Below, in pieces: positions 1-64,000 of a stretch of DNA of 64,000 nucleotides. Every line of letters starts with the position of its first letter. The first letter of the stretch is position 1. The notes beneath the pieces were generated by a model, which saw only the letters and a program-made list of their open reading frames with translations, made no database searches and was not told the DNA's origin. Origin of the DNA: Flavihumibacter profundi (GTDB lineage: Bacteria > Bacteroidota > Bacteroidia > Chitinophagales > Chitinophagaceae); assembly GCF_020076305.1 (NCBI RefSeq), contig NZ_JAIQXE010000001.1, forward strand, positions 1,860,001 to 1,924,000. Reading direction: 5' to 3'. A program made the position numbers and the translations under genes.

Positions 1-68
1 CAAATAATCAGAGCCGCAATATACTGATTTGCGCATATATAGGGGTGTTTAATGAAAGGGCTGATTTG

Positions 69-76
69 TATATTTG
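69..76 (+). promoter_or_regulatory. Bacteroidota -7 box (TATATTTG) directly ahead of the first gene
   Basis: TATATTTG matches the Bacteroidota sigma-A -7 consensus TAnnTTTG. Only three bases (cgc) separate it from the ATG at 80, so a transcript from it would start at or next to the start codon. No convincing -33 TTTG was found at 17-19 bases upstream. Confidence 0.5.
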
Positions 77-79
77 CGC

Positions 80-742
80 ATGATACAAAAAGCCGTCATT
101 TTCGATATGGATGGCCTGCTGATTGATTCCGAGCCTTACTGGCAGGAAGCAGGCGTTGAAACCCTTTCCCTTTTTGGTGTACAGCTTACCCCGGAACAAT
201 ACCACTCCAGCACCGGGTTAAGAACCATAGAATGGATAGACCATTGGTTCAGGTATTTTGGTATCGACCTGTCTAAAGCCCCGGATGCAATTCGGCAAAT
301 TGAAGAATCTGCCGTTGAAAAAATCAGGCTTTCCGCAACTCCGATGGACGGGGTTGAGCATATTATCAATTTTTTCCTGAAAAAGAATTACAAAATCGGA
401 TTGGCCTCTTCCTCGCCCATGAAGATGATTGATGTGGTTGTGAATAAGTTAGGCATAGGGCCTTTTCTAAACAGTATCAGTTCAGCAGGTGAACTGGATT
501 ATGGCAAACCCCATCCGCAGGTTTTTATAAATTGTGCTGAAGCACTGGAAACCTCACCCTTCCATTGCGTTTGCTTTGAAGATTCTTTTAATGGCATGAT
601 CGCGGCAAAAGCAGCAAAAATGAAATGCGTGGTTGTGCCTGCACCAGATCAATATTCACATAACAAATGGGGGTCTGCCGACCTGAAACTGAGATCCCTG
701 GCTAATTTCAATGAATTATTACTGGAAGCCGTCTGGAACTGA
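80..742 (+). CDS. HAD-superfamily sugar-phosphate phosphatase (YniC/HxpB-like)
   Basis: A 220-residue cytosolic hydrolase of the haloacid dehalogenase superfamily, subfamily of beta-phosphoglucomutase and hexitol phosphatase. Motif I is DMDGLLIDSEP near residue 9, with the nucleophile Asp and the acid/base Asp two positions later. Motif II Ser lies in LASSSPM, the motif III Lys in YGKPHPQ, and motif IV in CFEDSFNG. The LLIDSEPYW stretch and the cap-domain pattern resemble E. coli YniC/HxpB, which dephosphorylates 2-deoxyglucose-6-phosphate and hexitol phosphates; the substrate here is inferred. A TTG at 74 is in frame, but the ATG at 80 is preferred because it gives the usual start just before AVIFDMDG. 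It stands alone and converges on accC across a shared hairpin. Confidence 0.85.
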   Translation: MIQKAVIFDMDGLLIDSEPYWQEAGVETLSLFGVQLTPEQYHSSTGLRTIEWIDHWFRYFGIDLSKAPDAIRQIEESAVEKIRLSATPMDGVEHIINFFLKKNYKIGLASSSPMKMIDVVVNKLGIGPFLNSISSAGELDYGKPHPQVFINCAEALETSPFHCVCFEDSFNGMIAAKAAKMKCVVVPAPDQYSHNKWGSADLKLRSLANFNELLLEAVWN

Positions 743-758
743 GGAATTTCAAAATGAA

Positions 759-787
759 AGAAGCCAGCGAACAATTCACTGGCTTCT
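759..787. terminator. Bidirectional hairpin terminator between the HAD gene and accC
   Basis: AGAAGCCAG (759-767) pairs with CTGGCTTCT (779-787) around an 11-base loop. On the minus strand the stem is followed by a T-rich run, so it fits best as the accBC terminator, and it may also stop the rightward HAD transcript. Confidence 0.7.
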
Positions 788-794
788 TCTCAGA

Positions 795-2132
795 TTATTT
801 CATCGTAAATGATTCCAAAAACTTCGTGGTAAAATTACCGCTCCTGAAATCATCATTCTGCATCAGCTGCAAATGAAAAGGTATCGTTGTCTTCACACCT
901 TCTATAACGTACTCACTTAATGCTCGGTACATCGTATCGATGGCTTCGTCACGGGTACGTGCAATCGTAATCAGTTTCCCGATCATGGAGTCGTAGTAGG
1001 GTGGAATCGTATAGCCTGCATAAACATGGCTGTCTACCCGAACGCCATGCCCTCCGGGCGTATGTAATACGGTGATCTTACCCGGACTGGGCCTGAAATC
1101 ATTATATGGGTCTTCAGCATTGATCCGGCATTCGATGGCATGCATTTGTGGTTCATAATCGCGGCCGCTGATCGGTTCGCCCATGGCGATTTTGATTTGC
1201 TCCTTTATCAGGTCGAAATTGATTACTTCCTCGGTAACGCAGTGTTCCACCTGGATCCGCGTATTCATTTCCATGAAATAAAAATTGCGGTGCTTATCTA
1301 CCAGGAATTCAATGGTTCCCACCCCTTCATATTGAATAGCCCCTGCAGCTTTTTTAGCCGCTTCGCCCATGGCATACCTTAACTCAGGGGTCATGAATGG
1401 AGACGGTGATTCCTCAACCAGTTTCTGGTGACGGCGCTGGATGGAACAATCGCGCTCACTCAGGTGGCAAACTTTTCCATACCGGTCACCGGCAATCTGG
1501 ATTTCTATATGCCGGGGCTCTTCCACGAATTTCTCCATGTAGATGCCGTCATTTTTAAATGAGGCCTGGGCTTCTGCTTTTGCCTGGTCATAGGCCTTTT
1601 CCATTTCGGTATCCGACCAAACAACGCGCATTCCCTTTCCACCCCCACCGGCGGTGGCTTTGATGATAACAGGGTAACCCATTTCATGGGCTACGGTATA
1701 CGCCTGGTCAAGACTGGCGAGTAATCCATCACTTCCCGGAATCACCGGCACACCGGCACGGATCATCGTTTCCTTGGCAGTGATCTTATCGCCCATCGCC
1801 CTGATCTGGTCGGGAGTTGGTCCTATAAATTTGATATTGTGCTCGCCACATATTTCCGCGAAACGGGCGTTCTCCGCCAGGAATCCATATCCCGGGTGGA
1901 TTGCATCGGCATTGGTAATTTCAGCCGCTGCCATAAGGTGCGGAATATTCAGGTAAGAATCTGCACTTTGCGGACGGCCTATACAAACCGCCTCATCGGC
2001 AAATTTCACATGCAGGCTATCTTTATCGGCGGTAGAATAAACAGCAATCGTTTTGATGCCCATCTCGCGACAGGTCCTGATTATACGCAACGCAATCTCA
2101 CCGCGGTTGGCGATCAATACTTTTTTAAACAT
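795..2132 (-). CDS. accC: Acetyl-CoA carboxylase, biotin carboxylase subunit
   Basis: A 445-residue ATP-grasp enzyme that carboxylates the biotin on AccB with bicarbonate and ATP, the first half-reaction of malonyl-CoA synthesis for fatty acids. The N-terminal domain opens with [20 protein letters not shown], typical of the family. The glycine-rich ATP loop is [14 protein letters not shown] near residue 160, and the catalytic region holds [14 protein letters not shown]. Length is normal for AccC (about 447). It lies 31 bases downstream of accB on the same strand, so the two form an accBC operon, as in most bacteria. Its transcript ends at the hairpin at 759-787. Confidence 0.97.
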
Positions 2133-2163
2133 CTTCCTTAAAGGTTTTAAAGTTCAGGGCCTG

Positions 2164-2649
2164 CTACGCAGGTTCAACCAGGAATAATGGTTGGTCGTAT
2201 TCAACAGGGGAAGCATCTTCAACCAGGACTTTTACAATTTTCCCTTTTACTTCACTTTCAATTTCATTGAAGAGTTTCATGGCTTCAATAATGCAAACTA
2301 CTTTTCCCGGGGTAACTTCTTCACCTACCTCAATGAAAAGTGGTTTATCGGGTGAGGAACGACGGTAGAAAGTACCGATCATCGGGCTCTTTATGGTAAC
2401 CAGATTAGCATTTGCAGATTCAGTTGCTTTCGCCTTTTCGGCTGCCGGGGCTGCGGGTGCCTGTGAAGGCGCTGGCGCAGCCATTGGCGCTGCTGGAGCA
2501 TGCGCATAAACAGGAGCTGCCATTACTTGCTGAATGTTGTCTTGCTTTTGCTTAATCGTAACCTTAAACCCTTTCTCCTCAATCGTCAGTTCACCGATGT
2601 TCGATTTGTTGATCAGTCGGATCAACTCCTGAATTTGTTTAAAATCCAT
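2164..2649 (-). CDS. accB: Acetyl-CoA carboxylase biotin carboxyl carrier protein
   Basis: A 161-residue carrier with the standard AccB layout. The N-terminal segment starts MDFKQIQELIRLINKSNIGE. An Ala/Pro-rich flexible linker follows at about residues 50-80, then a C-terminal biotinyl domain. The biotin attachment motif EAMKLFNE carries the modified Lys, and IKSPMIGTFYR opens the barrel. The longest frame begins nine codons earlier (2676), but those residues are unlike AccB and the Met at 2649 matches the family start. First gene of the accBC operon; efp lies upstream on the same strand but is separated by its own terminator. Confidence 0.96.
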   Translation of the reverse strand: MDFKQIQELIRLINKSNIGELTIEEKGFKVTIKQKQDNIQQVMAAPVYAHAPAAPMAAPAPSQAPAAPAAEKAKATESANANLVTIKSPMIGTFYRRSSPDKPLFIEVGEEVTPGKVVCIIEAMKLFNEIESEVKGKIVKVLVEDASPVEYDQPLFLVEPA

Positions 2650-2747
2650 TGTACTGAATTTACAGTTGGTGATCAATTTAGGCGGCTAAGATAGGAAAGA
2701 TTGCCAATTTAAGATTTTAGATTTGAGAATCGATCCCCGGTAATAAA

Positions 2748-2772
2748 ATTGCCCCTCGCCAGGAGGGGCAAT
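2748..2772 (-). terminator. Rho-independent terminator of efp
   Basis: ATTGCCCCTC (2748-2757) pairs perfectly with GAGGGGCAAT (2763-2772) around a 5-base loop. Read on the minus strand the stem is followed by TTTTATTA, as expected for a terminator of the leftward efp gene. Confidence 0.8.
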
Positions 2773-2792
2773 ATATTCATTTGCCAAAATAA

Positions 2793-3362
2793 TTATTGTT
2801 CCTTCACACGCTCAACATAATCGCCCGTTTTCGTATTTATACGAATCAATTCACCTTCATTTACAAAAAGCGGAACCATAACTGTAGCGCCGGTTTCAAC
2901 TTTTGCAGGCTTCAGGGTGCGGGTTGCCGTATCGCCTTTCATGCCGGGCTCACTATAGGTAACCTGTAATACAATTTTATCGGGCAACTCAATACTCATT
3001 GGCGTATCTGTATCGGTATTGATCAAAACCGATACTTCCTGGCCGTCTTTCAGGAACTGTGGCGCATCTACCAAAGTTTCCGCCGCAACAATCTGTTCAA
3101 ATGTTTCATTGTCCATGAAATTATAGCCACTGTCATCCTTATAAAGGAATTGGTAGTTCTTTCTTTCTACACGTATCGGGTAAATAGTATCGCCACTGTT
3201 CCAGGTTTGTTCAATAGAACGGTTATTGTCCACACCTTTCAGCTTTGCCCATACTTTGGCGGCTGCACGGGCAGTTTTGTTTTCTCCGAATTCCACGATT
3301 TTGTACAAGCTGCCTTCTAACTTAATAATGAGGCCACGGCTGATGTCCGATGTATTTGCCAT
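2793..3362 (-). CDS. efp: Translation elongation factor P with a non-canonical loop
   Basis: A 189-residue three-domain OB-fold protein that relieves ribosome stalling at polyproline stretches. Domain I runs to about residue 65, and the central domain shows ERKNYQFLYKDDSGYNFMDN, close to the family pattern. The C-terminal domain contains GDTATRTLKPAKVETGATV, the usual EF-P signature. The odd point is domain I: where most EF-Ps carry PGKGxA with the modified Lys or Arg, this protein reads GENKTARAAAKV (residues 26-37). Aligned without gaps to E. coli EF-P, the modified Lys34 corresponds to Thr30 with Lys29 beside it. The efp-accB-accC neighbourhood is common in Bacteroidota. It is expressed from its own promoter at 3405-3434. 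Confidence 0.93.
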   Translation of the reverse strand: MANTSDISRGLIIKLEGSLYKIVEFGENKTARAAAKVWAKLKGVDNNRSIEQTWNSGDTIYPIRVERKNYQFLYKDDSGYNFMDNETFEQIVAAETLVDAPQFLKDGQEVSVLINTDTDTPMSIELPDKIVLQVTYSEPGMKGDTATRTLKPAKVETGATVMVPLFVNEGELIRINTKTGDYVERVKEQ

Positions 3363-3404
3363 AACGAATTACAATTTTTTCAATTCAAATTTTTCTCGAG
3401 GGTG

Positions 3405-3434
3405 CAAAGCTACTGTAATTCGGTTACAAGGCAA
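3405..3434 (-). promoter_or_regulatory. Predicted promoter of efp
   Basis: On the minus strand TTG (3432-3434) is followed by 19 bases and TAGCTTTG (3405-3412). This fits the Bacteroidota TTTG/TAnnTTTG promoter, giving an efp leader of roughly 40 bases. Confidence 0.6.
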
Positions 3435-3455
3435 GTGGGCGGTCTTAAATGCCCC

Positions 3456-5219
3456 TTAACATTTGTCTTTCCCAACTGATAAAATGGCTAAGGGATTGAA
3501 AAGAGTGACTTTTTTTGATTTTTTGAGGGAAATGTTAATAACGCCGTTCTTCCCTTTTTCACCATATTTCTCAATGGCCATTTTCCCCTTATAAATGGTC
3601 ATTTCGGCTATATCCTCCGGAGCTAATGCTTTGATATCCTTTTTGGTGGCTTCTTTCCCTTCTATGAAGTAAAGTGGTTGATTTTCAGGGTCTATTTCGG
3701 TCTCATCATTTTTTTCTACTATGGTAATGCTTGTGGCTTTGATCGAAATAGATTCTTCTTCAGGTTTAACGGCTGGGGTTGGTGTGGCTTTTGGGCCAAC
3801 AGCCGGAACAGGGGTTATATGAACAGATGGTGCCCGACTTACCACTGGTGCCGGAACTTCCGGCAATTCGCCGTATTTTTTCTCAAAGGCTGCCTTTTCT
3901 GTTGGATCAGCAAGGTTATAGGTCTCGGTCTTACCATTTTTCAGCCTGACCTTTGCCGCTTTATTATCGACTTGTATGCTACGAACATTTTCTGGCAATT
4001 TGGGTGCTGGCGGAGGTGGTGGTGGCGCCAATGCTGGCGGAGGCGGCGGGGGAGCCAGGCTAACTTCCACTAATCCAGGCATAGCAGGAGCTGCAGGTGC
4101 AGCAGGCGGCCGCGGAGCGATTAGTTTACCGTATAACGCCTCAAACCTATCCTTGTCCTTATTCCAATCGGTCAGTAATATGGCTTTTACCAGTGCCTGG
4201 GATTTGTCTTTCACAATCACAATACATTCCCCTGAATTATCTGCTACTGTAAGGTAATACCCCTTCTCGTTGATGGCAACCTTTCCCCCTGCCGGTGCAA
4301 GCTGCGGCAAGGTATCCATGGCCGTTACAGCCTTATCCGGCGTTGTTCTTTGCGGCTCCTGGTCCTGCCTGAAGGCCAGCAATAAAACTGCAATTATAGG
4401 AAGTGCAAAAAGAAACTTAATAAGGTGCACCTTCGCTGATTTGATCTTGTTCATCATGGTGATTCTTGTTTTAAGTGCTGAAAAATTTAAATGACTGGCA
4501 ATGCTGAATTGCTGTTGCCCGATTACTTTTAATAATAAATGCTGGTACTGCCGCCGGTCCAATCCATGTTCCAATACCTGCCTGTCTGCAATAAATTCCA
4601 GGTTTTGCCTTATGGCCTGCCTTAACAACCAGGCAAATGGATTAAACCAGTTTAGCGCGACCAAAATCTCAGAAAAAATGATATCTGCCGTATGGTGCTC
4701 CCGCACGTGCACCATTTCATGCCGGATGATATCTTTCAATTCTGCCTCACTGTGCTGTGCAGGATGGATAAAGACCGACATCCCGAATGAAAATGGAATA
4801 ATGGGATGGCTTACTTCATACAATTTAATGCCTTCATCCGTCAGCAAACGGGCCCGTTTGTGCATCCGGTAAAGTGAAAAAAATTGTACCGCAATCCTGG
4901 CCAGCATTACTACAACCCCTGCCGCAAATACCAGCAAAAATGCATCAAATACTGTCCAGCGATTTTCCTGAAACAACGCTGCATTGGCCGTCCGGCTATG
5001 CATCGCCGGAACTAACCGAAACAATTGTCCGGTGGGATGGCTTTCCATCCAACTATAAATATTCATCAGGGGCAAAAAGAAACAAACGAAAGCATAACCT
5101 GAAAGATACCAGCGGTTCCACTGGTAAAATGTTAGCCTGCCAAGCAATAGTTTGTAAAACAAATACACAGCCGCTAAACTGATCGAAACTTTCAATACAT
5201 ACCATAAAATATCTGGCAT
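3456..5219 (-). CDS. BlaR1/MecR1-family M56 membrane metallopeptidase with C-terminal plug-like domain
   Basis: A 587-residue sensor/antirepressor-type protein. Residues 1 to about 125 contain three hydrophobic segments. The zinc protease site is RHEMVHVREHH near residue 165, with the downstream ligand region EFIADRQVLE. A fourth membrane segment (LIKFLFALPIIAVLLLAF) lies near residue 275. The rest is predicted periplasmic: a linker with two runs of six prolines, then a terminal segment (YFIEGKEATKKDI, then YGEKGKNGVINI) resembling the plug domain of TonB receptors. No penicillin-binding sensor domain is visible. In BlaR1 systems such a protease leads to loss of the BlaI repressor. Here blaI lies 11 bases upstream in the same operon, so regulation of that repressor is inferred. 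The inducing signal is unknown. Confidence 0.9.
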   Translation of the reverse strand: MPDILWYVLKVSISLAAVYLFYKLLLGRLTFYQWNRWYLSGYAFVCFFLPLMNIYSWMESHPTGQLFRLVPAMHSRTANAALFQENRWTVFDAFLLVFAAGVVVMLARIAVQFFSLYRMHKRARLLTDEGIKLYEVSHPIIPFSFGMSVFIHPAQHSEAELKDIIRHEMVHVREHHTADIIFSEILVALNWFNPFAWLLRQAIRQNLEFIADRQVLEHGLDRRQYQHLLLKVIGQQQFSIASHLNFSALKTRITMMNKIKSAKVHLIKFLFALPIIAVLLLAFRQDQEPQRTTPDKAVTAMDTLPQLAPAGGKVAINEKGYYLTVADNSGECIVIVKDKSQALVKAILLTDWNKDKDRFEALYGKLIAPRPPAAPAAPAMPGLVEVSLAPPPPPPALAPPPPPPAPKLPENVRSIQVDNKAAKVRLKNGKTETYNLADPTEKAAFEKKYGELPEVPAPVVSRAPSVHITPVPAVGPKATPTPAVKPEEESISIKATSITIVEKNDETEIDPENQPLYFIEGKEATKKDIKALAPEDIAEMTIYKGKMAIEKYGEKGKNGVINISLKKSKKVTLFNPLAILSVGKDKC

Positions 5220-5230
5220 AACCCCGGTTT

Positions 5231-5602
5231 TTACTGATCTTTTTGTTGTTTACCTTCTATCATGCCCAGTATTTCTTCCAGTTCTTTTTTACTGAGCTGC
5301 TTTTGCTCCACAAAAAAATTAACCATGGCTTTGTAGGAGTTATCAAAATAATCCCTGATAAAATTCCCCATGAACCCCTTCTTATATTCCGCTTCGGTTA
5401 TTGTTGGACGGTAGATGTATGTATTCCCGATTAACCGGCTCTGGAGGTAGCCTTTCTTCTCCAGGTTTTTCACAGTAGACGCAAGGGTAGTATAAGGTGG
5501 CACCGGAGGCTCCATACTCTCCAGGATAGCTTTTACATTTCCCTCCCCCGTTTTCCAGGCAGCCTGCATGGCCTGCTCTTCCTGTGTCGTTAACTTTTCC
5601 AT
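5231..5602 (-). CDS. BlaI/MecI/CopY-family transcriptional repressor
   Basis: A 123-residue winged-helix repressor beginning MEKLTTQEEQAMQAAWKTGE. The recognition-helix region is PYTTLASTVKNLEKKGYL, typical of BlaI/MecI (the T-V-x-x-x-L-x-x-K-G-x-L pattern). The C-terminal part (YDNFDNSYKA-like and KQLSKKELEEI) matches the dimerisation helices of the family. It is the first gene of an operon with the M56 peptidase 11 bases downstream. Two inverted repeats immediately upstream of its start (5606-5640) look like its own operators, so the pair is probably autoregulated. The genes it controls beyond its own operon are not known, although the divergent thioredoxin-like gene shares the region. Confidence 0.93.
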   Translation of the reverse strand: MEKLTTQEEQAMQAAWKTGEGNVKAILESMEPPVPPYTTLASTVKNLEKKGYLQSRLIGNTYIYRPTITEAEYKKGFMGNFIRDYFDNSYKAMVNFFVEQKQLSKKELEEILGMIEGKQQKDQ

Positions 5603-5605
5603 TTC

Positions 5606-5640
5606 TACGATGTTTTCGTAAACCTACGACATAATCGTAG
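5606..5640. promoter_or_regulatory. Two BlaI-type operator dyads
   Basis: TACGA-tgttt-TCGTA (5606-5620) and CTACGA-cataa-TCGTAG (5624-5640) are two perfect inverted repeats with the same half-site and the same 5-base spacer. They lie directly upstream of the BlaI-family gene and between it and the divergent gene at 5711. BlaI/MecI repressors are known to bind paired dyads of this kind. Confidence 0.75.
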
Positions 5641-5710
5641 CAATTCGGCATAAAATTGTTAAAATATTTGTTAAGCTCTTTAAGTGCGGTTTTGCGCCTA
5701 ATTTTATTGC

Positions 5711-6238
5711 ATGAAAACATTACGCCGAACTTTTTATACGGTGTTACTGGCTATTCTGGCATTTTCTGCCAAACCAGTTTCTGCCCAGAACACAGATCCA
5801 TCCGTCGTTGCCCCATTTCTGCGCTACCCCACCATTCCACCATTCGAAATAAAAACCCTCGACGGCAAAACCATTCATCGCGAGGACCTGGCAAAAAGAC
5901 AAGGCACCCTGATTATGTTTTTCAGTCCCGATTGCCACCATTGCACCGAACAGGTAGAGTCAATAAAAGCCATTATCAATGATTTCCAGAAGTATAACCT
6001 GGTATTAGCCACCTACCAGCCAATGAACGACCTCCAGCTTTTCTATGACAGGTATAAGTTGTCGGAATGGAAGAACCTGTATTTAGGCAGGGATGAAAAG
6101 TTTTTTTTCCCCCCCTACTATAAAATTGCCAACCTGCCGTTCATAGCTTTATACGACCGTAAAGGCAACCTGCTAACATCATTCCAGGGAACAACCCCGG
6201 CAGATAAAGTTTTAAATGGATTTGCGAAAAAGAATTGA
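5711..6238 (+). CDS. Secreted thioredoxin-fold (TlpA/AhpC-TSA-like) protein
   Basis: A 175-residue protein with an N-terminal signal peptide (cleavage likely after PVSA, about residue 25). The body is a thioredoxin fold: PFEIKTLDGKTIHREDL, then FFSPDCHHCTEQ with a CHHC redox pair, and a cis-Pro region NLPFIALYDRKG. It probably acts as a periplasmic thiol oxidoreductase; the partner is unknown. It is transcribed divergently from the BlaI/M56 operon, and the operator dyads lie about 70-100 bases upstream of its ATG, so BlaI control is possible but unproven. mdh follows 58 bases downstream and has its own promoter box. Confidence 0.85.
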   Translation: MKTLRRTFYTVLLAILAFSAKPVSAQNTDPSVVAPFLRYPTIPPFEIKTLDGKTIHREDLAKRQGTLIMFFSPDCHHCTEQVESIKAIINDFQKYNLVLATYQPMNDLQLFYDRYKLSEWKNLYLGRDEKFFFPPYYKIANLPFIALYDRKGNLLTSFQGTTPADKVLNGFAKKN

Positions 6239-6250
6239 TCGCCCTTCCAT

Positions 6251-6258
6251 TATCTTTG
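6251..6258 (+). promoter_or_regulatory. Predicted -7 box of mdh
   Basis: TATCTTTG is a perfect TAnnTTTG box about 38 bases before the mdh ATG. A -33 element at ideal spacing was not seen. Confidence 0.45.
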
Positions 6259-6296
6259 CCCCGCAAATCAATCTCTCACGCATTAAATATTCATAC

Positions 6297-7226
6297 ATGA
6301 AAGTAACTGTAGTTGGTGCCGGCGCCGTAGGTGCTACATGCGCTGACAATATTGCCCGTAAAGAACTTTGCCAGGAACTGGTGTTGCTGGATATCAAGGA
6401 AGGCCTTGCAGAAGGTAAAGCCCAGGACATGATGCAAACAGCAGCCCTGCTTGGTTTTGATACCAAAATTACCGGGTCTACCAATGATTACAGCAAAACT
6501 GCCGGCAGTAGCGTGGTGGTAATTACTTCTGGAATTCCCCGTAAACCGGGAATGACCCGTGAAGAACTGATCGGCACAAACGCAGGTATCGTAAAAAATG
6601 TCTGTGAAAATATCCTGAAATATTCTCCTGATGCAATCATCATTGTCATTAGTAACCCAATGGATACCATGACCCAATTGGCGCTGACTGCAACCGGTCT
6701 GCCTAAAAACCGGATCATCGGCATGGGTGGCACATTGGATAGCGCCAGGTTCAAGTACCAGCTGAGCCAACGCCTGAACTGCTCTCCTTCCGACCTGAAT
6801 GCCCTGGTAATCGGCGGTCACGGAGACACCACAATGATTCCCCTGATCCGGTTTGCTACCTGGAATTCCATCCCTGTAACAAAGTACCTCAGTGCGGCTG
6901 AACAAGAGCAAATCGTTGCTGATACAATGGTTGGCGGTGCAACACTCACCAAACTTATCGGCACTTCTGCCTGGTATGCACCAGGAGCAGCAGGAGCAGC
7001 AATGGTGGAAACTATTGTACGTGATGAAAAGAAATTATTTAGCTGCTGCGTTCAACTGAACGGGGAATACGGCCAGACCGATATTTGCCTTGGTGTTCCA
7101 GTGGTAATCGGAAAGAATGGCTGGGAAAAAATCGTTGATTTTGACCTTAATGACGAAGAAAAAGCACTTTTCAAAAAAAGTGCAGATGCTGTCAGGACAA
7201 TGAATGACGTACTTAAAACACTGTAA
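6297..7226 (+). CDS. mdh: Malate dehydrogenase (LDH-like type)
   Basis: A 309-residue NAD-dependent enzyme that interconverts malate and oxaloacetate in the TCA cycle. The Rossmann loop is GAGAVGATCADN at residues 7-18, with the NAD-ribose Asp in LLDI. Substrate-binding arginines lie in GIPRKPGMTREE, and the active-site Asp/Arg pair in GGTLDSARFKY. The catalytic His sits in VIGGHGDTTMIPL. Start: an upstream in-frame ATG at 6216 overlaps the preceding gene and adds 27 residues unlike the family, so the ATG at 6297 (MKVTVVGAGAVG) is chosen. Single-gene unit with a strong terminator. Confidence 0.96.
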   Translation: MKVTVVGAGAVGATCADNIARKELCQELVLLDIKEGLAEGKAQDMMQTAALLGFDTKITGSTNDYSKTAGSSVVVITSGIPRKPGMTREELIGTNAGIVKNVCENILKYSPDAIIIVISNPMDTMTQLALTATGLPKNRIIGMGGTLDSARFKYQLSQRLNCSPSDLNALVIGGHGDTTMIPLIRFATWNSIPVTKYLSAAEQEQIVADTMVGGATLTKLIGTSAWYAPGAAGAAMVETIVRDEKKLFSCCVQLNGEYGQTDICLGVPVVIGKNGWEKIVDFDLNDEEKALFKKSADAVRTMNDVLKTL

Positions 7227-7246
7227 TTCAGTATATTGAATAATTT

Positions 7247-7273
7247 AAAAACCGGCAAGCGCCGGTTTTTTTT
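7247..7273 (+). terminator. Rho-independent terminator of mdh
   Basis: AAAAACCGGC, loop aagc, GCCGGTTTTT, continuing into eight or more T residues. It lies 20 bases after the mdh stop. Confidence 0.92.
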
Positions 7274-7304
7274 ATGCATCTTAAAAAAATATTTCCCCAA
7301 CTAT

Positions 7305-7334
7305 TTTGAAGCCGATACTATTCTATTAGTTTTG
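7305..7334 (+). promoter_or_regulatory. Predicted promoter of the octapeptide-repeat gene
   Basis: TTTG (7305-7308), an 18-base spacer and TAGTTTTG (7327-7334) match both elements of the Bacteroidota promoter. The resulting leader would be about 105 bases. Confidence 0.65.
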
Positions 7335-7448
7335 TATTACGTTTACATTCTCTCCAACACCTATCTAAAGCTTTCTGGGTGAATAAACCCGCTTTAATCC
7401 TTGCTGTAAAAAGCAAGTTATTCTGAAACCTATTCAAACAAAAAGTGT

Positions 7449-8021
7449 ATGATCAAGCCTTTACTCACCGTAGTATTGTCTTTGCTGGGGTTGTTGTCAA
7501 ACGCACAAGATGCTGAACTTCCTGCTCAAAGAAACCCGCTCCTCAATTCGGTTATCAGCCCGTATTCCAACCCGCGAATCAATCCGGGGAAGAACATGCG
7601 TATTAACCCGAAACAAAACTGGAATATCAATCCATCTATGAATGATGGGATTAATCCGGACAAGAACAAGCTTATCAATCCTAAATTCAACAAGGATTTT
7701 AGTCCGCAAAGCAACCACAGTATCAATCCCATGTATACATTCAGCCTGCACCCGCTGAGTAATGATACCTGGAAAGGATATTATGTGTTCGATAAGGACA
7801 GCAAAATGGCGGGCTATATGGTAATTGCCAACCAGTTTGTAGTGCTGGATTTTGACGAAAAAGGAACCTGGAAAGGATACCTCGTTAAAACCAGTTCAAA
7901 CACGTACAATTATTTTAACCTGCAGGATGAATGGACCAGGACTTTTTTCTGTGAGGATTCAATGGTTGGCTTCAACCAGTTTGATGGTACTGGCGAATGG
8001 ACAGGTATTTACGCCAAATAA
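7449..8021 (+). CDS. Secreted octapeptide-repeat protein of unknown function
   Basis: A 190-residue protein not recognised as a named family. Residues 1-19 form a signal peptide (LLTVVLSLLGLLSNA). Residues 28-107 consist of ten back-to-back octads of the form [I/L/F]-[N/S/H]-P-x-x-N-x-x. Pro falls at exactly every eighth residue (30, 38 ... 102) and Asn at the sixth octad position in nine of ten. The C-terminal 80 residues hold three Trp-Gly motifs (TWKGYYV, TWKGYLV, EWTGIYA) that suggest a small beta-sheet domain. The strict period suggests an extended or solenoid fold on the cell surface or in the periplasm, which is inference. It has its own promoter, and its stop codon abuts the stop of the convergent glycosyltransferase with no gap. 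Confidence 0.85.
   Translation: MIKPLLTVVLSLLGLLSNAQDAELPAQRNPLLNSVISPYSNPRINPGKNMRINPKQNWNINPSMNDGINPDKNKLINPKFNKDFSPQSNHSINPMYTFSLHPLSNDTWKGYYVFDKDSKMAGYMVIANQFVVLDFDEKGTWKGYLVKTSSNTYNYFNLQDEWTRTFFCEDSMVGFNQFDGTGEWTGIYAK
7530..7769 (+). repeat. Ten in-frame 24-bp units encoding the octapeptide array
   Basis: Codons 28-107 of the secreted protein form ten consecutive 24-base units. The DNA units have diverged (aatcaatccgggg, tattaacccgaaa, tatcaatccatct and so on), while Pro and Asn positions are kept, so selection appears to act on the peptide period. No spacer-like sequence, so this is not a CRISPR array. Confidence 0.85.
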
Positions 8022-9029
8022 TCAGCGCACTGCCAGTATTTGCCGGGCCAGTTCCCTGATCTGCTGCAAAGGAATTTCCTGCATACATTTGAAATGTCCT
8101 TTAGGGCATTTTTCATAACCTATTTTGGTGCAGGGTCTGCAGTGCAGGCCCTGCACTTCCACTATTTCATACGACTTATTTGCCGAATAGGGATTTTGGT
8201 TGCCATAATAAGGATACATTCCAAATGCAGGCACCGTATTTCCCCAAACAGAGATTATTGGCTTCCTGAAAGCAGCAGCAATATGCATTAAGCCGGTATC
8301 ATGTGTTATGACTAATTTGGCCTGCCTTACCAGGTCGGCGGATTCATTCAGGCTAAACTTACCACAGGCGTTATAAATTTTTACAGGGTCAATCGCTGCC
8401 AGCGCTTCACCATTAACCTTGTCTTCCGGACCCCCTAAAACAATGATAGGATGGTCTATACTGGCAACCAGTTCCTTAAGTCGCTCCAGGGGCAATCGCT
8501 TGGTGGCATGTGCTGCTCCAATTACCAGACCAATATAACCCAACTGGTGTGGGGCAGGGATATCTGATTGTTGTATGCTATCCTCTGCAGGTATAAAATA
8601 ATCAAGTCCCTTCCCGTCATTTACAACCCCCAGTCCCTCTGCCGTTTTCAGGTATCGGTCCACGATATGTATGTTGGGCATCAGGTTTATTTTCAGGTTC
8701 GTGTACAACCATTTTTGGATATTGAGTTTATGGAAACTCTTCGCCTTACACTGCAAGGCATTCTTAATGCGCAAAGACCTGAGATTATTATGCAGGTCAA
8801 CCACAAAATCAAAATGCTCTCCCTGAAGTTCTTCTATCGTCTCATTGATATCGTCCTCCAGGAAATGCATCCGGTCGATATACGGGTTAGATTTTAATAC
8901 GGCCGAGAATGATTTCTTGGTAAGGTAATGCAATTCAATGCCGTCAACCTGCTTTTTCAAACAGCGTATAACCGGTGTTGTTAGTACAATATCGCCGATA
9001 GAAGAAAACCTTATGATGAGTACTTTCAT
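8022..9029 (-). CDS. Glycosyltransferase family 9 (heptosyltransferase-like)
   Basis: A 335-residue GT-B enzyme that probably adds heptose or a related sugar to lipopolysaccharide core at the inner face of the inner membrane. The N-terminus MKVLIIRFSSIGDIVLTTP is the classic WaaC/WaaF/RfaF start. The C-terminal nucleotide-sugar site contains LVITHDTGLMHIAAAF followed by ISVWGNT, also diagnostic. CxxC near the end (LHCRPCTKIGYEKCPKGHFKC) is a cysteine-rich tail often seen in Bacteroidota members. Acceptor specificity cannot be read. It is the last gene of a four-gene leftward run and overlaps the MFS gene by four bases (ATGA). Confidence 0.9.
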   Translation of the reverse strand: MKVLIIRFSSIGDIVLTTPVIRCLKKQVDGIELHYLTKKSFSAVLKSNPYIDRMHFLEDDINETIEELQGEHFDFVVDLHNNLRSLRIKNALQCKAKSFHKLNIQKWLYTNLKINLMPNIHIVDRYLKTAEGLGVVNDGKGLDYFIPAEDSIQQSDIPAPHQLGYIGLVIGAAHATKRLPLERLKELVASIDHPIIVLGGPEDKVNGEALAAIDPVKIYNACGKFSLNESADLVRQAKLVITHDTGLMHIAAAFRKPIISVWGNTVPAFGMYPYYGNQNPYSANKSYEIVEVQGLHCRPCTKIGYEKCPKGHFKCMQEIPLQQIRELARQILAVR

Positions 9030-10255
9030 ACTTCCACAAAATTCAGGTCTTTCCCAAATGTTTCCTGTGTAAATATTGCCGCAATGGTAGAGATAACCAT
9101 GATTACTACAGCTGTAATTATGCCGCTGTGTATAAAACCATAGCTGGCCTGGAGCCCGGTAAATAACAAGGTGATCAGGTTCAGCGAGCCCCTCACCATA
9201 TTTGGCACCGTGGTGGCTGCGGTAGCACGCAGGTTAGTTCCAAACTGCTCTGCTGCCATTGTAACGAAAATAGCCCAGAACCCAGTTCCAAAACCCAACA
9301 ATGCACAAGCCCAGTAGAGATCCTGAGCAGTTGCCCCTTCCAGGTTAAAAAACCAGGCCATACCAATAATGGTTATGCCATAGAAAAGGAACAAGGCTTT
9401 TTTACGGCTCTTTAACAGCTGGCTTACCAGCCCGATGATGATATCACCAAGGGAAATTGCCGCATAGGCATACATGACAGATTTCCCCGGGTCAATTTCG
9501 CCACTCACATTCATTTGCTTGCCAAACTCTTTGGAAAAACTTACCAAAATACCAATCACATACCATGTAGGAAAACCAATCAGGATACTTAGCATATATC
9601 GCCTGAAACGGTTGGCATTGGTAAAAAACATCAGGAAATTCCCTTTGCTCACCTGGCTTTGCTTTACCTGGTGGAACATGCCCGATTCAGCCACTTTAAT
9701 CCGGAGGAAAAGCAATATAAACCCTAGCGTCCCGCCAATAAAATAGCAGGTCCGCCATTCAAAATGCTGCTTCATGAAATAGGCCAGCACAGCACCGGAT
9801 AACCCGATACCGGCCACCAATGAAGTCCCCACCCCACGGCGGTCTTTTGGCAACAATTCACTGACCAGCGTAATGCCCGCGCCTAATTCACCTGCAAGGC
9901 CTATCCCTGAAATAAAGCGTACCAATGCATATTGGTTTACAGTCTGCACAAACCCGTTGGCAATATTTCCAAGTGAATACAAAATAATAGAAGCAAATAA
10001 AACACTAAGGCGTCCCTTTTTGTCTGCCAGCACACCCCACAAAATGCCGCCTACCAAAAGGCCAAGCATTTGTATATTAATAATAAACAATCCGTCATTC
10101 TTGATTTGTTCATCACTTAATCCGAACGATTGTAAGCTGGGTATCCTGATGATACTGAATAATAAGAGGTCGTAGATATCAACGAAATAACCAAGTGCGG
10201 CTACAATAACAGCAATATTAAAAACGGAAGCCCTGGGTGAAATGGTTTGGTTCAT
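9026..10255 (-). CDS. Major facilitator superfamily transporter (metabolite:H+ symporter type)
   Basis: A 409-residue inner-membrane transporter with about twelve hydrophobic segments. The loop 2-3 region reads GGILWGVLADKKGRLSVLFASI, and the helix 4-5 signature is ISGIGLAGELGAGITLVSELLPK followed by DRRGVG. These match the metabolite:H+ symporter branch (sugar acid, aromatic acid or proline/betaine porters). The substrate cannot be assigned. It sits between a DedA protein and a glycosyltransferase that starts within its last four bases, so translational coupling is likely. Confidence 0.85.
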   Translation of the reverse strand: MNQTISPRASVFNIAVIVAALGYFVDIYDLLLFSIIRIPSLQSFGLSDEQIKNDGLFIINIQMLGLLVGGILWGVLADKKGRLSVLFASIILYSLGNIANGFVQTVNQYALVRFISGIGLAGELGAGITLVSELLPKDRRGVGTSLVAGIGLSGAVLAYFMKQHFEWRTCYFIGGTLGFILLFLRIKVAESGMFHQVKQSQVSKGNFLMFFTNANRFRRYMLSILIGFPTWYVIGILVSFSKEFGKQMNVSGEIDPGKSVMYAYAAISLGDIIIGLVSQLLKSRKKALFLFYGITIIGMAWFFNLEGATAQDLYWACALLGFGTGFWAIFVTMAAEQFGTNLRATAATTVPNMVRGSLNLITLLFTGLQASYGFIHSGIITAVVIMVISTIAAIFTQETFGKDLNFVEV

Positions 10256-10269
10256 AGTTTCGGAAGTTA

Positions 10270-11253
10270 TTATCCCTGCGGATATGATCTGGATTTTGCT
10301 TTTCCTGTAATTAGTTTGAAAATGACCGGGGCGGTAGTAACCAGTATAATTCCTATTACAATTATCTCCAGGTGTTCTTTCAGTTCAAAGCCGAATTGGT
10401 TTTTCACCCATTTCTGCAAAAAATGACCGGCAAATATCATACTGATTACCCATGAGATACAGCCCACAATATTAAAAAATGCAAACTTCTTTTTATCCAT
10501 CCCCACAATGCCTGCAATGATTGGCGCAAAGGTCCTTACGATTGGCAGGAAGCGGGCGAATACAACTGCACCGCCGCCATGTTTGTCATAAAAATCATGT
10601 GCTTCATCGAGGTACCTTTTCTTGAAAAAGAAATTGTCTTTCCATCGGAACATAGTCGGACCAATTTTACGCCCAAACCAGAAACCCATTGTATTCCCTA
10701 TTATACCTGCAAACGAAACCAACCCTACAAGGATAAACAGGTCAATCCATTCATTTTCCAATCCGCCTAAAGCAAATATTTTCAGGAATTCATGCGCCAG
10801 GTTGGTGCTGTATATGCCTGCCACAAACAGCAAACTGTCACCCGGTAAAAAGAACCCGGCAAATAGCCCGGTTTCTGCAAAGACAATCAATAACAACAAC
10901 CACAATCCGCCATAAGCAATATAAAACATAGGGTTCAGCATGTCTTTCCAGTGGAAAAACTTGTGCACTACCACTACTTTTTCCGGGGTCAGTTGCTGGT
11001 AAACAAATTCAATTGTGTCGTGGGCTTCTGCCAGCAGCCGGACTTTTTCATCAGGCACCAGCTGCACCGTTGCATAGCCTTCCTTATTTGCTGAATAAGA
11101 TTGTTCCCCTGTTTTTGTCTGGAGGCTGAATGAAGCCACAGGAGACTCATACTGGTCTATTACCCTAAGCTTAACTTCCTGCTGGGCATTAGCCTGCAAA
11201 ACGAATAGAATCGTTACAATCAGTATCCAGGTGCTTTTACATTTTTTTTTCAT
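10270..11253 (-). CDS. DedA-family membrane protein with a secreted N-terminal domain
   Basis: A 327-residue protein. An N-terminal signal peptide (WILIVTILFVLQANA) is followed by about 90 residues resembling a carboxypeptidase regulatory-like or beta-sandwich domain (VKLRVIDQYESPVASFSL). The DedA/SNARE-associated domain starts near residue 115, with hallmark segments FAETGLFAGFFLPGDSLLF, GNTMGFWFGRKIG and FARFLPIVRTFAPIIAGIVG. DedA proteins act in membrane lipid (undecaprenyl-phosphate) flipping and envelope homeostasis. Most lack the extra N-terminal domain. The frame opens at 11292, but this would overlap the upstream symporter gene; the Met at 11253 starts a normal signal peptide and leaves a 14-base gap. 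Confidence 0.88.
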   Translation of the reverse strand: MKKKCKSTWILIVTILFVLQANAQQEVKLRVIDQYESPVASFSLQTKTGEQSYSANKEGYATVQLVPDEKVRLLAEAHDTIEFVYQQLTPEKVVVVHKFFHWKDMLNPMFYIAYGGLWLLLLIVFAETGLFAGFFLPGDSLLFVAGIYSTNLAHEFLKIFALGGLENEWIDLFILVGLVSFAGIIGNTMGFWFGRKIGPTMFRWKDNFFFKKRYLDEAHDFYDKHGGGAVVFARFLPIVRTFAPIIAGIVGMDKKKFAFFNIVGCISWVISMIFAGHFLQKWVKNQFGFELKEHLEIIVIGIILVTTAPVIFKLITGKAKSRSYPQG

Positions 11254-11267
11254 AACTATTTCAGGGT

Positions 11268-12503
11268 TTAGCCCTCCAGTTCTCCTTCCCATTTACTTAC
11301 AACAGTTGTTGCGAGAGCATTCCCCAGTACATTAGTCATACTCCGGAACATGTCGCAGAAATGATCGATCGGCAAAATTAAGGCAATACCCTCAGGTGGA
11401 ATTTTAAACATGCCACAAGTGGCTGCCACTACAACCAGCGAGGCCCGCGGAACACCTGCAATCCCTTTGCTGGTAAGCATCAGTACTATTAACATCGTGA
11501 GCTGCGTTCCCAGGTCAAGGTGTATACCATAAGCCTGGGCAATGGCCAGGCTTGCAAATGTCATGTACATCATACTGCCATCGAGGTTAAAACTATAACC
11601 CAGCGGCAAGATAAAGGATACAATTTTATCGCGGCAACCAAATCGTTCAAGCTCTTCCGTTAGTTTTGGAAAAACAGCTTCGCTGGATGTTGTACTGAAT
11701 GCAATCAGGAGCGGTTGCGCAATGGATTTCAACAATTTGGGAAGCCTTTTACCCAGCAGTAAAAAACCAACCAGCAATAAAATCGACCATAATACCAAAA
11801 TGCCAATCAGGAAATACAAAAGGTATAACCCGTAAAACTTAAACACTTCAAGCCCCTTTACAGCAATAACAGCGGAGATGGCGCCAAATACACCCAGGGG
11901 AGCAAAAGCCATCACATAATTCACCATTTTCAAAATAATATGGGATATACCCTCCAGTGCTTTAATGACGGGTTTTGCATATGCGCCGATTGATGTTGCG
12001 GCGATACCAAAAAAGATACTGAACACCACCAGCTGCAGTATTTCATTGGTGGCCATGGCTTCTATTACGCTTTTCGGAAATACGTGTTCCACGAAATTGG
12101 TCAGGGTGAAGGCTTTTGTTTTCCCGACCAGGTCCTGCGCTCCGGTGCTGTCTGCATTACTCAGGTCAATAGCGGTTCCCGGCTGGAAAAAATTTACCAG
12201 TACCATGCCGATCAATAAACTAACCAGGGATGCAGTGATGAACCAAAGCATAGCTTTCCCTCCTACCCTGCCAACAGCAGTGAGGTCTCCCAACTTGGCA
12301 ATACCTACCACAAGCGTGGAAAATACCAGGGGTGCTATAATCATTTGCACCATCCGCAAAAAGATGGTGGTCAGCAGTTTAATGTTTGCAGCGAAACCGG
12401 AAATCCACTCTGGTGTTGCAGCCTGGTGAACTACATACCCGACCAGGACACCCAATACCATTGCTATTAATATATATACCGTTAACCTGTTTTTTTTAAC
12501 CAT
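11268..12503 (-). CDS. Dicarboxylate/amino acid:cation symporter (DAACS, GltP/DctA type)
   Basis: A 411-residue secondary transporter with eight helices and two re-entrant hairpins. The serine-rich HP1 motif is ATSSEAVFP-like (FSTTSSEAVFPKLTEE), and helix 7 carries FNLDGSMMYMTFASLAIAQ, the cation/substrate motif (usually NMDGT or NLDGT). HP2 is represented by TSKGIAGVPRASLVVV. The family imports glutamate, aspartate or C4-dicarboxylates with protons or sodium; the exact substrate is not decided by the sequence. It is the first gene of the leftward run ending with the GT9 enzyme. Confidence 0.92.
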   Translation of the reverse strand: MVKKNRLTVYILIAMVLGVLVGYVVHQAATPEWISGFAANIKLLTTIFLRMVQMIIAPLVFSTLVVGIAKLGDLTAVGRVGGKAMLWFITASLVSLLIGMVLVNFFQPGTAIDLSNADSTGAQDLVGKTKAFTLTNFVEHVFPKSVIEAMATNEILQLVVFSIFFGIAATSIGAYAKPVIKALEGISHIILKMVNYVMAFAPLGVFGAISAVIAVKGLEVFKFYGLYLLYFLIGILVLWSILLLVGFLLLGKRLPKLLKSIAQPLLIAFSTTSSEAVFPKLTEELERFGCRDKIVSFILPLGYSFNLDGSMMYMTFASLAIAQAYGIHLDLGTQLTMLIVLMLTSKGIAGVPRASLVVVAATCGMFKIPPEGIALILPIDHFCDMFRSMTNVLGNALATTVVSKWEGELEG

Positions 12504-12671
12504 TGTGAGGTGTTGTACTTGACGTTAGGAAGGCCGAAAATTCAAAAAAATCCTGATGCTACCAAAATAATCGGCTGAAATCAGCGACCAATCAAAGTTT
12601 ACTGGCCACTAATGGAATTATTATTTATTTTACGGGCTTCAAAACTGCATCAAAAAACAATTAACGCTTAT

Positions 12672-14213
12672 ATGAGTTTATTCAGAAAAAAATCACTTTC
12701 TCAATTACTGGCCACGGCTGCTGATTCTGAAAAGGGATTGAAAAGAACCCTCGGCGCCGTTAACCTCGTTGCACTGGGTATTGGCGCCATTATCGGTGCC
12801 GGATTATTTGTACGTACTGCTGCAGCTGCCGGCCAGGCTGCCGGACCTGCAGTAACAATATCCTTTATCGTTGCTGCTGTAGGGTGTGCATTTGCCGGAC
12901 TTTGCTATGCTGAGTTTGCATCTATGATTCCAATTGCAGGCAGCGCATACGCCTATTCTTATGTAACCATGGGTGAACTGATAGCCTGGATCATAGGCTG
13001 GGCCCTCATAATGGAATATGCCCTGGGGGCAGCTACTGTTTCTATAGCCTGGAGTGAATACCTGAATAAGCTACTGGGGGGCAGCATTCCTTATGAATGG
13101 TGCCATTCACCCTTTGAAAGTTTCACAGACTCTGCCGGGATAGCCCACAAGGGATTAATCAACGCACCCGCCCTGCTGATTTTGTTATTATTAACCCTCT
13201 TACTGATCAAAGGCACCCAGGAAAGTGCTTTTGTAAACGCTATTATCGTTTTTATTAAAGTGGCGATCGTGCTGATCTTCATTTTCGTAGGCTGGAAATT
13301 CATCAAACCCGAAAACTATGTCCCCTACTTGATTCCCGAACATACGCCGCCAGTGCTTGATTCTGCCGGTAAGGAAATCGTGAACTATAGTGGCGTTTTC
13401 AAACATGGCTGGGGTGGTGTTTTAGGCGGCGCAGCAATAGTTTTCTTTGCCTTTATTGGTTTCGATGCCGTATCTACTGCCGCCCAGGAAGCCAAAAACC
13501 CCAAACGTGATATGCCTATTGGTATTTTAGGCTCACTGGTGGTTTGTACCATATTGTATATCTTATTCGGGCATGTATTGACCGGTGTTGCCCACTGGCA
13601 GGATTTTGTTGACCCGGAAAAGGGTCGTGAAGCCTCAGTTGCCTATGCCATTACGGCCTATATGCCCGGGTATGGCTGGCTTGCAACGGCTGTAACCGTA
13701 GCCATCCTCGCTGGTTTCTCCTCTGTTATCCTGGTCATGTTAATGGGCCAAAGCCGTATTTTCTATACTATGAGTAATGATGGGTTAATCCCGAAAGCTT
13801 TTGGTGTATTGCACCCAAAATTCAAGACACCTTATAAAGCAAATATTATTTTATTTGTTTTTGTAGGCCTCTTTGCTGCATTTGTTCCCGGCCATGTTGC
13901 CGGCGACCTCACCAGCTTCGGAACCCTGTTTGCTTTTGTTTTGGTAAGCATTGGTGTTTGGATCATGCGGATAAAAAACCCGGAAATCCCGCGGTCTTTT
14001 AAAACCCCACTGGTTCCCCTGGTGCCAATCCTGGGTGCACTCATCTGTACAGGCATGATTGCTGCCATTGACCTTACCACACTTAAAGTGGCAATTGGCT
14101 GGATGGCCGTAGGTCTTATAGTGTATTTTACCTATAGCCGAAAAAACAGTATGTTGAACGAACCCGGTCACTCGCCCGCAGAAATCCTGCCGAACGCAAA
14201 GGATTTTAATTAA
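12672..14213 (+). CDS. APC-superfamily amino acid permease (cationic amino acid transporter-like)
   Basis: A 513-residue permease with about 12-13 hydrophobic segments. Helix 1 contains the APC unwound motif GIGAIIGAGLFVRT. The N-terminus LKRTLGAVNLVALGIGAIIG and the region FFAFIGFDAVSTAAQEAKNPKRDMPIGI are characteristic of the CAT/YfnA group, which imports amino acids. The substrate is not determined. The longest frame opens at 12612, but the Met at 12672 (MSLFRKKSLSQLL) matches the usual short cytosolic N-terminus. A terminator follows 20 bases after the stop. Confidence 0.9.
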   Translation: MSLFRKKSLSQLLATAADSEKGLKRTLGAVNLVALGIGAIIGAGLFVRTAAAAGQAAGPAVTISFIVAAVGCAFAGLCYAEFASMIPIAGSAYAYSYVTMGELIAWIIGWALIMEYALGAATVSIAWSEYLNKLLGGSIPYEWCHSPFESFTDSAGIAHKGLINAPALLILLLLTLLLIKGTQESAFVNAIIVFIKVAIVLIFIFVGWKFIKPENYVPYLIPEHTPPVLDSAGKEIVNYSGVFKHGWGGVLGGAAIVFFAFIGFDAVSTAAQEAKNPKRDMPIGILGSLVVCTILYILFGHVLTGVAHWQDFVDPEKGREASVAYAITAYMPGYGWLATAVTVAILAGFSSVILVMLMGQSRIFYTMSNDGLIPKAFGVLHPKFKTPYKANIILFVFVGLFAAFVPGHVAGDLTSFGTLFAFVLVSIGVWIMRIKNPEIPRSFKTPLVPLVPILGALICTGMIAAIDLTTLKVAIGWMAVGLIVYFTYSRKNSMLNEPGHSPAEILPNAKDFN

Positions 14214-14231
14214 ACCCATTTTGATATATTA

Positions 14232-14289
14232 AAAACCCGCTATCTGAAAGGTTTGCTTACCCGGCAGATCTCCAGTAAGCGGGTTTCTT
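14232..14289 (+). terminator. Hairpin terminator of the amino acid permease
   Basis: AAAACCCGCT (14232-14241) pairs with AAGCGGGTTT (14277-14286), and a T-rich run follows. The loop also contains GCTTAC (14255-14260), which can pair alternatively with GTAAGC (14275-14280). Confidence 0.75.
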
Positions 14290-14311
14290 TATTTTTTTAG
14301 GGTTGATTTTT

Positions 14312-14319
14312 TACCTTTG
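14312..14319 (+). promoter_or_regulatory. Predicted -7 box of yebC
   Basis: TACCTTTG is a perfect TAnnTTTG box about 52 bases before the yebC ATG. Confidence 0.45.
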
Positions 14320-14371
14320 CGCTCCGATTGACAGGCAATAACAATATAAATTAGTAAAACCTACAAATATT

Positions 14372-15094
14372 ATGGGTCGCATATTTGAAGTACGGAAAGC
14401 CACCATGTTTGCCCGCTGGGACAGGATGGCCAAACAATTCACAAGGATTGGTAAGGAAATAGCCATTGCCGTTAAAGCAGGTGGCCCGGATCCGAATACC
14501 AATCCGGCCCTTCGCCGTTGCTTCCAGAATGCCAAGGCAGTGAACATGCCAAAAGACAGGGTGGAAGCTGCTATCAAAAGATCGCAGGGCAAAGACATGG
14601 AGAATTACGAAGAAATTCTTTATGAAGGCTACGGTCCGCATGGTGTGGCCATCTTAGTGGAAACAGCAACAGATAACCATGTCCGTACGGTTGCCAATGT
14701 TAAATCAATTTTCAACAAAGGTGGTGGCGCTTTGGGCAATAGCGGAAGCGTTAGTTTCCAGTTCAAGAAAATGGGTGCTTTCCGGTTAAAGCCGGAAGGC
14801 CTGAATGCCGAGGATATGGAACTTGAACTGATTGATTACGGATTGGAGGAACTGGGGGAAGGAACCGGTGAGAATGGCGAAGATGTACTGGTGGTGCGCT
14901 GCGGATTCACCGATTTCGGGAATATGCAAAAAGCATTGGAAGATAAAGGGATTACACCAATAAGCGCTGAAGTGGAATGGATCCCGCTTAACACAGTTGA
15001 ACTGTCTGAAGAGCAGGCCCAGGATGTATTGAAACTGGTCGATAAAATTGAACAGGATGAAGATGTGCAAAAAGTCTTCCATAACCTGGCCTGA
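14372..15094 (+). CDS. yebC: YebC/PmpR (TACO1) family protein
   Basis: A 240-residue member of the YebC family, of normal length. The N-terminal part reads [20 protein letters not shown]. The family core motifs follow: [31 protein letters not shown] and [14 protein letters not shown]. YebC proteins were described as transcriptional regulators; more recent work, including mitochondrial TACO1, places them at the ribosome helping translation of difficult stretches such as polyproline. The start MGR instead of the more common MAGHSKW is a frequent Bacteroidota variant. Transcribed alone, between two terminators. Confidence 0.95.
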
Positions 15095-15111
15095 CCTTAA
15101 AATTAATCTGT

Positions 15112-15143
15112 AAAAAAGCCTGTTTTATAAAACAGGCTTTTTT
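15112..15143 (+). terminator. Rho-independent terminator of yebC
   Basis: AAAAAAGCCTGTTTT, loop ataa, then AACAGGCTTTTTT. It begins 18 bases after the stop codon. Confidence 0.92.
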
Positions 15144-15334
15144 ATGCATTTAAGAAAACAATAACTTAACTTGTATACACACACAGGATTAGTGCTGTCA
15201 TTTCCGTCCCCCCTCCGCCCCTCATAAGTACTCCTACACCCCTGCAACCAAAGATACCTAACACTCAATCTTTGTATATGCGTAAAAAACACCACCAGTT
15301 TCTTTGCTATTTATCAAATGGCAGGAAACAAATC

Positions 15335-16144
15335 ATGCGATTGTTTTTATTGCTTCTTGCCATTTCCGTTTCCTGTCAGCAAATCCTTGCCCAGTCTGCT
15401 AAATTGCCAGTTTATGCCGCCATCAATTACTACAAGCTGAAACCCGGCAAGGAGGAAACATATACCAGCCTTGTAAAATCAACAACGCACAAAGTCCTGG
15501 AGTACCAGTTTAAGCAAAAGTCAATCATCGGATGGTATTTTTATGAAGTACTAATCCCGGACGGTGAACAGACCCCGTACAATTTTGTATCGGTAATTAT
15601 ATCCAACAATTTCAGCGACCTGGTCGATAACCCTGTAATTCCAAAAGACATGTACGCGAAAGCCGTAAGCGGACCAACCAGCTACCAGCAATTCATGACA
15701 CAGCTGCTGGATTGCCGGACGCTGGCAAAAAGGGAAATTTACCTTCACCGGGCAGGGATAGACGCTAAGAAAGCAATTTCACCCTATGTTGAAATTGACT
15801 ATATGAAACCCAATCCGGGCCGGACAGCAGATTATGTAAAAATGGAAACAGAAGTTTACTACCCTATACACCAGGAAAGAATGAAACTGGGTGCCCTGAA
15901 TGACTGGGGATTGTATGAAAAGTTATTGCCTTATGAATTCAACGCAGAAAGCGATTTTTTTACAGCCAACTTCTTCGATAACCCAAGGTCCATTATAGAT
16001 TCCAAATATGAAGAGGCCTTCAACAGTATGCCAAACAATATAGATTTTATAAGGCTCAGCGGGCAGGCAGATCAAACCCGGAAAATGGTCCGGAGTGATC
16101 TTTGGAAATTAGTAGATTACATAGACCAGAATAACACAAAATAA
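15335..16144 (+). CDS. Secreted protein with two internal repeats (NIPSNAP/dimeric alpha-beta barrel-like), function unknown
   Basis: A 269-residue hypothetical protein with a signal peptide (MRLFLLLLAISVSCQQILAQ). The mature part has two similar halves: INYYKLKPGKEETYTSLVK with WYFYEV, and IDYMKPNPGRTADYVKMETE with WGLYEK. Each looks like a ferredoxin-like alpha-beta unit, as in NIPSNAP or dimeric alpha-beta barrel proteins, but I cannot name the family. The start is uncertain: an ATG at 15278 gives 19 further residues with basic charge and is placed three bases after a near-consensus promoter box (AATCTTTG). The ATG at 15335 gives the more usual signal peptide. Function unknown. Confidence 0.7.
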   Translation: MRLFLLLLAISVSCQQILAQSAKLPVYAAINYYKLKPGKEETYTSLVKSTTHKVLEYQFKQKSIIGWYFYEVLIPDGEQTPYNFVSVIISNNFSDLVDNPVIPKDMYAKAVSGPTSYQQFMTQLLDCRTLAKREIYLHRAGIDAKKAISPYVEIDYMKPNPGRTADYVKMETEVYYPIHQERMKLGALNDWGLYEKLLPYEFNAESDFFTANFFDNPRSIIDSKYEEAFNSMPNNIDFIRLSGQADQTRKMVRSDLWKLVDYIDQNNTK

Positions 16145-16148
16145 AATT

Positions 16149-16194
16149 AAGGCAGGGAACAGCGGATAATGTTTTAAACCCTGTTCCCTGCCTT
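16149..16194. terminator. Large convergent hairpin
   Basis: AAGGCAGGGAACAG (16149-16162) pairs perfectly with CTGTTCCCTGCCTT (16181-16194). The minus-strand side continues into TTAATTTTATTTTG, so it fits best as terminator of the leftward dehydrogenase gene, and it can also serve the convergent gene. Confidence 0.8.
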
Positions 16195-16220
16195 AGTAAA
16201 GAATTATACCCTTAACAGAA

Positions 16221-18614
16221 TTATTCTGCCATCATCTGCTGGATTACGTCAATAATATCTTCGACATTCGGCTTGCTGAAATAATCACCGTCACTGGCAT
16301 AAGCTGCACGGTGTTGTTTGGAACTTAAAGTCCTTGGCGCCACATCAAGCCAGCGGTAACCGCCCTGCTCTTCCATTACTTTATTATACATATACGCTGT
16401 AGCACCGCCAGGAACATCCTCATCCACAAAAAGAATCCTGTTGGTCTTTTTCAGTGAAGCCAGGATCTGGTGATGGATATCAAATGGCAATAGGGTTTGT
16501 ACATCAAGCACTTCACAATCGATATTATTTTTTGCCAAATAATCTGCAGCTTCCAGGGCTATGCGAAGCGTTGAACCATAAGATACCACGGTAATATCTG
16601 CACCCGGCCTAACGATTTCTGGTATCCCTAAAGGAACAGTAAAACCGGTAAGATTTTCAGGTAATTTTTCTTTGAGCCGGTAACCGTTCAGGCATTCGAT
16701 CATAATGGCCGGGTCGTTACCCTGCAGCAGGGTATTGTATAAGCCTACTGCCTGAACCATATTCCTTGGAACACAAACAAACATGCCCCGCAGTGAGTTG
16801 ATGACCATGCCCATCGGAGACCCGCTATGCCATATACCTTCAAGCCGATGTCCACGGGTCCTGACAATAAGCGGGCAGCTCTGTTTTCCAAAAGTGCGGT
16901 AATGGGTAGTGGACACATCATCGCTTAAAGGCTGGAGGCCATATAATAAATAATCGAGGTACTGTATTTCCGCAATCGGACGCAATCCCCTGAAAGCAGC
17001 ACCGATCCCCTGCCCCATGATGGTGAGCTCACGTATACCGGTATCTGAAATCCTGTATTCGCCATGCTTGGCCTGTAACCCGGCAAAGCCCTGGTTCACA
17101 TCCCCAATATATCCTACATCTTCCCCAAAGGCCAATACCTTAGGGTTGGTCGTAAACAGCTGGTCAAAATAACGGTTTAAGATTTCATATCCGTTCAGTA
17201 TCGGGGCATCTGCAGCGTACTGCACTTTATTCTCTGCAACTTTTAGTGCGCTCTTCGGCCCTTCGTTATAGAGGTGCGTATTGTATAATGTTGCATTAAG
17301 GCTTTTCAATTCTTTATAATAATCCTTTAACCAGAAAGCGCTGTCGTGATTTCCAGCCAGGCTTATTACCTGGTGCAGGGTGTGCATCACATCCCGGCGC
17401 AAAGGTTCTTTCTCTGCCTGCAATTTTCTTATGGGTATATTTATTGCTTCAGCCTTTTCCGGTATCTGTTGCATAACACTTTGTGCAAGTTCCACTACCC
17501 TGTCCACTTGTTCCTTGATAGGCCTCAGGTATGCATTCCAGGCTTTATTCTTACTGTCGCGTACTGTCTCCTTCGCCTTCAGTTCAATATCAGATAACTC
17601 CTCTTCACTACTAAGTGCATTTTCAAGTATCCATTCCTTGAATTTTTTTATGCAATCAAATTCACGTTCCCATTCCAGCCTTTCTGGCGTCTTATAGCGT
17701 TCATGGCTACCCGAAGTTGAATGTCCCTGGGGCTGGGTCATTTCTTCTATATGAAATACCGCTGGTATATGGGTGTCCCTTATCTTTTTAATAGCGGGTT
17801 CCATCAGCTCCACCATACCTGCATAATCCCAGCCTTTCAGCCTGTAGATATCAATTCCGTTGGTGCCCTCCTTTTGCTGGAATCCTTTCAGCACTTCGGA
17901 AATAGATCCCTTGGTTGTCTGGTATTTCTTGGGTACTGAAATACCGTATCCGTCATCCCATATAAAAATGGCCAGGGGCACCTGCATAACCCCGGCAGCA
18001 TTGATGGTTTCCCAAAAATGGCCCTCTGATGTAGCAGAATCTCCAATGGTGCAGAAACAAACTTCATTTCCATTGTTGGATAAATCAGTAAACTCTTTAA
18101 GCCGGTCTACCTTCCTGAATACCTTGCTGGTAAATGCAAGTCCCAGTGCGCGGGGCATCTGCCCGGCTGTGGGCGCCATGTCGCTGGTTACATTTTTCTG
18201 GTGGGCTAAAGGCATCCAGTTGCCTTCCGCATCCACATTAGGCGTAGCGAAATGGGAATTCATCTGGCGGCCAGCGCTGAATGGATCTTCGCTGATATCG
18301 GGATTAGCATACAGCTGTGAAAAAAATTGCTCCAGCGTGGCGAGTTTGCTGGCAAAAATAAAGGTTTGGTCACGGTAATACCCTGCCCGGAAATCGCCTG
18401 GCCTGAAGAATTTTGCCGCTGCAATCTGCGCCAGCTCCTTTCCGTCTCCAAAGATGCCGAATTTGGCTTTTCCGGTAAGGACTTCCTTCCGTCCTATCAG
18501 GCTGGCCTCGCGGCTTATACAGGCCAACTGATAATCACGGAGAACTTCATCGCAAAAGCGATCGAAACTCAGCTTTTCAGAAGCCAATAAGTCGTTTTCC
18601 AAGAGATTTTCCAT
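16221..18614 (-). CDS. Fused alpha/beta E1 subunit of a branched-chain type 2-oxo acid dehydrogenase
   Basis: A 797-residue thiamine diphosphate enzyme that decarboxylates 2-oxo acids (probably branched-chain) and hands the acyl group to a lipoyl E2 protein. Residues 1 to about 350 form the alpha part, with ThDP-binding motif CTIGDSATSEGHFWETINAA and the loop SGSHERYKTPERLEWE. Residues from about 445 on form the beta part (transketolase-like): VLAFGEDVGYIGDVNQGF, ELTIMGQGIGAAFRGLRPIA, and the C-terminal ILFVDEDVPGGATAYM. E1 subunits are separate genes in many bacteria, and the fusion is common in Bacteroidota. No E2 or E3 gene is in this window. A TAGATTTG promoter box lies four bases before the ATG. 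Confidence 0.9.
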   Translation of the reverse strand: MENLLENDLLASEKLSFDRFCDEVLRDYQLACISREASLIGRKEVLTGKAKFGIFGDGKELAQIAAAKFFRPGDFRAGYYRDQTFIFASKLATLEQFFSQLYANPDISEDPFSAGRQMNSHFATPNVDAEGNWMPLAHQKNVTSDMAPTAGQMPRALGLAFTSKVFRKVDRLKEFTDLSNNGNEVCFCTIGDSATSEGHFWETINAAGVMQVPLAIFIWDDGYGISVPKKYQTTKGSISEVLKGFQQKEGTNGIDIYRLKGWDYAGMVELMEPAIKKIRDTHIPAVFHIEEMTQPQGHSTSGSHERYKTPERLEWEREFDCIKKFKEWILENALSSEEELSDIELKAKETVRDSKNKAWNAYLRPIKEQVDRVVELAQSVMQQIPEKAEAINIPIRKLQAEKEPLRRDVMHTLHQVISLAGNHDSAFWLKDYYKELKSLNATLYNTHLYNEGPKSALKVAENKVQYAADAPILNGYEILNRYFDQLFTTNPKVLAFGEDVGYIGDVNQGFAGLQAKHGEYRISDTGIRELTIMGQGIGAAFRGLRPIAEIQYLDYLLYGLQPLSDDVSTTHYRTFGKQSCPLIVRTRGHRLEGIWHSGSPMGMVINSLRGMFVCVPRNMVQAVGLYNTLLQGNDPAIMIECLNGYRLKEKLPENLTGFTVPLGIPEIVRPGADITVVSYGSTLRIALEAADYLAKNNIDCEVLDVQTLLPFDIHHQILASLKKTNRILFVDEDVPGGATAYMYNKVMEEQGGYRWLDVAPRTLSSKQHRAAYASDGDYFSKPNVEDIIDVIQQMMAE

Positions 18615-18618
18615 GCAA

Positions 18619-18626
18619 CAAATCTA
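18619..18626 (-). promoter_or_regulatory. Promoter box four bases ahead of the E1 start
   Basis: Minus-strand TAGATTTG ends four bases before the ATG (18612-18614), with a TTG 21 bases further upstream (18648-18650). This arrangement predicts a leaderless transcript. Confidence 0.55.
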
Positions 18627-18661
18627 AAGGAAAAAGACCGAAGCGAACAACTGTTAGCCCT

Positions 18662-18700
18662 ACCCGCCGGGTAATTCCCGGCGGGAATTACCCGGCGGGT
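18662..18700. repeat. Perfect 18-bp palindrome in a divergent intergenic region
   Basis: ACCCGCCGGGTAATTCCC (18662-18679) is followed by three bases (ggc) and its exact reverse complement (18683-18700). Each arm also contains the smaller palindrome CCCGCCGGG-like core. It lies between two divergent promoters, so it is not placed as a terminator. Confidence 0.9.
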
Positions 18701-18743
18701 GAAAAAAGCCGCATTAACTCATTAATAACAAATGTCTTACCCC

Positions 18744-18779
18744 GGATTTTAGCAAAATCCACCACAATAGCTACATTTG
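18744..18779 (+). promoter_or_regulatory. Promoter box and adjacent dyad of the DUF1573 pair
   Basis: TACATTTG (18772-18779) is a perfect -7 box 19 bases before the ATG at 18799. Just upstream, GGATTTT-agc-AAAATCC (18744-18760) is a perfect 7-base dyad, in the position where a -33 element or an operator would lie. Confidence 0.5.
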
Positions 18780-18798
18780 TTATGCGTTCTATATTTAT

Positions 18799-19236
18799 AT
18801 GAAAAAAATCATACTCCTGCTCACTTTGGCTTTGGGAACATTTTCCCTGATGGCACAATCGGGAAATGCTGCCGGTTCTGAGGACCTGGTAAGTATCGCG
18901 CCGTCCCATGATTTCGGGACCATAAGGCAGGGAAGGCCTGTTACATATGATTTTACACTGACCAATACCGGTAAAGAAGTAGTAAAAATTGATAACGTAG
19001 CCGCCAGTTGTGGCTGCACTACCCCAAAATGGTCTGGCGACGCTATTGCACCAGGGCAATCAACCCTGATTACAGTTGGGTATAATGCGGCCGCTGAAGG
19101 ACTTTTTGAAAAATCTGTTACCATATCATACAACGGAATCCATACGAAAACAATCTATATAAAAGGTCAGGTGGCTAAATCAATGCCATCAGCTCCTCCA
19201 AATAGCTCTGTAACTTTACTGAAACAAGTCAATTAA
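18799..19236 (+). CDS. DUF1573 domain protein, secreted (first of a tandem pair)
   Basis: A 145-residue protein with a signal peptide (ILLLTLALGTFSLMAQ). The body is a single DUF1573/ASH-like immunoglobulin fold: SHDFGTIRQGRPVTYDFTL, then the hallmark AASCGCTTPKW with its two close cysteines, and a final strand VTISYNGIHTKTIYIKG. The family is very common and often multiplied in Bacteroidota; its function is unknown, and periplasmic or surface placement follows from the signal peptide. The paralogue starts 20 bases after its stop, so the two form an operon ended by the hairpin at 19709. Confidence 0.9.
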   Translation: MKKIILLLTLALGTFSLMAQSGNAAGSEDLVSIAPSHDFGTIRQGRPVTYDFTLTNTGKEVVKIDNVAASCGCTTPKWSGDAIAPGQSTLITVGYNAAAEGLFEKSVTISYNGIHTKTIYIKGQVAKSMPSAPPNSSVTLLKQVN

Positions 19237-19256
19237 ACAACGTTAAATCAATAATT

Positions 19257-19688
19257 ATGAAATCACTTGCGCTTACCTTATTCGCAGTTGTACTAAGTGC
19301 TTCTATCTTTGCCCAGGGGAAGAAAGCTGATGAATTCGCGAAATTTTCTGAACAGAAATTCAACTTCGGTAAAATCAAACAAGGTGTACCTGTAAACCAC
19401 GTTTTCGAATTCACCAATATTTCTGACCAGCCACTGGTTATAGAAAGTGCCACAGCAAGTTGTGGTTGCACTACCCCGACATGGCCACAGCAGCCAACCG
19501 CAAAGGGCAAGAGCAATAAAATCACTGCTGGTTTTAATGCCGCCTCAGCTGGCCCGTTTGAAAAAACAATTTTTGTAAAAGTGGCAGGTGCAGACCAGCC
19601 CCTTGAATTGCGCATCAGTGGTGAAGTTTTAAACGCTGAACAATATGCGAAATTCGAAAGTGAAAAAGACAAGAAATCAGGAAAATAA
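19257..19688 (+). CDS. DUF1573 domain protein, secreted (second of a tandem pair)
   Basis: A 143-residue paralogue of the upstream gene. It has a signal peptide (LALTLFAVVLSASIFAQ), then FNFGKIKQGVPVNHVFEFTN and the shared cysteine motif TASCGCTTPTW, and ends with a charged tail rich in Lys, Glu and Ser. The order of features and the CGCTTP core are the same as in the first copy, which points to tandem duplication followed by clear divergence. Function unknown. Confidence 0.9.
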   Translation: MKSLALTLFAVVLSASIFAQGKKADEFAKFSEQKFNFGKIKQGVPVNHVFEFTNISDQPLVIESATASCGCTTPTWPQQPTAKGKSNKITAGFNAASAGPFEKTIFVKVAGADQPLELRISGEVLNAEQYAKFESEKDKKSGK

Positions 19689-19708
19689 GCATCCCTGTAA
19701 AATAATAC

Positions 19709-19745
19709 AGCCTGGTACAGCATTGTACCAGGCTTTTTTTTTCTT
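19709..19745 (+). terminator. Rho-independent terminator of the DUF1573 pair
   Basis: AGCCTGGTACA, loop gcat, TGTACCAGGCT, then a run of about ten T. Perfect 11-base stem. Confidence 0.93.
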
Positions 19746-19769
19746 ATATTAGGGAAAATTGCACTCTAT

Positions 19770-20678
19770 ATGAACCTCAAACCATTTATCGAGTACCTCG
19801 AAACGCTATATGTTCAGCCTGGTAAAAAAATTTCTTTGAAGAAGGATTTCCATACAGACTATGACCAAAAAATGATGACGAAAGAGGATGGGGCGAATTT
19901 ATTGGAGTATGGTATTGAAAATCTCGCCAAGATGCAGGACAAACTGTATGCACATAACCGGAACAGTATGCTCATTGTGATTCAGGCAATGGATGCCGCC
20001 GGAAAAGACAGCGCTATAAAACATGTTATGTCAGGGCTAAATCCCCAGGGTGTCCAGGTGACAAGTTTTAAAACCCCCTCCAAAGAAGAACTGGATCACG
20101 ATTACCTCTGGCGACACACTAAAGCCCTGCCTGCACGCGGGGATATCGGCATTTTCAATCGCTCACATTATGAAAATGTTTTGGCAACAAGGGTTCATCC
20201 TGAATATATACTCAATGAAAATCTTCCAGGCATTGAAAAAGTAAAAGATATTACAGAAGATTTCTGGTTACAAAGGTTCAAACAAATTAACCGTTTTGAA
20301 AAAAACCTGGTACAGACCGGCACAGTCGTATTGAAATTTTTCCTGCATGTGTCAAAAAAAGAACAGAAAAAGCGCCAGCTGGAAAGAATTGATGACCCCA
20401 CAAAAAACTGGAAATTCGCTGCAGGTGATATCGCAGAAAGGGGCTATTGGAATGAATATATGGCAGCTTATGAAGAAATGCTTAGCGCTACATCTAAAGA
20501 ATATGCTCCATGGTATGTGTTACCCGCAGATGACAAATGGTTTACCCGGGTTTGTATGGCTGCTGTCATAATTCATGAATTCAACAAAATAGACCCTACT
20601 TATCCCAAAATCAGTGACGCGCAGAAAAAAGAATTGATGGCCATCAGGGAAAAATTAATGGCTGAAAAAGACTCATAG
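19770..20678 (+). CDS. ppk2: Polyphosphate kinase 2 family nucleotide phosphotransferase (class III-like)
   Basis: A 302-residue cytosolic P-loop kinase that uses polyphosphate to phosphorylate nucleoside mono- or diphosphates. Walker A is QAMDAAGKDSAIKHVMSG near residue 70, followed by NPQGVQVTSFKTPS. Walker B/lid residues are in GDIGIFNRSHYENVLATRVH. The GKDSAIKHVMSGLNPQGV stretch matches the class III PPK2 type, which can turn both AMP and ADP into ATP; the class call is by eye. Its last six bases overlap the end of the convergent transporter gene. Confidence 0.92.
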   Translation: MNLKPFIEYLETLYVQPGKKISLKKDFHTDYDQKMMTKEDGANLLEYGIENLAKMQDKLYAHNRNSMLIVIQAMDAAGKDSAIKHVMSGLNPQGVQVTSFKTPSKEELDHDYLWRHTKALPARGDIGIFNRSHYENVLATRVHPEYILNENLPGIEKVKDITEDFWLQRFKQINRFEKNLVQTGTVVLKFFLHVSKKEQKKRQLERIDDPTKNWKFAAGDIAERGYWNEYMAAYEEMLSATSKEYAPWYVLPADDKWFTRVCMAAVIIHEFNKIDPTYPKISDAQKKELMAIREKLMAEKDS

Positions 20679-22013
20679 GAAAAAACTGCCCAATAAAAAA
20701 CTGGTAGCTACTGCTACTGAAATAGCCACCATTCCGGGCCGGATAAAACTATGATTAAAAATATATTTCCCAATTTGCGTTGATCCTGTGCGATCCACAT
20801 TTATAGCTGCCAGTAAAGTTGGATACCCTGGTAAAACAAAATCACTGTTCACGGCCGGGAATACTCCAATTAAGGCACCATGGGATAAGCCAAGCGTTAG
20901 TCCCAGTGGCATCATCGCACGGGTCGTTGCAGCCTGGCTGAACATTAGTATCCCCATCATAAATACAGCTATCGCAAATGTCCAGGGATACAGGTTAATA
21001 ATACTGCCCATAGCCGATTTTATAGCTGTTTCATTATGCGCCATAAAAGTGGCGCTCATCCATACAACACCAAAAACCGAAACGACAGCCGCAGCCATTG
21101 CAGTAAATAACGTTGCCTTCATTACTTCTGCCGATTTTGTTTTTGTGATTCCCATCATTACTGCCGATGCAGACAAAGTTACCAGAACAATTATGGCTGC
21201 CATTTTAAGGGTACCATCGGCCTTGACAGCGAAATTCTCCTTACCCTCGCCCAGGTTTGGCAACAATGCGGGGAACGCCCCGAATACCACCACAAATAGA
21301 ATTGCCGCCCCGAATACCAGCACCGATTTTTTGGCGCCGGGCTTTAGGTCGCGCTTTGTTTGCTGTATACCTGAATTGATCCAGCTGCTGAATTCCGCAT
21401 CTTTCATTTTCTCAAGAAAAACCGGATCGGCTTCTAATTCCTTCCCCATTTTTATTGCCGTAAAACAACCGGCAAGGACACCCAGCAAACAGGCAGGTAT
21501 ACAAACCATCATGATATGGATGGTTGCACCATTGTAGGCCAGGATGGTGGCCAGTGCCGCTGTTGCTGCACTCATAGGACTTCCGGTTAATGCCAGGTGG
21601 GCTGCTACAACGGAAATGCTGAGTGGCCGCTCAGGACGGATCCTTTTCTTGGCAGACACTTCTGCAATGATGGGCAACAGGGAATAAACCACGTGCGAGG
21701 TGCCGGCAAAAAGGCAAAGGAAAAACACCGTAAACGGGGCAATGAATACAATCCTCGACGGATTACTCCGGATAATTTTTTCTGCCACACCCACCAGGTA
21801 ATCGAGTCCTCCCGCAGCCTGTAAAGTAGCCGCAGTGGTGACAATAGCTAAAATAATCAGCATCACATCCAGCGGGGGTTCCGCGGGCCGCATCCCAAAT
21901 CCCAGGACAAATACCAGCATGCCCAGCATCCCCATCACACCTAACCCAATTCCCTTCATCCGGGAACCGATCAATATCATCGCGATTAAAATAATAAACT
22001 GGATCCAGATCAT
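20673..22013 (-). CDS. Anaerobic C4-dicarboxylate transporter (DcuA/DcuB family)
   Basis: A polytopic inner-membrane protein of 446 residues. Segment LGVMGMLGMLVFVLGFGMRP is followed by the strongly conserved DVMLIILAIVTTAATLQAAG. GTSHVVYSLLPIIAEV and the downstream RPERPLSISVVAAHLALTGSP also match Dcu proteins. These exchange fumarate, malate, aspartate or succinate, typically for fumarate respiration or aspartate uptake. The frame can be extended to 22067, but MIWIQFIILIAM at 22013 aligns with the usual Dcu start. Its end overlaps the ppk2 end by six bases, and its promoter region is shared with the divergent aminotransferase. Confidence 0.9.
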   Translation of the reverse strand: MIWIQFIILIAMILIGSRMKGIGLGVMGMLGMLVFVLGFGMRPAEPPLDVMLIILAIVTTAATLQAAGGLDYLVGVAEKIIRSNPSRIVFIAPFTVFFLCLFAGTSHVVYSLLPIIAEVSAKKRIRPERPLSISVVAAHLALTGSPMSAATAALATILAYNGATIHIMMVCIPACLLGVLAGCFTAIKMGKELEADPVFLEKMKDAEFSSWINSGIQQTKRDLKPGAKKSVLVFGAAILFVVVFGAFPALLPNLGEGKENFAVKADGTLKMAAIIVLVTLSASAVMMGITKTKSAEVMKATLFTAMAAAVVSVFGVVWMSATFMAHNETAIKSAMGSIINLYPWTFAIAVFMMGILMFSQAATTRAMMPLGLTLGLSHGALIGVFPAVNSDFVLPGYPTLLAAINVDRTGSTQIGKYIFNHSFIRPGMVAISVAVATSFLLGSFFL

Positions 22014-22068
22014 ACCGTATTCTCCAACATTTACAGGAAGATAAAAAGATCGGATCATATACAGCAAC

Positions 22069-22076
22069 TATCTTTG
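22069..22076 (+). promoter_or_regulatory. Promoter box four bases ahead of the aminotransferase start
   Basis: TATCTTTG, a perfect -7 box, ends four bases before the ATG at 22081. No -33 TTTG at the usual spacing. Predicts a leaderless mRNA. Confidence 0.5.
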
Positions 22077-22080
22077 GGGC

Positions 22081-23271
22081 ATGTTACAAATAAGTCAGCG
22101 CGGCAGGGATATGCCGCCTTCACCTATCCGCAAACTGGTTCCGTTTGCTGAAGCCGCAAAGAAAAAAGGCGTGAAAGTGTACCATCTGAATATCGGCCAA
22201 CCTGATATCGAAACGCCAAAAGCGATGGTGGATGCCGTGCGCAACCACGATTTTAAAGTCCTGGAATACAGCCACAGCGCAGGCAATGAAAGCTACCGCC
22301 GCAAACTCGTGGAATATTATAAAAAAGTGGGCATTACGGTTAACTATAACCAGATCATTGTTACCACAGGCGGTTCAGAAGCGATCCTGTTTGGGTTTAT
22401 GGCATGCCTGGACCCGGGTGATGAAGTAATTATTCCGGAACCCTTTTATGCTAATTATAACGGGTTTGCTGTAGCTGCCGGAGTTGTTGTTAAACCGATC
22501 ACTTCTTATATAGAAAATGGTTTTGCACTTCCCCCAATTTCTGAATTTGAAAAAGCCATTACTCCCCGTACCAAAGCCATCGTTATCTGCAATCCCAATA
22601 ATCCAACCGGGTACCTGTATAGCCGCGAGGAACTGGAAGTCCTGAAACAAATTATTCTCAAGCACCAGTTGTTCCTGTTTGCGGATGAAGCATACCGCGA
22701 ATTTTGTTATTCGGGGGAACATTTCAGCGCCATGCGACTGGAAGGGGTTGATGATCATATTGTATTGATGGATACCATATCCAAACGTTACAGCGCATGC
22801 GGTGCAAGGATCGGTGCTTTTGTAACCCGCAACCAGTCATTGCTCGATACAGTAATGAAGTTTGCACAGGCCAGGCTGAGCCCGCCGGGTTTTGCCCAGG
22901 TTGCTGCCGAAGCTGCGGTTGACCTGCCCGACAATTATTTTGACGGATCAAAAACTGAATACCTGAGAAGGCGGGATGCCCTTGTAAGCCGGCTCAATGC
23001 TATGCCCGGGGTATTCTGCCCAAACCCCGGCGGGGCTTTTTATGCCATTGCCCGCCTGCCTATTGATGATGCCGATAAATTTTGCCAATGGTTGCTGGAA
23101 AGCTTTTCTTACAAAGACCAAACGGTTATGCTGGCCCCGGCAACCGGGTTCTATGGAACTCCCGGTCTCGGGAAAAATGAGGTACGCCTGGCTTACGTAT
23201 TAAATGTACCCTCCATACATGCGGCTATGGATTGCCTTGAAAAAGCGCTTGAAGTCTATAACAAACGATAA
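22081..23271 (+). CDS. Class I/II PLP-dependent aminotransferase (aspartate aminotransferase-like)
   Basis: A 396-residue fold-type I transaminase. Motifs in order are LNIGQPDIETP, the PLP-phosphate loop TTGGSEAILFGFMA, NPNNPTGYLYSREELE, the PLP pyridine Asp in FLFADEAYREF, and the Schiff-base Lys in DTISKRYSACGARIGAF. It most likely transfers amino groups between aspartate-type amino acids and 2-oxoglutarate; the precise substrate is not readable. The N-terminus MLQISQRGRDMPPSPIRKL is conserved in relatives, which supports ATG 22081 rather than 22111 although no leader is left for a ribosome-binding site. Monocistronic, upstream of tRNA-Met. Confidence 0.9.
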   Translation: MLQISQRGRDMPPSPIRKLVPFAEAAKKKGVKVYHLNIGQPDIETPKAMVDAVRNHDFKVLEYSHSAGNESYRRKLVEYYKKVGITVNYNQIIVTTGGSEAILFGFMACLDPGDEVIIPEPFYANYNGFAVAAGVVVKPITSYIENGFALPPISEFEKAITPRTKAIVICNPNNPTGYLYSREELEVLKQIILKHQLFLFADEAYREFCYSGEHFSAMRLEGVDDHIVLMDTISKRYSACGARIGAFVTRNQSLLDTVMKFAQARLSPPGFAQVAAEAAVDLPDNYFDGSKTEYLRRRDALVSRLNAMPGVFCPNPGGAFYAIARLPIDDADKFCQWLLESFSYKDQTVMLAPATGFYGTPGLGKNEVRLAYVLNVPSIHAAMDCLEKALEVYNKR

Positions 23272-23331
23272 AAAACGGTTGTATTCCGGCAGAAAATTGT
23301 CGATTCATTTCGCAAATTAATCCTGATGCTA

Positions 23332-23339
23332 TATTTTTG
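23332..23339 (+). promoter_or_regulatory. Predicted -7 box of tRNA-Met
   Basis: TATTTTTG matches TAnnTTTG and lies nine bases before the tRNA 5' end. Confidence 0.5.
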
Positions 23340-23348
23340 CGTCCCGCT

Positions 23349-23422
23349 GGCGAGGTAGCTCAGGTGGTTAGAGCGTTGGATTCATAACCCAAAGGTCTCG
23401 GGTTCAACTCCCGATCTCGCTA
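23349..23422 (+). tRNA. tRNA-Met (anticodon CAT)
   Basis: The 74-base cloverleaf folds as acceptor GGCGAGG/TCTCGCT with G-U wobbles at 1:72 and 7:66. The D arm is GCTC/GAGC. The anticodon arm is TTGGA-TTCATAA-CCCAA with anticodon CAT and one A-C mismatch at 31:39. The T arm is TCGGG-TTCAACT-CCCGA, and the discriminator is A. CCA is not encoded. The lack of an initiator-type C1-A72 mismatch and of three G-C pairs before the loop argues for the elongator, although a lysidine-modified isoleucine tRNA also reads as CAT and is not excluded. Confidence 0.93.
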
Positions 23423-23439
23423 CAAAAGCAATTTTAAGC

Positions 23440-23473
23440 AACCCATTTACGCAGTAGTAAATGGGTTTTTTCA
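23440..23473 (+). terminator. Terminator after tRNA-Met
   Basis: AACCCATTTAC (23440-23450), loop gcagta, GTAAATGGGTT (23457-23467), then TTTTCATTTT. Confidence 0.88.
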
Positions 23474-23475
23474 TT

Positions 23476-23788
23476 TTATCCCCATAAATACTGGTGAAAA
23501 GTTTTCAAATCCAGGGGTTTCAACTTATCCATCCGGCTAATGCTGTTTTTGTCCGGTAAATCTTCCAACTCCCTGCTGTATACATTCTGCATGGATCTTA
23601 AGGGAGCTGCATAGCCTGCTACCATTGCGGGGTCATTGATAGTGAATTTTTCATAACGGGCGGCCAGCAGGAATTTTTCCTGGTTTTTGCCTGGGCCGCT
23701 GTGGTAGTAACCACTCGCGGAATACAAGTTTTTTCCCGAAGGAGCCTTTTAATTTTCCGGTAATGACAGAATTGTTAGCATGTGCCAT
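23476..23788 (-). pseudogene. Frameshifted, truncated remnant of a Bacteroidota conserved hypothetical gene
   Basis: Two minus-strand reading frames give pieces of one protein. The first starts at 23788 (MAHANNSVITGKLKGSFGKK) and runs into an unrelated tail and a stop near 23651. The second frame continues, from about 23727 to 23476, with EKFLLAARYEKF and PLRSMQNVYSRELED. I recall conserved hypothetical proteins of this type in Bacteroidota, starting with MAHANNSVI and continuing to an LAARY...MQNVYSRA pattern, usually longer at the C-terminus. The switch falls near the A6 run at about 23730-23737, so a one-base indel is likely. A sequencing error at the homopolymer would also explain the frameshift, but not the short C-terminus. 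Confidence 0.6.
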
Positions 23789-23873
23789 GATGAAATTGGA
23801 TTTAAATAAAAAATTGGGCTTAAGATCTTCCGGTCCCAAAAATCAAACCACAACCACTATTTTTCTTCAATTA

Positions 23874-23917
23874 TGTGACGGTCTACACCCATTCCTGTGA
23901 CGGGCTACACTCATTCC
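23874..23917 (+). repeat. Two abutting 22-bp direct repeats
   Basis: Units 23874-23895 and 23896-23917 match at 20 of 22 positions (start TGTGACGG, end CATTCC). They lie in the gene-free stretch 23789-24154, which holds only these units and the inverted array after them. Confidence 0.85.
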
Positions 23918-23948
23918 TGGGATGAATGTCCATTTTACCTCGAAAACA

Positions 23949-24051
23949 CCTCTTTGCCTCCTCTTTGCCTCCTCTTTGGGTCCTCGGAAAGACCTCCGGG
24001 GCCGAGGACCCAAAGAGGACCCAAAGAGGTAGTATCGGGGAGCCAAAGAGG
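23949..24051. repeat. Symmetric array: three CCTCTTTG copies facing three CAAAGAGG copies around a 17-bp hairpin
   Basis: CCTCTTTG occurs at 23949, 23960 and 23971 with an 11-base period, and its reverse complement CAAAGAGG at 24011, 24022 and 24044. The innermost pair extends to a perfect 17-base inverted repeat, CCTCTTTGGGTCCTCGG (23971-23987) with 24002-24018, around a 14-base GC-rich loop. The whole array ends 103 bases before the ABC permease gene. No gene in this stretch. There is no T run after the stem, so a terminator is not the obvious reading. Confidence 0.9.
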
Positions 24052-24154
24052 TCTAATAGTACTCCCTAACCAGGCTGATTACTGCAAGTCCACATTTCCT
24101 GGTAACTAATTACGGCCCCCGCCCGTCTAACTATCAGACTACCAAAGCCAGCCC

Positions 24155-26527
24155 ATGCTAAAAAATTATTTAAAAACCGCTTTCCGGAATATTATCCGCC
24201 ATAAAGCGTATTCCTTCATTAATATTTCCGGACTGGCTATTGGTATGGCCTGCAGCATCCTTATCTTTTTGTGGGTGGAAAACGAGTTGAGTTATGACCG
24301 GTTCCACGCAAACGCCGGCCAGGTTTACCGGATCACCTGCAACGCCGGGGATTTTAAGGCAGCAGTAAACCCGGCTGGAATGCCCGCCGGCCTGAAAGCA
24401 GAAATGCCCGTAATAAAGAACTTTGTCCGCCTTAGCCATATTTCCACTAACCTGTTTGAAGCAGACAACCGAAAATTTGAAGAAAAGCGGGTGTTCTATG
24501 CTGATTCTACTTTTCTCCAAATCTTCTCTTTCCCGTTGATTAGTGGTAATGCGAAAACAGCGCTTGACCGTCCCGATGGCGTATTGATCACAGAAGACAT
24601 GGCCACCAAATATTTCGGGAAGGAAAATGCCCTGGGCAAGACCATAAGAAAAGATAATGGTGACAATATTACTGTAACCGGTGTGCTGGCAAATATCCCT
24701 CCTGACTCACACCTACAATTTGATTTCATCCTGCCCATGTCTTCAATTGCCAAAACAAACTTTGACCTTAAGACAAACGTGTGGGATAATTTCAATTTTT
24801 ACTCCTATGTGCAACTGGATAAAAACTTCGTCCCTGCAACAGCCTCTTTAAAAAGTCTGGAAAAACAGATCAATGAGATTTATAAGAAACATGTAAATGT
24901 GGCAGAACTGAAAGTAGATTTTCAATTGCAACCGTTAACCAGTATTCACCTGCATTCCAACTTACAGGTAGATCTGACCGGTCATGGAAATGCACAATAT
25001 GTAAAGATCTTTTTTATTGTCGCCATATTTATTCTTGCAGTGGCTTCCATCAATTTCATGAATCTCGCCACAGCACGCTCTGCCAGGAGATCAAAAGAAG
25101 TTGGTTTACGAAAAGTAGTTGGCGCTGGCCGTAAACAGCTGATTACCCAATTCCTGGGTGAGTCTTTGCTGATAGCATTACTTGCACTGCTCTTAGCCTT
25201 TGGGATTGTCCTGGTATTTCTTCCACTTTTCAATACTATCTCTGAAAAATCATTGTCCAGCCATTTCCTGGATGGAAAATTTATGCTTCAGCTGCTGGGT
25301 ATAGCGGTGGCTACAGGGTTGGTTTCCGGCTGTTACCCCGCATTATTCCTATCCGGATTTAACCCGGTAAAAGTGCTGAAAGGAAACATGAAATCAATGG
25401 GCGGAAATTTATTATTCCGGAACGGGCTGGTAATTACCCAGTTTATTGTATCGATAGTGCTGCTTGCCGGTACTGTAGTGGTATACAAACAACTTCAATT
25501 TATAAAAAGCAGGAACCTCGGCTTTGAAAAAGAAAACCTGTTGTATATGGAAATGACCGGCGAAATGTGGAACAAACAACAGGCACTCAGAACCGAGCTA
25601 CAAGGGAATCCACTTACTGCTGATTTTGCCATTGTTTCCGAATTACCAACAAATCTTACCAGTGGTACAGTAAGTATTTTATGGGAAGGGAAAGACCCTA
25701 ATGCACAAACAGTCTTTCCTTCAATGGATGTGAGTGAAGATTTCATTGATGTTTTCCAGATGAAAATATTAAGCGGCCGAAGTTTTTCAAAGGAATTCAA
25801 AGCCGACTCAACCAATTTCATCATCAATGAAAAAGCCATGCAGGTAATGGGGATGAATATAAAAAACGCAGCAGGCAAACCACTGACTTTTCAAAATGAG
25901 AAAGGAATAATTATCGGTGTAGTTAAAGATTTTAATTTCAAACCGATCCAGCAGGCTATAGAACCATTGATCCTTCGGTTGAACAAATATGGCGGTAATG
26001 TGGTCATAAAAACAAAACCGGGCAATACCGAGGCGACCATCAAAGCATTGGAAAAAATCAGCAGGCAACTCAACCCGGCCTATCCTTTCAAATATAATTT
26101 CCTCGACAAAGACCTCGCCAACCTGTACAAAGGCGAACAGAAGCTGGGCAAACTTTTCAACATATTCGCCATCCTTGCAATTTTCATTTCCTGTTTGGGC
26201 TTATACGGATTATCTGCTTACATGGCCGAACAAAGAACCAGGGAAATCGGGGTTCGTAAGGTTTTGGGAGCTTCTATTTTTAATATTGTATACCTTTTAT
26301 CGACCGGATTTACACGGCTCATCCTTATTGCCACAGCAATTGCTATCCCGGTTTCCTGGTTTGCTATCAACAGCTGGCTGAAAGGGTTCGCTTATCGCAT
26401 AGATATCAGCTGGATCATTTTTGCTGTTGCATCCATTACAGCTTTATTGATCGCCTGGCTCACTGTCAGCTATGAATCTGTCAGGGCAGCCATTGCCAAT
26501 CCGATAAAGAGTTTAAGGGCAGAATGA
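24155..26527 (+). CDS. MacB/FtsX-type ABC transporter permease (orphan)
   Basis: A 790-residue protein with two FtsX cores. It starts MLKNYLKTAFRNIIRHKAYS and FINISGLAIGMACSILI, the usual beginning of the large Bacteroidota permeases. A MacB-type periplasmic domain covers about residues 50-265, and helices include the conserved NFMNLATARSARRSKEVGLRK. A second periplasmic domain at about 440-650 is followed by the C-terminal FtsX domain with AEQRTREIGVRKVLGAS. Such proteins drive mechanotransmission (peptide or lipoprotein export) with a cytosolic ATPase partner, but no ATPase gene is adjacent. Substrate unknown. An unusual inverted repeat array precedes it, and no promoter consensus was found. 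Confidence 0.92.
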   Translation: MLKNYLKTAFRNIIRHKAYSFINISGLAIGMACSILIFLWVENELSYDRFHANAGQVYRITCNAGDFKAAVNPAGMPAGLKAEMPVIKNFVRLSHISTNLFEADNRKFEEKRVFYADSTFLQIFSFPLISGNAKTALDRPDGVLITEDMATKYFGKENALGKTIRKDNGDNITVTGVLANIPPDSHLQFDFILPMSSIAKTNFDLKTNVWDNFNFYSYVQLDKNFVPATASLKSLEKQINEIYKKHVNVAELKVDFQLQPLTSIHLHSNLQVDLTGHGNAQYVKIFFIVAIFILAVASINFMNLATARSARRSKEVGLRKVVGAGRKQLITQFLGESLLIALLALLLAFGIVLVFLPLFNTISEKSLSSHFLDGKFMLQLLGIAVATGLVSGCYPALFLSGFNPVKVLKGNMKSMGGNLLFRNGLVITQFIVSIVLLAGTVVVYKQLQFIKSRNLGFEKENLLYMEMTGEMWNKQQALRTELQGNPLTADFAIVSELPTNLTSGTVSILWEGKDPNAQTVFPSMDVSEDFIDVFQMKILSGRSFSKEFKADSTNFIINEKAMQVMGMNIKNAAGKPLTFQNEKGIIIGVVKDFNFKPIQQAIEPLILRLNKYGGNVVIKTKPGNTEATIKALEKISRQLNPAYPFKYNFLDKDLANLYKGEQKLGKLFNIFAILAIFISCLGLYGLSAYMAEQRTREIGVRKVLGASIFNIVYLLSTGFTRLILIATAIAIPVSWFAINSWLKGFAYRIDISWIIFAVASITALLIAWLTVSYESVRAAIANPIKSLRAE

Positions 26528-26621
26528 TATAGAAATTTTCTGCCAAGCGCGCTTAATGAATTATATTTCAGCAATGGTAATCCTACCAACTTTTAGCAAT
26601 ATAATTTACATGGGTACAAAG

Positions 26622-29081
26622 ATGAAAAACGCAGCATTGCTATTCCTTACTTTCTTATCGTTCTCAGCCACCTTACTACGGGCTCAACACAGCGACTTCC
26701 CAAACCGGATAAATTCAAAGGCATTCAATCCATCTACCGTGCTATGGTACCCTGAACCTGCAAAAAAATGGGAAGATGCAATCCCTGTTGGCAACGGCCG
26801 GTTAGGCGCCATGGTATTCGGCAAAAACGGTGAAGAACGTATCCAGCTTAATGAAGAAACCTATTGGACCGGCGGGCCATATTCAACCGTCGTAAAAGGT
26901 GGCTACACCGCCTTACCGGAAATCCAGAAACTTGTATTCGAAGAAAAATATTTAGCGGCGCATAATTTATTCGGGCGAAAGCTGATGGGATACCCCGTTG
27001 AACAACAAAAATACCAGTCACTTGCTAACCTGCACCTGTTTTTCAGGAACCAGGATTCTGTCAGTAACTACAAGCGCTGGCTCGACCTGGAGACCGGCCT
27101 AACAGGTGTTTCTTACCAATCTAACGGCATCACTTACCTGCGCCAGGTATTTGCTTCTGCACCCGACCAGGTTATAGTAGTCAGGGTCACTGCAGATAAA
27201 CCCGGCAGTATTTCTTTCACCGCAAACCTGCGCGGCGTAAGAAACCAGGCGCACTCCAATTATGCAACCGATTATTTCAAAATGGACCCCTATGGTAATG
27301 ACGGATTAGTGCTGACTGGTAAATCAGCCGACTACATGGGTATTGAAGGGAAATTAAAATATGAAGCCCGCATAAAAGCTGTTCCTGAAGGTGGTACTAT
27401 AAAAACAGATGGCGTTGATTTAATCATTGAAAATGCCGACGCGGTTACCTTGTATTTTGCTGCTGCAACAAATTTCATCAACTATAAAGATGTAAGTGCA
27501 AACCAGCACCAACGGGTAGATAACTACTTTAATGGCATAGAAAACAAAACCTGGCAAAGTATTCTTGAATCAGCCGTCGCCGATTATAAAAAATACTACG
27601 ACAGGGTCTCGCTAAAATTACCCATCACCCAAAACTCTTTTCTCCCGATACCGGAACGCATACAAAAAATACAATCAGGTCCAGACCCGTCACTGTCTGC
27701 CCTCAGTTATAATTTCGGGAGGTACCTGATGATTAGTTCATCCCGGCCTGGCACCGAACCAGCCAACCTGCAAGGCATCTGGAATGATGATATGAACCCG
27801 GCATGGGATTCGAAATACACCACAAATATTAATACCGAAATGAATTACTGGCCGGTAGAAACCGGTAACCTGTCCGAATGTGCAGAGCCACTGGTCCGCA
27901 TGGTGAAAGAACTAACAGACCAGGGTACACAGGTTGCCAGGGAACACTATGGTGCCAGCGGATGGGTCTTCCACCAGAATACGGATATATGGCGTGTCGC
28001 TGCGCCTATGGATGGACCAACCTGGGGCACTTTCACTGTTGGTGGCGCCTGGTTGTGCACACATTTATGGGAGCATTACCAATACACCATGGATAAAAAT
28101 TTCCTGCAGGAGACTTATCCATTGATAAAAGGTTCGGTACAATTCTTTATGGATTTTTTAGTGACCCACCCCAACGGAAAATGGCTGGTAACCAATCCAT
28201 CCACTTCCCCCGAAAACTTTCCGGATGGCGGCGGCAACAAACCTTATTTTGACGAAGTAACCGCGGGGTTCAGGGAAGGCACCACAATTTGCGCAGGCTC
28301 TTCCATTGATATGCAGATACTCTACGACCTGTTTGGTTATTTCATAAAAGCATCCGCCATCCTTGGCGAGAATGATGGATTCATCCAGCAGGTAAAAACA
28401 GCCCGTGAAAAATTAGTGCCGCCACAAATTGGCAGGGATGGTTCACTGCAGGAATGGGCCGATGACTGGAAATCACTGGAAAAAAACCACCGCCATTTTT
28501 CACATATGTATGGCCTGTATCCCGGCAAGATATTGTATGAGAAAAGAACGCCCGCATTGATAGCCGCGTATAAAAAAGTTCTGGAAGAAAGGGGCGATGC
28601 ATCCACAGGCTGGTCAAGGGCCTGGAAGATGGCGCTTTGGGCCCGGCTGAACGATGGCAACAGGGCTAATAAAATTTATAAAGGATATATTAAAGAGCAG
28701 AGCTGCTTATCACTTTTCGCACTGTGCGGACGGGCACCGCAGGTGGATGGGACCTTTGGTGTGACTGCCGCAATCACGGAAATGTTGTTGCAATCACAGG
28801 AAGGATACATAAAATTATTGCCTGCCCTTCCTGATGAATGGAGTTCGGGCGAATTCAGCGGCGTATGCGCAAGAGGCGCTTTCGAATTAAGTTATGCCTG
28901 GGAAAATAAAAAAATCACCCGACTTAAAATAGTATCCAAAGCAGGCGAAAATTGCAGGATTGAATCCGGTGCGATAAAGAAGATAAAAAGCAATGGACAC
29001 AGCGTGCCATTTAAAAAACTGGCAGATAATATTGTTGAATTCAAAACAATAAAGGGTGGCGTATATTTTATAGAAAAATAA
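26622..29081 (+). CDS. Glycoside hydrolase family 95, secreted alpha-L-fucosidase (or related galactosidase)
   Basis: An 819-residue enzyme with a signal peptide (MKNAALLFLTFLSFSATLLR). The N-terminal beta domain opens with LWYPEPAKKWEDAIPVGNGR and LGAMVFGKNGEERIQLNEE, typical of GH95. The alpha/alpha barrel carries TNINTEMNYWPVETGNLSEC, with the two catalytic-site Asn, NPSTSPENF with the general acid Glu, and HFSHMYGLYPG. GH95 enzymes remove alpha-1,2-linked L-fucose by inversion; some act on L-galactose. The start at 26622 is chosen because it begins the signal peptide, although the frame opens at 26556. No SusC/SusD pair or other glycosidase is adjacent, so it is not part of a visible polysaccharide utilisation locus. 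Confidence 0.93.
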   Translation: MKNAALLFLTFLSFSATLLRAQHSDFPNRINSKAFNPSTVLWYPEPAKKWEDAIPVGNGRLGAMVFGKNGEERIQLNEETYWTGGPYSTVVKGGYTALPEIQKLVFEEKYLAAHNLFGRKLMGYPVEQQKYQSLANLHLFFRNQDSVSNYKRWLDLETGLTGVSYQSNGITYLRQVFASAPDQVIVVRVTADKPGSISFTANLRGVRNQAHSNYATDYFKMDPYGNDGLVLTGKSADYMGIEGKLKYEARIKAVPEGGTIKTDGVDLIIENADAVTLYFAAATNFINYKDVSANQHQRVDNYFNGIENKTWQSILESAVADYKKYYDRVSLKLPITQNSFLPIPERIQKIQSGPDPSLSALSYNFGRYLMISSSRPGTEPANLQGIWNDDMNPAWDSKYTTNINTEMNYWPVETGNLSECAEPLVRMVKELTDQGTQVAREHYGASGWVFHQNTDIWRVAAPMDGPTWGTFTVGGAWLCTHLWEHYQYTMDKNFLQETYPLIKGSVQFFMDFLVTHPNGKWLVTNPSTSPENFPDGGGNKPYFDEVTAGFREGTTICAGSSIDMQILYDLFGYFIKASAILGENDGFIQQVKTAREKLVPPQIGRDGSLQEWADDWKSLEKNHRHFSHMYGLYPGKILYEKRTPALIAAYKKVLEERGDASTGWSRAWKMALWARLNDGNRANKIYKGYIKEQSCLSLFALCGRAPQVDGTFGVTAAITEMLLQSQEGYIKLLPALPDEWSSGEFSGVCARGAFELSYAWENKKITRLKIVSKAGENCRIESGAIKKIKSNGHSVPFKKLADNIVEFKTIKGGVYFIEK

Positions 29082-29116
29082 ATAATAACTTTTAAGGAGA
29101 TTATAAATCAGGCTAA

Positions 29117-30694
29117 ATGGCTACTTATCCAAGTATATTCAATGATGTAATCGGACCTGTAATGCGTGGGCCTTCCAGTTCCCATTGTGCCGCCTCTTTA
29201 CGCATTGCCCGATTGTGCAGGGACCTGATGGATGAAAACATCAAGGATATCATTATTGAATTTGACCCTAATGGTTCATTGGCAACAACACACAAGAGCC
29301 AGGGTTCTGACATGGGTTTATTCGGTGGATTCATGGGTTGGGAAGCCTATGATGAACGGTTGCCACTATCTGACAAACACCTGGCTACTTCAGGAATAAA
29401 TGTAACCATCAATATATGTGATATAGGCGCTGGTCACCCGAATACTTATAAGTTTACGCTAAGCAATAATAAAGAAACAAGAAACCTGACAGCCATTTCT
29501 ACGGGTGGGGGCATGATTGAAGTGATTGAAATAGATGGCAATACTATTTCGATGGCTGGCGACTATTTTGAAACACTGATATACTGTAAAGAAGCGGAAA
29601 AGATAATCAAGTACCTAAAAGCATCCATTGCATTTGATGATATACAATTCCATAAAGGCGAGAGAAGTTTTATAGAAATCAAATCACAAACATTTCCTGA
29701 TCCCTCTATTTGCAATGAATTGCTCAGCATGGAGGAAGTTACAGTTATAAAATACCTGAAACCGGTACTGCCTGTAATGGCAAGAAATAATTTACAGGTA
29801 CCATTTATTACCTGTAATGAAATGCTTGAGTATAACAGGAATAAAAATAAATCCCTTTGGCAACTAGCCCTGGATTATGAAGCTAAAAGGGGAAATATTT
29901 CCGAGTCGGAAGTATTTGAAAAAATGCGCGACATTATCCATATAATGGACAAGGCAATTCAACTGGGTTTAAAAGGAACGCATTATGAAGACCGGATCTT
30001 AGGCAGTCAATCGGTACTCTTTAAAGAAAAACTCAATGCCAACCAATTAATTGGTGGCGAAACCAATAACAGGATCATCATGTATGTTTCTGCCATGATG
30101 GAAGTAAAAAGCTCGATGGGCGTAATTGTAGCTGCTCCAACTGCAGGTTCCTGCGGAGCCTTGCCAGGTGCAATTTTCGGGACAGGCCATTCCCTGCAAT
30201 TGCACGAAGATGAGATAGTCAAAGCTATGTTATCCGCAGGATTAATAGGGGTGTTCATTGCGGCGCACGCTACTTTTGCAGCGGAAGTGGGCGGCTGCAT
30301 GGCGGAAACCGGATCAGGCGGTGGAATGGCTGCCGCAGCAATTACTGAAATGAACGGTGGAACGCTGAAGCAGTCTTTAGCCGCAGCCTCGTTAGCGCTA
30401 CAAAATTCCCTGGGGATAATTTGTGATCCAATCGGCAACCGCGTGGAGGCCCCCTGTTTAGGAAGGAATGTAATGGCAGCCACAAATGCTGTTTCCTGTG
30501 CCAATATGGCTTTATCCAATTATGAGCAACTTATACCCCTCGATGAAGTAATAGAAACAATGAAAGCAGTTGGTGATCAAATTCACCATACCCTAAGATG
30601 CACCAACCTTGGTGGCCTCTCCATAACGAATGCCGCAAAAAAAATTGAAGCCTTGCTGGAAGTACAACCTGATAAATTTTATAAAAGTTGCTGA
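29117..30694 (+). CDS. L-serine dehydratase, iron-sulfur type, beta and alpha parts in one chain
   Basis: A 525-residue enzyme that deaminates L-serine to pyruvate and ammonia with a [4Fe-4S] cluster. The beta part comes first: DVIGPVMRGPSSSHCAASLR and then SQGSDMGLFGGFMGWEAYDE. The alpha part has APTAGSCGALPGAIFGTG, GGCMAETGSGGGMAAAAI and DPIGNRVEAPCLGRNVMAATNA, the cysteine-bearing motifs of the family. It is longer than E. coli SdaA (about 455) because of a middle linker. The protein ends in a free Cys (YKSC), as in related dehydratases where the C-terminal Cys can sit in the active site. An AAGGAGA stretch at about 29093-29099 is rather far from the ATG. Confidence 0.9.
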   Translation: MATYPSIFNDVIGPVMRGPSSSHCAASLRIARLCRDLMDENIKDIIIEFDPNGSLATTHKSQGSDMGLFGGFMGWEAYDERLPLSDKHLATSGINVTINICDIGAGHPNTYKFTLSNNKETRNLTAISTGGGMIEVIEIDGNTISMAGDYFETLIYCKEAEKIIKYLKASIAFDDIQFHKGERSFIEIKSQTFPDPSICNELLSMEEVTVIKYLKPVLPVMARNNLQVPFITCNEMLEYNRNKNKSLWQLALDYEAKRGNISESEVFEKMRDIIHIMDKAIQLGLKGTHYEDRILGSQSVLFKEKLNANQLIGGETNNRIIMYVSAMMEVKSSMGVIVAAPTAGSCGALPGAIFGTGHSLQLHEDEIVKAMLSAGLIGVFIAAHATFAAEVGGCMAETGSGGGMAAAAITEMNGGTLKQSLAAASLALQNSLGIICDPIGNRVEAPCLGRNVMAATNAVSCANMALSNYEQLIPLDEVIETMKAVGDQIHHTLRCTNLGGLSITNAAKKIEALLEVQPDKFYKSC

Positions 30695-30851
30695 TACATC
30701 TATGAGCCATTATGATAAAAGTAACATCCAATACCCAAGGTTTGCCTACTACTTAAACCCTATTGGAAAAAGTATATACCCTGGTTGTGTTTACCTGATT
30801 AAATAAATTACTGGCAATTATCTTTACCTTGCGGCCTGGTCAACCAACCGG

Positions 30852-31364
30852 GTGAAAAAAACAATCGCCATATCATTCCTTTTCATCATACTGCTTTTTC
30901 AGTATGGCCACCTCATTGTGTTTGTTATCGGGGAGATCAGCATAGAGCGGGACTTCGAAGCCCAAATCCTCCAAAATATTCCTGATGCCTCGCTCGACAG
31001 GATCGAGGACAACAATGAACTTTCCTGGGAGGAAGAAGGCAGGGAATTTACATACCAGGACAAATTATACGATGTAGTAAGAACCAAAACCGAACAGGGG
31101 AAGAAAGTATATTATGCACTTAATGACCGAAAAGAAAAAAAACTGGTCGACCAGTTCTCCGGGAACATGAAAACAGGGCATGAAAATGCTGATGGTACAA
31201 AAAGCGGAAAATATAGTATAAAATTCCAGGCTGCTTTATTTACAGTGCCTGAACAAGCCAATGAACAATGGGTTACCTGTGAAGCGGAAAAAAAATATTT
31301 CAACAGGGATTCCAGGATCATTTCCAACCCCCAAGAAATAATACCCACACCACCCTGGGCTTAG
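30852..31364 (+). CDS. Hypothetical membrane-anchored or secreted protein
   Basis: A 170-residue protein not recognised. It has one N-terminal hydrophobic segment (ISFLFIILLFQYGHLIVFVIG) followed by a charged soluble part with ELSWEEEGREFTYQDKLYDV and a short C-terminal tail ending PTPPWA. The hydrophobic stretch lacks a clear signal-peptidase site, so a single-pass anchor is likely. The start is GTG; no ATG lies nearby in frame. It precedes the TonB receptor by about 100 bases on the same strand, but nothing shows that it belongs to the uptake system. Confidence 0.6.
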   Translation: MKKTIAISFLFIILLFQYGHLIVFVIGEISIERDFEAQILQNIPDASLDRIEDNNELSWEEEGREFTYQDKLYDVVRTKTEQGKKVYYALNDRKEKKLVDQFSGNMKTGHENADGTKSGKYSIKFQAALFTVPEQANEQWVTCEAEKKYFNRDSRIISNPQEIIPTPPWA

Positions 31365-31445
31365 TGACTGTCCCCTTTATTTTATTGTAAATACACACGA
31401 CCCTGGCTGCACATGGCTGTTGCCCTGGGGCAATTCTACCTGTTG

Positions 31446-31468
31446 ATTATTAAAATCATTTAAATAAT
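31446..31468. promoter_or_regulatory. AT-rich dyad over the TonB-receptor start codon (candidate operator)
   Basis: ATTATTAAAAT (31446-31456) and ATTTAAATAAT (31458-31468) are complementary at 10 of 11 positions around a central C. The ATG at 31467 is inside the dyad. Size and AT-rich character recall Fur-like sites, but it is not a match to the classical Fur box. Confidence 0.3.
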
Positions 31469-33890
31469 GAGATCAAAAATTTTATTTACCCTGGCCTGTA
31501 TGGCCATGGTTTCAATATCGTTTGCACAAAAAATGCTTACCGGGAAAATCCTTGATGCCGGTTCCAATACACCACTTTCCGGCGCTACCATTACATTTCC
31601 GGGCGGGGCCACAACTTCAGCCAGGGACGGTTCATTCAGCATCAACTGCCCGGCGGGAAATTCTATCACTGTTTCCTATGTTGGTTTCGTTGCACAAAAG
31701 ATTACTGTTAAAGACTGCGATGCCATTCTTACAATTTCACTCACAAGCAATAACCGCACCCTTGATGTTGTGGAGATCACTGCCACTTCCAATTTCAATA
31801 AAGCGCTGCTTTACCAACCCGCATCAATTGCAAAACTTACCCTTGCTGAACTTAAACGCGGCACAGGGTTGTACCTCGATGACGCAATTTTAACCAATGT
31901 ACCGGGTGTTACAATGAACCGCAGGAGTGTTGCAGGCGGACAGCAATTTAATATTCGCGGTTATGGCAACGGGACCAGGGGTACACGGGGTATTAGCAGC
32001 AATTTCGATGGGCAGGGCTCAAAAGTTTACCTCAATGGTATCCCGATTACCGATGCAGAAGGCATAACAACTATGGATGATATTGATTTTGGATCTATAG
32101 GTAATGTAGAAGTGATCAAGGGTCCGGCCGGAACCCTTTATGGACTTGCTGCTGCCGGTGCGGTAAACCTTAAAACCACCAGGCCGGAAAAAGGAAAAAC
32201 ATCCCTCGGCCAGGAAGTTATGGTCGGTAATTACGGCCTGCGCAGGTATACCACAACTTTTCAAACCGCCGGCGAACGTTCTTCCATCCTCCTGAATTAT
32301 GGCCACCAAAATTCAGATGGTTTCAGCATCCACAATGCTTCCAAAAAAGACTTTGTAAATTTTGTTGGTGAATTCACTCCAAATGAGAAACAAACTGTCA
32401 CTACCTATGCTGGTTACAGTAATTCCTATGATGAAAGGCTTGGGGAGCTGACCATCGACCAATGGAATAATAATGATTATTCCGGTAATCCGGATTATAT
32501 CAAGCGAAATGCGCACAGCAATGTGATCAGTTTCCGTGCAGGCGTTGGACATACTTATGCCTTCAACAAGCATCTTTCCAATACCACTACTGTATTCGGT
32601 ACCGGCTTTACCAGCAATGCAAGTTCAGCCGCGGGATGGACCGATAAAAACACCATTAATTATGGCTTACGGTCAACCTTTGACACAAAATTCGAGCTGG
32701 GCAGTAATGCAACATTGAGCGGCAATACCGGGATAGAAACACAGAGGCAGGACGGACAAACAATCGGCTACAACATGAAACAGCACCCTGCGGATACCGA
32801 TACCACATGGACCCTTGGTGAAAATCCATATTGGGTGATCAATGCCAATACTTCGAATACAGCAACAGTGTCAAAAACAACTTCTTTATTTACACAATGG
32901 ACCCTTGGCCTGGCAAAAGACCTGTCCATTACCGCTGGAGTCGGGGTCAGCAATATGAAACTAACGCTTAATGACCGCTTCAACCCGGAACTAGCAACCC
33001 GTCCGGCTACTTACAATAAAGATTACCGCGGCATGGTTTCCCCGCATCTCGCCATCAATAAGGTATTCAGTAAGCAATTCTCATTGTATGCATCTTACAG
33101 TGTGGGCTACAAAGCGCCGGTAAGTTCTTATTTCTATATCACTACGCCCGCAGTAACCAATCCGGCTACGCCAGCCACAGGCAGGGTAAATGAAGACCTA
33201 AAAGCCGAGACCGGCAGGCAATTTGAAATAGGTTCAAAAGGCAACCTGTTTAACAGCAGGCTCAGCTATGAACTGGCCTGGTTCCATGCAACATTCTCGG
33301 ATAAAATGACAAGTGTTGCTGTTTCCTCTCCTGCTTCACCCAATACCACCCTTTATTCCTATGTGGTGAATGGAGGTACGCAAATTGACAACGGACTGGA
33401 AGCGCAGGTAAGGTTCACGGCTTACAGTGCTACAAATGGATTTGTTACCCTGGTAAGGCCATTCGCCAATTTCACTTATTCTGATTTTAAATATGGCGAT
33501 GATTTCAGGTACCAGAAATCCGCAACAGTAACCGAAGATTACAGTAGTAAAAAAGTAGCAGCTGTTTCCCCGAAAGTATTTAACCTTGGTGTTGACCTTG
33601 GAATGGCAGCCGGCCTCTATGCCAACTTCACTTATACCTACAGGGATGGGATGCCCATTACTTCACTGAATGATGTATATGCAGGCAGCTATAACCTGTT
33701 GAACGGTAAACTAGGTATTCGCCAGGCTCTCGGAAAACATTTCGACATTGATGCATACCTGGGTGCTATAAACCTGACAAATACCAAATATTACCTGATG
33801 GTATTTGCCAACCAGCTGCCCGATGCCTACCTGCCGGCAGCTCCGAATGCCAATATTTTCGCGGGGATAAACCTGAAATATAATTTCTAA
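31467..33890 (+). CDS. TonB-dependent outer-membrane receptor of a heme/iron uptake operon
   Basis: An 807-residue outer-membrane receptor. The signal peptide is LACMAMVSISFAQ. A carboxypeptidase regulatory-like domain (residues 22-95, GATITFPGGATTSARDGSFS) is followed by a plug (RGTGLYLDDAILTNVPGVTM, VEVIKGPAGTLYGLAAAGAVN) and a 22-strand barrel ending in a terminal Phe (NLKYNF). It should import a ligand across the outer membrane using TonB energy. The substrate is inferred from the HmuTUV-like genes directly downstream (hmuT starts after about 10 bases), which points to heme or a ferric siderophore. An FRAP/NPNL heme-receptor motif was not found, so heme is likely but not certain. Confidence 0.92.
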   Translation: MRSKILFTLACMAMVSISFAQKMLTGKILDAGSNTPLSGATITFPGGATTSARDGSFSINCPAGNSITVSYVGFVAQKITVKDCDAILTISLTSNNRTLDVVEITATSNFNKALLYQPASIAKLTLAELKRGTGLYLDDAILTNVPGVTMNRRSVAGGQQFNIRGYGNGTRGTRGISSNFDGQGSKVYLNGIPITDAEGITTMDDIDFGSIGNVEVIKGPAGTLYGLAAAGAVNLKTTRPEKGKTSLGQEVMVGNYGLRRYTTTFQTAGERSSILLNYGHQNSDGFSIHNASKKDFVNFVGEFTPNEKQTVTTYAGYSNSYDERLGELTIDQWNNNDYSGNPDYIKRNAHSNVISFRAGVGHTYAFNKHLSNTTTVFGTGFTSNASSAAGWTDKNTINYGLRSTFDTKFELGSNATLSGNTGIETQRQDGQTIGYNMKQHPADTDTTWTLGENPYWVINANTSNTATVSKTTSLFTQWTLGLAKDLSITAGVGVSNMKLTLNDRFNPELATRPATYNKDYRGMVSPHLAINKVFSKQFSLYASYSVGYKAPVSSYFYITTPAVTNPATPATGRVNEDLKAETGRQFEIGSKGNLFNSRLSYELAWFHATFSDKMTSVAVSSPASPNTTLYSYVVNGGTQIDNGLEAQVRFTAYSATNGFVTLVRPFANFTYSDFKYGDDFRYQKSATVTEDYSSKKVAAVSPKVFNLGVDLGMAAGLYANFTYTYRDGMPITSLNDVYAGSYNLLNGKLGIRQALGKHFDIDAYLGAINLTNTKYYLMVFANQLPDAYLPAAPNANIFAGINLKYNF

Positions 33891-33900
33891 ATTACAAGTG

Positions 33901-34794
33901 ATGATGAAAAAAATTATCCTGGCAGTTTCCCTTCCGCTGTTGCTGGCGTCCTGCGGCAGGTTCAAAAACAAAGAAACCACATATAATAGCGGGCAACGCA
34001 TCGTCTGTTTGTCAAAGCACCTTACAGAAATAGTTTTCGCGCTAGGCAAAGGACACAATATTGTTGCTGTAGACCTGAGCAGTACATACCCTGACAGTGC
34101 GAAACTGCTGAAAACAGTTGGCTATCACCGGGCTTTGAATGCTGAAGGCATCATTGCCATGGACCCTGACCTGGTGATTCACAGTAATGATATCGGTCCG
34201 GAAAATGTGTTACCGCAAATCACAAAAGCAGGACTAAATATCAAAGCATTTGGCGGAGCGAATACTATTGACAGCGCTAAATTACTGATCACTGAAATGG
34301 GGAAATTTTTCAGCGAGGAAAAGAAAGCTGATTCCCTGAACAGGAAAATAGATAAGGATTTAGATATAGCTAGAAAAGCCTTACTGGAAATGCATTTAAA
34401 GGATACGCCGACTGTAATGGTGATCCATTTTGGCAGGGCTAATAATGTCTATTTTGTGATGAGTGGCCGTGGCGGCCCTGCAGATAAATACATTGAGCTA
34501 GCTGGTGGCAAGACAGCCCATTATGATGCAAAAGGTGCGAGGCAAATCAGTGCGGAAGCAGTCGCAACTGCAAATCCTGATATAATTATTGCTACAGATT
34601 TCGGTTATGACCAAATGGGCAGTATGGAAAAATTCATTAGCGGTGTACCCGGTGTGGCACTGACCAATGCGGGGAAAAACAAACGGATCGTCCGGTTCGA
34701 AGAACACGACCTGGTTTATTTTGGTCCGAGGTCCGGTGAGAATATAATGGCATTAATGAAACTGATCCATCCGCAGGCAGATGTTCAGAAATAA
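33901..34794 (+). CDS. hmuT: Heme ABC transporter substrate-binding lipoprotein
   Basis: A 297-residue class III binding protein with a lipobox (LLLASCGRF) and so anchored in the inner-membrane periplasmic face. The body has IVCLSKHLTEIVFALGKGHN, then the key VGYHRALNAEGIIAMDPDLV. The Tyr in VGY aligns with the axial heme ligand of PhuT/ShuT-type proteins, supporting heme as ligand. The C-terminal lobe contains GPADKYIELAGGKTAH. A GTG and two ATG codons are stacked at 33898-33906; the first ATG is used. It overlaps the permease start by 14 bases. Confidence 0.88.
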   Translation: MMKKIILAVSLPLLLASCGRFKNKETTYNSGQRIVCLSKHLTEIVFALGKGHNIVAVDLSSTYPDSAKLLKTVGYHRALNAEGIIAMDPDLVIHSNDIGPENVLPQITKAGLNIKAFGGANTIDSAKLLITEMGKFFSEEKKADSLNRKIDKDLDIARKALLEMHLKDTPTVMVIHFGRANNVYFVMSGRGGPADKYIELAGGKTAHYDAKGARQISAEAVATANPDIIIATDFGYDQMGSMEKFISGVPGVALTNAGKNKRIVRFEEHDLVYFGPRSGENIMALMKLIHPQADVQK

Positions 34795-35830
34795 CAAATA
34801 CTTCCTGCCAGTACTAATTGCATTACTGGTTATTGTATTACTCTGTGCCATTGGATTTGGGGCAGTGCCAATAACACTAACAGATATCATAAGCGCTGTG
34901 CAGCATTATATCAGCGGGCAGCCTGCCGCCAATATCCACGAAGCTGTGTTCTGGGAACTTCGGCTTCCCCGTGTTTTATTATGCGCCATAACAGGAGCAA
35001 TACTGGCAGTTTCAGGAGTACTGATGCAGGGATTATTCCGCAACCCCATTGTTGAACCTGGCCTTGTGGGAACCAGTGCAGGTGCAGCTTTTGGTGCATC
35101 AATAGTATTTGTGATGGGCACCGGTATTGGCGTTGCATTTAAGTCCGCTACCGGCCCGTTTCTTGTGCCGGTTTTTGCATTTGCCGGCGGAATGCTGGCC
35201 ACTTATGCAGTTTATGCATTGGCGAAAAATGCGAAAAGGGTATCCACGCTTTCCTTATTGCTTATTGGCATTGCGATCAACGCCATTGGCCTGAGTGGCA
35301 CAGGTTTCATGAGTTACCTGGCAAGGGATCCGCAAGCCCGCAGTATTACATTCTGGAGCCTTGGCACTTTTTCAGGAGCTTCCTGGTCACAGGTCTTTAT
35401 CGTAGGCAGCATTGCTGCAATTATATTTGCAATTGCACTCAGCTATGCGAAACAACTGAATGCCTTACTCCTTGGCGAAGAGGAAGCGACTTATTTAGGC
35501 GTTGACCCCAAACGCCTGCAGCAGAAAATACTGGTCATCAACACTGCTATGGTTTCAGTAGCCACTGCATTTGTGGGCGTGATTAGTTTTATGGGACTAA
35601 TTGTCCCCCATATTTTGCGTTTACTGATTGGCAGTGATAACAAGAAATTATTACCTGCTTCTATGATTTCAGGGGCCATGCTTTTAACTCTTGCCGATAT
35701 GATGGCAAGACTTTTATTAGCCCCGGCAGAAATACCAATCGGCATTATTACATCACTGGTTGGGGCACCAATATTTATTATCCTGCTGAAAAAATTCAAT
35801 AGTATACAACAAGGAGGTAACAGTGCTTAG
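34781..35830 (+). CDS. hmuU: FecCD-family heme/iron ABC transporter permease
   Basis: A 349-residue inner-membrane permease with about ten helices. Family motifs are ELRLPRVLLCAITGAILAVS, GVLMQGLFRNPIVEPGLVG, LWG-type SITFWSLGTFSGASW, and GVISFMGLIVPHILRLLIG with the coupling-helix Gly that contacts the ATPase. It begins inside the last 14 bases of hmuT and its last eight bases overlap the ATPase gene, so all three are translationally coupled. It carries heme (or a siderophore) from HmuT to the cytoplasm. Confidence 0.93.
   Translation: MFRNNKYFLPVLIALLVIVLLCAIGFGAVPITLTDIISAVQHYISGQPAANIHEAVFWELRLPRVLLCAITGAILAVSGVLMQGLFRNPIVEPGLVGTSAGAAFGASIVFVMGTGIGVAFKSATGPFLVPVFAFAGGMLATYAVYALAKNAKRVSTLSLLLIGIAINAIGLSGTGFMSYLARDPQARSITFWSLGTFSGASWSQVFIVGSIAAIIFAIALSYAKQLNALLLGEEEATYLGVDPKRLQQKILVINTAMVSVATAFVGVISFMGLIVPHILRLLIGSDNKKLLPASMISGAMLLTLADMMARLLLAPAEIPIGIITSLVGAPIFIILLKKFNSIQQGGNSA
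35811..35817 (+). promoter_or_regulatory. Canonical Shine-Dalgarno site that decides the hmuV start
   Basis: AAGGAGG lies five bases before the GTG at 35823, inside the end of hmuU. Strong sites like this are rare in the window, and this one supports the GTG start. Confidence 0.7.
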
Positions 35831-36608
35831 GACAGAAAACATTACCTATAGTATTGGCCGGAAGAAAATATTAAAGGGCATAACAGCTGAATTCGAATCA
35901 GGCAAGCTGCATATGATCCTTGGCCCTAACGGATCTGGCAAGTCTACTTTCCTAAAAATCTTCAGTGGAGAATTAAAAGGATATACCGGAAAAGTAACTT
36001 ACCAGCAACAGGATATAAAGGAATTGAACATCGAAGCGCTGGCCAAAAGAAGGTCAGTGATGAGTCAGCAAACCGAACTTGGTTTTCCTTTAACCGTTGA
36101 GGAGGTTGTGATGATGGGAAGATACCCGCATTTTGTGTTTAATCCCACTAAAAAAGATGTAGAAATATGCCGGCAGGTGATTGACCTCCTATCGCTGTCT
36201 TCCTTCACTTCAAGGAATTACCTGACCCTGAGCGGAGGTGAAAAACAGCGGGTACAATTTGCAAGGGTGCTGGCGCAAATCTGGGTGCAAAACAATAATG
36301 AAACCCGTTTCCTCTTCCTGGATGAACCATTGAACAGCCTTGATATAAATTACCAGCAGGAGTTTCTCCAGGTCCTCAGGAAATTTGGAAAGGATGATGT
36401 TACAATGATTGCGGTTATACATGATATAAACCTGGCTACACAATATGCCGACAACCTGCTTTTCTTTAAAGAAGGAAGCCTGGTAAAACAAGGAGCACCT
36501 AAGGAAATTATTTCTTCCGGATTATTATCAGATGTTTTCCAGGTTCAGTCAACCATTATTGATAATCCGGTTACAAAACAACCACTTGTTATCTTCAGCA
36601 GCCAATGA
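35823..36608 (+). CDS. hmuV: Heme/iron ABC transporter ATP-binding protein
   Basis: A 261-residue ABC ATPase. Walker A is GPNGSGKSTFLKIFSGEL, the Q loop lies in MSQQTELGFPLTVEEVV, the signature is YLTLSGGEKQRVQFARVL, and Walker B is FLFLDEPLNSLDI followed by the H-loop IHDINLATQYADN. HmuV-type proteins share the MGRYPHF segment seen here. Translation starts at GTG behind a strong Shine-Dalgarno site. Last gene of the uptake operon; no heme oxygenase or HmuS gene follows. Confidence 0.93.
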   Translation: MLRTENITYSIGRKKILKGITAEFESGKLHMILGPNGSGKSTFLKIFSGELKGYTGKVTYQQQDIKELNIEALAKRRSVMSQQTELGFPLTVEEVVMMGRYPHFVFNPTKKDVEICRQVIDLLSLSSFTSRNYLTLSGGEKQRVQFARVLAQIWVQNNNETRFLFLDEPLNSLDINYQQEFLQVLRKFGKDDVTMIAVIHDINLATQYADNLLFFKEGSLVKQGAPKEIISSGLLSDVFQVQSTIIDNPVTKQPLVIFSSQ

Positions 36609-36705
36609 ACAGTTGGGTAACTGATTTAAATCATACCGGCCACATATATTTTTATTTAATTTAACTTCCCTAAGCATCTTGTATTAATTAACATTAATAG
36701 GAACA

Positions 36706-37305
36706 ATGAAAAAAATAATCGGCGGCTTGTTATTGCTGCTTACACTTACAGCCTCTGCCCAAAAAAGACAATACGTTTCCGCTGCATTCACCGACAATGC
36801 CAGCGCCTATCCTTTTGGGAAATTCGCAGGTTTTTTCAATGAGCCTGTGCATGCCGGATTTGAATTTGGCTGGGGCCATGTGAAAGAGAAAAATAAGCAC
36901 GATTGGTATTGGGAATTGAAAGCTGGTTATTTCTACCACCAGTTTGTACAAAACGGCATCCCGATTTACGTGACCGGCGGCTATAGATACAGGATAGTGA
37001 AACATTTTAGCGCAGATGTAAGTCTTGGCCTGGGTTATTTTCATTCAATTGCTACCACAGCCGTATTAAAGCAAAACAGTTCGGGCGAGTATGTAAATGC
37101 CAAGGGAATAGGCAGGCCGCAAGTGATGGTTCCATTTACCCTCGGCGCCAATTACGATTTCAACTGGAACAATACCCGGCAATGCAGGATTTTCATAGAA
37201 TACCAGCAGCGAATACAGGCACCATTTGTTAACAGTTACGTACCCATATTACCCTATAACCAACTGGCCATCGGTTTTGCCTTTTACCTGCCCGGAAAAA
37301 AATAA
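36706..37305 (+). CDS. Putative outer-membrane beta-barrel protein
   Basis: A 199-residue protein with a signal peptide (GGLLLLLTLTASAQ). Alternating aromatic strands follow (HAGFEFGWGHV, DWYWELKAGYFYHQF, SADVSLGLGYFHS) and it ends in a hydrophobic last strand (LAIGFAFYLPGKK). This fits an eight-stranded outer-membrane barrel of the kind widespread in Bacteroidota. Function unknown. It lies 97 bases after hmuV and only seven bases before the next gene on the same strand, so it probably belongs with the downstream serine hydrolase rather than the heme operon. Confidence 0.7.
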   Translation: MKKIIGGLLLLLTLTASAQKRQYVSAAFTDNASAYPFGKFAGFFNEPVHAGFEFGWGHVKEKNKHDWYWELKAGYFYHQFVQNGIPIYVTGGYRYRIVKHFSADVSLGLGYFHSIATTAVLKQNSSGEYVNAKGIGRPQVMVPFTLGANYDFNWNNTRQCRIFIEYQQRIQAPFVNSYVPILPYNQLAIGFAFYLPGKK

Positions 37306-37312
37306 AAAATCC

Positions 37313-38506
37313 ATGAAAAAGATATACACCCTGGCTATTTTTGCATACCTGCTGTTGACAGCCTGCCAGAAAGCACAGATAGCACATACACTCGATCAGT
37401 CTAGGGATGTACCCTGGGCAGACTCCAGCAATAACCACCCCAAAAATGCAGCATTCCGCGACCTGCTTGAAAAATACAAGACAAAGGGACTACCCGGAAT
37501 TTCATTGCTCGTCAACGACAAAAACGGTACCTGGGTTGGTTCAACCGGTTATGCGGATATAGAAAAGAAAATCCCGTTCAGGGTTGGACAGGTTGCCAAA
37601 ATAGCCAGTATCACCAAATTATTTATGGGCACCCTTGTATTTAAAATGATTGAAGATTCAGTCAATACAGGCATTGGCTATAACTCCCTGTATGACCCCA
37701 TAACAAAATGGTTGCCTTCCCGTATTACTGATAAGCTGCCGAATGGAAAATTGATTACGCTGGGCCAATGCATGAAACACGAAACAGGCATTCCAGATGT
37801 TATAGATGAAGACAAATTTTACCTCGCTGTATTAAACAACCCGGTAAAAAAATGGGAACAGGAAGAACTGCTGGAAATTATATATGGCAAAGCCCCCGTC
37901 TTTGCTCCCGGCGATACGGCAATTTACTCTAATACGAATACGATTATAGTATCCCTTATACTGGAAGCAGCAACTGGAAAAAAACATGAAGACCTCTTAA
38001 AAGAATACCTGCTCCATCCGCTGGCATTAAGCCAAACCTTTTACCAGCCATACGACCAGTTACCAGCCAACACCGCCCAGGGATATTTCGATTTATACAA
38101 TAACAACACCATTGTAAATGTTTCGAACCTTGTTACGGGTAGTGGTAACGGTTATGGCGGATTGTATTCAGATGTTTTTGATTTGTACTCATTCATTGAC
38201 AGGCTTTTAATCAAAAAGACAATCCTAACCCAGAAATCATTGACCACAATGGAAACCTATGGCAAACCTGATTTCCCCAACCAATATGGCTATGGAATTA
38301 TGAAAAAATTCATTGACCGTGGTGAAGATGCCGGGGTTGGGCACTCCGGCCGGGACCTGGGATATTCCGCGAACTTATTTTATTTCCAGAATAAAGGGGT
38401 AACCCATGCCTTCCTGGTGAATTATGGAACAGCCGGGGATAGCAACTTAAAAAAAGTGTTCGAGGAATTTCAGGATGAATTACTGGACCTTACATTGAAA
38501 CCCTGA
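37313..38506 (+). CDS. Beta-lactamase-family serine hydrolase lipoprotein
   Basis: A 397-residue protein of the class C beta-lactamase/DD-peptidase fold (Beta-lactamase family). The signal peptide ends in a lipobox (YLLLTACQK), so it is a lipoprotein. The active-site Ser-x-x-Lys is SITKLFMG, the Tyr-x-Asn is YSNTNT, and the third motif is HSGRDLG (H-x-G). This family contains esterases and peptidases as well as beta-lactamases; the substrate is unknown. The frame is open from 37226 over the previous gene, but MKKIYTLAIF at 37313 starts the lipoprotein signal. Confidence 0.88.
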   Translation: MKKIYTLAIFAYLLLTACQKAQIAHTLDQSRDVPWADSSNNHPKNAAFRDLLEKYKTKGLPGISLLVNDKNGTWVGSTGYADIEKKIPFRVGQVAKIASITKLFMGTLVFKMIEDSVNTGIGYNSLYDPITKWLPSRITDKLPNGKLITLGQCMKHETGIPDVIDEDKFYLAVLNNPVKKWEQEELLEIIYGKAPVFAPGDTAIYSNTNTIIVSLILEAATGKKHEDLLKEYLLHPLALSQTFYQPYDQLPANTAQGYFDLYNNNTIVNVSNLVTGSGNGYGGLYSDVFDLYSFIDRLLIKKTILTQKSLTTMETYGKPDFPNQYGYGIMKKFIDRGEDAGVGHSGRDLGYSANLFYFQNKGVTHAFLVNYGTAGDSNLKKVFEEFQDELLDLTLKP

Positions 38507-38510
38507 TAAA

Positions 38511-39275
38511 GTGAACAGTATTAAATACTTCGCTGCGGAAGACCATATTATCCGCAAAATCTGGGGAAAGGCTGATACCATCCTGCTGATCTTCGCCGGA
38601 TCGGCCGCAGAATTTGCATTGAATAAGGCGGTGGACTGGCTATACTTCACCGGAAAAATTCCCAAAGACCCGATTGGCCGGCTTTTCTCAACAGTTTCTT
38701 ATGCCCGGAAAATCATTTTCGCTACCGAAGAAGACGCTTTCGCCACCATCGATTCCATAAACGACATACACGGCCATGTTGAAAAAGCAAGGGGAGCGAA
38801 AATCCCAGAATGGGCCTTCCGCGATGTACTGTACATGCTGATCCATTATTCCATTGCTTCCTTTGAAATACTGGAAAGAAGTTTAACAAATGCTGAAAAA
38901 GAAGCCGTATACGACAACTTCCTGAAACTGGGGAATCGAATGCAGATCCCCCGATTGCCATCAGACTATACTTCCTGGCAACTCAGCTACGATGCACACC
39001 TGCAACAGGACCTGGAAAAATCGGCATTAAGCATCGATTTATTCAAACAATACAAAAAACACCTGGGCACCATCCGGTACAGGATCCTGCTGGAATCACA
39101 GAAGCTGGTGGTGCCGCCTCAAACGGCAACGTTACTGGGATTTACAAAGGGCTCCGCCCTGAAACCATTGATGCCATTTTATAAAACACTCAGGGCTGCC
39201 AAAGCAGACTGGCTGCTGAAATCCATTTTATTGCCAGCAGCTTACCATGAGCAGATCAGGCAATTGGATGCCTGA
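38511..39275 (+). CDS. MpaB/rubber-oxygenase-like (DUF2236) protein
   Basis: A 254-residue protein that resembles the DUF2236 group, which includes MpaB and latex-clearing oxygenases that hold heme b. Recognisable features are an N-terminal ...GSAAEFALNKAVDWLYFTGK, then TVSYARKIIFATEEDAFATI, an HGHV stretch (residue about 84) and LIHYSIASFEILERSL, with IPRLPSDY near residue 145. The overall helix pattern fits, but I rate the assignment as by-eye only. It starts at GTG four bases after the serine hydrolase stop, so it is likely cotranscribed. No signal peptide; the substrate is unknown. Confidence 0.65.
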   Translation: MNSIKYFAAEDHIIRKIWGKADTILLIFAGSAAEFALNKAVDWLYFTGKIPKDPIGRLFSTVSYARKIIFATEEDAFATIDSINDIHGHVEKARGAKIPEWAFRDVLYMLIHYSIASFEILERSLTNAEKEAVYDNFLKLGNRMQIPRLPSDYTSWQLSYDAHLQQDLEKSALSIDLFKQYKKHLGTIRYRILLESQKLVVPPQTATLLGFTKGSALKPLMPFYKTLRAAKADWLLKSILLPAAYHEQIRQLDA

Positions 39276-39610
39276 AACCAAATTAATTGACTGCTGCAAA
39301 TATTTCATTTTGCACCTGCAGTCCGCCTGGGAAACGTCCCAAACAGGCAGGTGCCAAATTGATTCCCCTTCTATTATCAAAAGAAAAGTCAATGGTTTAA
39401 ACTACCTGTAAACAATTTATTTGTTATACCGATCTATTTACCGGCCCGCGATAACCGACAAACAACCATATTTCCCGACAAACTGCATTAATCGGAAACA
39501 ATTGCTTTAAATCTCCTGGTTGCACCATATGTCGATTTTTGCTACACAAGAAAATATTTCATTCTAACTTATTGAAAGAAATAAAATCTCAACCTTTAAA
39601 TATTCACCAA
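39276..39610. other. Gene-free stretch with one structured hairpin
   Basis: No gene was found in these 335 bases. GCACCTGC (39312-39319) pairs with GCAGGTGC (39347-39354), and inside lies GGGA-aacg-TCCC (39329-39340), which gives a two-part hairpin without a T run. The rest is AT-rich and shows no consensus promoter box. Confidence 0.6.
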
Positions 39611-40150
39611 ATGAAAAATAAAGCCAATAATAAAAAAACATTTTTTTACTCCTTCGGCCTTCTAATGCTATATTTTGTCCTGGCAACCTGTTCCTGCAAA
39701 AAGGAAACAAAACCAACAGAAGTAATCATACCCACACCAAGGACAACACATCAGATACAATCATTTGTACTGGATACAATACTAAAAGCACCAGATGAAT
39801 CGGGCTTTGAATGGGAGCCATGGGACGATTATGTAATAAAAAATGGCGAAGATTCATTGTTTTTTACTTCCTTGCCCAAATTGGATTCCAGCTATCATTA
39901 CACTATTGAAAATTTTACAGATGTGTCCCTGATAATGAAGAATGGAGATACAATTAAAAACATACCAGCGCAAACATCCCAGCTCAATATACCTTCCCCA
40001 TTTTCCTATTATTGCAGCTGTGAATTAAATTTAAAGGATCGTGTTAATTCCCCAAATTACATAGGTATCAACTGGATTCAAACTGCACCACTTACAAGGC
40101 CTGATATTAATGCAGTGCATATTTTGTTTAGCTATTGGAGTTGGAAATAA
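39611..40150 (+). CDS. Hypothetical lipoprotein
   Basis: A 179-residue protein with a lipoprotein signal (LMLYFVLATCSC, Cys near residue 29). The mature part is a single domain of unknown type with many Asp, Ser and Thr and with YHYTIENFTDVSLIMKNGDT, which looks like a small beta-sandwich. No family recognised. The frame opens at 39539, but MKNKANNKKTFFY at 39611 gives the normal signal peptide. It stands alone; the region after it shows no terminator. Confidence 0.65.
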   Translation: MKNKANNKKTFFYSFGLLMLYFVLATCSCKKETKPTEVIIPTPRTTHQIQSFVLDTILKAPDESGFEWEPWDDYVIKNGEDSLFFTSLPKLDSSYHYTIENFTDVSLIMKNGDTIKNIPAQTSQLNIPSPFSYYCSCELNLKDRVNSPNYIGINWIQTAPLTRPDINAVHILFSYWSWK

Positions 40151-40335
40151 AATTTACAAAAAGACGCGGATTATTATAAACATCCCCGGCATAGAGACCT
40201 GCCTGCTGTTTGAAAGCAAGGTTCCCAATCAGAAACCATACCTGAAGTATATGAAGCCCTGTTGCGGATGTACCTAAAGGCAAAAACCCGCCATAATAGG
40301 TGATAATTATCAATCCAACTGTTTACGCGGTTTTG

Positions 40336-40343
40336 TAAATTTG
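40336..40343 (+). promoter_or_regulatory. Promoter box four bases ahead of the methyltransferase start
   Basis: TAAATTTG, perfect -7 box, ends four bases before the ATG at 40348. No -33 element at the normal spacing. Predicts a leaderless mRNA. Confidence 0.5.
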
Positions 40344-40347
40344 CATA

Positions 40348-40956
40348 ATGGATCAGCCATTTTCACAGGAATCTGCAATCGATGCCTGGTTTGGTAGCGA
40401 GGCGCAGTTTAATTCCCTGTATCCTGAAGACATCAGGTTAATGTCCCGCCGGCAGTGGACGCCATTATTGGTGGCCAAAAAAGCCGCAGCCTTCCTGAGG
40501 ACTGGTCCAGGGATAAAAATTCTGGATATCGGCAGTGGCGTGGGGAAATTTTGCCTGGCTGCAGCCTATTACAATCCCGATGTAGCGTTTATTGGCATCG
40601 AACAACGCAGTTACTTAACAGACCATGCCAATTGCGCATTGGAAAAACTCGCACTGAAAAATGTTTCCTTTATCAACGGCAATTTTACCGAACTGAATTT
40701 TAAGGATTACCAGCATTTTTATTTCTATAATTCCTTTTACGAAAACATTGCTGAAAAAGAACAGATTGACCAGGACATCCCCTGCTCAACCGCGCTATTT
40801 GAACATTATAGCCACTGTCTCTACAAACAATTAAAAGAAGCAAAAAAAGGAACCCGGCTGGTCACCTACCATAGCGTTGAAACTGAGATACCCGAAGAAT
40901 ACCATATTGTACAATCCGAGATTAACGATTACCTCAAATTTTGGATTAAAGTGTAA
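40348..40956 (+). CDS. Class I SAM-dependent methyltransferase
   Basis: A 202-residue Rossmann methyltransferase. Motif I is KILDIGSGVGKFCLAAAYY near residue 55; the acidic end of strand 2 is IGIEQR; and motif post-I lies in SFINGNFTEL. The C-terminal part (THHSVETEIPEEYHIV-like) shows no DPPY or NPPY signature, so the substrate cannot be guessed from it. The start is supported by the promoter box just upstream. The DUF1275 gene follows after 27 bases. Confidence 0.82.
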   Translation: MDQPFSQESAIDAWFGSEAQFNSLYPEDIRLMSRRQWTPLLVAKKAAAFLRTGPGIKILDIGSGVGKFCLAAAYYNPDVAFIGIEQRSYLTDHANCALEKLALKNVSFINGNFTELNFKDYQHFYFYNSFYENIAEKEQIDQDIPCSTALFEHYSHCLYKQLKEAKKGTRLVTYHSVETEIPEEYHIVQSEINDYLKFWIKV

Positions 40957-40983
40957 ACAATCCATAATTTAATTGCACCTGAT

Positions 40984-41748
40984 ATGCTGAAACATACCGG
41001 AGTCCGCCGTACCCATATTCATAATGTTCGTTTAGCCACTCTGTTAAGCTTAACAGCAGGTTTAGTTAACGGGGAAGGATTCCTGGGTTTTTCAGTATTA
41101 ACAACAAATGTTACAGGTCACGCTGCTTTATTTGCAGAAAGTATTTCCATAAAAGACTGGACGGCTTCATGGGTGATTGCACTATGGATGCTGTTATTCC
41201 TTGGCGGTGCATTCATTTCCAGTTTTATCCTTGATATAATAGGAAAAAATCAGCGATACTCGTATTTGATCCCCATTTCCATTGAATTTTTAATACTACT
41301 TGCAAATGGCCTATTTGGTGGGGATTTTGAAAATATTTTTTTCGGCAAACAAATATTTGCAGGCAGTTTACTATTTGCCATGGGGCTTCAGAATGCGCTC
41401 GTCTCCATGATTTCAAAATCTGTGGTGCGTACAACACATTTAACCGGAACATTCACGGACCTTGGAATTGAACTTGCGCAATTAAAATTCGTCCGTAAAG
41501 AAAAGAAAGCCGAAATGAAAGCCAGGATCAGGCTGAAGATATATATCATTATATTTTTTATTGCCGGCGCCTTATTCGGCGCTTATGCTTTCAGGAGCTT
41601 GAAATTTTATTCCTTTTTCATACCTGCTGCAATTTTAATATTCACTTTACTCTATGATGTCTTCAGGGTAAACGCAAAACTTTATTACCGGAAAATTGAG
41701 AAAAAAATAAAAACCGTAAAACCGGTTATCGTAACTACCAAAACATAA
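40984..41748 (+). CDS. DUF1275 (YoaK-like) membrane protein
   Basis: A 254-residue membrane protein with about six hydrophobic segments. LATLLSLTAGLVNGEGFLGF and TTNVTGHAALFAES form the DUF1275 signature near the N-terminus, and SMISKSVVRTTHLTGTFTDL the second one. The family is found across bacteria, its function is unknown. It lies 65 bases before the Ehr operon on the same strand; a functional link is not shown. Confidence 0.85.
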   Translation: MLKHTGVRRTHIHNVRLATLLSLTAGLVNGEGFLGFSVLTTNVTGHAALFAESISIKDWTASWVIALWMLLFLGGAFISSFILDIIGKNQRYSYLIPISIEFLILLANGLFGGDFENIFFGKQIFAGSLLFAMGLQNALVSMISKSVVRTTHLTGTFTDLGIELAQLKFVRKEKKAEMKARIRLKIYIIIFFIAGALFGAYAFRSLKFYSFFIPAAILIFTLLYDVFRVNAKLYYRKIEKKIKTVKPVIVTTKT

Positions 41749-41812
41749 GAACTGGCTATTAAAAGCGTATATTCAGGAAGTGGATTTTTTTAGTTTCTAA
41801 TTATACCTGATA

Positions 41813-43816
41813 ATGGAAGCATTTGAATTGACTATTGGCTCATTAACCCTTGTATTATTAAGCCTGATAGCAATACCGTTGTTGCCCATAAAACATAAAG
41901 CAACCGGTGGCCTTATACTTGTCGTATTAATTGCCATTCTTTCTACGATCCCCGCTTCAAAAGCACTTTTCCAAAACAGCACCTATCAATTCAGGTATGA
42001 AACCGGTTACTCACCAGGCAATATTTCAATACGCATCGATTCACTTTCTGCCTGGTTCATACTTATAATCAATATCATTTGCATAAGCGGCGCTTTATAC
42101 GGAAAAGGATACTTAAAAGCCTACCTGGACCAGAAAGCCAATATATCCATCCACTGGATATTATTTGTTGTATTGCAAATGGCAATGCTATGGGTCTGCA
42201 TGGCCCAGCAAGGTTTGGTTTTCCTTATAGCCTGGGAAATCATGTCGTTGTCCGCCCTGTTACTGCTCATGTTTGAACATGAAAAAATTGAAACTTTAAA
42301 CGCGGGAATCAGGTACCTGGTGCAAACGCACCTTGGGGTAATACTGCTTACAACTGGTTTTATATGGCTGTATTCCGCAGAAGGCTCATTCGAATTCAGT
42401 GCGATTGATAAATTCTTCAGGCATCACCCAAACCAATGGCTTTTCCTGCTCTTTTTCCTTGGATTTGGTTTTAAGGCCGGGATTGTCCCCCTGCATACCT
42501 GGCTGCCTTATGCGCACCCTGCCGCACCATCACATATATCCGGAGTAATGTCTGGTATCCTGGTAAAAATGGGTATTTATGGGATTTTAAGAATTACGAC
42601 CTTTCTGCATACAGGTTTTTTTCAAATAGGGACCGGCATCCTCCTTGTTGCCATAATAACCGGACTTTACGGGATCCTGAATGCGGCAATGCACCGTGAC
42701 CTTAAACGAATGCTTGCGTATTGCACTATTGAAAATATTGGCATCATCTTCCTTGGTATGGGTATAGGATTAATTGGAAAAGCAACAGGAAATCTGGTAC
42801 TGGCTTCCATTGGATTTGCCACTGCCTTATTGCACACCCTTAACCATGCCCTGTATAAATCCCTATTGTTTTTTACAGCAGGTAATATTTACCAGCAAAC
42901 ACATACACGCGACATGGAGAAATTGGGAGGGCTGATAAAAAACATGCCTGGATCGGGCCTTATGTTTCTTATTGGCAGTATTGCAATTGCAGGGCTACCG
43001 CCTTTTAATGGTTTCGTTTCTGAATTTCTTTTATATACCGGCATTTTTATTGGCATCAAATCAATTGGTGTACACTATGTAACTATAATGATCACCTCCT
43101 TTGCCAGCCTGGCCCTTATCGGTGGTATCTCTATGCTAACATTTACAAAATCTTTTGGCACTATTTTCCTCGGTAATCCACGAACAGAATTTCACCGGCA
43201 ACCCCGTGAGGTTTCACTGGCCATGTTATTACCCTGCTTCCTTATTATTTGCATAATGCTTTCCATTGGACTCCTGCCGCAATTCTACTTTTCATTGGTC
43301 CAAAATGTCGTTCAGTTATTTGTACCGGTGGTCTCAACGGAAATTAATTTCATTCCTGCCGCCCTGACTTACAGTTTAGCCGCCATTGGAAAATATGCCC
43401 TGCTATTTATATTGCTTTCTATTACCATACTTATTATAAGGAAAATAATTTCCCGCGAAAACACAAAGCCGGCTGTAACAACATGGGCCTGCGGATATCC
43501 GGCCCCCACCCCAAAGATGGAATACACCGGCAAATCTTTCTCAAAGTCACTTGGCAAATTGTTAAACTTCATAGTACCTGAGGGGAAAAAATACAAGGAA
43601 ATTCAAACAGGTGAAATCTTCCCCAAAAAAAGAAAGTATGCTTCACATTACATGGATGTCATTGAAACGAAAATATTTAACAGTATCATCGACAGGATGC
43701 TGTATTCCCTGAATTATTTCAAGTTTATCCAGAATGGAAAAATACAGGCCTATATTTTATACGGCATCTTTTTTATAGTACTGGTTTTTATAGGAACAAT
43801 ATTCAAACTAATCTGA
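41813..43816 (+). CDS. Ehr complex antiporter-like subunit (HyfB/NuoL type), first copy
   Basis: A 667-residue proton-channel-type subunit with about 14-16 helices. It resembles HyfB/HycC of group 4 hydrogenases and NuoL of complex I. The transmembrane glutamate is in FLIAWEIMSLSAL. The lysine helices are GFGFKAGIVPLHTWLPYA and VKMGIYGILR, and a charged core site is LLHTLNHALYKSLLF. The C-terminal part has the HyfB-type segment TWACGYPAPTPKMEYTGKS followed by one last helix. All residues expected for proton translocation are present. It is the first of seven genes on one strand; its TGA overlaps the ATG of the paralogue by one base. Confidence 0.92.
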   Translation: MEAFELTIGSLTLVLLSLIAIPLLPIKHKATGGLILVVLIAILSTIPASKALFQNSTYQFRYETGYSPGNISIRIDSLSAWFILIINIICISGALYGKGYLKAYLDQKANISIHWILFVVLQMAMLWVCMAQQGLVFLIAWEIMSLSALLLLMFEHEKIETLNAGIRYLVQTHLGVILLTTGFIWLYSAEGSFEFSAIDKFFRHHPNQWLFLLFFLGFGFKAGIVPLHTWLPYAHPAAPSHISGVMSGILVKMGIYGILRITTFLHTGFFQIGTGILLVAIITGLYGILNAAMHRDLKRMLAYCTIENIGIIFLGMGIGLIGKATGNLVLASIGFATALLHTLNHALYKSLLFFTAGNIYQQTHTRDMEKLGGLIKNMPGSGLMFLIGSIAIAGLPPFNGFVSEFLLYTGIFIGIKSIGVHYVTIMITSFASLALIGGISMLTFTKSFGTIFLGNPRTEFHRQPREVSLAMLLPCFLIICIMLSIGLLPQFYFSLVQNVVQLFVPVVSTEINFIPAALTYSLAAIGKYALLFILLSITILIIRKIISRENTKPAVTTWACGYPAPTPKMEYTGKSFSKSLGKLLNFIVPEGKKYKEIQTGEIFPKKRKYASHYMDVIETKIFNSIIDRMLYSLNYFKFIQNGKIQAYILYGIFFIVLVFIGTIFKLI

Positions 43817-45843
43817 TGGGCATCCTTTCGGGGTTCATAGTAATTCTCCTTTTAGCGGTCCTGCTGGTTCCATTTATGGAGGTTCAGCGGAAAGGATTAA
43901 TTTCTGTGGCAGCCGTAATCATTTTAGCCATGCTCTCCGGCATTCCGGCTATACGGGCACTTGCCGGGCATGATCTCGAATATATATTTCCGGGATCATT
44001 GGCAACAGGCAGGATTCCAATCAGGATTGATGCCTTATCAGGCTGGTTTATCCTGGTTATCAATTTCACTTTTATAACCGGTGCCATTTACGGCCTGCAG
44101 TATATGAAAGCATACCGCACACAAAAAGCCAGCCTGACCCTTCATTGTATTAGTTATGTATTGGCACACGCAGCATTAATAAGTATATGCGCAATTCAAA
44201 ATTCAGTCATATTCCTGGTCGCATGGGAAATAATGGCATTATCTTCTTTCATATTGGTAACCTTTGAAAGTAAGAAAAACGAAACCCTGAATGCAGGAAT
44301 AAATTTCCTGATACAGTCACATGCCTGCATTATGCTGCTTACAGTGGGCTTTATCTGGGTGGCATCAAAAACAAACTCGTATGACTTTACAGCTTTCACA
44401 TCATTCACCAGATCGAATACACAACTAACAGGACTTGCTTTATTTCTCTGTTTCCTTACCGGCTTTGCTATAAAAGCCGGCTTTGTGCCCTTCCATACCT
44501 GGTTACCCTATGCCCACCCTGCCGCACCCTCACATGTATCTGGTGTAATGTCTGGCGTAATTATTAAAATCGGGATTTATGGCATCCTGCGAATGCTGCT
44601 GCTGATTAAAAATGATTACGTGGTAATTGGCTATATAATTTTATTCCTTTCAATAATTTCCGGCATTTATGGTGTAATGCTGGCCATTATACAGCACAAC
44701 CTGAAAAAACTATTAGCCTACCACAGCATTGAAAACATCGGTATAATAGGAATTGGAATAGGCCTTGGATGTATAGGGATTGGAAAGGGCAATAACCTTT
44801 TAACTTATTTAGGATTTGCAGGGGCTTTACTGCATACACTTAATCATTCCCTATTCAAATCACTGCTATTTTATGGAGCTGGTAACATATACCAGTCAGC
44901 GCACACCGTGGATATAGAAAAACTGGGCGGGTTGGGTAAACAAATGCCGCATACCTCATTGCTGTTTTTATTGGCCTCCTTAGCCATTTGTGGATTACCC
45001 CCTTTCAATGGCTTTGTTTCCGAATTCCTGATTTACAATGGGATGTTCAAGGGATTACAGGGATTTGACAAACCAATGCTCTCATCATTTATTTTCGGCA
45101 TATTCGCACTGGCACTGATTGGAGGGCTGGCCATGTTATGCTTCACAAAAGCATTTGGCACCATATTTTCAGGAAGGCCCCGCCATCATTTTCAACAGGC
45201 TCCGCAAGAGGGCCATTCCTGGAAATTAATTCCCATGTATGCTGTTGTACTGTTGATTTTGTTGATCGGATTGTTTCCCGCAATATTTATAGCGGCTATT
45301 TCAAAACCACTTGAATTATTCACACATATCCAGGATTTAAATAATCACCCGCAAATAGTAAAACTCTCCGGGTCAATATCCATGATAGGAATAAGTGCGG
45401 CATGTTTCCTACTCCTAACCGGATTAATCTTACTAATCAGAAATCGCATATCCAATGCTGCAAAGCAAGAACCAGGCATTACCTGGGGCTGCGGGTATGC
45501 TGGCAATACTCAAAAAATGCAATACACGGCAAGTTCTTTTATCCGCACATACAGGAAACTGGCTGAGCCAATGCTTTCCATACAAAAAAGGAAAACGGAG
45601 CTAACCGGAATATTCCCACAAAAAGGCGCACAGGAAACCAGGCCTTACGATAAACTTGAAGAATGGATAATTGATTACCCTTTACACCAGTTAAAGTTAT
45701 TTTTCAACCGATTTACTTTTTTACAGAACGGGGACATACAGTTTTATATATTGTATGGGATCGCTTTTATCACCCTGGTCTTATTGGTTCCGCTGGCATT
45801 TGATTTCCTGAAAGGATTCATTAATTTTTTAAATACGATTTAA
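43816..45843 (+). CDS. Ehr complex antiporter-like subunit (HyfB/NuoL type), second copy
   Basis: A 675-residue paralogue of the preceding gene with the same architecture. The transmembrane glutamate is VAWEIMALSSF, the lysines are in GFAIKAGFVPFHTWLPYA and IKIGIYGILRM, and the helix 12 region is LLHTLNHSLFKSLLFYGAG. TWGCGYAGNTQKMQYTASS matches the HyfB C-terminal motif. The two copies are clearly a tandem duplication and have since diverged. This copy also keeps the proton-path residues, so the complex may pump through two NuoL-like units plus the HyfF-like one. The next gene starts three bases after its stop. Confidence 0.92.
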   Translation: MGILSGFIVILLLAVLLVPFMEVQRKGLISVAAVIILAMLSGIPAIRALAGHDLEYIFPGSLATGRIPIRIDALSGWFILVINFTFITGAIYGLQYMKAYRTQKASLTLHCISYVLAHAALISICAIQNSVIFLVAWEIMALSSFILVTFESKKNETLNAGINFLIQSHACIMLLTVGFIWVASKTNSYDFTAFTSFTRSNTQLTGLALFLCFLTGFAIKAGFVPFHTWLPYAHPAAPSHVSGVMSGVIIKIGIYGILRMLLLIKNDYVVIGYIILFLSIISGIYGVMLAIIQHNLKKLLAYHSIENIGIIGIGIGLGCIGIGKGNNLLTYLGFAGALLHTLNHSLFKSLLFYGAGNIYQSAHTVDIEKLGGLGKQMPHTSLLFLLASLAICGLPPFNGFVSEFLIYNGMFKGLQGFDKPMLSSFIFGIFALALIGGLAMLCFTKAFGTIFSGRPRHHFQQAPQEGHSWKLIPMYAVVLLILLIGLFPAIFIAAISKPLELFTHIQDLNNHPQIVKLSGSISMIGISAACFLLLTGLILLIRNRISNAAKQEPGITWGCGYAGNTQKMQYTASSFIRTYRKLAEPMLSIQKRKTELTGIFPQKGAQETRPYDKLEEWIIDYPLHQLKLFFNRFTFLQNGDIQFYILYGIAFITLVLLVPLAFDFLKGFINFLNTI

Positions 45844-45846
45844 AAA

Positions 45847-46752
45847 ATGACAAGTTTTATACTGATACTACTCGCAAGCATATTCTTTACAGGAATAGTC
45901 AACCGGGTAAAGAGCATAACATCAGGCCGCAAAGGCCCAGGGATTTTACAGCCTGTAAAAGATGTAATCAGGCTGTTTAAGAAAAAACCGATTTACAGTA
46001 AAACAACCAGTTTTGTCTTCCAGGTAGCACCAGGCATATATTTCGCATCTGTAATTATGGCTATCATGATAATACCACTTGGTGAATTAAAAGGGATCAT
46101 ATCATTTGATGGCGACTTTGTGTTTTTCGCGTACATACTGGGCATTGGGAAATTCTTCAACATCATCGGTGCTTTGGATACAGGCAGCAGTTTTGAAGGA
46201 ATGGGAGCCAGCAGGGAGGCATTATTTTCCATGTTTGCCGAACCAGCATTTTTCATCCTTATGGGGTCATTTGCATTACTTACAAACCATAGCTCATTCC
46301 AGGAAATATTCACTTCCATGCATTTCGGTTCTTCCATTACCTATGTCCTAGGCGTACTTGCAACAATAGTACTGGTCATGATTGCACTGGTAGAAAACAG
46401 CAGGATGCCCTTTGATGACCCCAAAACCCACCTGGAACTAACAATGGTTCATGAAGTAATGGTACTTGATAACAGCGGCTTTGACCTCGGCCTTATTTCA
46501 CTTGCCACAAATTTAAAATTCGCCATGTATGGCGCTTTGATCGCCAATCTTTATATGGGGAATTTCCCACTGTACCTTACAATACCGATTTTCCTTGGTA
46601 TCCAGTTTATGTTTGCAATCAGCGTCGGAATACTGGAATCATTTACAGCCAGGTTCCGGATGAACCGTAACCCTCAATATATACTGGTTCTATCGTCTGT
46701 TTCATTACTGATTTTTTTAGGTGTTTTACTGGTGCTGGGAGAGTTCAGATAA
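45847..46752 (+). CDS. Ehr complex NuoH/HyfC-like membrane subunit
   Basis: A 301-residue subunit with about eight helices, related to NuoH, HyfC and HycD. It should link the peripheral arm to the antiporter arm. Family motifs present are KGPGILQPVKDVIRLFKKKP near the N-terminus, GASREALFSMFAEPAF in the middle, and VENSRMPFDDPKTHLELTMV then HEVMVLDNSG, which carry the conserved acidic residues of the E-channel. It is placed between the two NuoL-like genes and the HyfE-like gene. Confidence 0.93.
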   Translation: MTSFILILLASIFFTGIVNRVKSITSGRKGPGILQPVKDVIRLFKKKPIYSKTTSFVFQVAPGIYFASVIMAIMIIPLGELKGIISFDGDFVFFAYILGIGKFFNIIGALDTGSSFEGMGASREALFSMFAEPAFFILMGSFALLTNHSSFQEIFTSMHFGSSITYVLGVLATIVLVMIALVENSRMPFDDPKTHLELTMVHEVMVLDNSGFDLGLISLATNLKFAMYGALIANLYMGNFPLYLTIPIFLGIQFMFAISVGILESFTARFRMNRNPQYILVLSSVSLLIFLGVLLVLGEFR

Positions 46753-46774
46753 TAATTACCTAATTTAAAATATT

Positions 46775-47404
46775 ATGACAAATGCCTTATTGATCATATT
46801 CACGATAACCCTGTTATACCTGGGCATTGCCCACCGGTTGCTTACTTATATCAAGATCCTTGCATTCCAGGGTATTTTACTATTCGGTATAGCTTTTATT
46901 TCACTTATAGAAATCAATGCCCTGAACCTTGCTTTTGTTTTATTGGAAACCATCATTTTCAAAACTATCGCCATCCCGCTATTCCTTAACTATATTATCC
47001 AGAGAAACAGGATTACAAGAGATGCCGAACCTTACCTGCCCAATTTCATTTCATTGATCATAATTACATTAATAATTATATCCACCTTCCTTTTATCGAA
47101 TGAAATTGCCGATTCCAGGATCAGTAAAATCTATTTCGTGGTTGCACTGTCAACATTATTTGCAGGACTTTATATAATTGTTACCCGGAAAAAGATCATT
47201 ACCCATGTAATGGGTTACCTGGTAATTGAAAACGGGGTATTTATCTTATCCCTGGCCGTTGGCAATGAAATGCCTATGCTGGTGAACCTGGGCATATTAC
47301 TGGACATCTTTGCCAGCGTTTTCATACTGGGCATATTCGTAAACAGGATCGGGGATATCCTGAAGGATGTAGACGTTGATCAGTTAAAAAGCTTAAGGGA
47401 CTAA
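46775..47404 (+). CDS. Ehr complex HyfE-like membrane subunit
   Basis: A 209-residue membrane protein with about seven hydrophobic segments. HyfE proteins combine NuoJ/NuoK-like helices. Features seen here are LLTYIKILAFQGILLFGIAF, LAFVLLETIIFKTIAIPLFL, and the acidic helix GYLVIENGVFILSLA, which matches the NuoK-type buried Glu. The C-terminus ends in a charged segment (RIGDILKDVDVDQLK). The operon position after HyfC-like and before HyfF-like is the classical order. Confidence 0.9.
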   Translation: MTNALLIIFTITLLYLGIAHRLLTYIKILAFQGILLFGIAFISLIEINALNLAFVLLETIIFKTIAIPLFLNYIIQRNRITRDAEPYLPNFISLIIITLIIISTFLLSNEIADSRISKIYFVVALSTLFAGLYIIVTRKKIITHVMGYLVIENGVFILSLAVGNEMPMLVNLGILLDIFASVFILGIFVNRIGDILKDVDVDQLKSLRD

Positions 47405-47421
47405 AATTAATAACACAAAGG

Positions 47422-48849
47422 ATGACGGGAATTTATTTAATTGGCGGATTCAGCTTAAGTGTGTTAATATTCCTGAACAGGAATAAGTTTATAAATTACT
47501 TATTGGTGATTGCTTTCCTGTTTTTACAAATTGGTTTCACGATTTATGAATACCTGCATATCGATGAAACTGAACTGAATTACTTCAGCGCCGATTCACT
47601 GGGAATATTGCTGCTGGCTACCTTAACAATTATCAGCATTCCTGCTATGTACCACAGTTATGTATACCTTGGGAGTAAACAGGATAACCCAAGGCACACA
47701 GCCATATATTTCGGTGCCATGGTAGCATTACTAACAGCGATAAGCGCTGCTTACCTGTCCAACCACATTGCAGTTACCTGGATTTTTGTAGAACTTACCA
47801 CACTAAGCGCTTCCGCCTTAATTTATCACCGCAGGAACAACAGGTCCCTTGAGGGAACCTGGAAATACGTTTTTGTTTGTGCCATCAGCATTACCCTGGT
47901 GTTTATCGGTATTTTATTTTTAAGCTTTACTTTACAGCAGGCAGGGACCGATGACCTCTCGTTTAGTAACCTTTTGAAAAATGCCACCGGGTTAAATGTA
48001 TTCTGGTTAAGACTGGCATTCATATTCATTTTTACCGGGTTTACCGCAAAATTCGGACTGGTTCCGATGTACACGGCAGGAATTGATGCAAAAGACAAGG
48101 CGCCATCACCGGCAGGCGCTTTGATGTCAAGCGTTTTGATGAATGTGGGATTTGTAGGCATTTTTCGTTTTTATACCATCGTTTCACGTACTTCCATTCA
48201 TAGCTGGGCCAATCATGTAATACTGATAGCAGCCATCCTGTCCATTTTCGTAGCTACTGTTTATATGACCAAAATGAAAAATATCAAACGCATGTTTGCT
48301 TACTCCAGTATCGAACATGCCGGTATCGTCATGCTGGGATTGGTAGCAGGTGGGGTTGGGTATTACGCTGCAGTTTTACACATAATAATACATGCCTTTA
48401 TTAAATCAAGCTTATTCTTCCAGCAAGGGCAGATTTACCGCATCTATAAAAGCAAAAGTATTTATGATGTGGGCAATTATTTTAAATACAACCTTACCGG
48501 ATCCGTTGTGATGCTGGTAGCTTTCTTTTTCGCAACGGCCATGCCGCCATCCGGACTATTCATTAGTGAATTCATGATCTTCCGTTCCTTATTCGATGCC
48601 AGCTACCTTTGGTTATTGATTATAGTTATGCTATTACTGACTGTAATCATCTGGGCATTTGCAAAAAATATCTTTAAATTATTGTTTTCTCCCCCGGTTG
48701 GATTTAATGAAGAAGGGATTGAAAGAATTAGTCCGGCTGAATCTTTGTCACAGTTTATTTTACTTGGTTTGTCTGTTTACCTGGGACTAAACCCGCCGCA
48801 GGAATTTGTTACACTAATACAGGAATCCATTAAAAACCTACCACATTAA
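47422..48849 (+). CDS. Ehr complex HyfF/NuoN-like antiporter subunit
   Basis: A 475-residue proton-channel subunit with about 14 helices. The helix 5 glutamate is WIFVELTTLSASALIYH. The helix 7-8 region GFTAKFGLVPMYTAGIDAKD and the extended GALMSSVLMNVGFVGIFRF match HyfF rather than HyfB. A later helix has HIIIHAFIKSSLFFQQGQI. It is the third antiporter-type subunit of the operon. The start of the large subunit gene follows by one base. Confidence 0.92.
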   Translation: MTGIYLIGGFSLSVLIFLNRNKFINYLLVIAFLFLQIGFTIYEYLHIDETELNYFSADSLGILLLATLTIISIPAMYHSYVYLGSKQDNPRHTAIYFGAMVALLTAISAAYLSNHIAVTWIFVELTTLSASALIYHRRNNRSLEGTWKYVFVCAISITLVFIGILFLSFTLQQAGTDDLSFSNLLKNATGLNVFWLRLAFIFIFTGFTAKFGLVPMYTAGIDAKDKAPSPAGALMSSVLMNVGFVGIFRFYTIVSRTSIHSWANHVILIAAILSIFVATVYMTKMKNIKRMFAYSSIEHAGIVMLGLVAGGVGYYAAVLHIIIHAFIKSSLFFQQGQIYRIYKSKSIYDVGNYFKYNLTGSVVMLVAFFFATAMPPSGLFISEFMIFRSLFDASYLWLLIIVMLLLTVIIWAFAKNIFKLLFSPPVGFNEEGIERISPAESLSQFILLGLSVYLGLNPPQEFVTLIQESIKNLPH

Positions 48850-48850
48850 C

Positions 48851-50350
48851 ATGAGCCATATCAGTATCAGTAATAATGAAACCATTCCCCTGTCATCCAT
48901 CCCCGAGCTGGATTACCCGGCATTCCTGGAACAAAATATCCTTTCCCTGAAAAACAGTGCCGGCTCACACTGTGTGAACTATTATGGCATTCCCTGGAAC
49001 GACAATGTCAGGTTAATCTGCTGTATTGCCAATGATGAATTAAGCTCCATCAACATTTCATCAGCTTTGGTGGAAACAGGTAAACCATTTAACACATTCT
49101 CCAAACAGAATCCAGCATTTGAAAAATTTGAACGGGAGATCCACGAAAATTTTGGCATTCAATATACAGACCACCCCTGGTTAAAACCAGTCCGTTACCC
49201 TTTTAACAGGTATAATAAAAACGAAAATATTACTGACTACCCATTTTTTTCAATCGACAGTGAAGAGCTGCATGAAGTTGGTGTTGGACCAATACATGCA
49301 GGCATCATTGAGCCGGGACATTTCCGTTTTATATGCAATGGTGAGCAAATCCTTCATCTCGAAATCCAGTTGGGCTACCAGCACAGGGGAATAGAACAAT
49401 TATTTATAGAAAAGAAGAAATTACTGCAACGCGCTACCCTGGCTGAAAACATAGCAGGTGATTCTGTCGCCGGCCACACAGTCGCTTTTACAAACCTGTG
49501 GGAAAGTATGTGTAATTACCAGCCGGGGAGGGACTTGCAATTATCCAGGACACTGGCTTTGGAACTCGAGCGGATTGCTGTACACACAGGAAATTTAAGC
49601 GCCATGTGTACTGATATAGCTTATCAACTGGGTAGTGCTGTTTATGGCAGGCTGAGGACACCAATCATAAATTTCTTCCAGCGATGGTGCGGTAACCGGC
49701 TGGCAAAAGGATTAATCCGTGCAGGGAAAACCAATTTCCCTCTTACCAATGAACTGGCTGCTGAATTAACAACTTTATTGAATGCATACGAACGGGACTT
49801 TGAAGAAATCTCAGAGGAATTATTCAATTTGCCCAGCGCTTTGGCAAGATTTGAAAAAACCGGGGTCTTAACCAGGGAACAGGCGGAAAATTTAGGCACA
49901 GTAGGTATCTCAGCCCGGATGAGTGCCCTTGAAAGAGATATCCGCTATTCACATCCCCATGATTTATACCGGGAATTAAACCATCAGTTACTGCTAAAAA
50001 ATCATGGTGATGTTCATTCAAGGGCCCGCTTACGGAAAAGGGAGATCGATCAGTCGATAGCCTATATCCGAACGCTTATTCAATCAATTCCAGGTGCCGG
50101 CACCCAAAGCGTTCAATTAGCAAGTCCAAGTCCAAATAGTTTTACCCTCTCCCTTGTTGAAGGCTGGAGAGGGGAAATTTGTCACGCTGCTGTTACCGGG
50201 GAAAACGGGGAACTTATCCATTATAAAATAAAAGATCCTTCCTTTCATAACTGGATGGGATTAGCCCTGGCCGTGAGGAATAATGAAATTTCTGATTTCC
50301 CGATTTGTAATAAAAGTTTTGACCTCTCCTATTGCGGTCATGACCTGTAA
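48851..50350 (+). CDS. ehrL: Ehr complex large subunit (fused NuoC/NuoD-like), without NiFe ligands
   Basis: A 499-residue protein: a NuoC-like part up to about residue 120 and a NuoD/hydrogenase large-subunit part after it (GVGPIHAGIIEPGHFRF, LGYQHRGIEQLF, TLALELERIAVHTGNLSA). In true NiFe hydrogenases the first site is RxCGxC and the C-terminal one is DPCxxC. Here the first reads NIAGDSVAGH (residues 200-209), with Ala202 and Ser205 at the Cys positions. The C-terminal one reads DLSYCG (491-496), with Ser493 and Gly496. No NiFe centre can be bound, as is known for the Ehr group. The C-terminus KSFDLSYCGHDL also resembles the Ehr form. No maturation protease site is needed or seen. Confidence 0.93.
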   Translation: MSHISISNNETIPLSSIPELDYPAFLEQNILSLKNSAGSHCVNYYGIPWNDNVRLICCIANDELSSINISSALVETGKPFNTFSKQNPAFEKFEREIHENFGIQYTDHPWLKPVRYPFNRYNKNENITDYPFFSIDSEELHEVGVGPIHAGIIEPGHFRFICNGEQILHLEIQLGYQHRGIEQLFIEKKKLLQRATLAENIAGDSVAGHTVAFTNLWESMCNYQPGRDLQLSRTLALELERIAVHTGNLSAMCTDIAYQLGSAVYGRLRTPIINFFQRWCGNRLAKGLIRAGKTNFPLTNELAAELTTLLNAYERDFEEISEELFNLPSALARFEKTGVLTREQAENLGTVGISARMSALERDIRYSHPHDLYRELNHQLLLKNHGDVHSRARLRKREIDQSIAYIRTLIQSIPGAGTQSVQLASPSPNSFTLSLVEGWRGEICHAAVTGENGELIHYKIKDPSFHNWMGLALAVRNNEISDFPICNKSFDLSYCGHDL

Positions 50351-50369
50351 CTAAAAATGAGGAATTAAC

Positions 50370-51122
50370 ATGTTAGATAACCTGAAAATACTTTTTCACC
50401 AGGGTAAACAATACATCCCGGATATTACCACCGCGGAATTACCCGGCATATTCAGGGGCAGGCCGGAAATCAGCACAGAAAAAGTCAATGAAGCTGAATT
50501 AGTGGACATATGCCCTACCAATGCAATAACCGCAGGCCCGGTGTGTATTGATTTAGGAAAATGTACTTTTTGCGGGGAATGTTCATTTTCATTTCCCAAT
50601 AAAATCCAATTTTCCCGTGATTATAAAATCTCGGCCAATGAACGCAGCAAACTGATCATCCGGGAAGGCATCAATGAACCGGTTGAACTGAATCCTGCAG
50701 TAATAAGAAAAGAAATTTCAGACTATTTCAGCGGTTCCCTGAAGTTAAGGCAGGTGTCAGCCGGTGGGGATAATAGTTGTGAAATGGAATTGAATGCCTG
50801 CGGTAATGTGAATTTTGATATGGGCCGTTTCGGGATAGAATTTGTCGCCTCCCCCAGGCATGCCGACGGAATTGTAATAACTGGCCCCATTACCGAAAAT
50901 ATGGCCCAGCCACTGCAAATTTGTTATGATGCTATACCGGAACCCAAAATAATTATCCTGGCCGGTGTTGATGCCATCAGTGGAGGGATATTTGAAGGAA
51001 GCCCTGCATTAAACAGAAGTTTTTTGTCTGCCTATACCATTGACCTGTATGTTCCAGGCAATCCTGTCCACCCACTCACTTTCATTAATGGCGTGCTTGA
51101 ACTGATCAAAAAAAGAAACTGA
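50370..51122 (+). CDS. ehrS: Ehr complex small subunit (NuoB/HyfI-like) with N-terminal one-cluster ferredoxin domain
   Basis: A 250-residue protein of two parts. Residues about 40-85 form half a 2[4Fe-4S] ferredoxin: C48 (in DICPTNAI) and C65, C68, C71 (KCTFCGEC) can hold one cluster, while the usual last Cys is Phe75. Residues about 125-245 are a NuoB/HycG-like domain (FGIEFVASPRHADGIVITGP, VPGNPVHP). The N2-type cluster needs four Cys. By alignment by eye, the positions are Asp134, Cys137, Asp201 (in AGVDAISGG) and Asn231 (in PGNP), so only one remains. The subunit may therefore lack the proximal cluster. The rest of the fold is well conserved. Last gene of the operon. Confidence 0.9.
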   Translation: MLDNLKILFHQGKQYIPDITTAELPGIFRGRPEISTEKVNEAELVDICPTNAITAGPVCIDLGKCTFCGECSFSFPNKIQFSRDYKISANERSKLIIREGINEPVELNPAVIRKEISDYFSGSLKLRQVSAGGDNSCEMELNACGNVNFDMGRFGIEFVASPRHADGIVITGPITENMAQPLQICYDAIPEPKIIILAGVDAISGGIFEGSPALNRSFLSAYTIDLYVPGNPVHPLTFINGVLELIKKRN

Positions 51123-51191
51123 GTTGAATTTAAACAAAATACCAAATTATTTAGCATTTCTCCTACCTTTACCGGCACTATCATTGCCAAC

Positions 51192-54188
51192 ATGTACCTC
51201 AATTGCAAAACCTATTTCAGCCTTCGATACGGCACTTTCAACACCGAAGAACTGGTCAAAACTGCCGTAGAAATGGGAATTGGCGCACTGGCCCTCACCA
51301 ATATCAACAATACCAGTGACGCCTGGGACTTTTACCAGCATTGCAACACATATTGCGTAAAACCTATACTGGGCGTGGAAATAAGGAATGAAGAAAAAAC
51401 CTGTTATATCCTGCTTGCGGTTAACGGGAACGGATTCGCCTGGATTAATGAATTTTTATCTACCCACCTGCAACAACAGGTACCCTTCCCCGAAACCGCA
51501 AGTGGCAACCCATTTTTTAATGACCCCTCCGATGGATTTGTTATTTATCCTTTCACAGCAACACCTCCGGACAACTTATTGGAAAATGAATATATCGGGC
51601 TTCAAATGGCCCATATTACTAAATTATTTAGCTATCCGGTGGCTGCTTTCCGTCATAAACTTGTAGTACTGCACCCGGTAAGTTTCCAGGATAAAAAGCA
51701 TTTCAATGCCCACCGGTTACTCCGCGCCATCGAACACAACACACTCCTGTCTAAACTCAGCAAATCCCAGCAGGGCGATGCCGGAGAAGTATTTGTGCCA
51801 CCCGCAAAGATCCTTGAATCATTTGCTCAGTATCCCTTCATTATCACCAATACTTACAGGCTCATGGAAGCAGTACAACTGGACATGGACCTGCACACCG
51901 ACAAGAACAAAAAAAACCTGAGTGCGACGCTTGAAGATGATAAAATTTTCCTGGCCAAACTGGCTACAGACGGGTGTATGAACCGCTACGGCAAACGCAA
52001 CAGGGTTGCCCAGGAAAGGGTTAAAAAAGAACTGGCTATAATTGACCAGTTAGGATTTAACGCTTATTTCCTGATTACCTGGGATATTATCCGCTATGCG
52101 CAAAGCCGGGGCTATTATTACGTGGGCAGGGGCAGCGGCGCCAATTCCATCGTTGCCTATTGCCTGCAGATAACCGATGTTGACCCGATTGAGCTGGACC
52201 TCTATTTTGAACGGTTTCTAAACCCATACCGAACATCCCCACCAGATTTTGATATCGATTTTTCCTGGCTGGACCGCGATGATGTTATAGATTATGTGTT
52301 TAAGCGCTATGGCAAAAAACAGGTGGCACTTCTTGGCATGGTCACCACTTTCCAATACAACGCATTAATCCGCGAACTGGGAAAAGTTTTCGGGTTACCA
52401 AAGGCGGAAATCGACCAGCTTGCGGTGAAAGGTTATTATTCCCGCAACAGCAAATTCGAACCCAATAAAGCGGAAGACCAGATCCAGCGGCTCATATTGC
52501 AATACGGCAAACTATTGGTGAATTTCCCAAACCACCTCAGCATCCATCCGGGTGGCATGCTCATCAGTGAAGCGCCAATTTACCAGTACGCTGCAGTTTA
52601 TATGCCGCCCAAGGGTTTTCCCACTACCCAGATCGATATGTTCGTGGCCGAAAATATTGGCCTGTACAAACTGGATATACTCAGTCAGCGCGGGCTCGGG
52701 CATATCAAAGAAGCGCTTAGGCTTATCCGGGAAAACCAGCAGGTGAGTGTCAATATCCATGATATCGAGTATTTTAAAAAAGATAAAAAAGTTAAAGACC
52801 AGATCCGGAACGTTGACACCATCGGGTGTTTTTATATTGAGAGTCCGGCGATGCGACAGTTATTGAAAAAACTGGAATGCGATGATTACCTGACCCTGGT
52901 TGCTGCCAGTTCCATAATTCGTCCGGGTGTTGCCAGCAGCGGTATGATGAAAGCCTATATCGAGCGCTACCATAAACCCGATTCTTTCGAATATATCCAC
53001 CCCGTGATGAAAGAACTGCTGCAGGAAACATACGGGGTAATGGTGTACCAGGAAGATGTGATCAAAGTGGCACATCATTTTGCCGGCCTCGATATGGGGG
53101 AAGCCGATATCCTGCGCCGGGCAATGAGCGGCAAATACAGGGGTAGCAAAGAGATGGACCGTATCCGGGAAAAATTCTTTGTAAACTGCCGGGAAAGAGG
53201 TTATGAGGATGCTATAAGTAAAGAAGTATGGCGACAGATAGAAAGCTTTGGAGGCTATAGTTTTTCAAAAGCACATTCCGCTTCCTTTGCGGTTGAAAGT
53301 TACCAGAGCCTGTTTTTGAAAACCTATTACCCCAAAGAATTCATGGTGGCAGTGATTAATAATTTCGGTGGATTTTACCGCACGGAATTGTATTTCTATG
53401 AATTGCATAAAACCGGTGCATGTATTCACCCACCCTGTATTAATAATAGCGACTGGCTAACCAATATTAAGGGAAATGATGTTTATACCGGCTTCGTTCA
53501 CCTGAAATCACTGGAACGTACAGCCGCAGATAAACTGGTAGAGGAAAGAAAGAAAAATGGCCCCTACCTGCATTTGCAGGACCTGATCGAAAGGACAGCG
53601 TTGGGAAAGGAAAGCCTGAATATACTGATCAGGATTAATGCCCTTGCTTTTACCGGGAAACCAAAGAAAGAGTTACTATGGGAGGCAAATTTCCTGCAGT
53701 CGCACCAGCAACAAAAAGTCCCGCCAGAACCCCGACTATTCCGGGAACCACCCCTTAGTTTTTCTTTACCTGAATTGCCGGTTTACCCACTGGAAGACCT
53801 GTATGACCAAATGGAATTAATGGATTTCCCTTTACACAGCCCTTTTCCCATGGCTGACGATGATCCGGCGAAATATACTGCGGCGGCTGATATGCACTGC
53901 TACCTGGGACAGAATATTACCATGATGGGTTACCTGATCACTTATAAGCCGGTACGCACCATTAAAGGTGATACGATGTGCTTCGGCACTTTTATAGACG
54001 CTTCCCTGAACTGGATCGACACCATTCATTTCCCGGATAGCCTTTCCCGTTACCCCCTGAATGGCAATGGATTTTACAGGCTCACCGGCAAAGTGGTACA
54101 GGATTTTGGCGTGTACAACCTTGAAGTGCAGCAGCAAAAGAAAATCGGTTTAAAAAAAAGGACTGAAGAAATGAGTTATGCTGGCTAA
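51192..54188 (+). CDS. dnaE: DNA polymerase III alpha-type polymerase (C family) with degenerate PHP site
   Basis: A 998-residue replicative-type polymerase, shorter than E. coli DnaE (1160). The N-terminal PHP domain keeps its fold (FSLRYGTFNTEELVKTAVEM), but the metal ligands are changed: HxH is N4-C-K6, and TDHD is TNINN. The polymerase core has GRGSGANSIVAYCLQITDVDP and the catalytic aspartates in PPDFDIDFSWLDRDD. The helix-hairpin and OB-fold parts follow (INNFGGFYRTELYFYELHKT, QNITMMGYLITYKPVRTI). It overlaps dinB by 11 bases, so the two polymerases are made together. This looks like a second DnaE working in lesion bypass or mutagenesis; that role is inferred. Confidence 0.92.
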   Translation: MYLNCKTYFSLRYGTFNTEELVKTAVEMGIGALALTNINNTSDAWDFYQHCNTYCVKPILGVEIRNEEKTCYILLAVNGNGFAWINEFLSTHLQQQVPFPETASGNPFFNDPSDGFVIYPFTATPPDNLLENEYIGLQMAHITKLFSYPVAAFRHKLVVLHPVSFQDKKHFNAHRLLRAIEHNTLLSKLSKSQQGDAGEVFVPPAKILESFAQYPFIITNTYRLMEAVQLDMDLHTDKNKKNLSATLEDDKIFLAKLATDGCMNRYGKRNRVAQERVKKELAIIDQLGFNAYFLITWDIIRYAQSRGYYYVGRGSGANSIVAYCLQITDVDPIELDLYFERFLNPYRTSPPDFDIDFSWLDRDDVIDYVFKRYGKKQVALLGMVTTFQYNALIRELGKVFGLPKAEIDQLAVKGYYSRNSKFEPNKAEDQIQRLILQYGKLLVNFPNHLSIHPGGMLISEAPIYQYAAVYMPPKGFPTTQIDMFVAENIGLYKLDILSQRGLGHIKEALRLIRENQQVSVNIHDIEYFKKDKKVKDQIRNVDTIGCFYIESPAMRQLLKKLECDDYLTLVAASSIIRPGVASSGMMKAYIERYHKPDSFEYIHPVMKELLQETYGVMVYQEDVIKVAHHFAGLDMGEADILRRAMSGKYRGSKEMDRIREKFFVNCRERGYEDAISKEVWRQIESFGGYSFSKAHSASFAVESYQSLFLKTYYPKEFMVAVINNFGGFYRTELYFYELHKTGACIHPPCINNSDWLTNIKGNDVYTGFVHLKSLERTAADKLVEERKKNGPYLHLQDLIERTALGKESLNILIRINALAFTGKPKKELLWEANFLQSHQQQKVPPEPRLFREPPLSFSLPELPVYPLEDLYDQMELMDFPLHSPFPMADDDPAKYTAAADMHCYLGQNITMMGYLITYKPVRTIKGDTMCFGTFIDASLNWIDTIHFPDSLSRYPLNGNGFYRLTGKVVQDFGVYNLEVQQQKKIGLKKRTEEMSYAG

Positions 54189-55329
54189 CCCCGACAGACA
54201 TATTGCCCACTTCGACCTGGATGCTTTTTTTGTATCGGTAGAATGCCTGAAAAACCCGGTACTTAAGGGCAAGCCGCTAATTGTTGGCGGATCCGGCGAC
54301 CGGGGTGTTGTTGCAGCATGCAGCTACGAAGCAAGGCAATTTGGCATCCACAGTGCCATGCCCATGAAACTGGCCCGGCGGCTTTGCCCCCATGCCCTTA
54401 TCATCAGTGGCGATATGGAAGACTATAGCAAATATTCCAGACTTGTTACCGAGATCATTGCCGAAAAAGTACCCATTTTTGAAAAATCATCCATTGATGA
54501 GTTTTATATCGACCTCAGTGGTATGGATAAATATTTTGGGTGCCGGCTCTTTACCACTGAACTCAAAAAAACAATCACCAGGGAAAGTGGGTTACCCATC
54601 AGCTGGGCATTAGCGAGTAATAAGCTGGTCAGCAAAGTAGCTACCAATGAAGTAAAGCCGAATGGCCAAATGGAAATCCCCTTCGGAGGGGAAAAATATT
54701 TCCTGGCTCCACTTCATATCGGAAAGATTCCCGGCATCGGAAAAGAAACATCTGCCTTACTGGAAAAGATGGGTGTAGAAACCGTACGCACGCTAAGTGA
54801 AATACCTGTTGTTATGCTCCACAATTTATTAGGCAAAACCGGTATAGAATTATCAAGGCGGGCTAATGGCATTGATGAAACACCGGTTGTCCCTTACCGC
54901 GAGCAGAAGTCCATTTCAACAGAACAAACCTTTCCTTCCGATACTATTGATATGCATTTCCTGCAATCGCAACTGGTCAGAATGACGGAAAGCATTGCTT
55001 TTGAACTGAGAAAGCAAAACAAGCTGACCGGTTGTGTTACAGTAAAACTTCGATATGCAAATTTTGATACGGTCACAAAGCAATGCAGTATAGCTTATGC
55101 AGCTGCAGACCATATACTGTTATCAACCGCCCGGTCACTTTTTGAGCAATTATATGATCGGCGGATGCTTGTCCGGTTGCTGGGCATCCGGTTCACACAC
55201 CTCATACCCGGCAATTACCAGATCAGCCTTTTTGATGATACACAGGAAATGATCAGGCTATACCAGGCCATCGACAGTGTTAAGATCCGTTTCGGGGAAT
55301 CAAAGCTAAAGCGTGCCGGTGGAGCCTGA
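54178..55329 (+). CDS. dinB: DNA polymerase IV (Y family)
   Basis: A 383-residue translesion polymerase. The palm acidic sites are HFDLDAFFVSVE at the N-terminus and KSSIDEFYIDLSG (SIDE) near residue 106. The little-finger part runs from about residue 240. A beta-clamp binding motif QISLFDD is near the C-terminus (around residue 353). The helix-hairpin GKIPGIGKETSALLEKMG matches DinB. Start ATG 54178 lies inside the end of dnaE. The 3' end overlaps the convergent membrane-protein gene by 24 bases. Confidence 0.93.
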   Translation: MLANPDRHIAHFDLDAFFVSVECLKNPVLKGKPLIVGGSGDRGVVAACSYEARQFGIHSAMPMKLARRLCPHALIISGDMEDYSKYSRLVTEIIAEKVPIFEKSSIDEFYIDLSGMDKYFGCRLFTTELKKTITRESGLPISWALASNKLVSKVATNEVKPNGQMEIPFGGEKYFLAPLHIGKIPGIGKETSALLEKMGVETVRTLSEIPVVMLHNLLGKTGIELSRRANGIDETPVVPYREQKSISTEQTFPSDTIDMHFLQSQLVRMTESIAFELRKQNKLTGCVTVKLRYANFDTVTKQCSIAYAAADHILLSTARSLFEQLYDRRMLVRLLGIRFTHLIPGNYQISLFDDTQEMIRLYQAIDSVKIRFGESKLKRAGGA

Positions 55330-56520
55330 TGCCTTAACCTTCAGGTTCATCCAGCCGATAGACACAAAAAGGCAAATAGCAGCGCCCAGTAAAAATTCAT
55401 TGGTCCGTGGAATAGATACATAAAACATAGCGGTAATCCCCTGGGCCATTAAAGTTAATTCAGTCAATAAAATACCTGCAATAAATAATACCACCGAAAC
55501 AGGCAACTGGTCCTTCCTGAGGGGAAAATTATTATGCTGCATCAACCAGCCTATCGCAAAGAGGGAAACGAATCCCAGTAAAACCAGGTGAAGGTAACCA
55601 ATCACCACAGGCCTGTAAGCAAACGCATAAGGGCTGAGGGCCGGGATTACCGATAAAGCCTGAAGGGTAAACTTTATAGTCAGAGCGGTCAGGGATAGCA
55701 TCCAGATAGCCTTAACTGCACTGGAACCAATAGCTGAACGTGTAACAGGATATACATGGATGGCAATTCGCAAAAAAGCTATCATCTGAACAGCTGCAGC
55801 AATGCAGGCCGTTGCATACATCCAGCCCGGCAGTTGCATCCATAAAGCCGATAAAAAAAAGGCGGGAATTGTAGCCAGTGCCAGGTACAATAAGGGCTTC
55901 TGCAATTCCTGGTGCATCTCCAATGGCATAAGGTGTAAAAAAAGGGCAATGATGGCAAAGAAAAACCAGCCATTATACTGGAAGTGCAGGTAGAAATAAA
56001 CTGACCCGAAATACAGATCGGGGTGATTCACTTTATTGGCCATTAACCAGGCCAGGAAGAAGGTACCCACTGCAGAAATCACCAGGAATACCAGCGACCA
56101 TTTTGTAGCCAACCTGATCATTGGGCTGATTTCCCCGATCATGCTATCCTTCCAGTATAAAACCGCAAACCACCAGCCCAGGAAAACAGAGATAGTTGAA
56201 AAACAGATAGATACAGGACCATATCCCTGGAATGGGAAACTGCAGAACATACCGTATGCAGATAAAAAATTAAATAACAACAGCCGGTCATATTTCGGGG
56301 CCAGGTTATCCGGCAATTTGCCCACCAGTGCGGCCATCAGGAAAAGGCTGACCCATCCTGCAAAAGCAAAATGCGAATGGGCATGCAACATAAATTTGAA
56401 ATTCAGCCAGGGAATTGAAATCAGGATTTTTAATCGTAGTAAAACGCCAGCAGCAGAAACCAGGAAGAAATTGAATAAAGCCAGCCTGCACCACTTTTGT
56501 CCGGTTGCATTCATGAGCAT
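55306..56520 (-). CDS. Polytopic membrane protein with heme-copper-oxidase-like histidine motifs
   Basis: A 404-residue inner-membrane protein with about 11-12 helices, not confidently assigned. MLHAHSHFAFAGWVSLFLMA (near residue 44) has an H-x-H-x-x-H pattern like helix II of heme-copper oxidase subunit I. Later helices contain FGSVYFYLHFQYNGWFFF, FLHLMPLEMH and IGYLHLVLLGFVSLFAIG. It shares features with subunit I-like and NnrS-like proteins, but lacks an obvious full set of six metal-ligand His. Located downstream of and in the same direction as the Crp-type regulator beside the nos operon, so a role in N-oxide metabolism is inferred. Ends 24 bases inside dinB. Confidence 0.65.
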   Translation of the reverse strand: MLMNATGQKWCRLALFNFFLVSAAGVLLRLKILISIPWLNFKFMLHAHSHFAFAGWVSLFLMAALVGKLPDNLAPKYDRLLLFNFLSAYGMFCSFPFQGYGPVSICFSTISVFLGWWFAVLYWKDSMIGEISPMIRLATKWSLVFLVISAVGTFFLAWLMANKVNHPDLYFGSVYFYLHFQYNGWFFFAIIALFLHLMPLEMHQELQKPLLYLALATIPAFFLSALWMQLPGWMYATACIAAAVQMIAFLRIAIHVYPVTRSAIGSSAVKAIWMLSLTALTIKFTLQALSVIPALSPYAFAYRPVVIGYLHLVLLGFVSLFAIGWLMQHNNFPLRKDQLPVSVVLFIAGILLTELTLMAQGITAMFYVSIPRTNEFLLGAAICLFVSIGWMNLKVKASGSTGTL

Positions 56521-56575
56521 ACTTTGTCACAAATCAACCAAATCCATGCCCGGCTAAAGATGATTGAAATCAGGT

Positions 56576-57184
56576 TTAATAAAAAACTTTACCCCTTTGT
56601 ATTTTCAGGGAGCCTCTTTCGTGCAGGTGCCTGATGGTCCTGATTACCGTTTCCACCCTTAATCCCGTCATATCAGCCAATTGCTGCCTGGTTAAATGGA
56701 GTTTGCACAAGCTATTACCGATTCCACCCCTTGTCCTTTTATAATAATTGAGCATGGTGGAAATCCTTTGCTCGGGGTTATTATACGCTAATTCGCGAAG
56801 TGTCTGGAACTTAAAGCGCAATCGCGATACCAATAACTTTGTGAAGCTGAAATGGATATCAAAACTGGATTTGATCATTTGAAGGAAACTTGATTTACAC
56901 AAACGCAGTAATACACAGTCTTCATCAGCAATTGCTGTGGCTGCATATGGCTTGTCATCAAATAGGGGCAACTCGCCAAAACATTCCCCCGATTCTATCA
57001 TTACCTGGATAAACTCCCGGCCTTCCTCATTAATATTTACCCACCTAACCCTTCCTTCAATTATTTGATAGTAAAAACTGGCATTAGTACCCTCAAGAAA
57101 AATAATCTCGCCTTTTGCCACCTTTTTATAAGTAGCTCCCCAAGTCAAAAGCACATCTTCAGGAACAATTGGTTCAGCAATCAT
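56576..57184 (-). CDS. Crp/Fnr-family transcriptional regulator without FNR cysteines
   Basis: A 202-residue regulator. The cyclic-nucleotide-like barrel has ESGECFGELPLFDDKPYAAT near residue 80, and the helix-turn-helix is LTRQQLADMTGLRVETVIRT with ERGSLKIQRGKVFY at the end. The N-terminal cysteine cluster that binds [4Fe-4S] in FNR is absent, so oxygen sensing by a cluster is not expected; heme or another ligand is possible, as in Dnr-type regulators. The frame opens with TTG at 57205, but the ATG at 57184 is preferred. It is divergent from the cytochrome-nosZ operon and separated by about 220 bases, so it is a good candidate regulator. Confidence 0.9.
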   Translation of the reverse strand: MIAEPIVPEDVLLTWGATYKKVAKGEIIFLEGTNASFYYQIIEGRVRWVNINEEGREFIQVMIESGECFGELPLFDDKPYAATAIADEDCVLLRLCKSSFLQMIKSSFDIHFSFTKLLVSRLRFKFQTLRELAYNNPEQRISTMLNYYKRTRGGIGNSLCKLHLTRQQLADMTGLRVETVIRTIRHLHERGSLKIQRGKVFY

Positions 57185-57202
57185 TGGTATTATTTTATGT
57201 TC

Positions 57203-57232
57203 CAAAATTAACCAAACTTGTTACCTGGCAAA
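57203..57232 (-). promoter_or_regulatory. Predicted promoter of the Crp-family gene
   Basis: On the minus strand TTTG (57229-57232), an 18-base spacer and TAATTTTG (57203-57210) match both elements. The leader to the ATG at 57184 would be about 15 bases. Confidence 0.65.
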
Positions 57233-57350
57233 TGACGGCGATAAGTCCTAAAGATGAATATGAACAGGCACCTTACATGAGTAAAATCAATTAGCCCTAT
57301 GATAATGATCAGTCTGGCAAACCTTCTGCCAATTTATGCGCAGAATCATA

Positions 57351-57379
57351 TTTGCTCTTTCGGCGTCGGTTTAATCTTG
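57351..57379 (+). promoter_or_regulatory. Predicted promoter of the nos operon
   Basis: TTTG (57351-57354), a 17-base spacer and TAATCTTG (57372-57379) fit the Bacteroidota consensus with one mismatch. The 57185-57407 region between the divergent genes also has CTGGCAAA at about 57225 and 57314, which may be regulator half-sites (weak). Confidence 0.5.
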
Positions 57380-57407
57380 TACCAGTAAATTCATCAAAAC
57401 TCCTATT

Positions 57408-57878
57408 ATGAAAAAGTTTTTATTGCTGGCAGGTATGGTTTCCTTAATATATGCCTGCGGAGGCGGTAACAAGGAAGAGAAAAAAGAGACCCCGGCTACA
57501 GCGGAAAGCACAGAAAGCGCACCTGCTGCCCCTGCCGATGAAAAAGGGATCGGCAAATTCACAAAAGTTGATTTGGGTGATAAACTGGATGCCGGTATGG
57601 CCCAGGCCGGGAAAGGCATTTTTGATATAAAATGCTCTGCCTGCCATAAACTAACCGAAGAAAAACTGGTTGGTCCGGGTTGGAAAAATGTTACCCAGAG
57701 GCGTAAGCCGGAATGGATCATGAATTTCGTTACCAACGTTGATGAAATGCTGAGCAAAGACCCAAAAGCCCAGGCCCAGCTTGAAATTTGCCTGGTGAGG
57801 ATGCCCAACCAAAACCTCACCGATGATGACGCCCGCCATATTCTGGAATTCATGAGAATGAATGACGGAGTTAAATAA
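57408..57878 (+). CDS. Lipoprotein monoheme cytochrome c of the nos operon
   Basis: A 156-residue class I cytochrome. The signal peptide ends in a lipobox (SLIYACGGG). A charged Ala/Glu/Pro linker of about 40 residues follows. The heme site is KCSACHKLTEEKLVGPGWKN with CSACH near residue 82, and the distal Met is in RMPNQNLTDDDARHI. It probably gives electrons to NosZ, whose gene starts 23 bases downstream. This cytochrome-nosZ pairing is typical of clade II clusters. It is membrane-tethered in the periplasm (or outer-membrane inner leaflet). Confidence 0.92.
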   Translation: MKKFLLLAGMVSLIYACGGGNKEEKKETPATAESTESAPAAPADEKGIGKFTKVDLGDKLDAGMAQAGKGIFDIKCSACHKLTEEKLVGPGWKNVTQRRKPEWIMNFVTNVDEMLSKDPKAQAQLEICLVRMPNQNLTDDDARHILEFMRMNDGVK

Positions 57879-57901
57879 AGAAGCCCTAAAACAATCAATA
57901 T

Positions 57902-59902
57902 ATGACCCATATTTTAAAACAACCGATTCTCTTGCTGGCCGTATTGCTGGGTATCAGCTTTCAGTCCTGCAAGCCCAAAAGCACCACATCAGCCGTTAGC
58001 GGCGATGCAGCTGTAAAAGCCTATGTACCACCTGGCAAATACGACGAATTCTACAATTTCCTCTCAGGTGGATTCAGTGGACAAATGAGTGTGTACGGAT
58101 TGCCCTCCGGCCGGCTTTTCAGGGTTATCCCGGTATTCTCTGTTGACCCGGAAAAAGGCTATGGTTACAGTGAAGAGACAAAACCCATGCTGAATACATC
58201 CCATGGTTTCATTCCCTGGGACGACCTTCACCATACTGAGCTGTCACAAACCAACGGAGAAATTGATGGTCGTTGGATTTTCGGTAACGCGAATAACACG
58301 CCAAGGGTAGCCAGGATTGACCTGACTACATTCCGTACCGCCGAAATCATTGAATTGCCAAACAGTGCAGGAAACCACTCCTCTCCCTTTACTACAGAAA
58401 ATTCAGAATATGTAGTAGCAGGAACCCGTTTTAGCGTACCGGTAGATTATGTTAACGGCGATGTGCCCATTAACACCTATAAGAAGAATTTCAAAGGCAC
58501 GCTCAGCTTTATCAGCGTAAGCAAGGAAGGCGCAATGGATATTGCATTTCAGTTGCTGTTACCCGGTGTAAACTTTGACCTTAGTCATTCCGGGAAAGGC
58601 CCCAGCAGTGGTTGGTTTTTCTTCAGCTGTTACAATAGTGAACAAGCCAATACACTTTTGGAAGTAAACGCTTCACAAAGGGATAAGGACTTTATCCTGG
58701 CAGTTAACTGGAAAAAAGCCGAAGAGTACCTGAAAGCAGGCAAAGGCGTAAAACAAAAAGTACGCTATGCACATAACACCTATGATGAAAATACCCACAG
58801 CGCGAAAAGTGAAATCAGGGAAGAAGTAACTGTACTTGATGCCGTTGCGCTTAAGGATATTTGTTATTTGATCCCTTGTCCGAAGTCGCCGCACGGTTGC
58901 GACGTAGACCCAACCGGTGAATACATTGTTGGTAGTGGAAAACTTGCCGCACTGATTCCTGTTTTCGCTTTCTCAAAACTCCAGAAAGCCATTGCTGATA
59001 AAACTTACGAAGGTGAATATGAAGGTATCCCTGTAATTAAGTATGAAGCCGCATTATACGGTGAAGTTAAGAAACCGGGATTAGGCCCATTGCACACAGA
59101 ATTTGATGGAAAAGGAAATGCCTACACCTCATTCTTTGTGTCATCTGAAATCGTAAAATGGAATATCAAGGATCTTAAGGTACTGGACCGCGCACCTACT
59201 TTCTATTCAATCGGCCACCTTTGCATCCCTGGCGGTGATACAAGAAAACCAAATCCAAAATATGTGATTGGTTATAATAAAATCACCAAAGACCGCTACC
59301 TGCCAACTGGCCCTGAACTATCCCAGAGTGCACAGATCTATGACATCAGCGGCGACAAAATGCAGTTGATCAACGACTTCCCGACAATAGGGGAACCACA
59401 CTACGCACAGGCAGTAGCTGCAGACCTGCTTATGAAAAATTCCAGGAAGATCTATAAGATAGAAGAAAACAAAAATCCTTACGTTTCCAAAGGTGAGAAA
59501 GAAACCAAAGTGGTGCGGGAAGGCAATAAAGTACATGTTTACATGACTGCAATCCGCTCCCACTTCTCTCCTGATAATATTGAAGGCGTTACAATGGGAG
59601 ATGAAGTCTATTTCCATGTTACCAACCTGGAACAGGATTGGGATGTTCCCCATGGATTCGCTGTAAAAGGAGCACCTACTGCAGAATTGCTGATCATGCC
59701 TGGTGAAACCCAGACCCTGAAATGGGTTCCTGAAAAAACCGGTATTTACCCGATATATTGTACCGATTTCTGTAGTGCATTGCACCAGGAAATGCAGGGA
59801 TATGTAAGGGTAAGTCCAAAAGGCTCTAATGTTCCAATAACTTTCAGCCTGGGTACAAACACTGCTGCTCCGGAAGCGACCGATAAAAAAGCTGCTCAAT
59901 AA
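57902..59902 (+). CDS. nosZ: Nitrous oxide reductase, clade II (Sec-dependent lipoprotein type)
   Basis: A 666-residue copper enzyme reducing N2O to N2. The signal is Sec-type with a lipobox (LGISFQSCKPK) instead of the Tat signal of clade I, the mark of clade II. The seven-bladed propeller carries CuZ histidine motifs DLHHTELSQ, GNHSSPF, FDLSHSGKGP, SPHGCDVDPTGEY, GPLHTEFDGKGN, IGHLCIPGGDTRKP and EPHYAQAV. The C-terminal cupredoxin domain has the CuA site CTDFCSALHQEM. All expected ligands are seen. Downstream genes supply copper and assembly factors. Confidence 0.97.
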   Translation: MTHILKQPILLLAVLLGISFQSCKPKSTTSAVSGDAAVKAYVPPGKYDEFYNFLSGGFSGQMSVYGLPSGRLFRVIPVFSVDPEKGYGYSEETKPMLNTSHGFIPWDDLHHTELSQTNGEIDGRWIFGNANNTPRVARIDLTTFRTAEIIELPNSAGNHSSPFTTENSEYVVAGTRFSVPVDYVNGDVPINTYKKNFKGTLSFISVSKEGAMDIAFQLLLPGVNFDLSHSGKGPSSGWFFFSCYNSEQANTLLEVNASQRDKDFILAVNWKKAEEYLKAGKGVKQKVRYAHNTYDENTHSAKSEIREEVTVLDAVALKDICYLIPCPKSPHGCDVDPTGEYIVGSGKLAALIPVFAFSKLQKAIADKTYEGEYEGIPVIKYEAALYGEVKKPGLGPLHTEFDGKGNAYTSFFVSSEIVKWNIKDLKVLDRAPTFYSIGHLCIPGGDTRKPNPKYVIGYNKITKDRYLPTGPELSQSAQIYDISGDKMQLINDFPTIGEPHYAQAVAADLLMKNSRKIYKIEENKNPYVSKGEKETKVVREGNKVHVYMTAIRSHFSPDNIEGVTMGDEVYFHVTNLEQDWDVPHGFAVKGAPTAELLIMPGETQTLKWVPEKTGIYPIYCTDFCSALHQEMQGYVRVSPKGSNVPITFSLGTNTAAPEATDKKAAQ

Positions 59903-59913
59903 AATCAAGAACC

Positions 59914-60930
59914 ATGCATAAAAGACTCCATACAGCTACCCGGGTAATTTGCATTGTATGCGCAATAGGAATAGCAGCAGTAATTTTCCTGCCCATCTGG
60001 AGAATAGAATTATCTGCACCACAGTACCCTGAGGGACTGGTTATGCAGATATTCGCCAGCAAACTGGGTGGCAATGTGGAAGTCATTAACGGACTGAACC
60101 ACTATATTGGCATGAGCCAGATCCACGAAAAGGATTTTGTGGAATTCCAGGTTTTACCAGTAATATTTGTCACACTGGCAGTGTTTGGTTTACTCACTGC
60201 GATCATTAACCGTAAATGGTTCTTTTATGCATGGTTTATTTTTTTCGCTTTGTTCGGCATTGTTGCCATGATGGATTTCTATCGCTGGGAATACAATTAT
60301 GGGCATAACCTTAACCCGACAGCACCAATTGTGGTGCCCGGTATGGCTTACCAGCCACCGCTGATCGGGTACAAACAACTATTGAATTTCGGGGCTTATT
60401 CCATACCGGATTCGGGGGGCTGGATTTTTATCGGCGCGGCCGTATTGCTTTTGTTTTGCTTTTGGCTGGAAATCAGGAAAATCATTAAGATCGGTAAAAC
60501 AATTCCTGTAGTAGTAATGGTACTGCTTTTTTCAAACGGATTGATCTCCTGCAGTACCGGTCCTACTGAAATCCCATACGGAAAAGTACCCTGTGATTAT
60601 TGCAAAATGACCATATTGGATAAAAAATTCGGAGCTGAACTGGTTACAGCAAAAGGGAAGATGATGTACTTTGACGACCTGCATTGCCTGATCAGTTACA
60701 AAAAGGAAAATCATTTGACAGATAAAGACATTGCAGGCATCTATATTTCAGACTATGCCGGAAGCGGGCAACTTGTCAGAGCCGGTGAAGCCTTTTATGC
60801 AAGCGGCGAATCCATCCACGGCCCAATGGGTGGTAATATTGCCGCATTTCTTCACGCCGACGACCGAAACAAATACCTCGGCGAGCAAAAAGCTGTTGCA
60901 ACTGATTGGAAAACCATAGCCCAGCCATGA
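59914..60930 (+). CDS. nosL: NosL copper chaperone fused to an N-terminal membrane domain
   Basis: A 338-residue protein. Residues 1 to about 190 form a membrane domain with four hydrophobic segments (RVICIVCAIGIAAVIFLPIW, VTLAVFGLLTAI, FYAWFIFFALFGIVAMM, GWIFIGAAVLLLFCFW). Then comes a second lipoprotein-like signal, VVVMVLLFSNGLISC, with the lipobox Cys at 213. From 214 on the protein is NosL: the copper(I) site PCDYCKMTI (Cys227, Cys230, Met232), FGAELVTAKGKMMYFDDLHC and PMGGNIAAFLH. It probably delivers copper to NosZ on the periplasmic side. Single-frame fusion of a membrane protein and a lipoprotein is notable. It overlaps nosD by four bases. Confidence 0.9.
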   Translation: MHKRLHTATRVICIVCAIGIAAVIFLPIWRIELSAPQYPEGLVMQIFASKLGGNVEVINGLNHYIGMSQIHEKDFVEFQVLPVIFVTLAVFGLLTAIINRKWFFYAWFIFFALFGIVAMMDFYRWEYNYGHNLNPTAPIVVPGMAYQPPLIGYKQLLNFGAYSIPDSGGWIFIGAAVLLLFCFWLEIRKIIKIGKTIPVVVMVLLFSNGLISCSTGPTEIPYGKVPCDYCKMTILDKKFGAELVTAKGKMMYFDDLHCLISYKKENHLTDKDIAGIYISDYAGSGQLVRAGEAFYASGESIHGPMGGNIAAFLHADDRNKYLGEQKAVATDWKTIAQP

Positions 60931-62162
60931 CCCTTCATTTCAAATCAATACTTATATTTTGGGGGTTACTGTTTTGTACAATAGCCCGGGCAGCCACTAT
61001 TACAGTTTATCCCAACCAGACAATCAATGCAGCGGTACAGCAGGCTAAACCGGGCGATGTAATCAGGGTAATGCCTGGCACTTACCGGGAAAAAGGGATC
61101 ATCATTAATAAACCCATTATATTGATTGGTGTGGATCACCCGGTGCTGGAAGGTGAACACAAGTACGAAATCCTCACTATTATTTCCAATAATGTAATTG
61201 TCCAGGGATTCACTATACAGCATTCCGGCTATTCCAGCATGGATGAACTGGCTGCCATCCGGTTAAAAAATGTTTCCCATGTAAGCATCCGCAACAACCA
61301 CCTGCTGAATAATTTTTTTGGCATCTATTGCCAGCATGCCGATAGCTGTGTAATAAGCGGAAACCAGATTGAAAGCGACGGCACAAGTGAGCTGGAAAGC
61401 GGAAACGGTATTCATGGCTGGAAATGTGATCACCTGATCATAGCTAACAATTCAATTACGGGTCACCGTGATGGGATTTACTTCGAATTCGTAACCAACA
61501 CCCTGATCTTCCATAACAACAGCTTTAAAAACATCCGGTACGGCCTGCATTTTATGTTTTCACACAGCGATACTTATGTGAAAAATATTTTCAGTAATAA
61601 TGGCGCCGGGGTTGCGGTTATGTATAGCCACAAAGTAATTATGCACCAGAATGAATTCAGGGAAAACTGGGGCAGTTCTGCCTACGGACTGCTCATGAAA
61701 GAAATTACAGACAGTCATGCTGAAGGAAACCTGTTTTACCGGAATACCTCAGCAGTTTATATGGAAGGAAGCAACCGCATACATATAATCCATAACCGCT
61801 TTTTGCACAATGGCAATGCCATAAAACTGCAGGCGTCCTGTGAAGACAACATTATTGAACAGAATAACTTTTCCGGAAACAGTTTCGACGTATCTACCAA
61901 CGGATCGCTGGTATTAAACCGGTTTTCCAAAAACTATTGGGACAAATATGAAGGGTATGACCTCAATAAAAATGGTATCGGTGACGTCCCTTTCCGGCCA
62001 TTAAGTATTTATACACTTATCGTCGAAAGGAATGCAACCGCCATGATGTTGTTCAGGAGCCCGATTGTAAACCTTCTGGAAAGAGCAGAAAAAATACTGC
62101 CAGGCATTACGCCGGAAAGCCTGAAAGATGATGAACCCCTTATGAAACCATTACCGTTATGA
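60927..62162 (+). CDS. nosD: NosD, periplasmic right-handed beta-helix (CASH) protein
   Basis: A 411-residue secreted protein. The signal peptide is ILIFWGLLFCTIARA. The body is a parallel beta-helix with repeated I-x-N/N-x-I turns (VSIRNNHLLNNFFGIYC, LIFHNNSFKNIRYGLHF, VYMEGSNRIHIIHNRFLHN), typical of carbohydrate-binding CASH domains and NosD. It helps maturation of the CuZ centre together with the NosFY ABC transporter. The ATG at 60927 overlaps the nosL stop (ATGA); the frame opens earlier at 60906. The C-terminus overlaps nosF by four bases. Confidence 0.94.
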   Translation: MTLHFKSILIFWGLLFCTIARAATITVYPNQTINAAVQQAKPGDVIRVMPGTYREKGIIINKPIILIGVDHPVLEGEHKYEILTIISNNVIVQGFTIQHSGYSSMDELAAIRLKNVSHVSIRNNHLLNNFFGIYCQHADSCVISGNQIESDGTSELESGNGIHGWKCDHLIIANNSITGHRDGIYFEFVTNTLIFHNNSFKNIRYGLHFMFSHSDTYVKNIFSNNGAGVAVMYSHKVIMHQNEFRENWGSSAYGLLMKEITDSHAEGNLFYRNTSAVYMEGSNRIHIIHNRFLHNGNAIKLQASCEDNIIEQNNFSGNSFDVSTNGSLVLNRFSKNYWDKYEGYDLNKNGIGDVPFRPLSIYTLIVERNATAMMLFRSPIVNLLERAEKILPGITPESLKDDEPLMKPLPL

Positions 62163-62866
62163 TCATCGCAACTAATGTTAATAAACGATTTGGCAAACTT
62201 CAGGCGCTGGATAATGTATCGCTGAATTGCAACAAGGGACAAACCATTGCCCTTATCGGACCGAATGGATCCGGGAAGACCACATTTATAAAATGCCTGC
62301 TGGGCATGGTAATTCCGGATAGCGGATTCATTACAGTAAACAATAAAAATATCAGCCACGACTGGCACTACAGGAAACAAATCGGCTATATGCCACAGAT
62401 GAGCCGATTTCCCGAAAACATGACCATTGAACAGGTGATTGATATGGTGAAAGATATCCGGTCAGACGCAAATGAAAGTATGGATGAGGAATTGCCGGAA
62501 GCATTTGGTTTAAAAGCCCTGTATGGCAAAAGGATGCGCACACTTTCAGGAGGTACAAGGCAAAAAGTAAGTGCCTGCCTGGCATTCCTGTTCAACCCCG
62601 ACATACTGATCCTGGATGAGCCAACAGCCGGACTGGACCCGGTTTCCAGCGAAATCCTTAAAGAGAAAATTATATCTGAAAAATCAAAAGGCAAGCTGAC
62701 ACTTATAACCTCGCACGTACTAAGCGACCTGGATGACCTGGTTACCGAGGTGGTGTATATGCAGGATGGAAAACTCCGCTTCCACTCACCACTTACCAAG
62801 TTGCAAAAAGAAACCGGAGAAGAGAAATTGAATAAAGTGATTGCACGGATTATGCAAAACCAATAA
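62159..62866 (+). CDS. nosF: NosF, ABC transporter ATPase of the NosDFY system
   Basis: A 235-residue ABC ATPase. Walker A is ALIGPNGSGKTTFIKCLL, the Q loop is GYMPQMSRFPENMTI, the signature is TLSGGTRQKVSACLA, and Walker B is ILILDEPTAGLDPVSSE. It energises NosY in export of a factor (sulfur or similar) for the NosZ copper-sulfide cluster. Start ATG is shared with the nosD stop. NosY starts nine bases later. Confidence 0.95.
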   Translation: MIIATNVNKRFGKLQALDNVSLNCNKGQTIALIGPNGSGKTTFIKCLLGMVIPDSGFITVNNKNISHDWHYRKQIGYMPQMSRFPENMTIEQVIDMVKDIRSDANESMDEELPEAFGLKALYGKRMRTLSGGTRQKVSACLAFLFNPDILILDEPTAGLDPVSSEILKEKIISEKSKGKLTLITSHVLSDLDDLVTEVVYMQDGKLRFHSPLTKLQKETGEEKLNKVIARIMQNQ

Positions 62867-62874
62867 ACGGCCAC

Positions 62875-63642
62875 ATGAAAAAGATCATTAAATATATTTT
62901 ACTGGATATTCTCAGAAATAAAATAATCATTGCTTATACCCTGCTGCTTATGGTTATTTCAATGAGCCTGTTCTTACTGGAAGATAATGCCTCGAAGGCA
63001 ATGCTTGGGCTATTGAATATTACCATCATTATTGTTCCATTGGTAAGTATTATATTTTGCACGATTTACATGTATAATGCTTCTGAATTTATTGAGTTAC
63101 TGATAGCGCAACCCATCCGGAGAACCAAATTACTAACCGGGGTTTACCTCGGCCTTGTGGCCTCCCTTTTCATAGCAACCCTTATTGGCATCGGGATTCC
63201 TGTATTTATTTATAGTCCGGATACCAGTGGTTTCACCCTGCTGTTTACAGCGATCGCCTTAAGTACTGTATTTGCTTCACTGGCCTTACTTTCTGCAGTT
63301 ATGACGCGCGATAAGGCAAAGGGAATTGGTTTGGCTTTATTATTATGGTTTTATTTTTCTTTCATTTACGACGGGTTGGTGCTCATGATCCTGTTCCAGT
63401 TTGCAGATTACCCAATGGAGAAAACCATGCTGGCCCTTAGTATGCTGAATCCTATTGACCTTGGAAGGATTTTATTGTTGCTGCAACTTGATATATCTGC
63501 TATGATGGGATTTACGGGTGCGCTTTTCCGTGATTTCTTTGGCAGCAGCCAGGGAATTATATTCGCTGCCGGAAATATCATCCTCTGGATGATCCTCCCG
63601 GCACTGCTGGCCATCAATAAATTTAAAAACAAAGACCTATAG
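62875..63642 (+). CDS. nosY: NosY, ABC transporter permease of the NosDFY system
   Basis: A 255-residue permease with six predicted helices. It starts KKIIKYILLDILRNKIIIAYT and has EFIELLIAQPIRRTKLLTGV, a conserved NosY cytosolic motif. It partners with NosF and periplasmic NosD. No nosR or nosX follows; the next gene is a truncated hemoglobin five bases later. Confidence 0.94.
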   Translation: MKKIIKYILLDILRNKIIIAYTLLLMVISMSLFLLEDNASKAMLGLLNITIIIVPLVSIIFCTIYMYNASEFIELLIAQPIRRTKLLTGVYLGLVASLFIATLIGIGIPVFIYSPDTSGFTLLFTAIALSTVFASLALLSAVMTRDKAKGIGLALLLWFYFSFIYDGLVLMILFQFADYPMEKTMLALSMLNPIDLGRILLLLQLDISAMMGFTGALFRDFFGSSQGIIFAAGNIILWMILPALLAINKFKNKDL

Positions 63643-63646
63643 GTTT

Positions 63647-64000
63647 ATGGATAAAAAACATGATATCAGGAACCGGGCTGATATAGAATCACTGATCACC
63701 CGGTTTTACGATTACGTGCAGGTTGATCCTGTAATCGGGCATTTCTTTACGGAAGTGGTGAAGGTGAATTTTCAAAAGCATTTGCCTGTAATGTTCGATT
63801 TTTGGGAAAATATTTTATTTTACTCGGGCAATTACAACGGCAATCCAATGGCCGTTCACAAACACCTGCATAGTCTACACCCCTTAACAAAAGAAGACTT
63901 TGAACACTGGTTGAAATTATTTAAAGCCACTGCCCACGAGCATTTCGAAGGCCCGAATACAGAACTGATCATACAAAGGGCTATGTCTATAGCTACTACA
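63647..64000 (+). CDS. Group III truncated hemoglobin (cut by the window end)
   Basis: The first 118 codons of a globin are visible, with no stop before the window end. It begins MDKKHDIRNRADIESLITRF and YDYVQVDPVIGHFF, then the trHb3-type HLPVMFDFWENILFYSG and the short motif GNPMAVHKHLHSLHP with the proximal His in that region, then HWLKLFKATAHEHFEG. Group III truncated hemoglobins bind O2 or NO with unclear roles. Position five bases after nosY in a nos operon suggests an NO-related task. About 10-15 residues are likely missing. Confidence 0.88.
   Translation, partial: MDKKHDIRNRADIESLITRFYDYVQVDPVIGHFFTEVVKVNFQKHLPVMFDFWENILFYSGNYNGNPMAVHKHLHSLHPLTKEDFEHWLKLFKATAHEHFEGPNTELIIQRAMSIATT

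Follow-up and report, generated by a model that had tools for sequence, protein, structure and literature searches.

The question raised by this locus is how a complex of the complex I/group 4 hydrogenase kind might work when its small subunit lacks ligands for the N2 cluster. The window (the whole stretch of 64,000 nucleotides of Flavihumibacter profundi DNA that was analysed) comes from a host genome of 4.87 Mb in 6 contigs, and carries at 41813-51122 on the forward strand a seven-gene operon (ORF list, Pfam) with the gene set of Ehr, i.e. a complex I/group 4 hydrogenase-like membrane arm together with a large and a small subunit. By alignment the first two genes encode copies of a HyfB/NuoL-like antiporter subunit (41813-43816, with E142, K221, K298, H341, H345 and E404, and 43816-45843); Pfam and alignment then identify a NuoH/HyfC-like subunit with conserved acidic residues (45847-46752) and a HyfE-like subunit (46775-47404), and alignment a HyfF/NuoN-like antiporter subunit which keeps E124, K210, K289, H324 and E383 (47422-48849). 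The large subunit EhrL (48851-50350; Pfam, alignment) is a 30-kDa/49-kDa fusion without NiFe ligands, and the small subunit EhrS (50370-51122, 250 amino acids; PF01058, 68.6 bits) is a ferredoxin domain fused to a NuoB/HycG-like domain. On reading the sequence, the genes directly 3' of the operon appear to be those of DnaE-type and DinB-type polymerases, not redox enzymes, and no NADH module (NuoEFG) was found among the listed ORFs of 28000-58000. Further downstream, a nitrous-oxide-reductase-like protein was read at 57902-59902; its gene follows that of a cytochrome c and has a Crp-type regulator nearby, and the host may reduce N2O. Elsewhere in the same genome (L003, on G000:C4) the small subunit of a group 1-like NiFe hydrogenase, carrying a twin-Arg leader, was read, adjoined by a large subunit and Hyp-type genes. 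For EhrS, the loss of the N2 ligands is well supported, and the functional reading built on it below is put forward conditionally.

The original prediction had placed Asp134, Cys137, Asp201 and Asn231 of EhrS at the four columns of the N2/proximal-cluster ligands. An alignment with full-Cys Ehr small subunits, in which column identity was anchored by profile alignment to MbhJ (6cfw_J) and HycG (7z0s_G), gave exactly these residues on the forward strand: Asp for Cys at D134 with a retained C137 (50769-50780), Asp for Cys at D201 (50970-50972) and Asn for Cys at N231 (51060-51062). C137, the sole remaining old ligand, is absent from 11 of 82 N2-less sequences, so a conventional cluster is unlikely. 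The ligands have not moved to another part of the chain, as the only invariant cysteines in the 88 aligned sequences are C48, C65, C68 and C71 of the ferredoxin domain. Both complex I NuoB copies of the host genome retain their cysteines (SCC, GAC and PGC, by reading), and the loss is therefore no genome-wide artefact. Sequencing error and a pseudogene were ruled out by conservation among relatives and by dN/dS values for EhrS of 0.02-0.11 in 8 of 10 pairs (finite dS; dS was saturated in the other two); the small subunit evolves under purifying selection.

The surrounding fold is retained, as had been claimed. The AlphaFold2 model of EhrS (from 44 sequences) has a mean pLDDT of 91.3, and its best PDB match by E-value is HycG (7z0s_G), with a TM-score of 0.49 and an rmsd of 7.7 across both domains; the NuoB-like part superimposes on MbhJ (6cfw_J) over 128 columns with a TM-score of 0.81 by target length and an rmsd of 1.9 A. 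By homology, D134, D201 and N231 would lie near one another in space.

A scan of genome contigs gave 568 confirmed stretches, and the N2 site was lost in all of the best 80. These 80, the window and 7 of the 16 other Ehr loci from a phylum sample make up the 88 aligned small subunits, among which (the relatives being the best 80 of 568) the exact D-C-D-N pattern occurs in 70, other N2-less forms in 12 and the four-Cys form in 6; chance is excluded by an N2-less state in 82 of 88. Two of the 80 loci (L093 and L117) have one in-frame stop each in the extracted stretch. The phylum sample of 395 genomes contained 17 Ehr, of which the window and L036 are N2-less, and the remaining 9 Ehr loci of that sample are four-Cys. 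Since such a scan is biased towards close relatives, the small subunit was also searched against samples of whole genomes at a threshold of E <= 1e-45. In the window's class, Bacteroidia, the gene was present in 16 of 395 genomes including the window's own, and 15 of the 16 are N2-less; in the class of genome G047 it was present in 44 of 294 genomes, with 40 four-Cys, 3 N2-less and one partial sequence (L242, in which the third ligand column is missing and which was left unscored). The original prediction had allowed that the loss might be shared by most Ehr small subunits together with a described redox function; it is near-fixed in the sampled Bacteroidia but is not Ehr-wide. One four-Cys EhrS-like gene in Bacteroidia (L244:7214-7966, genome G583) has no other recognised Ehr subunit within the surrounding 18.5 kb.

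The window's genus, family and order were represented by 38 further genomes, none with a comparable EhrS match; 27 of them gave matches of 29-38% identity, mostly across the NuoB-like part, one of which (L006) was inspected. Chitinophagaceae MAGs are among the nearest named relatives of the EhrS gene, and one N2-less locus (L139) is labelled Planctomycetota. Outside Bacteroidota the search covered plasmid records, and 12 of 246 matching records were fetched. The 14 scorable plasmid and tandem-paralogue sequences (L180, whose reading frame was not recovered, was unscored) comprised 11 four-Cys, one Streptomyces R-C-C-C and two N2-less sequences, the latter on plasmids of Mycobacterium branderi (N-D-D-A at the ligand columns) and Allomeiothermus silvanus (T-D-E-S), each of which retains the ferredoxin cluster. 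In a scan of viral contigs, 87 pattern stretches contained no relative of EhrS. Tandem operons were seen at L139:898-10777 and L140:1266-10759, where a four-Cys, ferredoxin-free Ehr lies directly upstream of an N2-less Ehr, and two four-Cys Ehr operons stand side by side on a Variovorax plasmid (L174:4466-22346).

The history of the loss was approached with a quick tree of the S, L, F and H subunits of 72 operons, with the ligand columns removed; it includes 53 of the 80 scan loci and leaves out L244, by choice, and any locus with a missing or short copy of S, L, F or H. A clade with an SH-aLRT of 100 unites 57 N2-less operons with a single four-Cys operon (L149), while the other 14 four-Cys operons fall outside. 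L149 was placed beside another long branch inside the clade, long branches being flagged by the tree tool, and a single N2-less group was not rejected (p-AU 0.112). The simplest reading is one loss within Bacteroidota. The losses on the M. branderi and A. silvanus plasmids are probably separate, to judge from their different residues and identities of 30-31%; a small-subunit-only tree that included the plasmid sequences had few supported branches and several very long rows, and leaves their independence unsettled. Three loci (L130, L133 and L136) are N2-less yet carry both ferredoxin clusters.

Exactly two acids are distributed across the four old ligand positions in 99 of 100 N2-less rows (96 distinct), and three acids in the remaining one. 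This two-acid pattern is mostly shared descent: apart from one origin, which supplies most of the rows, four cases are informative, namely L143 (A-D-D-N) and L136 (D-D-H-S), in which an acid has moved with the number kept, and the M. branderi and A. silvanus plasmids. An oxidised [4Fe-4S](Cys)4 cluster has a net charge of -2, and the acid pair may be an electrostatic replacement of the cluster and a possible proton or cation site. When small-subunit columns were filtered for an identical residue in 85% of N2-less rows and a different one in 70% of the 6 four-Cys rows, the three replaced ligands were the only columns to separate the groups; a different filter applied to 15 four-Cys rows added H10, R31, N90, S136 and L245.

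A single ferredoxin cluster at the N-terminus had been predicted, and its cysteines are present in all 88 aligned sequences as well as in all 60 rows of the whole-genome survey, window included. The ligands C48, C65, C68 and C71 (50511-50582, forward strand; alignment) are the fourth Cys of motif 1 and the first three of motif 2 of a ferredoxin-type 4Fe-4S domain; by complex I assignments we take the retained cluster to be of the N6b type.

The partner subunit was correctly described as lacking NiFe ligands: EhrL of the window has no Cys at the four positions, and across the alignment these columns hold A/S/T, S/T, S and G with few exceptions, one Cys at one position being found in 2 of 83 large subunits (L138 and L070). 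Most of the polar pocket of EhrL, the former seat of NiFe or quinone, is conserved. Each of twelve residues (H149, E154, H157, E199, D204, H209, H245, R440, E442, S493, Y494 and D498) is present in at least 68 of 70 N2-less rows and at least 12 of 13 four-Cys rows, and two of the 70 rows (L139 and L140) are paralogues which account for the exceptions at 204, 442 and 444. The N2 ligands were thus lost without visible relaxation of the pocket. The Tyr of NuoCD at what is presumably the quinone-site column is absent from EhrL in the alignment.

The membrane arm is likewise kept. Alignment with the E. coli Nuo and Hyf subunits showed the Glu/Lys ion path of the antiporter-like subunits to be present, and the antiporter His residues and the NuoH acidic residues are also conserved; one row, HycC, was out of frame and was disregarded. 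At N2-less loci (the counts include a few rows of tandem neighbour operons) E142, K221 and K298 of the L subunits occur in 90 of 90 rows and E404 in 88 of 90; E124, K210 and E383 of the F subunit occur in 63 of 63 and K289 in 62 of 63; and E132 of the H subunit is found in 57 of 57. Two histidines of the F subunit, H78 and H136, are present in 54 and 55 of 57 N2-less operons respectively and separate these from L149 and the other four-Cys operons. In the 46 contexts that extend 9.5 kb or more upstream, two L genes were counted in 31, one in 11 and some other arrangement in 4.

Taken together, these data are best read, with a probability of roughly 0.55, as an Ehr variant that exchanges ions in the manner of Mrp, independently of redox chemistry or at most gated by it, and in which the electron wire stops before the coupling site. 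The complex probably moves ions without the usual electron delivery, and a gated or conformational ion pump would fit the conserved pump and pocket. If no N2 cluster is assembled, electrons would not reach the pocket by the usual route, and the exchanger could be powered by ion gradients or by a ligand or proton that binds in the pocket. The acid pair would give the old cluster site the net charge of the oxidised cluster and might serve as a switch that binds protons or cations at the point from which complex I triggers pumping, while the remaining ferredoxin cluster would be structural or a sensor. The strongest argument for this redox-free exchanger is that the pocket shows no visible relaxation after the loss of N2, as would be expected had N2 supplied a substrate there. 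A bolder version is tentative: the complex may be a natural redox-free complex I in which an acid pair of equal charge has taken the place of N2, probably on more than one occasion, and serves as a proton/cation switch, with the pocket and the long-range coupling elements driving or gating the antiporters without electrons; the chemistry of the pocket might then be redox-independent even in four-Cys Ehr.

The main rival to the redox-free reading is a new metal site, which is considered unlikely. D134, D201 and N231, with C137 or with C253 and C444 of EhrL, would hold a mononuclear metal or an unusual cluster fed by the ferredoxin cluster, and the complex would still be a redox pump. C253 and C444 accompany the N2 loss (57 of 57 N2-less against 0 of 15 four-Cys operons) and could form such a site; three strongly conserved potential ligands would share one pocket, where the two acids could bind a redox metal, and the ferredoxin cluster that would feed it is found in all 88 sequences. 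On the other hand, the N2-less A. silvanus large subunit has Phe at both 253 and 444, C137 is dispensable, L136 retains just one of D134, D201 and N231, and Asp/Asp/Asn are hard ligands of low redox use. Six cysteines of EhrL (C41, C57, C58, C253, C444 and C495) are conserved in the N2-less clade and mostly absent from four-Cys relatives. The plasmid cases also count against a redox-free exchanger in that their pocket is less constant: A. silvanus has Gly at 204 but keeps the remaining pocket and listed pump residues, bar those not common to all relatives, and M. branderi deviates at several pocket and some pump positions. Redox roles have been proposed for other Ehr complexes, for instance with formate dehydrogenase, and are hypotheses only in the portions of those papers that were available (PMC6349859, PMC7894505).

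Somewhat less probable still is a redox-gated pump, in which the one remaining ferredoxin-type cluster would respond to redox or oxygen state and turn the exchanger on or off with no net electron flow. Absolute conservation of this cluster, although its onward partner is lost, goes beyond the needs of a pure antiporter and speaks for such gating, but a structural cluster accounts for the same data. Nor does any partner or regulator gene family recur near N2-less operons: apart from the operon genes, the most frequent neighbour family occurred in at most 5 of the 81 contexts, so that, within contexts that are often short, a recurrent adjacent redox partner was rejected and the lack of such a partner, noted for the window in the original prediction, is supported more widely. 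The trait also occurs in both aerobic and anaerobic lineages, the carriers including Arcticibacter and Chryseolinea, which we take to be aerobic, and Paludibacter and rumen Salinivirgaceae, which we take to be anaerobic.

Coupling to inorganic carbon as in DAB, with CO2 hydration, bicarbonate transport or another non-redox reaction performed by or coupled to the pocket, is very doubtful. DAB complexes have a beta-carbonic-anhydrase-like partner, DabA; the comparison of neighbour families around the N2-less operons, in often short contexts, showed no recurring family. PMF-driven CO2 hydration is known in DAB2, and in Acidithiobacillus caldus a gene for a carbonic anhydrase reportedly adjoins a hyf cluster, according to the available parts of the two papers (PMC13144422, PMC3826726). 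Of 15 four-Cys Ehr loci, 7 have a SulP-type transporter gene within or next to the operon (L149, L157 and L163 by Pfam; L153, L155, L156 and L161 by reading), and one lies beside an N2-less operon (L143), but a similarity search of 81 N2-less contexts, many of them short, gave no further SulP match, and SulP proteins carry other anions too. A carbonic anhydrase adjoining the operon was rejected, since PF00484 genes, which 13 of the 21 host genomes possess, map to different contigs or at distances above 500 kb. The SulP protein of L163, whose gene stands between those of EhrL and EhrS, also has STAS and PTS_EIIA_2 domains. Upstream of many four-Cys Ehr operons stands a regulator with HTH_17 and PTS_EIIA_2 domains (L150:3900-4568, Pfam), with similar ORFs before the first antiporter gene at L151-L159, L161 and L248; it was not found in N2-less contexts by similarity search.

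That the operon is a degenerate, non-functional relic, as loss of both catalytic and relay ligands might suggest, is hardly credible and is contradicted by the selection data (the dN/dS range of 0.02-0.11), by complete operons at dozens of loci and by the conserved pump and pocket residues.

How the arrival of electrons at N2 and quinone becomes pumping is a long-standing question in complex I. A complex with pocket, coupling loops and pump but without N2 would be a natural uncoupling of the two halves, would allow it to be asked whether charge or protonation at the N2 site alone drives or gates ion movement, and bears on the role of Ehr complexes generally.

The loss of NiFe ligands in Ehr was already known, as the original prediction had stated (available passages of PMC10284858, PMC10432482, PMC3569383 and PMC7304191). 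In the literature searched, which included available passages of these four Ehr papers and of PMC6349859 and PMC7894505, no description of missing N2 ligands was found, and an earlier remark elsewhere is possible; the function of Ehr is called unknown in the part of PMC10284858 that was available. The window complex shares with Ehr, as described in these passages, the group 4 hydrogenase-like membrane and peripheral subunits and a large subunit without NiFe cysteines, but there only the NiFe ligands are reported missing, whereas here the N2 ligands are lost as well. The four-Cys N2 site absent from EhrS is kept by many Ehr relatives and, in the same passages, is no part of the definition of Ehr. 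MBS of Pyrococcus furiosus (6u8y; available text of PMC7684303) has in common with the window complex a non-standard ligation of the proximal cluster, a partial loss of NiFe ligands and antiporter modules; it keeps three Cys and a catalytic 4Fe-4S cluster at the proximal site, whereas in the window complex three ligands have given way to other residues and the remaining one is dispensable. E. coli hydrogenase-4 and formate hydrogenlyase (Hyf, Hyc; 7z0s) match in the HyfB, C, E, F, G and I-like gene set, and 7z0s_G is the best small-subunit match in the PDB by E-value, but they keep the NiFe Cys and all four proximal-cluster Cys, which the window complex does not; the four NiFe-ligating Cys of a group 4 [NiFe] hydrogenase are absent from its EhrL.

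With respiratory complex I (NuoB, NuoCD, NuoH and NuoL/M/N), to which Ehr was reportedly compared by Marreiros et al. in 2013, the subunit folds and ion-path residues are shared, but the window operon is without the NADH module, the N2 ligands and the Tyr at the presumed quinone-site column. Mrp Na+/H+ antiporters contain complex I-type antiporter subunits and work without electron transfer, and DAB complexes are not known to have a NuoB/NuoCD/NuoH-like arm. The same use of such subunits without electron transfer is described for DAB2, and Mrp is described as having no NuoB/NuoCD/NuoH-like arm, in the available passages of PMC13144422 and PMC7684303 respectively. The Glu/Lys ion path is common to Mrp and the window complex, but the MrpA-G set without a peripheral arm is not matched, as the window operon has NuoH-, NuoCD- and NuoB-like genes.
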